The position numbers and the translations under genes are program-made. Under the pieces are notes generated by a model. The model worked only from the letters and a program-made list of their open reading frames with translations, was not told the DNA's origin and did no database searches. Positions 1-34,817 of a stretch of DNA of 34,817 nucleotides are shown piece after piece. This DNA is from a virus: the IMG/VR virus record IMGVR_UViG_3300042307_000152, positions 1-34,817 of that record; one strand, written 5' to 3'. The first letter of the stretch is position 1, and each line of letters starts with the position of its first letter.

Positions 1-878
1 CTGAAGATGAAATCTTCTCTAACAACCCTATTATCATCAAAGATAAGTATGCGGTTAACGGTTCTGACATGGCTCAAATCGGTTGGGTTGAAGTAACTAC
101 TGAGAACGGTGCTACTGGATACCTTTGGTATTTGAAGTCTGAGCACGAGACTCGTCTACGTTTCGAAGATTATCTTGAGACTGCAATGATTGAAGCAGTT
201 CCTGCAGCTACAGGTTCAGGTGCTAAGACTGCTGGAATGATGGGTTCTGAAGGTATCTTCTATGTTGTTAACAACAGAGGTAACGTATGGGGAGCTGGTA
301 CTCCAACTACTCTTCCTGATTGGGATTCTATCGTATCTCGACTTGACAAGCAGGGAGCTATTGAAGAGAACGTAGTGTTCGTTAATCGTGGCCTTAGCTT
401 CGACATCGACAATATGTTGGCTACCTTGAACGGATACAATGGAGCTAACGCTGCAGGTGCTGCATCTTATGGTCTATTTGACAACGATGTTGACATGGCG
501 TTGAACCTTGGATTCACTGGATTCCGTAGAGGTTATGACTTCTACAAGTCTGACTGGAAGTACTTGAACGACCCAACTATGCGTGGTGGTTTGAACCAAA
601 CTGCAGCTACTGCAACTGGTACTATCACAGGCTTGATGGTTCCTGCAGGTTCTACTTCAGTGTATGACCAAATCATGGGTAAGAACGCTAAGCGTCCATT
701 CTTGCACGTTCGTTACAGAGCTTCTGAAGCTGAAGACAGACGTTACAAGACTTGGATTACTGGTTCTGCTGGTGGTGCACAGACTAGCGACCTTGATGCA
801 ATGGAGGTTAACTTCCTATCTGAGCGTTGTGTATGTACCTTGGGTGCAAACAACTTCGTATTGTTCAGATACGGATGA
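1..878 (+). CDS. Major capsid protein, C-terminal part (5' truncated by window edge)
   Basis: The reading frame is open from base 3, with no stop before 878, so the first ATG inside the window (69) is not the start; about 291 residues are visible. The pattern matches crAss-like/HK97-fold major capsid proteins as I recall them: GWVEVTTENGATGYLWYLKS, then RFEDYLE, an alanine/glycine-rich stretch, DKQGAIEENVVF, MALNLGFTGFRRGYDFYK with DWKYLND, and a C-terminal RPFLHVRYRASEAEDRR followed by SDLDAMEVNFLSERC. It would form the icosahedral shell. A strong hairpin and T-run follow directly, as expected for a very highly expressed gene. The identity is from memory of the family and no search was run. 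The N-terminal part lies upstream of the window. Confidence 0.85.
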   Translation, partial: EDEIFSNNPIIIKDKYAVNGSDMAQIGWVEVTTENGATGYLWYLKSEHETRLRFEDYLETAMIEAVPAATGSGAKTAGMMGSEGIFYVVNNRGNVWGAGTPTTLPDWDSIVSRLDKQGAIEENVVFVNRGLSFDIDNMLATLNGYNGANAAGAASYGLFDNDVDMALNLGFTGFRRGYDFYKSDWKYLNDPTMRGGLNQTAATATGTITGLMVPAGSTSVYDQIMGKNAKRPFLHVRYRASEAEDRRYKTWITGSAGGAQTSDLDAMEVNFLSERCVCTLGANNFVLFRYG

Positions 879-887
879 TAAATAAAT

Positions 888-918
888 GGAGGGTGCCTTT
901 AATGGCACTCTCCTTTTT
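888..918 (+). terminator. Hairpin terminator after the capsid gene
   Basis: A 10-bp stem (888-897 with 904-913, one G-T pair) closes a 6-base loop TTTAAT and is followed by five T. It lies 9 bases after the capsid stop codon. It probably ends part of the abundant capsid transcript and protects its 3' end, because same-strand genes follow at once. Confidence 0.8.
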
Positions 919-943
919 AAAAAACATCTAAACTAAAAAGACA

Positions 944-1285
944 ATGGCTATTAAGAAAAAGGGAGGAGACCCAGCACCAAAGAAAAAAGGACCGGGACCA
1001 AAAACACTACCTCAGGTTACAGTAAAAGCATCTAGAATTGTTGACGAACCAGCAAAGAAGACTAGTACTATTAATAAGAGAGCGCCATTAATGGATGTTC
1101 CAGTTGGTAAAAAGGGATATAGAATGTCAATTGATACCACAAACATGAACAAGCCAGATGAACAAACCTATAACTATACTATGAGGAATTCAGCTGGAAA
1201 AGTTACATCAAAAGGAAACATAGCTCGTAGTGAGAGTAAGACTGCTGCTAAGCAATTAGTTAATAAGCTTAAAGCAAAGAAGTAA
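944..1285 (+). CDS. Small basic protein of the capsid region, function unknown
   Basis: 113 aa starting at ATG 944 after an A-rich leader. The first 20 residues are rich in Lys, Pro and Gly (MAIKKKGGDPAPKKKG...), and the C-terminus ends in a Lys-rich helix-like stretch (KQLVNKLKAKK). Such charge suggests binding to DNA or to the capsid interior, but no family is recognised. It sits alone between two hairpin terminators, directly after the capsid gene, which suggests it is expressed at a dose different from its neighbours. Its position would fit a head decoration or DNA-condensing protein; this is inference only. Confidence 0.7.
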   Translation: MAIKKKGGDPAPKKKGPGPKTLPQVTVKASRIVDEPAKKTSTINKRAPLMDVPVGKKGYRMSIDTTNMNKPDEQTYNYTMRNSAGKVTSKGNIARSESKTAAKQLVNKLKAKK

Positions 1286-1294
1286 CAATTAATT

Positions 1295-1323
1295 GAGGGA
1301 GTCGCTTTGACTCTCTCTATTTT
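1295..1323 (+). terminator. Hairpin terminator after the 113-aa gene
   Basis: A 9-bp stem (1295-1303 with 1309-1317, one G-T pair) closes a GCTTT loop and is followed by TATTTT. It is of the same GAGGG/CTCTC type as the hairpins after the capsid gene and after the 246-aa gene. Confidence 0.7.
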
Positions 1324-1347
1324 AAATCAAATTAAATCCAATAACAA

Positions 1348-2088
1348 ATGGCTAAGATTACACCTGTAGACAAGGTCTACAAACTTAAAAACGGGAATCC
1401 ACTTTCCTACACACTAGCATCAAGAAACCACCCTAGATTTCCTCTTATGTGGTTTGATGAGAAGAACAATGTCAATAGAGCACTTAGATATGCTACCAAT
1501 CAGAAGTCTCCATTTGAAGACGAACAAGATGGTAACTCAATCATTGAGCCTATTATCTTTGAAGATGGGTTCCTAAGAGTCCCAAAGCAAAACCCTGTAC
1601 TACAGCAGTTCCTTCACTACCACCCCTTAAATGGTATTGTATTTACTGAAGTAGACAAGGAGAAGGAAGCAGCTGATGAGGTTAATGATTTGAACCTAGA
1701 GGTAGAGGCATTAATAGAAGCTCGTCAATTGACTATTGAACAGATTGAAATTCTTACTAGAGTAATGTTTGGCAAGGACCCATCTACTGTATCCACAGCT
1801 GAATTGAAGCGGGATATTTTGGTATTTGCCAAGACAGACCCTAGAGAGTTTTTGAATATATTGAATGACCCTGAATTAAAGTTTCAAGCTAAAATCAGAA
1901 TGTTCTTCGAAAACAAGTTATTGATTTTGAGAAACAATGATAAAGAGATTTGGTTTAATACAGCGACTAACAAAAAGAAGATGATGTCAATCCCTTATGG
2001 TGAGGACCCCTATGAAATTGCTGGTGGATTCTTACAGAGTGATGAAGGTATTGATGGACTAAGAATGTTGGATGCTATATTGGCGTAA
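1348..2088 (+). CDS. Conserved head-region protein, function unknown (246 aa)
   Basis: The ATG at 1348 opens MAKITPVDKVYKLKNG. The N-terminal ~100 residues look globular (SRNHPRFPLMWFDEKN; IIFEDGFLRVPKQNP; FLHYHPLNG). A helical acidic middle (~103-135) and a C-terminal half rich in Lys and aromatics follow. I recognise the general pattern from head/tail blocks of Bacteroidetes podophages but cannot give a role. It follows the capsid gene and precedes a strong terminator and a new promoter, so it closes the capsid transcription group. A capsid-associated or assembly role is likely. No enzyme motif, signal peptide or membrane segment is seen. Confidence 0.75.
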   Translation: MAKITPVDKVYKLKNGNPLSYTLASRNHPRFPLMWFDEKNNVNRALRYATNQKSPFEDEQDGNSIIEPIIFEDGFLRVPKQNPVLQQFLHYHPLNGIVFTEVDKEKEAADEVNDLNLEVEALIEARQLTIEQIEILTRVMFGKDPSTVSTAELKRDILVFAKTDPREFLNILNDPELKFQAKIRMFFENKLLILRNNDKEIWFNTATNKKKMMSIPYGEDPYEIAGGFLQSDEGIDGLRMLDAILA

Positions 2089-2120
2089 ATAGTTAAATTG
2101 GTTTGTTAACACTTGGAAAT

Positions 2121-2149
2121 GAGGGCATTTTTTGTGCCCTCTTTTTTTT
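2121..2149 (+). terminator. Strong rho-independent terminator
   Basis: A perfect 7-bp stem (GAGGGCA 2121-2127 with TGCCCTC 2135-2141) closes a T-rich loop and is followed by eight T. It ends the capsid group. The loop supplies the TTTG that may serve as the -33 box of the next promoter. Confidence 0.85.
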
Positions 2150-2160
2150 ATGTATATTTG
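2131..2160 (+). promoter_or_regulatory. Bacteroidetes-type promoter for the tail operon
   Basis: TATATTTG at 2153-2160 matches the Bacteroidetes -7 consensus TAnnTTTG exactly. TTTG at 2131-2134 lies 18 bases upstream, close to the usual -33 spacing, inside the loop of the preceding terminator. The next ATG is at 2176, so the leader would be only about 10 bases. This arrangement ends one late transcript and starts the next. Confidence 0.6.
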
Positions 2161-2175
2161 TAAAAAGGCGAAAAA

Positions 2176-2916
2176 ATGATAAACTCTGTTAGAAATACGG
2201 TGCTATCCGTTTTGAACAAGAACAACTACGGATACATATCTCCGTCAGACTTTAACTTGTTTGCCAAGCAGGCTCAGATGGAAGTGTTTGAAGAGTACTT
2301 CTCTGAGTACAATAAGATAACAAACATGGAGAATGCTCGGATGTCAGGAACTGATTATGCCGACTTACGTAAGTCAGTAGAGGAAGCAGTTGAAACATTC
2401 ATAGTTACATCTACTCTTACTCAGGTGACTCCAGCTTCAAATAGATTTTTCCTACCGTCTTTGACCACCACTGGCTTTGATTACTTTATGATTAACAAGG
2501 TCCTTTGTTACGATGCGTCTGGGCCAACTAGAGTATTTAAAGGTGAAGCGGAGAAGGTTACTCATTCAAAAATTACAATGCTTGTAAACTCAAACCTTAC
2601 AGCTCCTACGGAGTTATATCCTGCTTACACGCAAGAGGGCTCATCCCTTACAGTTTATCCTGCTACTATTAATTTGCCAAACGAGGTTGAAGCAAATTAC
2701 TTTAGATACCCTAAAGACCCTAAGTGGACATACATTACTTTGGCAAATGGTGAGCCAGTATTTAATCAATCTCAACTTGACTACCAAGACTTTGAAGTTC
2801 CATTGGAAGACGAAATAAAACTTGTGTCGAAGATTCTTCAGTATGCAGGGATGTCTATACGTGAGATGGATGCAGTACAGTTTGGTGGTAATGAAGAACA
2901 AAAACAATCACAATAA
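2176..2916 (+). CDS. Virion adaptor/ring-type structural protein (246 aa)
   Basis: It opens with MINSVRNTVLSVLNKNNYGY, then ISPSDFNLFAKQAQMEVFEEY, a signature I recall from conserved structural proteins of crAss-like and flavobacterial podophages. The N-terminal ~70 residues look helical; the middle and C-terminal part look beta-rich, and the C-terminal EDEIKLVSKILQYAGMSIRE helix is typical of connector/ring subunits. It is the first gene after the promoter at 2131-2160, and the next gene starts two bases after its stop. The likely role is a head-to-tail connector or tail ring subunit. Which ring it forms cannot be told from sequence alone. Confidence 0.7.
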   Translation: MINSVRNTVLSVLNKNNYGYISPSDFNLFAKQAQMEVFEEYFSEYNKITNMENARMSGTDYADLRKSVEEAVETFIVTSTLTQVTPASNRFFLPSLTTTGFDYFMINKVLCYDASGPTRVFKGEAEKVTHSKITMLVNSNLTAPTELYPAYTQEGSSLTVYPATINLPNEVEANYFRYPKDPKWTYITLANGEPVFNQSQLDYQDFEVPLEDEIKLVSKILQYAGMSIREMDAVQFGGNEEQKQSQ

Positions 2917-2918
2917 TC

Positions 2919-3842
2919 ATGGCATACATCAGTCAATATCAGTATTACGAAAATGGTGGCGTTGTTCCTGAGGATGCCAATTGGGGCTCTTATCAGTATG
3001 TGAGCCTTCAAGATATTGTTAACAACTTCCTATTAATGTACTCAGGGAATCACTCTCTAGTGAACAATGAGGAGCGTTACAGGATACTATTTCACGCAAA
3101 GAGGGCTATTCAAGAATTGAACTACGATGCGTTTAAGGAAATAAAAGTACTGGAGCTTACTGTCTCTGATAATTTAAAGTACATCTTGCCTTCTGACTAT
3201 GTCAATTGGGTGAGGATATCTCTTTACAAAGATGGGTGGTTGAGACCATTGTCTGAAAACATTCAGACTTTGTCATCTAAAGCATATCTTCAGGACAATC
3301 AGTACAGGATTTTATTTGATGAACAGGGAAACGCATTGTCTCCTGAGTATTCTCAGATTGATTTAGACAACATTACAAGTATCAAGAAAAGTATCTACCT
3401 AAATAAGGACAATCAATTTGACGGAAACGAAGGATGGAACTATGATGGGATGTGGTATTTTGAAGGGAATATTGGGGCCGCTTATGGTTTAAATACTGAG
3501 ACCGCTAACTTCAACCCTACCTTTAACATTGACAGAAAAGCTGGTGTAATTAACTTTGATTCACCAATGGCTGGGCAATCATGTATTGTTGAGTATGTGT
3601 CTGATGGCATGGAGCAGGGAGACAACTCAAAGATTACGGTAAATAAATTATTTGAAAAGTACGTTTATGCCTATATTCAGTATGAAATATTGAGCAGCAA
3701 ATTAGGAGTTCAGGAATATATTGTTGCTCGTGCTCGTAAGGAGAAATCAGCCTTACTGAGAAACGCTAAGATTAGAATCAGTAATATTCATCCGGGTAGA
3801 CTCTTAATGAATTTGAGAGGATTAGACAAGCAAATTAAATAA
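2919..3842 (+). CDS. Tail/connector ring-type structural protein (307 aa)
   Basis: It starts at ATG 2919, two bases after the preceding stop. A mixed N-terminal stretch (SLQDIVNNFLLMYSGNHSLV) is followed by RILFHAKRAIQELNYDAFKEIKVLE and then LPSDYVNWVRISLYKDGWLRPL. This pattern recurs in Bacteroidetes phage tail-collar proteins and in P22 gp4/T7 gp11-like adaptor folds. The C-terminus is basic and helical (VARARKEKSALLRNAKIRIS). With the preceding gene and the following large tail protein it forms the portal-to-tail joint. Assignment is by pattern and gene order. Confidence 0.7.
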   Translation: MAYISQYQYYENGGVVPEDANWGSYQYVSLQDIVNNFLLMYSGNHSLVNNEERYRILFHAKRAIQELNYDAFKEIKVLELTVSDNLKYILPSDYVNWVRISLYKDGWLRPLSENIQTLSSKAYLQDNQYRILFDEQGNALSPEYSQIDLDNITSIKKSIYLNKDNQFDGNEGWNYDGMWYFEGNIGAAYGLNTETANFNPTFNIDRKAGVINFDSPMAGQSCIVEYVSDGMEQGDNSKITVNKLFEKYVYAYIQYEILSSKLGVQEYIVARARKEKSALLRNAKIRISNIHPGRLLMNLRGLDKQIK

Positions 3843-3843
3843 G

Positions 3844-6800
3844 ATGGCAAAGTTTAGCAGGAACTTCACAGCAGGGAGAATGAATAAGGTCTATGACCAA
3901 AGAGTTGTCCCTGACGGAGAATATATTGATGCCATGAATGTAAGGATGGGGTCTACTGAGAAATCAGAGATTGGTGTAATTGAAAACACCAAGGGCAATA
4001 CTCCTTTGACTTCATTGAGCTATATTGATGGAACCCCTCTAAGTTCTGCTGCAAAATGTATTGGAGCTATTGAGAACAGCTTTACCGAAACTATTTATTG
4101 GTTTCTCCATGACCCCAACTTTCCTGTTGGAGCCACAGGCAAGCTAGACTTGATAGTGTCATTTAATGTTAGCACAAACATATTGACCTATCACGTCATT
4201 TCAATTAATGATGGTGATAACGTAAATACCACTTTGAATTTTAACTCCAACTACCTTATTACAGGGGTAGATATCTTGGACAATAATCTTTTGTTTTTTA
4301 CAGATGACTACAATCCTCCTAGAGTTATAAATGTTCAAAAGAACTATCCTAACCCAATTGCAAATGTTGATGAGGTTAGTGCTGAGTCTTTGTTGGTAAT
4401 TAAAAAACCACCAACTGAAGCTCCACAGATACAGCTTACTGTAGTTAACAACCAAGAGAATTTTTTGGAAACACGTTTTATTTGTTTTGCATACAGATAC
4501 AAATATGAGAACGGAGAGTATAGTGCAACATCACAATGGTCTGCGCCTGCGTTTATTCCTAAGCCTTTTAACTTTAGTGCTGAAAGCTTTTTGAATGAAG
4601 GCATGACTAACTCTGCTAACTCAGCAATAATTACTTATAACTCAGGGGGACCTCTTGTAGTTGGAATTGACCTTTTGTTTAAAAAAGCTGACGGAAATTT
4701 AATTCGTGTAATTGAAAAGCTTGACAAGGCTAATCTAGGAATTGGTAATAATGAAAATCGCACATATCAATTTACAAATAGTAAAATATTTACTGTTCTT
4801 TCAGAATCTGAGCTACTAAGGCTTTACGATAACGTGCCAAGGTTTGCTAAGGCCCAAACAATTATGGGCAATCGCCTTATGTATGGTAATTACATTGAGG
4901 GTTATGACCTTATAGATAATGTTGGCGCTCCAGTAATGTTTGATTACAGCGTTGATTTAGTCTCTTTACCAATTGGATTAAAAGAGGTTGACACTAGTTA
5001 TGGAAATGGAACATATTTTTACGTTCCTGTAACAGTACCTGATTCAATTTTGGAATTTGATTTAGATGGTCAAAATCTTGTAGCAGGAGCTGCCATTACT
5101 TTAGATTTTACAATTAATCACGTAAGTTTTTCAAGTGTTGTACCAGTTGAGAACCCGCCTGAACAGGAAAATAATAATATAGATTTAAATTTTTCTTTCT
5201 TTTTATTAAAAGATTATTCATCGGTATATGAGTTAGCTACAAGTGTTGAGTTCCAAGATGCAATAGGAACAACTGCTAATATTCAGCCTATTAATAACGC
5301 TTGTAATGGCATTACATTTACAGACACATTTAATTGTGTGTTACAAAACAACTTAGATGATTTCGTAAAATCAGGAAGCGGAATCACTTTTGTTGGTCAA
5401 CCATTTGGCATTATTACAAGTCCTGCGAGTAGTGTAATTGGATTGCAAGTTCCTTTTATGCAGTACATCAATAGTACCATTTTACCTAATGAAACAGTGT
5501 ATGAGCTTTTTGATATATCATCGGCTAGTGCCACATTTCAAGAAGTAGCAAATACACAAAGTCTACACAGCAACAGAGACTATGAGATTGGAATTGTTTA
5601 TATGGATGATTTCAATAGAGCATCAACGGCTTTGGTTAGTGAAAATAACACCGTACACATACCTTGCGGAAGTTCTGCATTTCAGAATTCTATTCAGGTT
5701 ACAATACCACCTGCGCAACGTCCGCCAATTTGGGCTACAAGATATAAGTTTGTCATTAAGCCTGACCAAGAAAATTACGAGACAATTTATTGCTCGATAT
5801 TTTTTAAAGATACATTTAGCAATGACACATACTTTCTTTTGGAAGGAGAGAATTCAAGAAAAGTTGAGGTAGGAGATAGATTGATAGTAAAGGCAGACTC
5901 AAATGGTCCAACACAAACTTGTGTTTATGCAACCGTTCTTGAGAAGTCATCTCAGGCATCTGGGTTTATAGAAGTGCCAAGTGAGTTAAATCCTGAGGAG
6001 CTCATAACTGTCCCAGCTGGTGTTTATGTAAAGATTAATGCCAATAGCTTTAACGCATTTCAAAACGAACAAAGTGTAATTGCTCCGGGTAAAATTGAGG
6101 TATGGAGAGATAAAAAAGGAACCTATCCTATTTTAAGTTACCCTATGAATCAAGCGGGTGTAGATGAAGATAACCCTAGCTTTGGATATGTTGACTACCT
6201 TGTTCCTGCTGGCAGCAGAATAACCTTTGATTTAAAGTTTCAAAGACTTGGCCCCGGTGATGGAGATAAAATATGTGAGAGACGTATTTATACTTTAGTA
6301 AAAACCTTTACTTCTTCCGCTGACTATGACAACATGATGGATTGGTTTAATGGAGATAATATTGCTAGATTTTTAAATGATGGAATTCAAGATGTGGGTG
6401 GTGATGGGTGTCCTATAGAAAACAAGTATATAGAGGATGCGCTCGAAGCCTCATCTCTTCCTGCCTCTCCATTTGCTCCTGATTCACCATCTGAATGTAC
6501 AAATCTTTACAGGTTCTTTAGAAACACATCATCAAATCAGTTGTCATTATTAATGTCAGGTACAGAAAGGTGCGATGGGGCTGGCGCAGGAGAAAAAAGA
6601 AGGTCAAGTATAATTGCAAACATTCAAGTTTTTGAAGCCAATAATGTAATTGTATTTGAAACGGAGCCATCAGAGGCTTTGCCTGACGTGTTCTTTGAAA
6701 ACAATATGTCTTTTCCTATTGTTAATGGGAACCACGAGGGCAATGTTCAGGACCAAGACATTGACGCAGGGATTCCAGCTATTATTGATACCAAGTTCTT

Positions 6801-8310
6801 TAACTGCTTCTCATTTGGAAATGGAGTCGAGAGTTACAAGATTCGTGACTCAATAGTCGGAACCCAGTTTAACCTTGGCAACAGGGTTACAAGTGTGTCT
6901 GCTCAAGATTACAAAGCTGCTGATAGATTTGCAGACATTACTTACAGTGGTGTTTATAGCGCTGAGTCAAATGTAAATAAGCTTAACGAGTTTAATCTTG
7001 GATTGCTTAACTACAAAGTCCTTGAGCCATCCTTTGGAGACATCTATATACTAGACGGTAGAGAAACCGACATTCTTGTTCTTCAGGAAGACAAGATTTC
7101 TTATGTGTTGTCAAGCAAAAACATTATCTCAGACTCTACAGGTGGTGGTGTTATTGCATCTGTCCCTGAGATATTAGGAACTCAGATTGCAAGAACTGAG
7201 AAGTATGGTATCAGTTTTAACCCTGAGAGCTATGTTCACTGGGGATTCAATAGATTCTTTACTGATGTAAAGAGAGGAGCTGTTATTCAGCTGGTAGGTA
7301 ACTCTACAGGAAATGACCAATTGGCTGTCATTTCTGAGCTTGGTATGCGTACTTGGTTTAGAGATGAGTTCAATAATTCATACTCTACTCAGAAGCTAGG
7401 AGGTTTTGACCCATACATGAATGAGTACGTTCTTTCTAGTAATGAAACTGATATTCCTTTGAACCCTGAGTGCTTAGGTTGTGGTATACTGCAAACATTC
7501 ACTCTTAGTACATTGCCAGCTCAAACAAAAACATTTGAGTATTGTGTGGACTTGGGTGCTGTTGTGGGCTCATCTGACATTGACTATACCGTGCAGACAA
7601 TTAGTGCTGGTGCTTCATTTGAGCTAACTGTAGTGTATGATGGTAACACGTTTACTACAGGTCCTGAAACTACCAGTGGTACACTTTCATTCCCTAAGGA
7701 TAACATATCCGTTGAGAGTGCAACAATAACTATTGAGTACACAGGAAACATATCCCTTTCAGTGCTTGCTGGATGTACGATATCTGAGAGCTTGACAATT
7801 GTCCAAGTAGTTGTGACAAATAATTTTGAAGCAGAGCAAACTATACATACCGAGTATAGATATACTAATGGAGTATTTACTTCACCATTGCAATCTGTTC
7901 TTACTACGTTCTTATCTTCGGATGAGAATCCGTTGGTATCAAGATACAGCGCATTGACAGGGCCTGTGGGGTCGGGGTCTTTCCCGCCAGCGACTAGCAC
8001 TCTTAGAATTATTGCTAATAAGCTGTCTACGGATACGTTTGTGTTCAACCCTGCTACAGACAAGTTCAAGTACTTGATGTCAAATACCTTGTATGCTAAT
8101 ACTCCTGCAAACATAACTACGTTGCTAGGATTGGCTAGTACAGCTACACCAAATCAAGGTGGTGGTAATATTAATTATGCAGAATTTACAGTGCCTGCTT
8201 TGCAAGATTACTTGTATCTTGTTTGGGATTTTAGAGATTCTACTCCTGTAACATTGTGCTACTCTAGTACTGCTTTAATTGACGTTTGCTGTGGGTGTGA
8301 AGTGGTTTAA
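3844..8310 (+). CDS. Large tail stabilisation/muzzle-type protein (1488 aa)
   Basis: The N-terminus, MAKFSRNFTAGRMNKVYDQR then VVPDGEYIDAMNVRMGSTE, is the hallmark of the long tail 'stabilisation' (P22 gp10-like, or muzzle) proteins of crAss-like phages. The rest is almost all beta-structure, as expected for a tail tube cap or propeller that closes the tail channel. Residues around 1000-1200 (SFGNGVESYKIRDSIVG; YGISFNPESYVHWGFNRF; GGFDPYMNEYVLS) are the usual conserved core. A C-terminal add-on of about 290 residues has several Cys and ends in DVCCGCEVV, possibly metal- or disulfide-bound. The ATG lies two bases after the preceding stop. Length and start agree with the family. Confidence 0.8.
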   Translation: MAKFSRNFTAGRMNKVYDQRVVPDGEYIDAMNVRMGSTEKSEIGVIENTKGNTPLTSLSYIDGTPLSSAAKCIGAIENSFTETIYWFLHDPNFPVGATGKLDLIVSFNVSTNILTYHVISINDGDNVNTTLNFNSNYLITGVDILDNNLLFFTDDYNPPRVINVQKNYPNPIANVDEVSAESLLVIKKPPTEAPQIQLTVVNNQENFLETRFICFAYRYKYENGEYSATSQWSAPAFIPKPFNFSAESFLNEGMTNSANSAIITYNSGGPLVVGIDLLFKKADGNLIRVIEKLDKANLGIGNNENRTYQFTNSKIFTVLSESELLRLYDNVPRFAKAQTIMGNRLMYGNYIEGYDLIDNVGAPVMFDYSVDLVSLPIGLKEVDTSYGNGTYFYVPVTVPDSILEFDLDGQNLVAGAAITLDFTINHVSFSSVVPVENPPEQENNNIDLNFSFFLLKDYSSVYELATSVEFQDAIGTTANIQPINNACNGITFTDTFNCVLQNNLDDFVKSGSGITFVGQPFGIITSPASSVIGLQVPFMQYINSTILPNETVYELFDISSASATFQEVANTQSLHSNRDYEIGIVYMDDFNRASTALVSENNTVHIPCGSSAFQNSIQVTIPPAQRPPIWATRYKFVIKPDQENYETIYCSIFFKDTFSNDTYFLLEGENSRKVEVGDRLIVKADSNGPTQTCVYATVLEKSSQASGFIEVPSELNPEELITVPAGVYVKINANSFNAFQNEQSVIAPGKIEVWRDKKGTYPILSYPMNQAGVDEDNPSFGYVDYLVPAGSRITFDLKFQRLGPGDGDKICERRIYTLVKTFTSSADYDNMMDWFNGDNIARFLNDGIQDVGGDGCPIENKYIEDALEASSLPASPFAPDSPSECTNLYRFFRNTSSNQLSLLMSGTERCDGAGAGEKRRSSIIANIQVFEANNVIVFETEPSEALPDVFFENNMSFPIVNGNHEGNVQDQDIDAGIPAIIDTKFFNCFSFGNGVESYKIRDSIVGTQFNLGNRVTSVSAQDYKAADRFADITYSGVYSAESNVNKLNEFNLGLLNYKVLEPSFGDIYILDGRETDILVLQEDKISYVLSSKNIISDSTGGGVIASVPEILGTQIARTEKYGISFNPESYVHWGFNRFFTDVKRGAVIQLVGNSTGNDQLAVISELGMRTWFRDEFNNSYSTQKLGGFDPYMNEYVLSSNETDIPLNPECLGCGILQTFTLSTLPAQTKTFEYCVDLGAVVGSSDIDYTVQTISAGASFELTVVYDGNTFTTGPETTSGTLSFPKDNISVESATITIEYTGNISLSVLAGCTISESLTIVQVVVTNNFEAEQTIHTEYRYTNGVFTSPLQSVLTTFLSSDENPLVSRYSALTGPVGSGSFPPATSTLRIIANKLSTDTFVFNPATDKFKYLMSNTLYANTPANITTLLGLASTATPNQGGGNINYAEFTVPALQDYLYLVWDFRDSTPVTLCYSSTALIDVCCGCEVV

Positions 8311-8328
8311 AATAAAAAATAAAATATA

Positions 8329-9981
8329 ATGGCTACAAGTTCAACATATTATTTAAACGCTCCATCACTAGGCTCCGCTACAGCTGTGTTCACGAACGCA
8401 GCTTTAACGGTATGTGCCCCCAATGGATTCTATTCAGACGGTTTCATATCAAGGGAGTTAGTTGACTGCGTACTTTTACCTCAGCAAATCTGTCCTTCTT
8501 GCACTATACCTTGTGATGAATCTATATCTGCTGATGGGTTACAAGGCATCTATTATCTTAACACAGACTTAGGTGCTGCTATAGGAGCTGTTATAATTAG
8601 ATTCAATACCGTAAACATCCCTGATGGTATCAAAGCTGTTTATAATAGCGTTGTGTACAATGGCGTTTCTTCACCGACATCTGGATGGCTTCAAGGTACC
8701 GCAGGGCTTCCAACCTATATTGGATTGCAATCTGCTGATTGTGGTATCGTGGCAGGTTCTCCTTATACTTTGGCTGAGTTTCAATACGATGGTACGGACT
8801 TTGCTGCTCTTGGCACAAATACATCTGTGAGTGTATTGGCTGGACAAATGGAGTTAACAGTATTGGCTCCGGGGAATACGCTGATGGTTATACCAAAGAT
8901 AGCAGCAAGCCCATCAATATTGAACCTTGAATTCATTGGGCCATGCTCAGGGACTGTATTTGATATTTCAGTTGCCTGTCCAGCTGCGCTTACAGCATTC
9001 TCATCAAGCACAGTGAGTGCGACTAGTGAGTTAGCTTGTGAAAAAGATTTTCTTGAAACATATTATGTCGCTCATGTAAATGGGTCTTCTGGTACGTTAG
9101 GATTATACGACTTAGTTTTCAGTGATGTCAATGGCCAGTTTAAGTTGGGGGCAGGTTTCTACAAGACTAATGACGCAGGTGCTAATAATTGGTATCAGGT
9201 AGATGCTAATGGAGCAATTGTTTTGTTTGGTACTTGTCTGGTTCCAATCCCTTGTGGCGATGCCATAGAGGGGGACGGAGCTCAAGGGGTATATTATATT
9301 GAGTCAAATGTCGGAACAGGTACAGGGGCAATTATTGTTAGCTTTAACCCACAAAGTTTGACTGATGGTATATTAGCCACATACAATGGTGTAAACTATA
9401 ATGGACTATCTTCACCAGTATGGGGATGGAGACAGGGAACTGCAGGGTTACCTACCTATATTGGCAGTACAGATTGCAATTTAGTCGCAGGCTCTCCTCA
9501 TCCTGCTGTCCCTCAGTTTGAGTATAATGGAACTACTTTTGCTCCATTAGGTACAAATTTAAATGTAACTGTATTGGCAGGACAAATGCAACTTACTGGG
9601 ACAGAACCGGGACTATGCATTATGGTTATACCAAAGACAGCAGCTAGTCCATCTACATTAAATATTAGTGTTTTTGGAATTTGCTCAACAACTTTATTTG
9701 ACATAGACATTAATTGTCCAGCTCCTTTAACATCATTTGCATCTAGTCTTAATAATTTTGACAGCTCAACTGCTTGTGTCAACGCTATTGACCAGACATT
9801 CTACGTAGCCCATGTCAATGGTGCTGCTGGGGTACTCGGTCTATATGACCTAGTGTTCAGTGATGTTAATGGTCAGTTTAAACTAAGCACGGGCTACTAC
9901 AAGACAACGGCAGCTGGAGCCAACAACTGGTATCGAGTGGATTCTAATGGAGCGATTATTCAATTTGGAACTTGTCCTTAA
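8329..9981 (+). CDS. Tail protein with two ~245-residue repeats (550 aa)
   Basis: A 60-residue N-terminal head (TYYLNAPSLGSATAVFTNAA; PNGFYSDGFISRELVDCVLLP) is followed by two homologous modules at residues 61-304 and 308-550. Shared landmarks are PC-x4-I-x2-DG-x-QG-x-YY, GTAGLPTYIG, NxxVxVLAGQMxLT, MVIPKxAASPS, AHVNG, GLYDLVFSDVNGQFKL and FGTC. All residues suggest beta-structure, and Cys pairs recur at equivalent places. It follows the stabilisation protein by 18 bases, so it is probably an appendage or tip component. A receptor-binding role is possible but not shown. The N-terminal head probably docks it to the tail. Confidence 0.7.
   Translation: MATSSTYYLNAPSLGSATAVFTNAALTVCAPNGFYSDGFISRELVDCVLLPQQICPSCTIPCDESISADGLQGIYYLNTDLGAAIGAVIIRFNTVNIPDGIKAVYNSVVYNGVSSPTSGWLQGTAGLPTYIGLQSADCGIVAGSPYTLAEFQYDGTDFAALGTNTSVSVLAGQMELTVLAPGNTLMVIPKIAASPSILNLEFIGPCSGTVFDISVACPAALTAFSSSTVSATSELACEKDFLETYYVAHVNGSSGTLGLYDLVFSDVNGQFKLGAGFYKTNDAGANNWYQVDANGAIVLFGTCLVPIPCGDAIEGDGAQGVYYIESNVGTGTGAIIVSFNPQSLTDGILATYNGVNYNGLSSPVWGWRQGTAGLPTYIGSTDCNLVAGSPHPAVPQFEYNGTTFAPLGTNLNVTVLAGQMQLTGTEPGLCIMVIPKTAASPSTLNISVFGICSTTLFDIDINCPAPLTSFASSLNNFDSSTACVNAIDQTFYVAHVNGAAGVLGLYDLVFSDVNGQFKLSTGYYKTTAAGANNWYRVDSNGAIIQFGTCP
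8509..9978 (+). repeat. Tandem coding duplication in the 550-aa tail gene
   Basis: Copy 1 spans about 8509-9240 and copy 2 about 9250-9978, offset by about 247 codons. The proteins share long motif blocks, while the DNA has diverged widely, including at synonymous sites, so the duplication is old. Confidence 0.85.
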
Positions 9982-9986
9982 TAACT

Positions 9987-10793
9987 ATGGCGAACTATAC
10001 ACTAACATACAGCGAAGCGGGGCCCGGATGGGTCTCCTTCTATTCTTATTATCCTGACTGGATGATAGGGATGAACAATTATTTCTATACGTTTAAAGGC
10101 GGGGATTTGTACAGGCACAATACCAACGAGGAAAGGAACACGTTTTACACTCCTTGGCAGGCCAAGAATGGTACGCCAAATGCAGACTTTACTCCAACTA
10201 GAATGAAGAGTGTATTTAACACTTCTGTCCTAGAGAATAAGGTATTCAAAACGATAGACATACAGGGAGATGCTCCTTGGGCCTTTACATTAGAGACCGA
10301 CATACAGGTATCAGGCTTTATCCAATTGGATTGGTTCGAGAAGAAAGAAGCCACATACTTTGCCTTTATTAGAAACAACGCTGCAGGAGAACTATCCCTA
10401 AGAAGTGTGAATGGTATTGGTCAAAGTAGTCAGGTTGTTGGAGGGAATGTAATCAGATTCCCTACTAGCGTTTCTATTGGTAGCATCATAAGCATTGGAG
10501 ACCTTTTGTATTTCTCACTCCCTCCGTCCTATGGCACGCCTGTACTGGCTGGCCGAGTAACGGCTATAACAGTGAACTTGCCTAGCAGTATTAATCAGAT
10601 AACAATTGATACCACGATAGCAGGAACAACTCCTATACCTATCCAGAATGCGTTTATATTTTACGTCAAGAATTCAGTTGCTGAATCTCATGGAGTACTT
10701 GGTCATTACTGCGTATTTGATATGGAGAATACTTACACGAATAAGATTGAGCTATATGCTGTTGAGGCAGACGTAATGAAAAGTTTCCCTTAA
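9987..10793 (+). CDS. Phage structural protein, tail region (268 aa)
   Basis: The ATG at 9987 lies five bases after the preceding stop and gives MANYTLTYSEAGPGWVSFYS; a TTG five codons upstream would overlap the previous gene and is less likely. Motifs include SYYPDWMIGMNNYFYTFKGG, LYRHNTNEERNTFY, ENKVFKTIDIQGDAPW and WFEKKEATYFAFIRN, a pattern I recall from tail-region virion proteins of crAss-like phages. It is beta-rich and has no enzyme motif or membrane segment. Near its C-terminus is SHGVLGHYCVFDMEN. It sits between the duplicated tail protein and the acetyltransferase, at the end of the tail block. Confidence 0.7.
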   Translation: MANYTLTYSEAGPGWVSFYSYYPDWMIGMNNYFYTFKGGDLYRHNTNEERNTFYTPWQAKNGTPNADFTPTRMKSVFNTSVLENKVFKTIDIQGDAPWAFTLETDIQVSGFIQLDWFEKKEATYFAFIRNNAAGELSLRSVNGIGQSSQVVGGNVIRFPTSVSIGSIISIGDLLYFSLPPSYGTPVLAGRVTAITVNLPSSINQITIDTTIAGTTPIPIQNAFIFYVKNSVAESHGVLGHYCVFDMENTYTNKIELYAVEADVMKSFP

Positions 10794-10799
10794 AATTAA

Positions 10800-10807
10800 T
10801 ATCTTTG
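10800..10807 (+). promoter_or_regulatory. Possible -7 promoter box upstream of the GNAT gene
   Basis: TATCTTTG matches TAnnTTTG and lies seven bases before the ATG at 10815, so the transcript would be nearly leaderless. No convincing -33 TTTG is seen at the expected spacing, so support is partial. Confidence 0.35.
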
Positions 10808-10814
10808 TTATAGC

Positions 10815-11225
10815 ATGGCACTAACAATACGAGAGTTAAGCGAAACGGATTACGAAGACATTCTTGTAGAATGGTGGGGCCAATGGGGATGGGAGCCTCC
10901 ACAAAAGGACTTCCTTCCTAATGATGGCAAAGGCGGCATCATAGTTTATGACGGTGATGTTCCAATTTGCGCAGGATATATGTATCTTACTAACTCTAAA
11001 GTAGGGTGGGTAGATTGGATTATTTCTAATAAGTATTATACCAAGAAAGAACTAAGGAAATACGCACTTGAATTATTGGTCTCCAGATTGACTGAAATAT
11101 GCGGATTAGTTGGATGCAAGTACGTATATGCACTTATTAAGAATCAAAGTTTAATAAAGACGTATGAGGAACTTGGATATATTAAAGGAGACTCATACAC
11201 ATCTGAAATGATAAAAGTATTATAA
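10815..11225 (+). CDS. GNAT-family N-acetyltransferase (136 aa)
   Basis: The N-terminal IRELSETDYEDILVEWWGQW, then GIIVYDGDVPICAGYMYLTN, VGWVDWIISN and a C-terminal LIKTYEELGYIKG follow the GNAT order: N-terminal strand-helix, central strands, and the final N-x-x-L-I-x-x-Y-E-x-L-G-Y block. It is of the small phage type, which has a weak acetyl-CoA loop rather than a clear Q/R-x-x-G-x-G/A. It would transfer an acetyl group to a protein or small molecule; the substrate is unknown. It is lodged between tail genes and the internal-virion trio, with a possible promoter box of its own, so it is expressed late. A second GNAT-like fold lies inside the 3282-aa protein downstream. Confidence 0.75.
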   Translation: MALTIRELSETDYEDILVEWWGQWGWEPPQKDFLPNDGKGGIIVYDGDVPICAGYMYLTNSKVGWVDWIISNKYYTKKELRKYALELLVSRLTEICGLVGCKYVYALIKNQSLIKTYEELGYIKGDSYTSEMIKVL

Positions 11226-11226
11226 T

Positions 11227-12096
11227 ATGGCAGCATTTACAACAGTAGCGGCAGGTATTGGATTAGCGACTACAGCAGCTACAACAGGTATGTCTTTTGC
11301 TAACGCTGGAAAGCAACGTAGGTTAATGAGAGAGGCAGAGTCCGCAGCAGATGCGGCTATGCAAGAAGCACGTAAAAAGCTTGAGGTTAACGTATACGAT
11401 AAGTTAGCGATACAGAAGGAGCCTTATGAGTTACAGAGAGAAGCTATGCTTGCTCAAGGAGCTCAGGCTCTTCAAGCTGGCGTTGAGAGCGAGAGAGGCG
11501 CAGCTGCTACAGCTGGTCGTATTCAGATGGCAGCTAATGAAGGGCAAGCAGCTATAAGAACAGCAATGGGTCAGGACCTTCAACAACTTGAGATGCTTAG
11601 CGCTCAGGAGGAGGGAAGGCTTAGAGATATTGGTGTTCAGCTAGACCTTGAAGAAGTAGCAGGTTCTCAGCTTGCTGCTGCTAATGCACAGGAGCTAGGG
11701 GCTCAAGCAACAGCACAGGGTATGGAGGGGCTTACTAGTCTTGGAAGTCAATTGGCTTCACAGGCTCCATTATTTGAGAAGACTGCTTCAGCTAGACAGG
11801 CCAGTGGTATTGAGAAAATATTGTCTAAAGATTTTGGTCAAAGCCAGACAGGTATAAGTAATAATTTGGCCAAGTTAGGGAATGTTGATGGAATTGATTT
11901 TAGCAAAGTATCTAAAATGAGTAAGCCAGACCTTGATGAGTTTTTATTAGGTGTTCCTGCTGCAACATTGAAAAAGATAAAGGGTATGTTGCCAAATACA
12001 GTTCAATCGTTTAGTCCTACCTATACTCCTCCTGCGACTAAATTAACAGGCACTCCTGCTGTATTCCCTAATATAGGATTTGCTTGGAATAAATAA
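11227..12096 (+). CDS. Small internal virion protein, T7 gp14-like in layout (289 aa)
   Basis: It starts one base after the preceding stop. Residues 2-27 form a hydrophobic Ala/Gly/Thr-rich segment (AAFTTVAAGIGLATTAATTG) that could enter a membrane. A long, Ala/Gln/Glu-rich helical stretch (~30-185, such as REAESAADAAMQEARKKLEV and QAGVESERGAAATAGRIQMA) follows, then a less regular C-terminus. This composition and its place just before two larger proteins match the T7 gp14 type, which is ejected first and forms a channel in the outer membrane. No sequence identity to gp14 is claimed. The alternative is a scaffold or cargo protein. Confidence 0.6.
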   Translation: MAAFTTVAAGIGLATTAATTGMSFANAGKQRRLMREAESAADAAMQEARKKLEVNVYDKLAIQKEPYELQREAMLAQGAQALQAGVESERGAAATAGRIQMAANEGQAAIRTAMGQDLQQLEMLSAQEEGRLRDIGVQLDLEEVAGSQLAAANAQELGAQATAQGMEGLTSLGSQLASQAPLFEKTASARQASGIEKILSKDFGQSQTGISNNLAKLGNVDGIDFSKVSKMSKPDLDEFLLGVPAATLKKIKGMLPNTVQSFSPTYTPPATKLTGTPAVFPNIGFAWNK

Positions 12097-12106
12097 ATAA
12101 TAATCA

Positions 12107-13924
12107 ATGGCAACATTTTATAAATACGCTGAACGTAGTGCCGAGTCTCAAGTCAATTGGGCTGAGATAGGTAAGAACATGACGGATATGCTCCGTGATG
12201 AAGTTGCTTTAAGAGAAGAAAAGAAAGCTGCTATTGATGAGGCTACACGTAAGTATGCCGAACAGCTTTCAAATGCTCCTCAAGGAGAACACGTTGGCGC
12301 AAAAGAAGAGGCGCTTAGATTCGCTGACCAAGCAAGTCAGTATATGCTTCAGCAAGAAAAACTTTTAAAGAGTGGTTTATTAAAGCCAAAGGATTATATG
12401 ATTGCCCGTCAGAATTTAGTTGACGGAACTACAAGAGGTTTTAAATCTATGAAAGAATTCCAAGCTCAATATAGTGAGTTAATGGAAAGAGCAAGAACAG
12501 ACAAATCATCAATCCTAGAAATACAAGCCTTAGAAGAAATTCAAGGATACGGTAATTTTAGACAGTCAGGATTCTTTATTGATGCCCCTACAGGAAAAGT
12601 TAATGTTGGTTTAAAAGAAGAGAAGGACATTAATGGTCAAAAAGTAATGGGCCTAAAGGATGGTAGCACCCGTGGAATGGAATACGTAGATGGAGCTATC
12701 TACACAAGAATAGATAAGTTTAGAGTTAGAGAATCTTTGACTCCGATAGCTGATAGCTTAGGTGTAGAAATTCAATCTACGTTAGACCCAGCTACATTAA
12801 GTAAGCTAGGCACTATTACATCTGTAGAGGACCTTAGAAATAGAAAAGATATTGACCCTGAGACTAATCAAGAAATATTTAATTATTATAAAGCTATTAG
12901 AGACGCTGTTGGAACAGTCATTTCTAGCCCATTTCAAAAGGCATCATTGCTTGCTGATACATTAGGTGTGCAAGTTACTATGGACCCTAATGTGGCAGCT
13001 AAAGACCCTAACTTAATTCTTAAAGTAATAGACCCTAATACAGGCAGAGCTGAGTATAAGTTCTCAGAACAGCTAGAAAAGAAGGCTGAAGACTATATGA
13101 CTCAGCAATTGTTAAGCATGGTCACTAGAAAAGAAGAAATCAAAACAGGCGGTCAGGTTCAGCGTCAAGACCCATCTGCAGCAGTTTTGGATAGAGGGGA
13201 TAAAATTAAAGATGCTGAAAACTTTGGTAAACAACTAGGTGCAGCATTAAAGAGCGATGATGACCAAGAGGTCGGAAACTCTATTATATACTTAGCTCAA
13301 AAAGCAAAAAAACGTGTTAACAGAAACGGTAGTACAATTACAGTTAGTGAAATGGATGGAACAGGAGAGTCTACATTTGATTTAAATGATGACCCTGATA
13401 AAATAGCTAGTGCTATGATTAGTGCTTTTGGTACAGATTTACCTGAAGACACTATTCTTAAATTTAGTAAATCAACATACAAAGGCAACAAGGCTAATAC
13501 GAGAACTGTAGCAACAGGTTTTACAGAAGAAGCTGAAGAGCAGGCACCATTAGATGAGCTTAATACAATTGTTTCTGAAAGCATTCAGACTCCTAAATTA
13601 ACTCCGTATCTTGAAAAGCTTACAAGCGGAGAAGCTTTGACAGAGCAGTTTAACAAGTTCATTTCACCAAAACTGTCAGGAGTTAAATTTGATTATAATG
13701 CAGCGGGAAATGTTTTTGTTGATGTTAATGGAGTAGAATCAGCAGGATATAAAGTAGGAGACCCAGCTAAAAATAAAGCTGCCCTTAAAAATCTGCAGGA
13801 CTTTATTATTAAAACTTATGCTAAGGGAGGAACTGCTGAGGAACAAGAAATGGCAGCTGAGGCTGTGCTAAGTTTATTCCCTAAGACAAGCAGAAAGACA
13901 GGTGGAGTTATGGCAGGATATTAA
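12107..13924 (+). CDS. Internal virion/cargo protein (605 aa), middle member of the trio
   Basis: It starts at ATG 12107, ten bases after the preceding stop. The N-terminal ~140 residues are helical and charged (MTDMLRDEVALREEKKAAID; FADQASQYMLQQEKLLKSG). A mixed middle (GFFIDAPTGKVNVGLKEEKD...) follows, and the C-terminal third is acidic and Lys-rich and ends in KTSRKTGGVMAGY. No catalytic motif or membrane segment is recognised. Its size and position between the membrane-type 289-aa protein and the 3282-aa protein recall T7 gp15, which lines the ejection channel. This is an analogy of gene order only. Confidence 0.6.
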   Translation: MATFYKYAERSAESQVNWAEIGKNMTDMLRDEVALREEKKAAIDEATRKYAEQLSNAPQGEHVGAKEEALRFADQASQYMLQQEKLLKSGLLKPKDYMIARQNLVDGTTRGFKSMKEFQAQYSELMERARTDKSSILEIQALEEIQGYGNFRQSGFFIDAPTGKVNVGLKEEKDINGQKVMGLKDGSTRGMEYVDGAIYTRIDKFRVRESLTPIADSLGVEIQSTLDPATLSKLGTITSVEDLRNRKDIDPETNQEIFNYYKAIRDAVGTVISSPFQKASLLADTLGVQVTMDPNVAAKDPNLILKVIDPNTGRAEYKFSEQLEKKAEDYMTQQLLSMVTRKEEIKTGGQVQRQDPSAAVLDRGDKIKDAENFGKQLGAALKSDDDQEVGNSIIYLAQKAKKRVNRNGSTITVSEMDGTGESTFDLNDDPDKIASAMISAFGTDLPEDTILKFSKSTYKGNKANTRTVATGFTEEAEEQAPLDELNTIVSESIQTPKLTPYLEKLTSGEALTEQFNKFISPKLSGVKFDYNAAGNVFVDVNGVESAGYKVGDPAKNKAALKNLQDFIIKTYAKGGTAEEQEMAAEAVLSLFPKTSRKTGGVMAGY

Positions 13925-13946
13925 TTAATACATACAAGCATACAAG

Positions 13947-16900
13947 ATGAACGAACAGGCTATTATAGACTCATACAACCTAGCGGTACAGAATGGATAC
14001 AAGAAATCAGTTGATGAATTTAAGACATTGCTTTCTACCAATTCAAATGCTTTAAATGATATTTATAATTTATCCGTACAAAATGGATACAAAAAATCAA
14101 TAGAAGATTATAAAGTATTGATGGGTGTATCCCCTATAAAAGCCTCAGGTCAGGAGCCTGAAATGCCAGCAGAGTTAAAAAAAAAAGACGATACTACGGC
14201 ATTACCTTCGGCACTTGGTTCTTTGGCTTCGTCCGTATCAGCTGAAGCAGACCCTGAAGCATTACGTTTTGCTGAGTTAGTATCTAAGCAAGGTCAGGTT
14301 GTAGGCAAGAGAAGAGACGAGCCCGGATACATAGACCCTCGTAAAAAGTTGGGTATGTATCCAACTCAGGAGGAGACTAACAAGGCCATGACCCAATTTG
14401 TTGCTGACATAGATGCTAGCAAGGGGATGGCTCCTGAGTATGAGGAGAAGGATTTTTTTGAAGGAGGAATTGGTACTGCGCTTCGTACATTTGATACGTA
14501 TTCCCCTATACCACTTGGAGAAGCGATTGATGATACTGCTAGAACATTGGCATCAGGATACGCACAAGGACAATTGGCTTCAGCTGCAAATGAGTTGATA
14601 CTATCAGGACCTATTCCTAATGATGAGACTATAGAAAAATTACTTGAATATAGCAAGATGGCTCAAGAGTTAGGTCCGTCTGATGCGTTTATAAATTATC
14701 AAAAAAAATCTGAAGAAGTAGGAGGCGGTTTTTGGGGATTTTTTAGAGGAGTATCAGACAACCCTGCAGTATTACCTGAGCTAATCGTTAATTCATTTAC
14801 AGCAATGGCCACCAACAAGGAGGCTGTATTAGCAGGAGCAGGGGCGATATTAACTAATGCAATAGCTACAGCCGCATCGGCAGGAATTCCAACGGCTGGC
14901 GCAGGTGCTGCCCCGGGATTTGTGGCTGGAGCTGCATCAGCTCTACCTGTAGCAATGGGATTAGCAAGTGGTATTTTAACTACAGGAGCAACTTTTGCTG
15001 AGCTACTTCAGCAAGAATTAGGGACGGATGAGAACGGAAATCCTATTCAGCCTACAAAAGAAAACACAAAGGCTATACTTGAAGACCCTGAAAAGTTTAA
15101 TAAGATTAGAAATAAGTCTATACTAAAAGGCGCTACAGTAGGCGCTATAGATTTTTTTACTGGCAAATTATCATCTGCTGTTGGAGCTAAGATATTAAGT
15201 AAATCGGCTGCTACTTCAGCAACAGGAGAAGCCACTAAATCTGCATACACTAAATCTCTCGCTTCGGGCGGAGTTATTGAATCAGGAGGCGGAGGTCTTG
15301 GAGAAGCTGCTGGAACTGCTATGGCAGGAGAAAAACAAAATCTTGAAAATATATTATTTGAGATGGTTACTGAAATGCCTATGACGGCAGTAAGTACAGC
15401 TCAAGCAAGACTAGCTGCTCCTGTTTATAAGGTTAATAATAAAAAGGTAACTGGAGAACAGCTTGATGAGATTATCGATACGATGGAGCCTGATGATTTA
15501 GCCAGAGCAAATATTAAAATCGAGAATGATTACGAGGGCCGTAACAAAAGAATGCAGGATAAGATTGTTACTGGAGCCATAGCAAGAGAAGTAAGGTTTG
15601 CTCAACCTGATTTGAATGAGCCAACCGTTAATGCTATTGTAGAATTACAGAAGCAGTTAGATGCATTAGATGGAAACAAGACTCAGGTAGCTAAAGATAA
15701 AGCTGCTCAGATTAGAGCAGATATAAAGAACCTGCAGGAGAATCCAATTATAGAAACTAAACCAAAAGAAGATGCCGTTCAAGAGCAAGCAGCAGGTGAA
15801 GTACCTGTTCAGTCAGGAGCCACAGTTAGCGAAGAAGTGGCGCAAGGAGAACCCCAAGCAGAACCTCAAGTCACTGCCGAAGCGGGTGTCCAAGAAGAAG
15901 TAATAACTAAAAAGCAACTACCTGAAGGTGTCGTTATAGAAAGTGCTATAACTGAAGAGGGTGAAATAGATTATGACGCTGAACAAGAAGTAAGAACCAT
16001 CGCTAAGAAAAGAGACCTTGGTATTACATCAGACAGAGAGATTGCTTATGTCGCAAGAGATGATGATGGTAATGTCATTGGAGGTGCATTCACATCGTAC
16101 GATGGAGATAAATATACTTTTGATGTAGTTGTTGATGAAGCTCAAGAGGGCACAGGAATTGGCTCTAATTTACTTGATGCTGTAATTGAAATTCCTTTTG
16201 ATATTAAAGATGAAAATCCAAAGGCAATTATAGAAGTGGATGTGGTAAATCCTGTAATGCAAAAAATGCTGGAGGCAAGGGGATTTAAAGTTAAACAAAA
16301 ATTAGGAGAGGGAAGAGTATTAATGCGGCCTGTGGCTCCCTCTAAAACTAAAAAAACTAAGGCGACTATATCTCCAGCTGTATCTCCAGCTGTATCTCCA
16401 GCCCCTGTTAAAGAAGAAGTAATAACTGATGACCAAATAGTTGAGTACAATCCAACTGAAGAGGTATCAGATAGGAACAATGAGGTGCTAGGTAAGGTAT
16501 TAAAGTTAAAGAAATTTGAACCACAGGCTGAACCATTGAGAACAGACCTTGGTGACTCTGTTGTCTTTGAGTACAACAACTTTGACGAGGATGAAACAAG
16601 AACCCGTCTTACATTTAAAAAGAAGAAGGACGGTACTATTACAGGAGTAGGTGTACAGATAGATAAAAACACAGGCGATATTCGTGGAACAGATTTATTC
16701 AGAAAATATGTAGCTTCTAAAAGAGCTGAACAATTACAAACAACTAAACAAGATACAAATGAAGCTATACCGACTGAGCGGATACAGCCAGAACTACGGA
16801 CTGTTCAACCCGAGACCAAAGCCACAACTAAGCCAGCAAAACCTAAAGGACCTACACCAGTCTCTACAAAAAGAGAGCAAGTCAAAAGCTCCATCCAAAG

Positions 16901-19900
16901 AGTCGCAAAGGCAGGACTCCTCCGCTCCGCAGAAACAGGGAAGCAAACAATAACCGAGCAGGAGATTGATGCCCAGATGGCATTGACAGACGCTATGGCT
17001 AGAGTTTGGCAAGAGACATCAGGCAAGGATAACTTTTACGAAACCTTTTTTGAAGACGTAAAGGAGGGGGATATTGATGCCATCAGACAAAAGGGTGGTG
17101 CTCTATTCCAAAGCACTGAGCTACCTCAGCTTCCTGTTACCAGAGTTACTTTAGCTGTGTTTGAGCTTCCTGAGTTTCAGAAGATGAAAGGCAATATGGT
17201 AGCTCCTCAAGCTGTGAGCGACCTAATGAAGTCTCGTGGCAAGCAAATTGAAAAGGACATTGTAAATACAGTACTGTCCTACGACAAGTACCAAGGCCAG
17301 AAGAGAATTTCTTTTGATGAGTTCAAGGATGATGTTGAGACTCAGCTAATGAAGCTCGAGCGTATTGATACAACAACATACGCTTCTTATGGTATGGATA
17401 ATCTTGGTGATGAGCAAAACTATGGGACAGCTCAGACCATTATATTCAATAGCCCTATTGACCATGGTCAGTTTGGTCACTTCCGAAATGACTTTAACAA
17501 TAGAGCTATTCAAATTACTACTTGGAACATTCGTCAGGTACCAAACACTGAGCAGTATGTAGCGATTGATGCTAATATGCCGGCCGGTGTTGAGCAAAAT
17601 GAAATGGCTCAGTACGTGGGCACAGCAGGACCTCTTGCTGATGTGCAGAGATGGGTCAATGAAAGGAACGATATGTCCGAAAGGGATATTAATGTAGGAT
17701 TGTTCGGACACATTCGTAATTGGTTTAATAGAAATACTGGGGTATACACCTTAGCAGAACTACAAAGCGACTACTTCCAAAAGAACAAGGCCAATGATTT
17801 GTACGCATCAAAAATCCCTCAAGAGGAGATAGATGAATACATGAATAAAAACTTTAGAAGCAAGCTTGATAAAGAAACACGTGAGCTTTTTAAGAAGGAG
17901 TTTAACATTGAGACAAAGTTTGTACTTGATGAGAATGGTAATAAAAAAGCTGTTGGTTCATTTGACTCAGAAGGAGAATTACTTGTATTAGAGCGTATTG
18001 ATGGATACACTACCCCTCCTATTGGATACGATGTTATTGAGAACGCAGAGAACAAAATAGTTATTGAGGCTGCTAGACTATTGGCTAGACAGGCTATTCC
18101 TTACAGTGATGTTGCTACAAGATATAGCGAACTTCGAGATGAGTATGAAGTAAAGCGAAAGGAACTAAAGAAAGAAGAGTACAAATACATAGCAAAACGA
18201 GTAGAAGAAGTTAAGAAGTCAGAAGCTGGCAACTTAATGCTTAGTCAATTCGTGGCTTCACAGAAGGTTCACGAGCTAAGACTATTCAGAGAGTCGCTTA
18301 AACACGCTGCAGACAAAGGAGCTACTGAACTTTGGTTCCCTACACCATATACTATTGCTGTAATTGAAGGATACGTAAGTGACAAAGGCACTCCTCCTTA
18401 CGAAATTATTCGTGGTGATGATAACTATCTTGAGCCCGGAGACCTTATTGATTACGGTGGAACTCGAATGATTGTCGTAGAATCAGGTGGTGACTACATA
18501 ACTGTTGCTGCTAGAGATTCTGTTTCAATATACGATATTGATGACCTAAGAAGAGATGAGGTCGATAACCGAATGAGTGAGTTGGAGTACAGCTTAGAGC
18601 GTCAGGTAAGTGATATAAATGCAATAACAAGACAAGAAGCTGAAGAGTATGAGACAGACGAGTGGATGTCTGAGAATATTAATGATGAATTGAACTCATA
18701 CTTTGAAAATAACCCTGAAGAAGAAACTGTTTCTTGGAATAAAATAATAAAGTTCGATGTAAGAGATAGGGTAGAAAAAGAGTATGACTACATGACCCCA
18801 CAAGACTTGGCATCTTGGGCAGAGGAGATTTATGAAGATGGTGATACTATCTATACGATTGATGAAAGAAGGGCTACAGAAAATCTCGGACAGCCTTCAG
18901 AATATGAGAGCAATGTAAATGAAGATGACTTTGAGGACCAGCTTAGTGAGACCCAATCTACTATAGTCAACAAGTACGGAGAGCTTGGTGAGATGATTCG
19001 CAAGATGCGACCTGATGCTGAGATAGTAAGAGATAACAATGGTAAGGCTTGGATTAAAACAGAAATCACAGCAGCAGATGCAAGCAATCCAATCATTGCT
19101 TTCCAAGAAGAGGGCGGCAAGATAAAAGGAGCTATTGATTTCTCTAACGATAACAAGGCTTCGGTCTACGTTTTTGATGGCGCTGATATATCTACACTTA
19201 CTCATGAAATGAGTGGCCACCTTGGCCGTAGGGTTCTCGAGAAGTTAGCTGAGACTAATGCTGATTTCGCAAAAGACTATGAGACTGCTAAAAAGTGGGC
19301 TGGCGTTGAGAACAATCAATGGACCCGTGGTGCTGAGGAGAAGTGGGCCAGAGGGTTTGAGAAATATTTAAGGTCAGGTAAAGCACCAAGCAATGCGTTG
19401 AAAAACGTATTTGAAAAACTGAAGGATTGGCTTACGAATATTTACAAAACCATTAAGGGTAGCAGCATAGACATTAAGCTTACGCCTAGCATTACTTCTG
19501 TATTTGATAACCTATTAGCCACTAAACAAGAGCAAGGCAAAGAAGTAGATGTACTAGAAGATGCTTTTGATTTCCTTGACAAAATAGATAAAGGCATTTC
19601 AAAAACATTAAAGACAAGAGCTAACGATGCGTTGCTTGGCATTCCTCTAACTGCTATTCAAGGAATGGTTAAAGGCCTGAAGGCATTGGTTCAGGGTGGC
19701 ATGAAACTACGTGATGCCATTAAAAATATAGCTGCAGAAAACAACATCTCTCAGGAGAAGCTTAGAGACATCCTTGATATTGCTAGTATCCAAGAGGATT
19801 TCAATACCTTAATGGATAAGGCTGATAAGTTGATAGCAACTCAGAAATCAAAAGAGATTCCTGAAAAGAAGATTGTATCCAACTTGGATAAAATGGTCCG

Positions 19901-22900
19901 AGATTTCTATAAGGATTTGGATGTCAATGATGCCCAGCGCAAAATCATGGAGCGTGAAGCACGTGCTAGAATGGGTGTTGAACCACGTAAAGCTGCATCA
20001 ATTGGCCGTGTTATCGGTGTACTCAAGGACATTACCAACGTAACTAGAGAAGAGAAGCTAAAGATTATCTCAAGGATACGTGAGCTAGGAAGAGACGTGA
20101 CTAAGGACTTGGCTAGTGAGATTAGAGAGTTGGCAGCATCTGGAAAGATTACTGCCACTCAAGCTGCTAGTATTGTTGCTAGAACACTAAAAATAAATCC
20201 ATTGAATGAAGCCTCTGTATCCAACTTTGTTGATTACATGGCGAAGGTATTCTCTAAGGCTGATTACGTTGGAAAGATGGGTACTGCTTTAAGTCAAATT
20301 AAGCAGGCCAAGAAAAACATTAAGACTAAGATTGGTATTTCTCAAGACCTATTTGAGCCATTAAATCAATTGCTATCAATCAACCCAACACTTATTCCTT
20401 TGAATCAATTGGAGAAGTACTTGGGCATATTAGAAGACTTCAGCGCAAGAAAGGTTGTCCTTAGTATCCCCGACAGAGTCAAGGCATTGAAACAAGTCAA
20501 TGAAATACTTGAAGAGGTAAGCAATGAGTTTTCTTTGGTTGACGAACTTGCGGATAGGTTTAACAACTACGAGGGCAAAGTATTTAACGAAGATGGCAAC
20601 CTTAGCTATGCTTCAACTATCAAGGACATGATAGACGGTGGTATAATTACTACTGATGAAGCAGACTTGATGAAGAAGTACAAGTCTGAGATACTTCCTC
20701 AGGTAGAGCCTACGCCTGCTACTGATGCGGAAATTGAAGCAGATAAAAAGAAAGAAATAAAAACATTAAAGGAGCTAAAGATTGATAACAAGGAGTTCCC
20801 GTTGCCTAGCCGTAATGAGAAAGAGGATGCATTAAATCTAGCAAAGCTTATCAAAGAACTGAGCGTTGAGGACCTAATGAACCTTCCTTTGACTGACCTT
20901 AAAAATATAATAAAGGTTATAGGTAACATCAACAATGGATACCTTCCTCATTATGCCAAGGTATCTATAGAGAAACTTGAGGCTATCAAGCAAGGCAAGG
21001 TTCTTTCTGGTGCCATAGAAAAAGCTAAGCCTTTGTCTTTCTCAAAACTATACTCAAGATTAAAAGATAAGTTTACAAAAAAGGGAGCTATAGATGAGTT
21101 GATAAGAGCGAACCCATTGTACTACATAGACAACGTATTCGGTGACTTTAAAACAAGAGACATCTTTAACTCACTTCTTGAGAACTCTGCTCAGGCTTTG
21201 TCTAATTTTAACTCTGAGCTAAAAAGAGTGTCTCAAAAAATAGATACAGCTCAAAACAAAGTATTGGCATCGTTCAGACAGAACCCTGACAAGTATCTGA
21301 TGTCTAAGTTTAGAATGACAGCCTATATGCTTCAGCGTGAGTACGAGTCAAACGTAGGCAAGAAGGGTGTTAAGCCTGTCGCTGATTATCTTAATGCTAC
21401 TATTAAACATATTAGAAAAGGCAAGTCAGTCTTTAAAGAAGCTGATGCTGAGAAGCTGGAGAAGATACTTAAAGAGGTTGAAAGCTACACCATAGATGAG
21501 TTTTATAATACATTCAACAGTGCAGAGAAGAATGCCATTAAAGTGATGACTGAAATCAATGCATCTCTAGGAGAGAAGGCGGCCTACACTGCGTCTGTGA
21601 TACGTGGTAATAAGGTTGAGTTAATGGACAATTATTTTCACCACAATGTTTTGCATGAGCAGAACCCTATGGATGCTACGGCTGCACCTGAGTTCTCCAA
21701 TAGCTATAGCAACTCAATGCGTCCAACTACAAAGGCTAAGTCTTTGATTGAGCGAACAGGTGCTTTGACTCCACTAAACTTTGACTTGTTTACCTCTACT
21801 CAAAAGGGAGCCAAGTTTGTGTTGTTGGATTACAATATGACCTCTCCTATTCGTACCGCTAGAAGAACCTTGATTCAGGCAGAGAAGAACCTAGAGAATA
21901 AGGGCTTAATGGATAAGGAGAAGACTCAAATATTTAATGCCATAAACAATGCATACGAGGAAGCTCTTGAGAATATATTGACAAACAATATTGTTCAGGA
22001 TGACCTTTCAAATGAAGTGTTTGACTTTATTCAGAAACAAGGATACAGAGCTGCCTTAGCTGGCACTACTAGGTTCCAAGCTGAATTAGCTTCTAACATT
22101 GTAAACGCATTGTTGGTAAATCCTAAGGCTTTGGGGACAGGTATTATGAACGCAAAGCTTATTGCTTCTGCAAATGGGTATGAGTTCATGAAGAACGCAA
22201 AGTCAAAACAAACCTCTAGGCTTTATGCTTCTGATGCTCTATCTGGTAAATTGGTTGACCCTCAAATACTAAAGCAAACATCAGGCATAAAGGGCAGTGT
22301 ATCAAAAGGTGCCTTACTAAATAGAACAACTCAGATTTATAATCTTACTCTAAAAAAATTAGTTCAGAACCCTGTTGAATACATCGCAGATACCATGCTA
22401 ACCACTCCAGATAAAGTGGTTTCAATGCCACTTTGGTTTGGTAGCTTCATGAATGAGTTCAAAAGAATAACAGGGGAAGAAGTTAATCAGGAGATGATGA
22501 TTAACAATGACCTTGATTATATGCAGAAGAATGCAGATGCAATTGAGCAAGCTACAAGAAAGGCTGACCAAGACTCTGTGTACTCAGGCGCATCTAATAA
22601 CGAATTCATGGGTATCCTTAAAGGTAAGCTAAAGCCAGACCAAAGTTTCACACAAAAAGCTTGGAACAACTTCAACTCTTTCATGACCAACTTCATGAAC
22701 TTTGATTATGCTGCAGCAAGAAGTGCGGTCTATAATTTGTTCAACGAAGGGTACATGACTAAGCAAAAGGCTGCTGCTGTACTGGCTGGCATCACAACAA
22801 GGTCTGTAATCTATCAGGTTATGGTGGCTAATATGGGGGCTGGTATTGTTGGAGCTGCACTTGGCCTTGCATTCGATTGGGAAGATGAAGAAGAAGTGGA

Positions 22901-23795
22901 TGAGAAGTCATACTACCAAATGCTTGGAAGAGGATTGGCTAACGTGTTTGCTGGATATACCGTTGGCAGAAACTTTGGCAACGCAGTAAGAGGAATGGTG
23001 AACTTTGGTGTAGAAAAAATCAACGAAGAGTATCTTGACTTCCTTAGAAATGGAGAGTATGATTTCTACAAGGACAACATTGCATACACTTATCTAAATG
23101 TTGGTGACAGAGGGGATATAGATGTTCCAAAAATAGCTATCAATATGGCAGGTGCATATACTCCTGCATTGAACACAGCTGTATTGATAGGCAAAAACTT
23201 TGGGGCACTATCTAGCAGAGTAATGGGAGATGGTCCAACCAAAAAAGAGCCTGATGCTATACGAAGAGAGGATATGACTGTGAATTACAGAATACCTTTA
23301 GAGGTTGCCGGCAACGCAGGACTAATTCCTTTTTACAAAGACGTGAAGAGGGCTGTGAACGATGAGATTTATAAGGACCTACGTAAGGCTGCCAATACTC
23401 CTGACTCAAGCATCACTACTCCGGATGATTATGATAAGCTGAAGGACTTAAAAGAGCTAAAGAACAAGACTAGGAATCAGGAAGAGCGAAGAGCTATAGA
23501 CAAAAAGATTGTTGAGATTGTAGGTAGCGAAGAGGCTAAGGCTGCAATTGATAAGCAGAAGGAGATGTTGGCTGCAAAGAAGAAAAGGCTACTTTATGAT
23601 TCAAGCAAGGGACAGAGATACGATAATGAGAGTGACATGAAGCGATTGAATCCTTCCCTTTGGAGAAAAAGATTTGGCCCTAACTCGGATTGGAATAAAG
23701 AAACCAAGGCAAAGGAAGCTGTTGAAAGAAAATTACAAAAGGAAGCTACGGCTAGAGAAGACAAGGAATTTAAGAAAAAGAATAGGGGTAACTAA
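13947..23795 (+). CDS. Giant multidomain 'polyvalent' internal virion protein (3282 aa)
   Basis: Domains in order: two 22-residue repeats (8-29, 38-59; core VQNGYKKS); an Ala/Gly hydrophobic membrane-type region (~293-355, and ~395-418); an acidic Pro/Glu linker; a GNAT-like domain (~680-795) with an acetyl-CoA loop QEGTGIG at 733-739 and NPVMQKMLEARGF; a SPAV repeat linker (~808); a domain with GHIRNWF (~1254), ELQSDYFQ (1271-1278) and HELRLFRESLKHAADKG (~1442), known from giant phage proteins; a zinc-peptidase-like site HEMSGH (1753-1758) with EEKWARGFEKYL about 44 residues later; long helical stretches; and hydrophobic C-terminal helices (~2940-2978). It is probably packaged in the capsid and ejected with DNA, like T7 gp16. 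It is intact, with no frameshift, and overlaps the convergent gene by four bases. Confidence 0.75.
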   Translation: MNEQAIIDSYNLAVQNGYKKSVDEFKTLLSTNSNALNDIYNLSVQNGYKKSIEDYKVLMGVSPIKASGQEPEMPAELKKKDDTTALPSALGSLASSVSAEADPEALRFAELVSKQGQVVGKRRDEPGYIDPRKKLGMYPTQEETNKAMTQFVADIDASKGMAPEYEEKDFFEGGIGTALRTFDTYSPIPLGEAIDDTARTLASGYAQGQLASAANELILSGPIPNDETIEKLLEYSKMAQELGPSDAFINYQKKSEEVGGGFWGFFRGVSDNPAVLPELIVNSFTAMATNKEAVLAGAGAILTNAIATAASAGIPTAGAGAAPGFVAGAASALPVAMGLASGILTTGATFAELLQQELGTDENGNPIQPTKENTKAILEDPEKFNKIRNKSILKGATVGAIDFFTGKLSSAVGAKILSKSAATSATGEATKSAYTKSLASGGVIESGGGGLGEAAGTAMAGEKQNLENILFEMVTEMPMTAVSTAQARLAAPVYKVNNKKVTGEQLDEIIDTMEPDDLARANIKIENDYEGRNKRMQDKIVTGAIAREVRFAQPDLNEPTVNAIVELQKQLDALDGNKTQVAKDKAAQIRADIKNLQENPIIETKPKEDAVQEQAAGEVPVQSGATVSEEVAQGEPQAEPQVTAEAGVQEEVITKKQLPEGVVIESAITEEGEIDYDAEQEVRTIAKKRDLGITSDREIAYVARDDDGNVIGGAFTSYDGDKYTFDVVVDEAQEGTGIGSNLLDAVIEIPFDIKDENPKAIIEVDVVNPVMQKMLEARGFKVKQKLGEGRVLMRPVAPSKTKKTKATISPAVSPAVSPAPVKEEVITDDQIVEYNPTEEVSDRNNEVLGKVLKLKKFEPQAEPLRTDLGDSVVFEYNNFDEDETRTRLTFKKKKDGTITGVGVQIDKNTGDIRGTDLFRKYVASKRAEQLQTTKQDTNEAIPTERIQPELRTVQPETKATTKPAKPKGPTPVSTKREQVKSSIQRVAKAGLLRSAETGKQTITEQEIDAQMALTDAMARVWQETSGKDNFYETFFEDVKEGDIDAIRQKGGALFQSTELPQLPVTRVTLAVFELPEFQKMKGNMVAPQAVSDLMKSRGKQIEKDIVNTVLSYDKYQGQKRISFDEFKDDVETQLMKLERIDTTTYASYGMDNLGDEQNYGTAQTIIFNSPIDHGQFGHFRNDFNNRAIQITTWNIRQVPNTEQYVAIDANMPAGVEQNEMAQYVGTAGPLADVQRWVNERNDMSERDINVGLFGHIRNWFNRNTGVYTLAELQSDYFQKNKANDLYASKIPQEEIDEYMNKNFRSKLDKETRELFKKEFNIETKFVLDENGNKKAVGSFDSEGELLVLERIDGYTTPPIGYDVIENAENKIVIEAARLLARQAIPYSDVATRYSELRDEYEVKRKELKKEEYKYIAKRVEEVKKSEAGNLMLSQFVASQKVHELRLFRESLKHAADKGATELWFPTPYTIAVIEGYVSDKGTPPYEIIRGDDNYLEPGDLIDYGGTRMIVVESGGDYITVAARDSVSIYDIDDLRRDEVDNRMSELEYSLERQVSDINAITRQEAEEYETDEWMSENINDELNSYFENNPEEETVSWNKIIKFDVRDRVEKEYDYMTPQDLASWAEEIYEDGDTIYTIDERRATENLGQPSEYESNVNEDDFEDQLSETQSTIVNKYGELGEMIRKMRPDAEIVRDNNGKAWIKTEITAADASNPIIAFQEEGGKIKGAIDFSNDNKASVYVFDGADISTLTHEMSGHLGRRVLEKLAETNADFAKDYETAKKWAGVENNQWTRGAEEKWARGFEKYLRSGKAPSNALKNVFEKLKDWLTNIYKTIKGSSIDIKLTPSITSVFDNLLATKQEQGKEVDVLEDAFDFLDKIDKGISKTLKTRANDALLGIPLTAIQGMVKGLKALVQGGMKLRDAIKNIAAENNISQEKLRDILDIASIQEDFNTLMDKADKLIATQKSKEIPEKKIVSNLDKMVRDFYKDLDVNDAQRKIMEREARARMGVEPRKAASIGRVIGVLKDITNVTREEKLKIISRIRELGRDVTKDLASEIRELAASGKITATQAASIVARTLKINPLNEASVSNFVDYMAKVFSKADYVGKMGTALSQIKQAKKNIKTKIGISQDLFEPLNQLLSINPTLIPLNQLEKYLGILEDFSARKVVLSIPDRVKALKQVNEILEEVSNEFSLVDELADRFNNYEGKVFNEDGNLSYASTIKDMIDGGIITTDEADLMKKYKSEILPQVEPTPATDAEIEADKKKEIKTLKELKIDNKEFPLPSRNEKEDALNLAKLIKELSVEDLMNLPLTDLKNIIKVIGNINNGYLPHYAKVSIEKLEAIKQGKVLSGAIEKAKPLSFSKLYSRLKDKFTKKGAIDELIRANPLYYIDNVFGDFKTRDIFNSLLENSAQALSNFNSELKRVSQKIDTAQNKVLASFRQNPDKYLMSKFRMTAYMLQREYESNVGKKGVKPVADYLNATIKHIRKGKSVFKEADAEKLEKILKEVESYTIDEFYNTFNSAEKNAIKVMTEINASLGEKAAYTASVIRGNKVELMDNYFHHNVLHEQNPMDATAAPEFSNSYSNSMRPTTKAKSLIERTGALTPLNFDLFTSTQKGAKFVLLDYNMTSPIRTARRTLIQAEKNLENKGLMDKEKTQIFNAINNAYEEALENILTNNIVQDDLSNEVFDFIQKQGYRAALAGTTRFQAELASNIVNALLVNPKALGTGIMNAKLIASANGYEFMKNAKSKQTSRLYASDALSGKLVDPQILKQTSGIKGSVSKGALLNRTTQIYNLTLKKLVQNPVEYIADTMLTTPDKVVSMPLWFGSFMNEFKRITGEEVNQEMMINNDLDYMQKNADAIEQATRKADQDSVYSGASNNEFMGILKGKLKPDQSFTQKAWNNFNSFMTNFMNFDYAAARSAVYNLFNEGYMTKQKAAAVLAGITTRSVIYQVMVANMGAGIVGAALGLAFDWEDEEEVDEKSYYQMLGRGLANVFAGYTVGRNFGNAVRGMVNFGVEKINEEYLDFLRNGEYDFYKDNIAYTYLNVGDRGDIDVPKIAINMAGAYTPALNTAVLIGKNFGALSSRVMGDGPTKKEPDAIRREDMTVNYRIPLEVAGNAGLIPFYKDVKRAVNDEIYKDLRKAANTPDSSITTPDDYDKLKDLKELKNKTRNQEERRAIDKKIVEIVGSEEAKAAIDKQKEMLAAKKKRLLYDSSKGQRYDNESDMKRLNPSLWRKRFGPNSDWNKETKAKEAVERKLQKEATAREDKEFKKKNRGN

Positions 23796-24187
23796 ACGTA
23801 CCTCACGTACTTCATAGTCTTGTGCTTATCGTAGTAGACCATCATCTCATCACGGGGAGGGAGACCTCCCCACTTTATTACTCCCTCTATCTTGGTGGCC
23901 TCAGCATAGATGATGCCATCATCACAGGCCCACACAATCACAGGATTGAGTCGCTTCTCTATGAGCTTGTTTAGCTTGCTCAAAGTAATCGGCAGAGGGT
24001 AAGATGTCTTCATGCTCCTCATCCTTCCAACCACCTCAACGTATGCAATCAGTTGTCCTCTATCATCGGACACCTTGTAGTCTATGTCGAACTGGTCAAG
24101 CTTCTTGTAGGAGCCTTTAAAAATACTTACGAACAAATCAATTGCTTTCTTTTCCCTTAAAATATCTGTGTCCGTTTCAAAAATCAT
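23792..24187 (-). CDS. Restriction-endonuclease-like fold protein, possibly degenerate (131 aa)
   Basis: The pattern helix - DQFDIDYKVSDDRGQLIAYV - EVVGR - then PLPITLSKLNKLIEKRLNPV - IVWACDDGIIYAEATKI resembles the PD-(D/E)XK core: Asp, then a strand with Glu, a helix, then a strand. The usual Lys after E-x is absent (EVVGR), so it may be inactive, or its active site may be shifted. It is the last gene of the early strand. Its start overlaps the preceding gene by 11 bases, and its TAG overlaps the TAA of the giant + strand gene. It could instead be an unrelated small protein; the fold is a guess from pattern. Confidence 0.6.
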   Translation of the reverse strand: MIFETDTDILREKKAIDLFVSIFKGSYKKLDQFDIDYKVSDDRGQLIAYVEVVGRMRSMKTSYPLPITLSKLNKLIEKRLNPVIVWACDDGIIYAEATKIEGVIKWGGLPPRDEMMVYYDKHKTMKYVRYV

Positions 24188-24371
24188 CTTCCTCTATTGA
24201 TTTCAACATTAATCTTAAATCGTAGATAAGTTCCTTCAGCTCTATCTCAGCCTTCTTGAAGTCCCTATCCACTACGTTCTCATAAATACTAGCCATTAGG
24301 ACGTGGTTTAAACCCACCCTTGCAGCAATTCTATTTGCCCTAGCATTTTCTCTCTCTCGTTTTTTTTCCAT
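24177..24371 (-). CDS. Small helical charged protein (64 aa)
   Basis: The ATG at 24371 gives MEKKRERENARANRIAARVG; a TTG six codons upstream is possible but less likely. The whole protein looks helical, with a basic N-terminus and an acidic tail (SIEEDDF), like a coiled-coil adaptor or a small DNA-binding protein. It overlaps the gene before it by 32 bases and the gene after it by 11 bases, so the three are translated from one message. Function unknown. Confidence 0.6.
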   Translation of the reverse strand: MEKKRERENARANRIAARVGLNHVLMASIYENVVDRDFKKAEIELKELIYDLRLMLKSIEEDDF

Positions 24372-24873
24372 GGTCTGACATAGTTTCAAACACTTGGACT
24401 AGTTTCTCGAATACTAAATGCTCTTCACCCAATGGAGTATTGATGTCAACAAGCTCGATAATCTTTCTTATCCTATCGTAATTGTCTTCAACTTTCTCTA
24501 ACCCACTTCTGTCCCAGACAGAGTAGTCCATCTTTGTACTTCTACTGGAGACATACTCATGTTGGTCCTGTACAACTCCCTTAATTGTTACAAAGAATAA
24601 ATCTTTACACTCTAGATATTTCTCCTTCACCTCAGGGTTGTACTTCAAAAGGTCTTCTACGTCTCCCATGTAGTACATATAAACCCCGTAGTCTCTCTTT
24701 AGAAATTCACAGATGTCCCAACTTGAGAATCCGATGTCACTTAGTATTTTACAAAACACCTTCCTTGCGTTTACGTTGTTTTGTTTTTTTGAATACTCTA
24801 AAATATTTGCTTCAAACTCTCTGTTCAATATCTGGGACAGAGCTTCCATCTTGGTATACTTATGCATTATCAT
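24340..24873 (-). CDS. Protein with possible DnaA domain IV-like helix-turn-helix (177 aa)
   Basis: The start is set at ATG 24873 (MIMHKYTKMEALSQIL), overlapping the stop of the VRR-NUC gene; ATG 24867 is equally plausible, and a GTG at 24918 would overlap more. The segment NVNARKVFCKILSDIGFSSW, then DICEFLKRDYGVYMYYMGDV, EDLLKYNPEVKEKYLEC resembles the helix pattern of DnaA domain IV (ARK - hydrophobic - G-x4-I-x2-F - x-V-x-YY). The C-terminus looks helical and ends in a basic tail. It may bind phage DNA in replication control. Confidence in the gene is good, but in the fold only moderate. Confidence 0.6.
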   Translation of the reverse strand: MIMHKYTKMEALSQILNREFEANILEYSKKQNNVNARKVFCKILSDIGFSSWDICEFLKRDYGVYMYYMGDVEDLLKYNPEVKEKYLECKDLFFVTIKGVVQDQHEYVSSRSTKMDYSVWDRSGLEKVEDNYDRIRKIIELVDINTPLGEEHLVFEKLVQVFETMSDHGKKTRERKC

Positions 24874-25120
24874 TTGATTCGATTCCTTTATAGATTTCAA
24901 CTTTAATTCCGTGAGCACGTAGCTCTTTTAATCTGTACTCCTGTAGCTTTGATACTCTACCCTTGGGTTTCTTCACTTCGTAGAACTCTACGTCTGAATC
25001 TCTTGGTATAGCTATCAGGTCTGGGATACCGTTCTTGTTGGTGTTAATCAACTTGATGACGTAGTATCCCTTGGCCTCCAGCTCTTTGATTAGTTTTGAT
25101 TGTATTTGTTGTTCTGTCAT
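24860..25120 (-). CDS. VRR-NUC domain nuclease (86 aa)
   Basis: The whole protein is one VRR-NUC module of the PD-(D/E)XK superfamily: an N-terminal helix with Glu (TEQQIQSKLIKELEAKGYYV), then NKNGIPDLIAI (catalytic Asp), FYEVKKPKGRVSKLQ (E-x-K, then the conserved S-x-x-Q), and LRAHGIKVEIY. Stand-alone phage VRR-NUC proteins cleave branched or flapped DNA; Holliday-junction cutting has been shown for related single-domain forms. It starts inside the stop of the preceding nuclease-like gene (ATGA overlap), which suggests coupled translation. It probably processes replication or recombination intermediates before packaging. Confidence 0.85.
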   Translation of the reverse strand: MTEQQIQSKLIKELEAKGYYVIKLINTNKNGIPDLIAIPRDSDVEFYEVKKPKGRVSKLQEYRLKELRAHGIKVEIYKGIESNDNA

Positions 25121-25479
25121 ACCATTAATAACTCGCTTATTGGAACCAAGAAACCAACTGAGGTATCATCGTCACCGCCATTTCTTATGTACATATTGTG
25201 CTTGTAGTAGTACCTCAGTCTTTCCTTTAGATTCTCTACGTTCAATATGATGGCGTTGTTGAACTCAGCTATTATGTATAAGTAATACTCGGCATCTGTC
25301 GCTGCTATCCCTGATGGCTTGCCCCTAGAAGAGTATTCGATGAAGATATTGCCAGTGACGTGAGCCATGGAGTCGAACTTAACCTCAAGCTTAAATGCTC
25401 CAGAGAAAAATTCTTTAGCCCAGTCTTCTCCAATCTGTCCAATAACTACATCGTGTTTGAAACTTCTTGAGTACTTCAT
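25117..25479 (-). CDS. Putative PD-(D/E)XK-like nuclease (120 aa)
   Basis: The pattern VIGQIGEDWAKEFF (helix with Glu) - KLEVKFDSMAHVTGNIFIEY (Asp, then Glu in a strand) - SRGKPSGIAATDAEYYLYII (basic loop, then helix/strand) matches small phage PD-(D/E)XK nucleases, with Glu/Asp/Glu-x-Ser in place of E-x-K. The Lys of GKPSGI may fill the missing role. It lies next to the VRR-NUC gene, overlapping it by four bases, and is itself coupled by ATGA to the 52-aa gene upstream. A function in DNA processing is likely, but the active-site reading is from pattern alone. Confidence 0.65.
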   Translation of the reverse strand: MKYSRSFKHDVVIGQIGEDWAKEFFSGAFKLEVKFDSMAHVTGNIFIEYSSRGKPSGIAATDAEYYLYIIAEFNNAIILNVENLKERLRYYYKHNMYIRNGGDDDTSVGFLVPISELLMV

Positions 25480-25634
25480 TCAAGGATTAGGTTTACGGTG
25501 CCGTCAATCTCGTACATCTCACCTATCTCGAAGTATCCGAACTGATGACCGAACCTCCGCATCACTTTTTCTACCTGACTATTGAGCCGTTCCATATCGT
25601 GGAACTTATGCCCGTGTACCTTATATGATGTCAT
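25476..25634 (-). CDS. Small protein, function unknown (52 aa)
   Basis: Reads from ATG 25634 to TGA 25476: MTSYKVHGHKFHDMERLN..., ending in DGTVNLILE. It has no recognised family. It overlaps the gene before it by 14 bases and the gene after it by ATGA, which supports it as real despite its size. The basic, His- and aromatic-rich middle and the acidic end suggest a small soluble protein. Confidence 0.6.
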   Translation of the reverse strand: MTSYKVHGHKFHDMERLNSQVEKVMRRFGHQFGYFEIGEMYEIDGTVNLILE

Positions 25635-25839
25635 AGTTTTTTTTATGTGGCCTGAAATTTTTCTTTGCTATCTGTAAAGCCTCTGACTCTGTATCTGCGA
25701 AGCCTGTGTCATAAGTCCAATCATCATTGAACCAATAAATCCATTCACCAATGTGTGATTGAAAAACACCTATTGAATCTACAGGAATGTCCCTGCTGTA
25801 GAATAGTCTCTTTGCTTGGTCTCTTAGATAAATCTCCAT
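25621..25839 (-). CDS. Small protein, function unknown (72 aa)
   Basis: The start at ATG 25839 lies one base after the preceding stop and gives MEIYLRDQAKRLFYSRDIPV; an ATG twelve codons upstream would overlap the previous gene by 35 bases. The middle is aromatic (GEWIYWFNDDWTYDTGF), then ADTESEALQIAKKNF, a pattern common in small domains of unknown function that end in a helix. No catalytic motif is seen. Confidence 0.6.
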   Translation of the reverse strand: MEIYLRDQAKRLFYSRDIPVDSIGVFQSHIGEWIYWFNDDWTYDTGFADTESEALQIAKKNFRPHKKNYDII

Positions 25840-25840
25840 G

Positions 25841-26050
25841 TCAGTCTTCGAATGTTTCTTTGTCCTCCTCTGCATAAATTTCTGCAGATTCTTTTACCCA
25901 ATTTCTAAAGCTATCTTTACCGAATCCCATAGCGATTGTAAGCGATTCAATTGTCTCCATCACTTCATGGAAATCTATGTCGCTATGGTCTATTTCAATG
26001 GTGATAGTTTTATCGTAATGCTTAACAGTAAATACTGTTGGCTTGCTCAT
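25841..26050 (-). CDS. Small protein, function unknown (69 aa)
   Basis: The start at ATG 26050 gives MSKPTVFTVKHYDKTITIEI, five bases after the preceding stop; an ATG at 26071 would overlap by 16 bases. An N-terminal beta hairpin is followed by an acidic amphipathic helix (HSDIDFHEVMETIESLTIAM) and the tail GFGKDSFRNWVKE. This pattern is familiar in Bacteroidetes phages, but its function is not known to me. Confidence 0.65.
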   Translation of the reverse strand: MSKPTVFTVKHYDKTITIEIDHSDIDFHEVMETIESLTIAMGFGKDSFRNWVKESAEIYAEEDKETFED

Positions 26051-26055
26051 GTGTG

Positions 26056-26262
26056 CTAGTTTTCCGTACATTTTTTTGTTATGTCTTTTAATTGTTTGAA
26101 AATCATTTCTGCATTATCTCCCCAATACATTTCGCATTCATCATCCTTAAATGGTGGCTTCATGAAGTAAGATTGATAATACTCGCTAGGCTTAGCTGTA
26201 TATCGGTAACAACTTTCTTTGTAGGGACAATCTGTCCCCGGGCACATCGTTATATCAGGCAT
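26056..26262 (-). CDS. Cys-rich small protein, probably metal-binding (68 aa)
   Basis: The start at ATG 26262 overlaps the preceding stop by eight bases (ATGCCTGA); ATG 26274 would add four residues. Cysteines are spaced C-x4-C-x4-C with a fourth about 30 residues later (CPGTDCPYKESC ... DECEMYW), a small zinc- or iron-binding knuckle familiar from phage and plasmid genes. The C-terminus is helical and basic. No known partner. Confidence 0.65.
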   Translation of the reverse strand: MPDITMCPGTDCPYKESCYRYTAKPSEYYQSYFMKPPFKDDECEMYWGDNAEMIFKQLKDITKKCTEN

Positions 26263-26467
26263 AGTTTTGTTCATTTATGTAATTATCTGCATCATTAATG
26301 TGATTACATAGACCATCGGAATGACCCGCATTATAATCCATTATTCTTTGCTCCTTCTCCATCCGCATGGCTTCTTCATACCAGTCTAAGAAGTCATGCA
26401 TCTCCTTTGGACTTATCTTTAGATACGTCACCCTAGTTGCGAACCATTGTACTGCCGTCTGTTTCAT
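26255..26467 (-). CDS. Small helical protein of MKQTAVxW type (70 aa)
   Basis: The start is set at ATG 26467 (MKQTAVQWFATRV), since proteins beginning MKQTAVEW and carrying a MEKEQ helix are frequent in Bacteroidetes phages; the longer reading from 26539 would lie inside the helicase gene. The helix EAMRMEKEQRIMDYNAGHSDG is the conserved part. Function unknown. It overlaps the end of the helicase by 35 bases. Confidence 0.65.
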   Translation of the reverse strand: MKQTAVQWFATRVTYLKISPKEMHDFLDWYEEAMRMEKEQRIMDYNAGHSDGLCNHINDADNYINEQNYA

Positions 26468-27920
26468 AGAAATCTTTTTTAAAGTGATTAAGTGTGTAAT
26501 CTTTTTTGTTTGATACTGCTTTGTATATGTCTTGTTCAATACCTCCCTCTGAGAAGACCCAGTAGACCTGATTCTCTAGCCTGTCCTTGGTTGTCATCCT
26601 GTCCTTGCTCTGCCAATAACTAGTGGCACTGAAGTCAATGTTGTAGTAAACCAAGTAGTCAGCGTCACGTAAAGATATGCCCTCTCGTCCAGATACTATT
26701 TGCAGAGCTATGTTTTTATCAGTGTCTTCGAATACACTCAGCTCGCTAGTCAGCTCATCACCGAACACCTGCTTCAAGGCGTTGTACTCTTCCTTAAATT
26801 TATAGAAGATGCCTACCTTACTTCCTTGAAATTTTTGTTTAATGAACTCAGCCTTGGTGGTGTCTAACACCATGCTGTTACCACTCTCAAACTTAATGGT
26901 CCCACTGCATAGCTGGTGTACCTTCATCATTAACTTAACAGCCGTGTCCGCAAGTATGGTCTCCTCCTTACCCTCGATTACTAGGTCTCGCTTGAGCCTC
27001 TTAATCATGCTGTAGGTTGAGTCCTTCATTGGAACATACAACACCTCCTCCTTCACCTCTGACTTGAAACCAGCCTCAGCCTGCGTGTAGTTAATCGTGT
27101 ACGGTTCCATTACTTTGATGATATCATCTAGCCCATGGCTGTAGTCTTTAATGAACATCGAGTTGATTTTCTTCTGCTTTATGCTCACATATTTGTCGCA
27201 AAATCTGTAGAAATTTGCGAACTCACTGAAGGGATTATGAGGTATAGCATAGACCTGATGGTACATCTGAGAGTAACTCTCTGGGGTTGGTGTTCCCGAT
27301 AGCAGTATCACCTTTGGTCTATACTTTCTTATCACCTGAGCCACCAGAATAGCCCTGCCACTTGGCTTAGGGAAAGCACCCATGCTGTGAGCCTCATCGC
27401 AAATCACCAAGTCCCACTCCTCGTTGTCCATCACCAAGTGTAGGCTCTCATAGTTAATCACGGTCAAGAAGTATGCTGGATTCAATAGCTTGTAGTCCGC
27501 CTCGATTGTGCTGATTGCTTTCTTCTTGGTAACAAACAACACCTTCCACGACTTGACCTCATCTGCAATGCCTAGACTCGTAAGAGTCTTGCCTGTCCTC
27601 ACCTCCATGGCAAGGTACAGGAACCCGTGCTTCTCTAGTATATGAGACCCCCTTTCGATTATGTCTACCTGATAATCTCTGAAGGTTACTCCTCCTTTAT
27701 TTTTCATTTGATTTAATTTATCGTAGTGCTCCTTGCTCCTGATTAATTTGTCAATGACATCTTGGTCTTGCTTGTGCTTGAATACCTTAATCGTCTCCAC
27801 CTTCTTGCCTCTGCCAACCTTTGTCTGGTAGCTCTGAGTAAGTATTGATAGTAACGTGTCGCAATAGTCTATCATAGACTTGTTGCTGTAGGCTGGTATT
27901 CTTTCGACAACTTGTGTCAT
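26433..27920 (-). CDS. SNF2/SF2-type DNA helicase (495 aa)
   Basis: Motifs in order: RDYQ (81-84, Q-like motif), Walker A EVRTGKT (106-112), DEAH box ICDEAHSMG (173-181), motif III LLSGTPTPES (207-214), motif V VSGREGISLRDADYLVYYN (409-427) and a motif VI-like SYWQSKDRM (434-442) near the end. The compact two-lobe build matches phage SNF2-like helicases, which translocate on double-stranded DNA and remodel forks or recombination intermediates. Motif VI has one Arg where many have two (Q-x-x-R-x-x-R). It follows the primase-helicase in the operon, separated only by a 54-aa gene that overlaps both neighbours. Confidence 0.9.
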   Translation of the reverse strand: MTQVVERIPAYSNKSMIDYCDTLLSILTQSYQTKVGRGKKVETIKVFKHKQDQDVIDKLIRSKEHYDKLNQMKNKGGVTFRDYQVDIIERGSHILEKHGFLYLAMEVRTGKTLTSLGIADEVKSWKVLFVTKKKAISTIEADYKLLNPAYFLTVINYESLHLVMDNEEWDLVICDEAHSMGAFPKPSGRAILVAQVIRKYRPKVILLSGTPTPESYSQMYHQVYAIPHNPFSEFANFYRFCDKYVSIKQKKINSMFIKDYSHGLDDIIKVMEPYTINYTQAEAGFKSEVKEEVLYVPMKDSTYSMIKRLKRDLVIEGKEETILADTAVKLMMKVHQLCSGTIKFESGNSMVLDTTKAEFIKQKFQGSKVGIFYKFKEEYNALKQVFGDELTSELSVFEDTDKNIALQIVSGREGISLRDADYLVYYNIDFSATSYWQSKDRMTTKDRLENQVYWVFSEGGIEQDIYKAVSNKKDYTLNHFKKDFYETDGSTMVRN

Positions 27921-28081
27921 TTTTTTATCTTCTTAATCAACTCATCAAGGTTCTCATCACTAAGGAAGCTGTCCTTCTCAGCACTCCAATAGTCTAGGTA
28001 ATTGTCTCTGTGTATGGCGTACCACTTATTGGTATACTCACTGAAGTGGAACACGTAGTTCCAAATGATTACATTACTCAT
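27917..28081 (-). CDS. Small acidic/aromatic protein (54 aa)
   Basis: Reads from ATG 28081 to TGA 27917: MSNVIIWNYVFHFSEYTNKW, then AIHRDNYLDYW, ending ENLDELIKKIKK. The start overlaps the primase-helicase stop by eight bases and the stop overlaps the helicase start by ATGA, so it bridges two replication enzymes in one translated chain. It could be an accessory or loader protein for either enzyme; no family is recognised. Confidence 0.65.
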   Translation of the reverse strand: MSNVIIWNYVFHFSEYTNKWYAIHRDNYLDYWSAEKDSFLSDENLDELIKKIKK

Positions 28082-30479
28082 CGTCTTTTTTGCTTTTAAT
28101 AATTATCCATCTACCCTGTTGGTCTCTGTCCTCCTCAGGCAAAGTTCCTTCCTTATAAATTGCGTAAGCAATCAACCACTTGTAGAACTTAGTCCTACTG
28201 ATGCTCATCCTACCTCTAGGCCCATAGTCAGGGTACTCCTCCACGAAGTTAGAGTACAGCTCATTCTTGTACAGCCTAGTGTCAACCTGTAGCATCACGT
28301 TTCGCTCTGCACTATCCACCAGACCACACCACTCGATAAACTCATGGCAACTCTCGGCAGACAGCTGACGTATTTTCAAGTTAACGAATTTGCTTTTGAC
28401 TAGTCCCGTCCTGAGGTAATTTTTAAGACATCCAATCATGTAGTTGTCAAACTCACACCAATCGTCATCGTTCCAATCACCGAACATAAGTCTGCCGAAC
28501 TCATCCTGTGGCGTGTAGTCCTTTCTGTAAAATTGGTGTAGCTCCAGCTCCCACTTACGTCTTGCAAATGAATTGCCGGCACCCTTGATTGCATAGTTTG
28601 TTGTGATGGCAATCTTTGGTGACTTGGCGAACGGAATCTTGATGGCATCCTTGTTCTTCTTCTCAAGGGTTAGCCCTTCAGTTACTACGCTGAACAAACG
28701 CTCAAAGTCAAAGTGCTTTCTCACATCATCGAAGCAAAGTATCTGGGTGTCTGCTGATACCAACTGATAGGCGAAGCTACGCTCAAAAGCAAATGACTTA
28801 CCATCAATCACCACTAGCTTCTTCATCTTACTCAGCGCATTCATAAGCAATCCCTTTCCTGTCCCTCCCTCAGGGTTATCGCTTATCACTTCGTCATTAA
28901 GGATTACCGCAGGACAAAAGCCAAGGTTCTTATATCCGTGAAGCAAGAATCCCATCGTGCTCTCCATGGACTTGATGCGTCCCTCATCGCCACCATTGAT
29001 ATTGCTGACAAACTTTTTGAAATCAAAGTTGTCTGACACGCTACACTTCACAAAGTTCCTATCAATCACGTGGTCTTTCCAGACATACCCGCCAAGGTCA
29101 ATGTAGTCCAATAGTGAAACTCCATCCTTTGTAATTCTTACAGCGCAGTTCTTGTAGTACAAGTAAGACGCATCCTTGGTATCCGCAATGAAGTAAATCT
29201 CAATCGTAGAAAGCAAAGAGAGAAACTCCTCCTTGAAGAACCTAGTCTGGTCTGCAAAGTAATTGTATACTCCAATGTCATCTAGCTCCAGCAGGTGGTT
29301 CAACACGAAGTCCTTAATCTCCTTCTCTGAAGTATGGTCAATCAAGTTGTTGGTGACCTTGACAAACACGTAGTTCTTACCACCCTCAGGGCAGAACTTG
29401 TAGAACCCATTGTCCTCAAGGAACTGCTTGAACTGAATGTGAATTATCTTTACTACTCCCTTGTCATTCCTGTCCCAGAAGGTTTGCTTTGAATTCTCCT
29501 CCTCTACCTTATTGAGCACAGATTCGATTATATCGCTCTCCAAGTGGGAGTCCTGCAGTTGGATGCGAATCTCTTTTTTTGATACGCCACGTCTGAGTTT
29601 GGCTCTGATGTTATTGATGCGCTCCTCATCCTCGTAGTACTTGGTACCAAAGTTTGCCGTGTGCTTGTAGGCAGAGTCAATTGTATTGGCAATCTCCCGA
29701 GTTGTAAAGTCCTCCGAGGCGTACTGGTTCAATATATAAGATGCCAATCCCTTGTTAATTCCAAAGTCATTGAAGGCCATGGCTAGGACGTAGCAGTTCT
29801 GATTGCGCTGTCCCTCGTTCATTGGGTATTTCTTTGTCCACCACTTAACGAGTATGTCCACAATCTTATTCTCATCCGTGATTGGAATCGTAGGTTGGTC
29901 TCTTGTCTTGTTGACCTCCGTGTACTCAGGCTCCTCAATCAAGTCCCATATACTGCTGTTCTCGTTGATGTGCAGGAGCGGGTCGTAAGACTCGTAGCAT
30001 ACACGTGATACGTTCTTACTTGTCTTGTCGAAGTACGGGCTGTTGAAGTACTTCTCTAGGCTATTGAAGTAGTTGGTGTGGTTCTCTGCATCTGCAGGAA
30101 TTTTTACCAACACCTTTAGCCCGTTCCCTGATGGGCTAATGAATACAGAGAACACGTACTTGTTCTTGCTCAGGTTCTCCTTGTCCTGTAGTAACTCCTT
30201 GGACTTATCATAGCCATCGAAGTCTAGGCATATCAAACCTGAGTGCTGAATCAGGGACGAATCTGTTCTCTTGTTGAATGTACCGCTGAAGCATATTGCA
30301 GGCAATAGCTTCTTTAGTTCCTGTCGCTCAGGCTTGCGCTTCTCTAGGCGTATGCGCTTAACCAAGTCCTTTGTGGACTCAGTGCCTTCCTTGATTCTAT
30401 TAAGGATTAGCCTCACGTCCCTATGGAACGGAGTGTCTGTATCCCTGATGCTTTTAAATATGGTTACATCTTGTGTCAT
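28074..30479 (-). CDS. Primase-helicase: VirE/BT4734-type AEP domain plus SF3/D5-like ATPase (801 aa)
   Basis: The N-terminal domain (~50-175) carries primase-superfamily marks: LDFDG (85-89), SPSGNGLK (115-122) and SRVCYESYDP (158-167). A PriCT-like helical segment (~200-280) follows. The C-terminal ATPase (DUF5906/D5 type) has a P-loop EGGTGKG (537-543), Walker B LCFDDV (581-586), ITTN (625-628) as sensor motif C, and FARRKWELELHQFY. It would lay primers and unwind DNA at the phage origin. The residue after the P-loop Lys is Gly (GKG) rather than Ser/Thr, as I recall from related phage proteins. The gene is preceded by a 211-base interval with candidate origin/promoter features. Confidence 0.88.
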   Translation of the reverse strand: MTQDVTIFKSIRDTDTPFHRDVRLILNRIKEGTESTKDLVKRIRLEKRKPERQELKKLLPAICFSGTFNKRTDSSLIQHSGLICLDFDGYDKSKELLQDKENLSKNKYVFSVFISPSGNGLKVLVKIPADAENHTNYFNSLEKYFNSPYFDKTSKNVSRVCYESYDPLLHINENSSIWDLIEEPEYTEVNKTRDQPTIPITDENKIVDILVKWWTKKYPMNEGQRNQNCYVLAMAFNDFGINKGLASYILNQYASEDFTTREIANTIDSAYKHTANFGTKYYEDEERINNIRAKLRRGVSKKEIRIQLQDSHLESDIIESVLNKVEEENSKQTFWDRNDKGVVKIIHIQFKQFLEDNGFYKFCPEGGKNYVFVKVTNNLIDHTSEKEIKDFVLNHLLELDDIGVYNYFADQTRFFKEEFLSLLSTIEIYFIADTKDASYLYYKNCAVRITKDGVSLLDYIDLGGYVWKDHVIDRNFVKCSVSDNFDFKKFVSNINGGDEGRIKSMESTMGFLLHGYKNLGFCPAVILNDEVISDNPEGGTGKGLLMNALSKMKKLVVIDGKSFAFERSFAYQLVSADTQILCFDDVRKHFDFERLFSVVTEGLTLEKKNKDAIKIPFAKSPKIAITTNYAIKGAGNSFARRKWELELHQFYRKDYTPQDEFGRLMFGDWNDDDWCEFDNYMIGCLKNYLRTGLVKSKFVNLKIRQLSAESCHEFIEWCGLVDSAERNVMLQVDTRLYKNELYSNFVEEYPDYGPRGRMSISRTKFYKWLIAYAIYKEGTLPEEDRDQQGRWIIIKSKKDDE

Positions 30480-30493
30480 AAATGTTGAATGGG

Positions 30494-30639
30494 TGTCGAT
30501 TTTATGTCGTGTAAGTTACTGATTATCAAACTACTGTCGATTATGTCAATTTTATTCTTAAAATTTAATTAAAAAAAATAAAAAGAATAGAAATTATATA
30601 TAGAAAGAATAGGGGAGTTTGTGTTGACATTTTCGTCAG
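30494..30639. repeat. Three 16-base repeats flanking an AT-rich tract (candidate origin/operator)
   Basis: On the - strand TTGACATAATCGACAG (RC of 30534-30549) recurs as a near copy (RC of 30494-30509, one base longer). An inverted copy lies at 30624-30639 on the + strand, TTGACATTTTCGTCAG, with 13 of 16 identical. Between the last two lies a tract (30550-30611) that is almost wholly A/T. Such copies around an easily melted tract are what an iteron-type origin or a regulator-bound promoter looks like. The interval lies between the SSB-like gene and the primase-helicase. No exact DnaA box was found. Confidence 0.5.
30522..30549 (-). promoter_or_regulatory. Possible promoter for the primase-helicase operon
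   Basis: On the - strand TTGACA (30549-30544) is followed after 16 bases by GATAAT (30527-30522), a sigma70-like pair. The -35 hexamer lies inside one of the 16-base repeats, and another repeat sits just downstream, so a protein that binds the repeats would block it. The Bacteroidetes -7 form TAnnTTTG is not matched exactly (a TAGTTTG sits nearby). About 40 bases separate this site from the ATG at 30479. Confidence 0.35.
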
Positions 30640-30650
30640 GCAAAAAGGCC

Positions 30651-30675
30651 AAAAAAAAGGGAGAGATTGTCTCCC
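30651..30675 (-). terminator. Terminator after the SSB-like gene
   Basis: On the - strand GGGAGA and TCTCCC (30675-30670 and 30664-30659) form a perfect 6-bp stem with loop CAATC, followed by eight T (30658-30651). It lies 15 bases after the SSB-like stop codon. It separates the SSB/recombination transcript from the primase-helicase transcript. Confidence 0.8.
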
Positions 30676-30690
30676 CCTATTTTTCCTCCA

Positions 30691-30990
30691 TTAGAATGGC
30701 AACTCACCATCATCCTCAGGCTCTGGTAGTACCACCTTTGCTTGTGGCTTAGCCTTCACTTCAGTTGGCTTGGCTCCAGAAGGTGCCTCGTAGGTGTCTA
30801 ACTCAACGTAGTGGTTACCGCTACGAGCGGTCTTCACGTTCAGGTTGACCCAGCCATTACGCTGGTGTTCCTTGAGGAATACTACCGCATCGTCAACTTT
30901 TAAAGATAGTCTCCCTACTACAAATTCAGGAGCCTTTTCGTTTCTCTTGAAGGAGAAACCATCTGCAAAGATTTTTTCGTCTTGTGCCAT
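30691..30990 (-). CDS. SSB-like single-stranded DNA-binding protein (99 aa)
   Basis: The core reads IFADGFSFKRNEKAPEFVVG, then LSLKVDDAVVFLKEHQ, WVNLNVKTARSGNHYVELDT, a compact beta-rich stretch that looks OB-fold-like. A Pro/Lys linker (EVKAKPQAKVVLPEPE) leads to an acidic tail ending in DGELPF, close to the D-D-D-I-P-F tail by which SSB proteins recruit replication partners. It would cover single-stranded DNA during replication and annealing. It sits after the annealing protein and exonuclease and before the primase-helicase. Sequence outside the tail is not that of bacterial SSB, so it is a phage-type version. Confidence 0.75.
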   Translation of the reverse strand: MAQDEKIFADGFSFKRNEKAPEFVVGRLSLKVDDAVVFLKEHQRNGWVNLNVKTARSGNHYVELDTYEAPSGAKPTEVKAKPQAKVVLPEPEDDGELPF

Positions 30991-31010
30991 TGTGTAAATT
31001 GTTTTTGTAT

Positions 31011-31047
31011 GCCTCAGTCTATTTGAACCAACACCTACCTCTGAGGC
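31011..31047 (-). ncRNA. Hairpin with tRNA-fragment look
   Basis: On the - strand GCCTCAG (31047-31041) pairs with CTGAGGC (31017-31011), a perfect 7-bp stem, around 23 bases that contain AGAGGTAGG (D-loop-like) and GGTTCAAAT (T-loop-like). Too short to be a tRNA. The loop holds AGGTAGGTG, the exact complement of CACCTACCT in the pseudoknot upstream in the same interval. Confidence 0.45.
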
Positions 31048-31064
31048 TAAGTGAATGTTAGTTG

Positions 31065-31134
31065 TAGTCAGGACAGGATTCGAACCTGTAACAGACCCAT
31101 TGGCCTGCGTCTTCCTCTATTCCGCCACCTGACT
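31065..31134 (-). tRNA. Degenerate tRNA-Leu-like element without a canonical anticodon arm
   Basis: On the - strand the acceptor pair AGTCAGG/CCTGACT (7 bp) with discriminator A is perfect. TGGCGGAAT...GAAGACGC matches the D-arm of tRNA-Leu, and ACAGG-TTCGAAT-CCTGT is a perfect T-arm. Between them only 17 bases remain instead of about 23 or more. They fold as AGGCC-AATG-GGTCT, with a four-base loop, no U33, and just three bases of variable region rather than the long Leu arm. It cannot decode normally. CCA is not encoded. It may be a tRNA pseudogene, a tRNA mimic, or a processing signal within a structured RNA. Confidence 0.6.
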
Positions 31135-31140
31135 ATTTTA

Positions 31141-31208
31141 AAAGGGAGACTACCTGCTAACACCTCACACCCCAATTGCAGGTAGGTGGGGTCCCTTAGC
31201 CTCCCTTT
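31141..31208 (-). ncRNA. Structured RNA element with potential pseudoknot
   Basis: AAAGGGAG (31141-31148) pairs with CTCCCTTT (31201-31208), an 8-bp closing stem. Inside, CTACCTGC (31150-31157) pairs with GCAGGTAG (31178-31185). The loop of that helix contains ACCCC (31169-31173), which matches GGGGT (31188-31192) outside it, an H-type pseudoknot. On the - strand it starts five bases after the exonuclease stop and is followed by TTTT, so it may also act as a terminator or as a 3'-end shield. It directly precedes the tRNA-like element. Confidence 0.5.
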
Positions 31209-31212
31209 AATC

Positions 31213-31983
31213 TTACATTAGGAACTCATCTATGTAGTAGTTCTCGATGTTGTCCGTAGGAGTGCTTCCGAAGTACTTAGAGAAGACTTCTATGGCTCTG
31301 CCTACCTTGGCCTCACCTGAGCGAATGAAGTCCTCAGTGGGCTTAAAAATGCCCAGTACTCCTGTACCCTTGTCAATCACATAAAACACCAATGGCTTGC
31401 CAAACAACTGCTGATAAATATAGCACTGCGAATCGTAGTTGTATGCCTTCGCTGAGTATTTAAACTTATGGATGTCGCTGGTAGTCTTCAAGTCAATCAA
31501 GAAGTCCCATCCAACAATGTCCGCCTTGCCCTTCCACATCATCCCCTGTATCATGCCTACAGCAGGTACCTCGTATTGGTTTCCTTCTCTGAAAATCTCA
31601 TCGTAGAATGTGATGTTGCCCTTGATGATGTCAACCAGATGTTCTACCTCCTCCATCTCCTTCTTGAGCATACAGAACGGCAGGTTATTGGTCTCGCAGA
31701 AGTTCTTGTACTCCTTGGTAGTCCTTGTGCTTACGTCAACGAATGGCGTTAGCTTAGCCTTTTCGGGCTCCAGAATCAATTGGTGAAAGTATCTACCATC
31801 CATGAAAGCCTTGTTGTCTTCCCGTGACTTACCGAAATCCTTTGGGTTATTCAGTAGCGTACCGATGTCAGAGTTGGATAGGTAGTTCTTACCTATACCG
31901 CTATAGTACTCCTTGTCATCTGTAAGGAGAGCCAAGATATTTGGCTCCCCTGTTAGGTCAATTGTCTCCAATAGTGTCTTCAT
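31213..31983 (-). CDS. RecE/YqaJ-type PD-(D/E)XK exonuclease (256 aa)
   Basis: Core motifs fit the DUF3799/RecE-C exonuclease family: RYFHQLIL with His67, GKADIVGWDFLIDLKTT with Asp155 and D164-L-K166 as metal-binding and catalytic residues, and DSQCYIYQQL as the Q-x-x-x-Y helix. It would chew one strand of double-stranded DNA ends and leave single strands for the annealing protein, whose stop overlaps this start by one base (TAATG). The two form a Red/RecET-like recombination pair. Length is that of the catalytic domain alone. Confidence 0.88.
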   Translation of the reverse strand: MKTLLETIDLTGEPNILALLTDDKEYYSGIGKNYLSNSDIGTLLNNPKDFGKSREDNKAFMDGRYFHQLILEPEKAKLTPFVDVSTRTTKEYKNFCETNNLPFCMLKKEMEEVEHLVDIIKGNITFYDEIFREGNQYEVPAVGMIQGMMWKGKADIVGWDFLIDLKTTSDIHKFKYSAKAYNYDSQCYIYQQLFGKPLVFYVIDKGTGVLGIFKPTEDFIRSGEAKVGRAIEVFSKYFGSTPTDNIENYYIDEFLM

Positions 31984-32606
31984 TATTTCAATAGGTCTAC
32001 GAGTGCTTGCTTCACTTCATTACTCAATTTGTACTTCCTGCTCAACTGCTGGCCTATCTTGTCAAACCCAAGTGCCTTGTTGTCCTTTGCGTACTTCACA
32101 ACTCCCTTCCAATTCTCATCGTCAACCACCAAATCAATTAGTCCTGTAGTAGGCTTAGCCTTTGCAGGCGCAGGTGTAGGTGCCGTTGTCTCAGCCTCAG
32201 GCAGGTCCTCACCAGCGTAGATGTAGATACCAAGGCCAAACATCGCTAGGTTCTTAACCAAACAACGCATCAAGGTCTTATTGATATCGAACGTAGTGGC
32301 TGCATCAACGGTCTTCCCGTACTTACCTGTGTACTCTCCCTTTCTCATAGACCTGTTGGCCCCATCCATTACAGGTAACCACATCCCCAGCGTCTCGCCT
32401 TCGATTGTCACCTCAGTCTGACACATGAAGCCAAGGGCCTCATCGTAATCTGTAGGAAGTATTTTGTACGTTGCATCTGGGCACTCTCGCTTTGTTACTG
32501 CCCATGCCCACGCCCACGATAAGTAGGTGAGGTCTTTCTTCTTTTCAACGTGTTCGTTGACGTTGATGGCCGATAGCCTTTCGAATACTGATTTTTTCTT
32601 TTCCAT
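31983..32606 (-). CDS. DUF1071-type single-strand annealing protein (207 aa)
   Basis: VFERLSAINVNEHVEKKKDL then TYLSWAWAWAVTKRECPDAT is the DUF1071 signature, with DATTTFDINKTLMRCLVKNL-like and AMFGLGIYIYAGED blocks further on. The family is associated with Rad52-like phage annealing proteins. After residue ~140 comes a Pro/Ala linker (TAPTPAPAKAKPTT) and a C-terminal helical piece. It pairs with the exonuclease encoded just downstream to join DNA ends by annealing. It may help replication or repair and make concatemers for packaging. Confidence 0.85.
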   Translation of the reverse strand: MEKKKSVFERLSAINVNEHVEKKKDLTYLSWAWAWAVTKRECPDATYKILPTDYDEALGFMCQTEVTIEGETLGMWLPVMDGANRSMRKGEYTGKYGKTVDAATTFDINKTLMRCLVKNLAMFGLGIYIYAGEDLPEAETTAPTPAPAKAKPTTGLIDLVVDDENWKGVVKYAKDNKALGFDKIGQQLSRKYKLSNEVKQALVDLLK

Positions 32607-32622
32607 TGGGTGTTTTGATTAA

Positions 32623-32925
32623 TTAAATAAATACTGCTCTTTCTACTTCTCGTACTACAGATACGTAATCCTTGTCTTCTGCTATTCTTTTCTCGACAGC
32701 AGATATGCCATGAATGATTGACGAATGGGTGATTTCATAGCCACATTCATTCATGTACCTTTCGATGTAAGTGATTTGCATCGGCCTCTTGGCACATAGG
32801 TAGTAAATCAACTGCCTAGCATCCACCACGTTCCGCTTCTTTGTCTTGGAGAATAGGTCCTCCTTGGTTATCCCAAATAGGTCAATGACCCTGTCTACGT
32901 ACTGATTAAAAACTTCCTGTTTCAT
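32623..32925 (-). CDS. Free-standing DnaA domain IV-like DNA-binding protein (100 aa)
   Basis: Residues ~30-95 read KRNVVDARQLIYYLCAKRPM - YIERYMNECGYEITHSSIIHG - ISAVEKRIAEDKDY, which matches the helix-turn-helix of DnaA domain IV (R-x-V-x-A-R-Q, then the H-x-S-I-x-H-G recognition helix). The ATPase domain of DnaA is absent. It may bind a phage origin, or a DnaA-box-like site as a regulator, or compete with host DnaA. It starts the recombination group; about 44 bases of A/T-rich DNA separate it from the 80-aa gene before it. Confidence 0.85.
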   Translation of the reverse strand: MKQEVFNQYVDRVIDLFGITKEDLFSKTKKRNVVDARQLIYYLCAKRPMQITYIERYMNECGYEITHSSIIHGISAVEKRIAEDKDYVSVVREVERAVFI

Positions 32926-32968
32926 GTGATTGAATTTTATTTCTGTAAAGATATTAAATTGTTTAATA

Positions 32969-33211
32969 CTAGTCTATTTTTTGCATGACTTTTTCCAAAA
33001 ATAAATTCTTCTCCACCTCTTCTATGTTCTTACTCCGATTGGTATTGCTGAAGTAGTACGAGCCACCAAAAAGGCCTTGAATGTAGTGCCCGCTGTCATA
33101 TATGACCACTTCATCACAGGCTCCCAGCAGTTCAGCAGTAGGATAAAGAGACATAAATTTTTTTCTTGTGTAGCAACGACCAGAGTCTTGCCAATCTCTA
33201 AAATTTTCCAT
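32969..33211 (-). CDS. Small protein, function unknown (80 aa)
   Basis: MENFRDWQDSGRCYTRKKFM followed by an aromatic, Gly/Ser-rich middle (DSGHYIQGLFGGSYYFSNTN) and a helical C-terminus (EEVEKNLFLEKVMQKID). No family recognised. It starts four bases after the preceding stop and is followed by the only clear gap in this part of the early block. Confidence 0.6.
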   Translation of the reverse strand: MENFRDWQDSGRCYTRKKFMSLYPTAELLGACDEVVIYDSGHYIQGLFGGSYYFSNTNRSKNIEEVEKNLFLEKVMQKID

Positions 33212-33215
33212 TTGA

Positions 33216-33404
33216 TTATTTTTCGTTTAATTCTGACTTTAATTTTTCAATATACAATGTAGCGTCCATGAGTTCTTCTTGCAAATGGGTAAGCCACTCA
33301 ATTAAGGTGGCTTTGTTCTCAACTAGCGTTGTCCCGTACTTTGCTATGCCAACCTCAGACCTTTGCCTGTACTTGGCTATCACATCCTCGACTATCTTAT
33401 CCAT
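33216..33404 (-). CDS. Small helical protein, possibly MazG-like (62 aa)
   Basis: KYRQRSEVGIAKYGTTLVEN then WLTHLQEELMDATLYIEKLK is familiar from short phage proteins with a K-Y-G-x-T-L and an H-x-x-E-E-x-x-D pattern. The E-E-x-x-D helix resembles the metal-binding helix of MazG-type nucleotide pyrophosphohydrolases. It is only one helical hairpin, so it would need to act as an oligomer, or it may not be an enzyme. The start overlaps the preceding gene by eight bases. Confidence 0.65.
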   Translation of the reverse strand: MDKIVEDVIAKYRQRSEVGIAKYGTTLVENKATLIEWLTHLQEELMDATLYIEKLKSELNEK

Positions 33405-33786
33405 ATACCGCTTCCCCGATTACTATGTATTGGAATACTACGTCAGCGGAATCGGCATCGCCCTCCTCGTTGATGTGGCGCTCAATTGCCCATCTGTTCT
33501 CGCTATTGTACAGGTCCTGCAGGCGTTCCTGCATGGTCTCTTTACTAATCCAGCCAACCTCGTCCTCTTCGTTCTCAGCATCATGGATTGTAACCTCAAC
33601 ACCATGGTCTAACACGGCCTTCAACATGGCTACGGCTAGGTAAGGCTCATCTTTCTTGCTTACGGCATTTCTAATTTTCTTGTAAGTATCCTCGCTTATG
33701 TAGTACCAATAGTTGCTACCACCTTCTAGTGCAGTGACGAAGATGTCCTCCAGCACTTCTCTGTTTAATTCGATTTCTAGTTTCAT
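33397..33786 (-). CDS. Phage protein, function unknown (129 aa)
   Basis: The ATG at 33786 (MKLEIELNREVLEDIFVTAL) is chosen because it forms an ATGA overlap with the 53-aa gene; a longer in-frame reading to 33885 would run through that gene. The pattern DIFVTALEGGSNYWYYI - HGVEVTIHDAENEEDEVGWI - SKETMQERLQDL recurs in phages that infect many hosts, but its role is unknown to me. It looks like a compact alpha/beta protein. Confidence 0.65.
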   Translation of the reverse strand: MKLEIELNREVLEDIFVTALEGGSNYWYYISEDTYKKIRNAVSKKDEPYLAVAMLKAVLDHGVEVTIHDAENEEDEVGWISKETMQERLQDLYNSENRWAIERHINEEGDADSADVVFQYIVIGEAVYG

Positions 33787-33944
33787 TTTTCTGCTTGTTT
33801 TTGAATTGATTGGATTACTTCGATTACAAAATACTCTTCTTTCTTTGTGACGCAGTCGGACATAAACATTGCGTCCGTGACGCATTCAAGGGTGTGCTCA
33901 AGGTCTAGGTCCTCTGGCACCTCAATTTCGATTGTGATTTTCAT
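33783..33944 (-). CDS. Small protein (53 aa)
   Basis: Reads from ATG 33944 to TGA 33783: MKITIEIEVPEDLDLEHTLE, ending in EVIQSIQKQAEK. Both ends overlap neighbours by ATGA, which supports it as a translated gene. It has a short beta hairpin followed by acidic and helical parts, with two Cys. Function unknown. Confidence 0.6.
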   Translation of the reverse strand: MKITIEIEVPEDLDLEHTLECVTDAMFMSDCVTKKEEYFVIEVIQSIQKQAEK

Positions 33945-34072
33945 TTGATTTTTTTATAGATGATGTAAAATAATAGACCTACGTGTAGGCCTATGTAAAT
34001 TGCTAGTGCAAGGGGTATTGATATGAAAATTACCTGCATCAAGTCCCCTAAAATTGATAGCGCCTTTCTCAT
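33941..34072 (-). CDS. Small single-pass membrane protein (43 aa)
   Basis: Reads from ATG 34072 to TGA 33941. A basic N-terminus (MRKAL) precedes about 25 hydrophobic residues (from ~14, VIFISIPLALAIYIGL) and a basic tail (YKKIK), so one membrane helix is clear. It starts two bases after the preceding stop and overlaps the next gene by ATGA. It could modify host membrane traits early in infection; a lysis role is less likely for an early gene. Confidence 0.6.
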   Translation of the reverse strand: MRKALSILGDLMQVIFISIPLALAIYIGLHVGLLFYIIYKKIK

Positions 34073-34074
34073 GG

Positions 34075-34350
34075 CTAATTTTTTGATAGGGTGTTAAACA
34101 ATTCGTCCATATCACTTGAGTTGTTGAACTGCTCAACAACACCAACCAGCTGGGTCGTTGCCATCATTAAAATGATTTTGTAGTCTATGCAGGTGTGGAT
34201 TAAATGACTTAGCTTACTGATTTTATTCTCGTCATTGGCCTCGTATATAGCCATCACGGCTGCAAGTTGGGTCGCAAATGAATGCGCATCTATGCCAAGT
34301 GCATCCACTAGGGACGTGGCATCGTGGTTAAATTGCATTTCTTTTTTCAT
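34075..34350 (-). CDS. Small helical protein (91 aa)
   Basis: MKKEMQFNHDATSLVDALGI, then LAAVMAIYEANDENKISKLS, HLIHTCIDYKIILMMATTQL and VEQFNNSSDMDELFNTLSKN. All segments appear helical; the third is hydrophobic but too polar to be a sure membrane helix. It ends in TAG. No family recognised. Confidence 0.6.
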   Translation of the reverse strand: MKKEMQFNHDATSLVDALGIDAHSFATQLAAVMAIYEANDENKISKLSHLIHTCIDYKIILMMATTQLVGVVEQFNNSSDMDELFNTLSKN

Positions 34351-34362
34351 GGTTTGGTTGGG

Positions 34363-34587
34363 TTAAAATGATAATTCTATGAACTGCTCATAGGCCTTTA
34401 TTGACCTTTTTGGGTACCTCTTTTTGAGTTCTTTGACTATTCGCTCGTTGGTGTACTCCATGCCCTGCTCTCGCTCTGCAAATACAATTGGGTAAATTAC
34501 GTCCCCGATTTCTTCGCCAGTCAAATCCGTAATGAGAAAAAAATCCTCCTCACTATATGCGGTCGTGTTTATTTTGTATGCGTTCAT
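34363..34587 (-). CDS. Small phage protein, function unknown (74 aa)
   Basis: MNAYKINTTAYSEEDFFLIT, then VIYPIVFAEREQGMEYTNER, IVKELKKRYPKRSIKAYE. I recall similar short proteins with the opening M-x-A-Y-K-I-x-T-T-A-Y and a central Y-x-N-E helix as frequent in Bacteroidetes phages, without known function. A mixed alpha/beta fold is likely. Confidence 0.65.
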   Translation of the reverse strand: MNAYKINTTAYSEEDFFLITDLTGEEIGDVIYPIVFAEREQGMEYTNERIVKELKKRYPKRSIKAYEQFIELSF

Positions 34588-34590
34588 GGT

Positions 34591-34800
34591 TTAAGTGTTA
34601 ATATATCCAACTTCTACTCCAATCTCTAGCCCGAATTCTAGGCACGTATGCAGGTCCTCAAGGCTAACTACCAATGACTCTGAGCCATCGGGATACAGGG
34701 CGTATATCTCAAATAGGTCTGAGAAATACACCTCCTCGGCTCTTTCTGTGACCAAAAGCCACACGAAGCCATCTACAATTTTAATGTTTGATTCTTTCAT
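34591..34800 (-). CDS. Small phage protein, function unknown (69 aa)
   Basis: MKESNIKIVDGFVWLLVTER, then AEEVYFSDLFEIYALYPDGS, LEDLHTCLEFGLEIGVEVGY. The Y-x-D-G-S and G-L-E-I-G-V-E-V-G parts are familiar from short Bacteroidetes phage proteins of unknown role. The stop lies three bases before the next gene's start. It is the first gene of the - strand visible in the window. Confidence 0.65.
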   Translation of the reverse strand: MKESNIKIVDGFVWLLVTERAEEVYFSDLFEIYALYPDGSESLVVSLEDLHTCLEFGLEIGVEVGYINT

Positions 34801-34817
34801 AGTTTTATTTTGTTTTG

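Follow-up and report, generated by a model that had tools for sequence, protein, structure and literature searches.

Giant multidomain proteins encoded near virion genes, in which GNAT, ART, kinase, ddrB-ParB, LPD and zincin-type domains are combined, have been known as polyvalent proteins since 2017; according to the passages available to us, the class, its presumed injection and the proposal that its own metallopeptidase processes it were all published in that year (Iyer et al., PMC5512222). The class is thought to be a first strike of the phage, and how its members acquire and exchange domains had been unclear. Crassvirus cargo proteins (crAss001, PMC10172136) are likewise large; they travel in the virion and are presumed to leave it ahead of the DNA. 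Moreover, a survey of phage domain mosaicism (PMC10684548) describes protein fragments that are shuffled between phage proteins; the terms “linker”, “polyvalent”, “ejection” and “internal virion” are absent from its text.

We analyzed a virus record of 34.8 kb from IMG/VR (this whole stretch is here referred to as “the window”), whose source is an aquatic phage that probably infects flavobacteria. Its giant protein shares size, multidomain make-up and position near virion genes with the polyvalent proteins of 2017. It differs from them in having short in-frame swap joints conserved at the DNA level and a zincin of HExxGH type; a search of PMC5512222 finds no “HExxGH”, and DNA-conserved joints are not described in the passages available to us. 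The main new element of our finding is the joint conserved at the DNA level, with the exchange of effectors behind it; it is also a new detail relative to the mosaicism survey (PMC10684548).

Layout of the giant gene

The gene is a single frame of 3282 aa, as claimed from the sequence at the outset, and is open throughout (Table 1). The Ala/Gly-rich hydrophobic stretch in slot A (aa ~293–355), QEGTG at 733, ELQSD at 1271 and HEMSGH at 1753, with EEKWARGFEKYL downstream at aa 1797–1808, all lie where the original prediction had placed them. The gene closes a rightward run; of the genes tested there, most match PHROG families, several of them for head and packaging; the genes upstream of it match PHROG head-and-packaging families, and convergent replication and recombination genes come after it. 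A Holliday-junction-resolvase-like gene at 24860–25120 (−) adds to the phage's own recombination set. The N-terminal tandem repeats are ~30 aa each, and a two-copy N-terminus, of the same or another sequence, is present in many relatives.

Table 1. Features of the giant gene and of two recombination genes in the window.
Feature	Position (nt)	Strand	Basis or remark
Giant ORF, polyvalent-type protein	13947..23795	+	phrog_32588, E 3e-85; phrog_9880, E 5e-30
Two N-terminal tandem repeats, YNLxVQNGYKKSxxxxK	13974..14120	+	57-nt direct repeat, 74%, spacing 90
Joint J0, aa 76–104	14172..14258	+	blastn: DNA island 86–97% identical to relatives with different downstream sequence
Slot A, aa 105–604	14259..15758	+	unrelated sequence instead in several relatives
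Joint J1, aa 605–653	15759..15903 (~145 bp)	+	conserved at DNA level
Direct repeat copy 1, left edge of GNAT cassette	15887..15925	+	39 nt, 77%, spacing 519 bp
GNAT cassette (slot B), aa 653–809	15904..16373	+	Pfam match and 93% DNA identity to L014
Joint J2, SPAVSPAVSP	~16374..16400	+	92–96% DNA identity to several relatives
Direct repeat copy 2, right edge of GNAT cassette	16406..16444	+	partner of copy 1
Small module, aa 826–928	16423..16730	+	common to L013 and L106, 82–83% DNA
ELQSD module, aa 935–1660	16749..18926	+	conserved in relatives; without Pfam match
Zincin-like peptidase domain, aa 1688–1872	19008..19562	+	alignment, model, profile comparison
HEMSGH motif (H1753, E1754, H1758)	19203..19220	+	conserved in clade
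E1798, putative third zinc ligand, in EEKWARG	19338..19340	+	invariant in 17 relatives
C-terminal core, aa 1952–3282 (~1330 aa)	19800..23792	+	constant part common to family
Exonuclease VIII-like recombination exonuclease	31213..31983	-	phrog_412, E 5e-26
Sak-like single-strand annealing protein, candidate engine for swaps	31983..32606	-	phrog_659, E 6e-53

Relatives and class membership

The phage collection held no close DNA relatives of the window. The closest isolates are Flavobacterium Elemovirus phages, in which a 3757-aa protein occupies the same genomic slot; its label, “structural protein”, comes from annotation, and the term “mass spectrometry” is absent from the text of a paper on Baltic Flavobacterium phages. 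This protein (elemoD) aligns to part of the C-terminal core and also has the joint, in two copies flanking a segment of ~130 codons. It differs in that the aligned core is only 22–23% identical and that it carries other cassettes, namely DUF3293 and a zincin-like site of HEIFH type.

We gathered 43 non-redundant giant proteins from IMG/VR by means of the core, the peptidase region and an upstream structural gene, with the elemoD protein included. The C-terminal core is common to this set, and the N-terminal and middle parts vary strongly between phages. Several unrelated effector-type domains are found in one polypeptide: the window protein combines a GNAT with a zincin-like site, and the relatives have PolyVal-type domains, with LPD23, Kinase-PolyVal, ART-PolyVal, ADPrib_exo_Tox and ddrB-ParB all above the Pfam cut-offs. 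None of the PolyVal or LPD models of Pfam matches the window protein, in which only the GNAT is above its cut-off, so that its assignment to the class depends on its relatives, its architecture and its context. Judged in this way, it is a member of the polyvalent class, and the PolyVal-type domains of its relatives and its head-and-packaging neighbours agree with the original description of a polyvalent-type giant protein beside structural genes.

Exchangeable cassettes and DNA-conserved joints

The GNAT fold, proposed initially from the motif, was recovered by Pfam PF00583 at aa 694–780 (nt 16026–16286) with 26.8 bits against a cut-off of 20.7. The NCBIfam models PRK03624/RimI also match this region (E 2e-5), under their cut-offs, and QEGTGIG at 733 satisfies the acetyl-CoA-binding motif Q/RxxGxG/A. 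At the DNA level the stretch 15766–16402 is 93% identical to L014, in which the neighbouring segments differ on both sides. From aa 928 onward, another phage, L019, matches the window at 97% identity; in this phage, a different segment replaces the GNAT and slot A is also different. GNAT and peptidase are not a fixed pair, and the GNAT is a cassette that can be exchanged, with DNA-conserved joints as its boundaries.

Blastn of the gene against its relatives revealed high-identity DNA islands (J0, J1 and J2) between unrelated stretches. Among 22 phages collected independently of the joint, 85–91% of the four-fold-degenerate sites of J1 are identical versus 38–42% of those of the core, at core identities of 30–55%. 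For 167 pairs with core identity of at most 70%, the identical fraction of four-fold sites was 0.81 in the joint and 0.42 in core windows of equal length, and codon usage alone would give 0.32–0.53; as phage pairs are not independent, these four-fold figures are a description and not a p-value. Such conservation of silent sites means that the phages have the DNA sequence itself in common, and suggests either exchange through the joint or a function at the DNA level. A distinct codon composition of the joint was ruled out (GC3 of 0.29, equal to the gene average of 0.29), and a search for RNA structure in the joint gave no signal (z = 0.37).

The family is a cassette mosaic, and its joint J1 is conserved at the DNA level. 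We found that 71 non-redundant joints, a few of which come from the scaffold-slot gene treated below, are followed by 35 BLAST-distinct downstream families and preceded by 12 upstream ones, with 40 different pairings; as some of these families may be remotely homologous (several resemble GNATs), the figure of 35 refers to dissimilar sequences and not to folds. The joint's position within the giant protein varies from aa ~500 to ~1300. Cassette edges carry direct repeats in the window, in elemoD (31 nt, 97%, 396 bp apart) and in L023 (33 nt, 85%, 426 bp apart). A second partial joint was seen behind the cassette in 5 of 67 cases and never in the shuffled sets, and flanking repeats are clear in a minority of cassettes only. 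Since the joint marks a cassette boundary, effectors not yet known could be mined behind it; several of the 35 families found so far are known effector types. In L101 and L124, a Kinase-PolyVal cassette stands right behind the joint and is followed by a partial joint copy and then by an ART-like segment.

A zincin-like site of HExxGH type

The zinc-peptidase site proposed at the outset is zincin-like and its residues are invariant, but HEMSGH is an HExxxH motif (HExxGH), one residue longer than the canonical HExxH. The residues S, H, E, G and H together with E1798 downstream are invariant in 17 of 17 aligned sequences, and the extra residue occurs in the window clade alone. Of the IMG/VR relatives retained, 80 in number, the 13 close ones (at least 60% identity) all have HExxGH and the 67 others all have HExxH. 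Because of this invariance, in the alignment as in the clade, HExxGH is not a product of decay or chance. The clade is a new observation.

Many podoviruses have homologues of the HEMSGH-bearing domain in their giant proteins, with E values down to 2e-21; these homologues carry HExxH, and the giant genes that contain them adjoin genes for internal virion proteins and structural transglycosylases/endolysins. In BPP-1 Bbp10, for example, the homologous zincin-like domain is 32% identical (E 7e-19); this giant gene, like similar internal genes of podoviruses, adjoins internal virion protein and structural endolysin genes, and it carries LPD22 and PBECR1. Bbp10 differs in that it has HESGH in place of HEMSGH, lacks the joint motif and, at the thresholds used, shows no match to the window protein outside the zincin region. 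On the crassvirus side, there is a weak zincin match in the crAss-like cr108_1 (E 1e-2).

An AlphaFold2 model of the zincin domain (51 sequences) reached a pLDDT of 75, with ~85 over the first 110 residues. Its order is three strands, the HExxGH helix and a later conserved helix with E1798; for polyvalent-protein peptidases, the available passages of PMC5512222 describe a three-stranded sheet, then the HExxH helix, then a glutamate on the next helix. The sheet-helix order and the next-helix glutamate of a zincin-like MPTase are thus present in the model, and the motif itself is HExxGH, not HExxH. Comparison by hhalign with the HEVAH domain of the window's relatives gave Prob 92% and E 5.7e-7. 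Pfam peptidase matches are weak and scattered only. The structure prediction proposed earlier for this region therefore bore out the strand-helix order with HExxGH and E1798, but yielded nothing useful in the PDB by profile search or Foldseek, so that the model makes a zincin fold likely in the window protein, not proven.

A comparable motif is known from dipeptidyl peptidase III (family M49), in which HEXXGH and HEXXH are used interchangeably with the same zinc site (PMC5805324). The likeness comprises HEXXGH, a downstream EExxA-type motif and the occurrence of hexapeptide and pentapeptide forms within one family; the difference is that profile and Foldseek searches of the PDB detected no sequence or fold relation, so the resemblance is one of motif only. 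Parallel to M49, the HExxGH clade shows a zincin-like active site that changes length within one phage family. The giant protein of L156 (3889 aa) has a second, different HExxGH site, HEILGH at aa 910, and also HEIGGH at 1930.

Joints in the scaffold slot

A 24-nt joint pattern matches at least 120 stretches in IMG/VR. Of the 80 contigs listed, 61 have it in frame within an unrelated gene of ~400 aa. Both the order of genes (terminase large subunit, portal, this one, capsid-sized gene) and homology to an Elemovirus structural gene put that gene in the scaffold slot; instances in environmental phages include L187 (frame at 5029), L163 (frame at 9429) and L216, among others. In the scaffold homologues of the window group that were read, elemoD and one IMG/VR relative, the joint is absent. 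A 33-nt core pattern was found in 35 contigs, always in frame and always within a giant-type ORF, complete or fragmentary. Among ~85,000 bacterial and archaeal genomes there were only 3 real joint matches, all of them in this phage-type scaffold-slot gene on MAG contigs, and tblastn of the joint against phage and plasmid records gave no match, possibly owing to the low-complexity filter. The joint belongs to a group of phages. Its presence in the scaffold-slot gene means that it is not restricted to effector swapping.

Proposed explanation and alternatives

We consider it rather probable that the giant protein is an internal virion protein for cargo or ejection, of the polyvalent class, with a constant core and exchangeable cassettes that are swapped at joints. 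It is probably carried inside the phage particle. The cargo or ejection role is suggested by the Elemovirus relative, which is annotated as a structural protein and lies in the same slot among structural genes, and by the podovirus zincin relatives, whose genes adjoin those of internal virion proteins. Exchangeability is suggested by the GNAT cassette of L014 with both of its flanks different, and recombination by the direct repeats at cassette edges together with the annealing protein and exonuclease encoded in the window. For packaging, ejection, catalysis, host targets and the recombination mechanism we infer the following. The phage would be podovirus-like and related to Flavobacterium Elemovirus; the constant C-terminal core would probably serve assembly or ejection, and the N-terminal and middle parts would be exchangeable cassettes acting on the host at the start of infection, in the window the GNAT, the ELQSD module and the zincin-like peptidase. 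Cassettes would be swapped between phages through homologous recombination at short in-frame joints, whose DNA is common to genes that have otherwise diverged; the annealing protein and exonuclease that the phage itself encodes are plausible drivers. The HExxGH peptidase would be one optional cassette and not an obligatory processor of the polypeptide.

As for the joint, we tentatively propose, as conceivable rather than probable, that a phage-specific in-frame DNA element of ~130–150 bp acts as a dedicated recombination joint or a small mobile linker in virion genes; if so, ejected effectors could be exchanged within the phage population in a way similar to the exchange of tips among polymorphic toxins. 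Its occurrence in the unrelated scaffold-slot gene means that it may alternatively, or additionally, serve as a functional peptide (capsid-targeting, scaffold-binding or a prohead-protease site) whose DNA identity merely reflects recent spread. Its in-frame occurrence in the gene between portal and major capsid genes of those 61 of 80 contigs, and in every giant ORF checked, fits such a peptide, and T4 internal proteins and scaffold share propeptides. We nevertheless regard a purely peptide function as unlikely, since the joint is absent from the scaffold homologues of the window group that were read, its four-fold sites are far more conserved than a peptide would need, and its place in the giant protein is variable. 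That the whole protein is an ordinary structural one, with fused domains as inert relics, would suit the label “structural protein” of the Elemovirus homologue and an ELQSD module without recognisable function; with catalytic motifs invariant in diverged members and exchanged parts that are repeatedly effector-type enzymes, this is highly improbable.

The peptidase invites two further alternatives to an active, optional cassette. The HExxGH variant could have lost its zinc and become a pseudo-peptidase, in line with the residue inserted between the ligands in the clade and with a model that has no PDB fold match; the retention of HE..GH in 13 of 13 clade members and of E1798 in the aligned members, and the M49 enzymes that swap HEXXGH and HEXXH at the same zinc site (PMC5805324), make this quite unlikely. 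It was also suggested initially that the peptidase cuts its own polypeptide into working parts, before or after ejection, which would explain the fusion of domains. Self-processing has been proposed for the polyvalent class with P1 DdrB as a precedent (PMC5512222, available passages), the catalytic residues are invariant in the clade, and disordered joints would be easy cleavage sites. As a required step, however, self-cleavage is unlikely: among 23 complete giant proteins sharing the core (more than 900 aligned core residues), HExxGH occurs in 3 and an HEVAH-type site in 6, and 14 have no HExxH or HExxxH, as is also true of most joint-sharing relatives. Moreover, the same passages note that N4 vRNAP has such a domain yet is packaged whole (PMC5512222). 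We thus consider a self-processing polyprotein very unlikely; by its motifs, a peptidase of HExxGH/HExxH type is optional in the family, and the putative enzyme may still cut the window protein or a host target. This census of relatives makes the self-processing hypothesis for the polyvalent class directly testable.

The ELQSD module and other segments

The ELQSD domain, singled out originally by its motif, is part of a conserved module: all six members of A2 have an identical AELQSD, and A-E-x-Q-S-D does not vary among ten sequences, which are 37–97% identical over the modelled region. The module was found neither in annotated phages nor in the 85k genomes outside this environmental phage set, and it gave no convincing PDB match by profile, none in NCBIfam and none in Pfam. 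A model of aa 935–1872 was of low confidence (pLDDT 64) and had no PDB match with E < 1. A GNAT-like nature of the module, indicated by weak rows only (E > 1), is not believed. By eye, it resembles the EIQSD domain of Microcystis phage JY33.

In L103, L104 and L111, as in L105, L107, L108 and L114, the peptidase region is replaced by other segments, which by eye are of RelA/SpoT type or a conserved HDxFGH module, neither of them above the Pfam cut-off.
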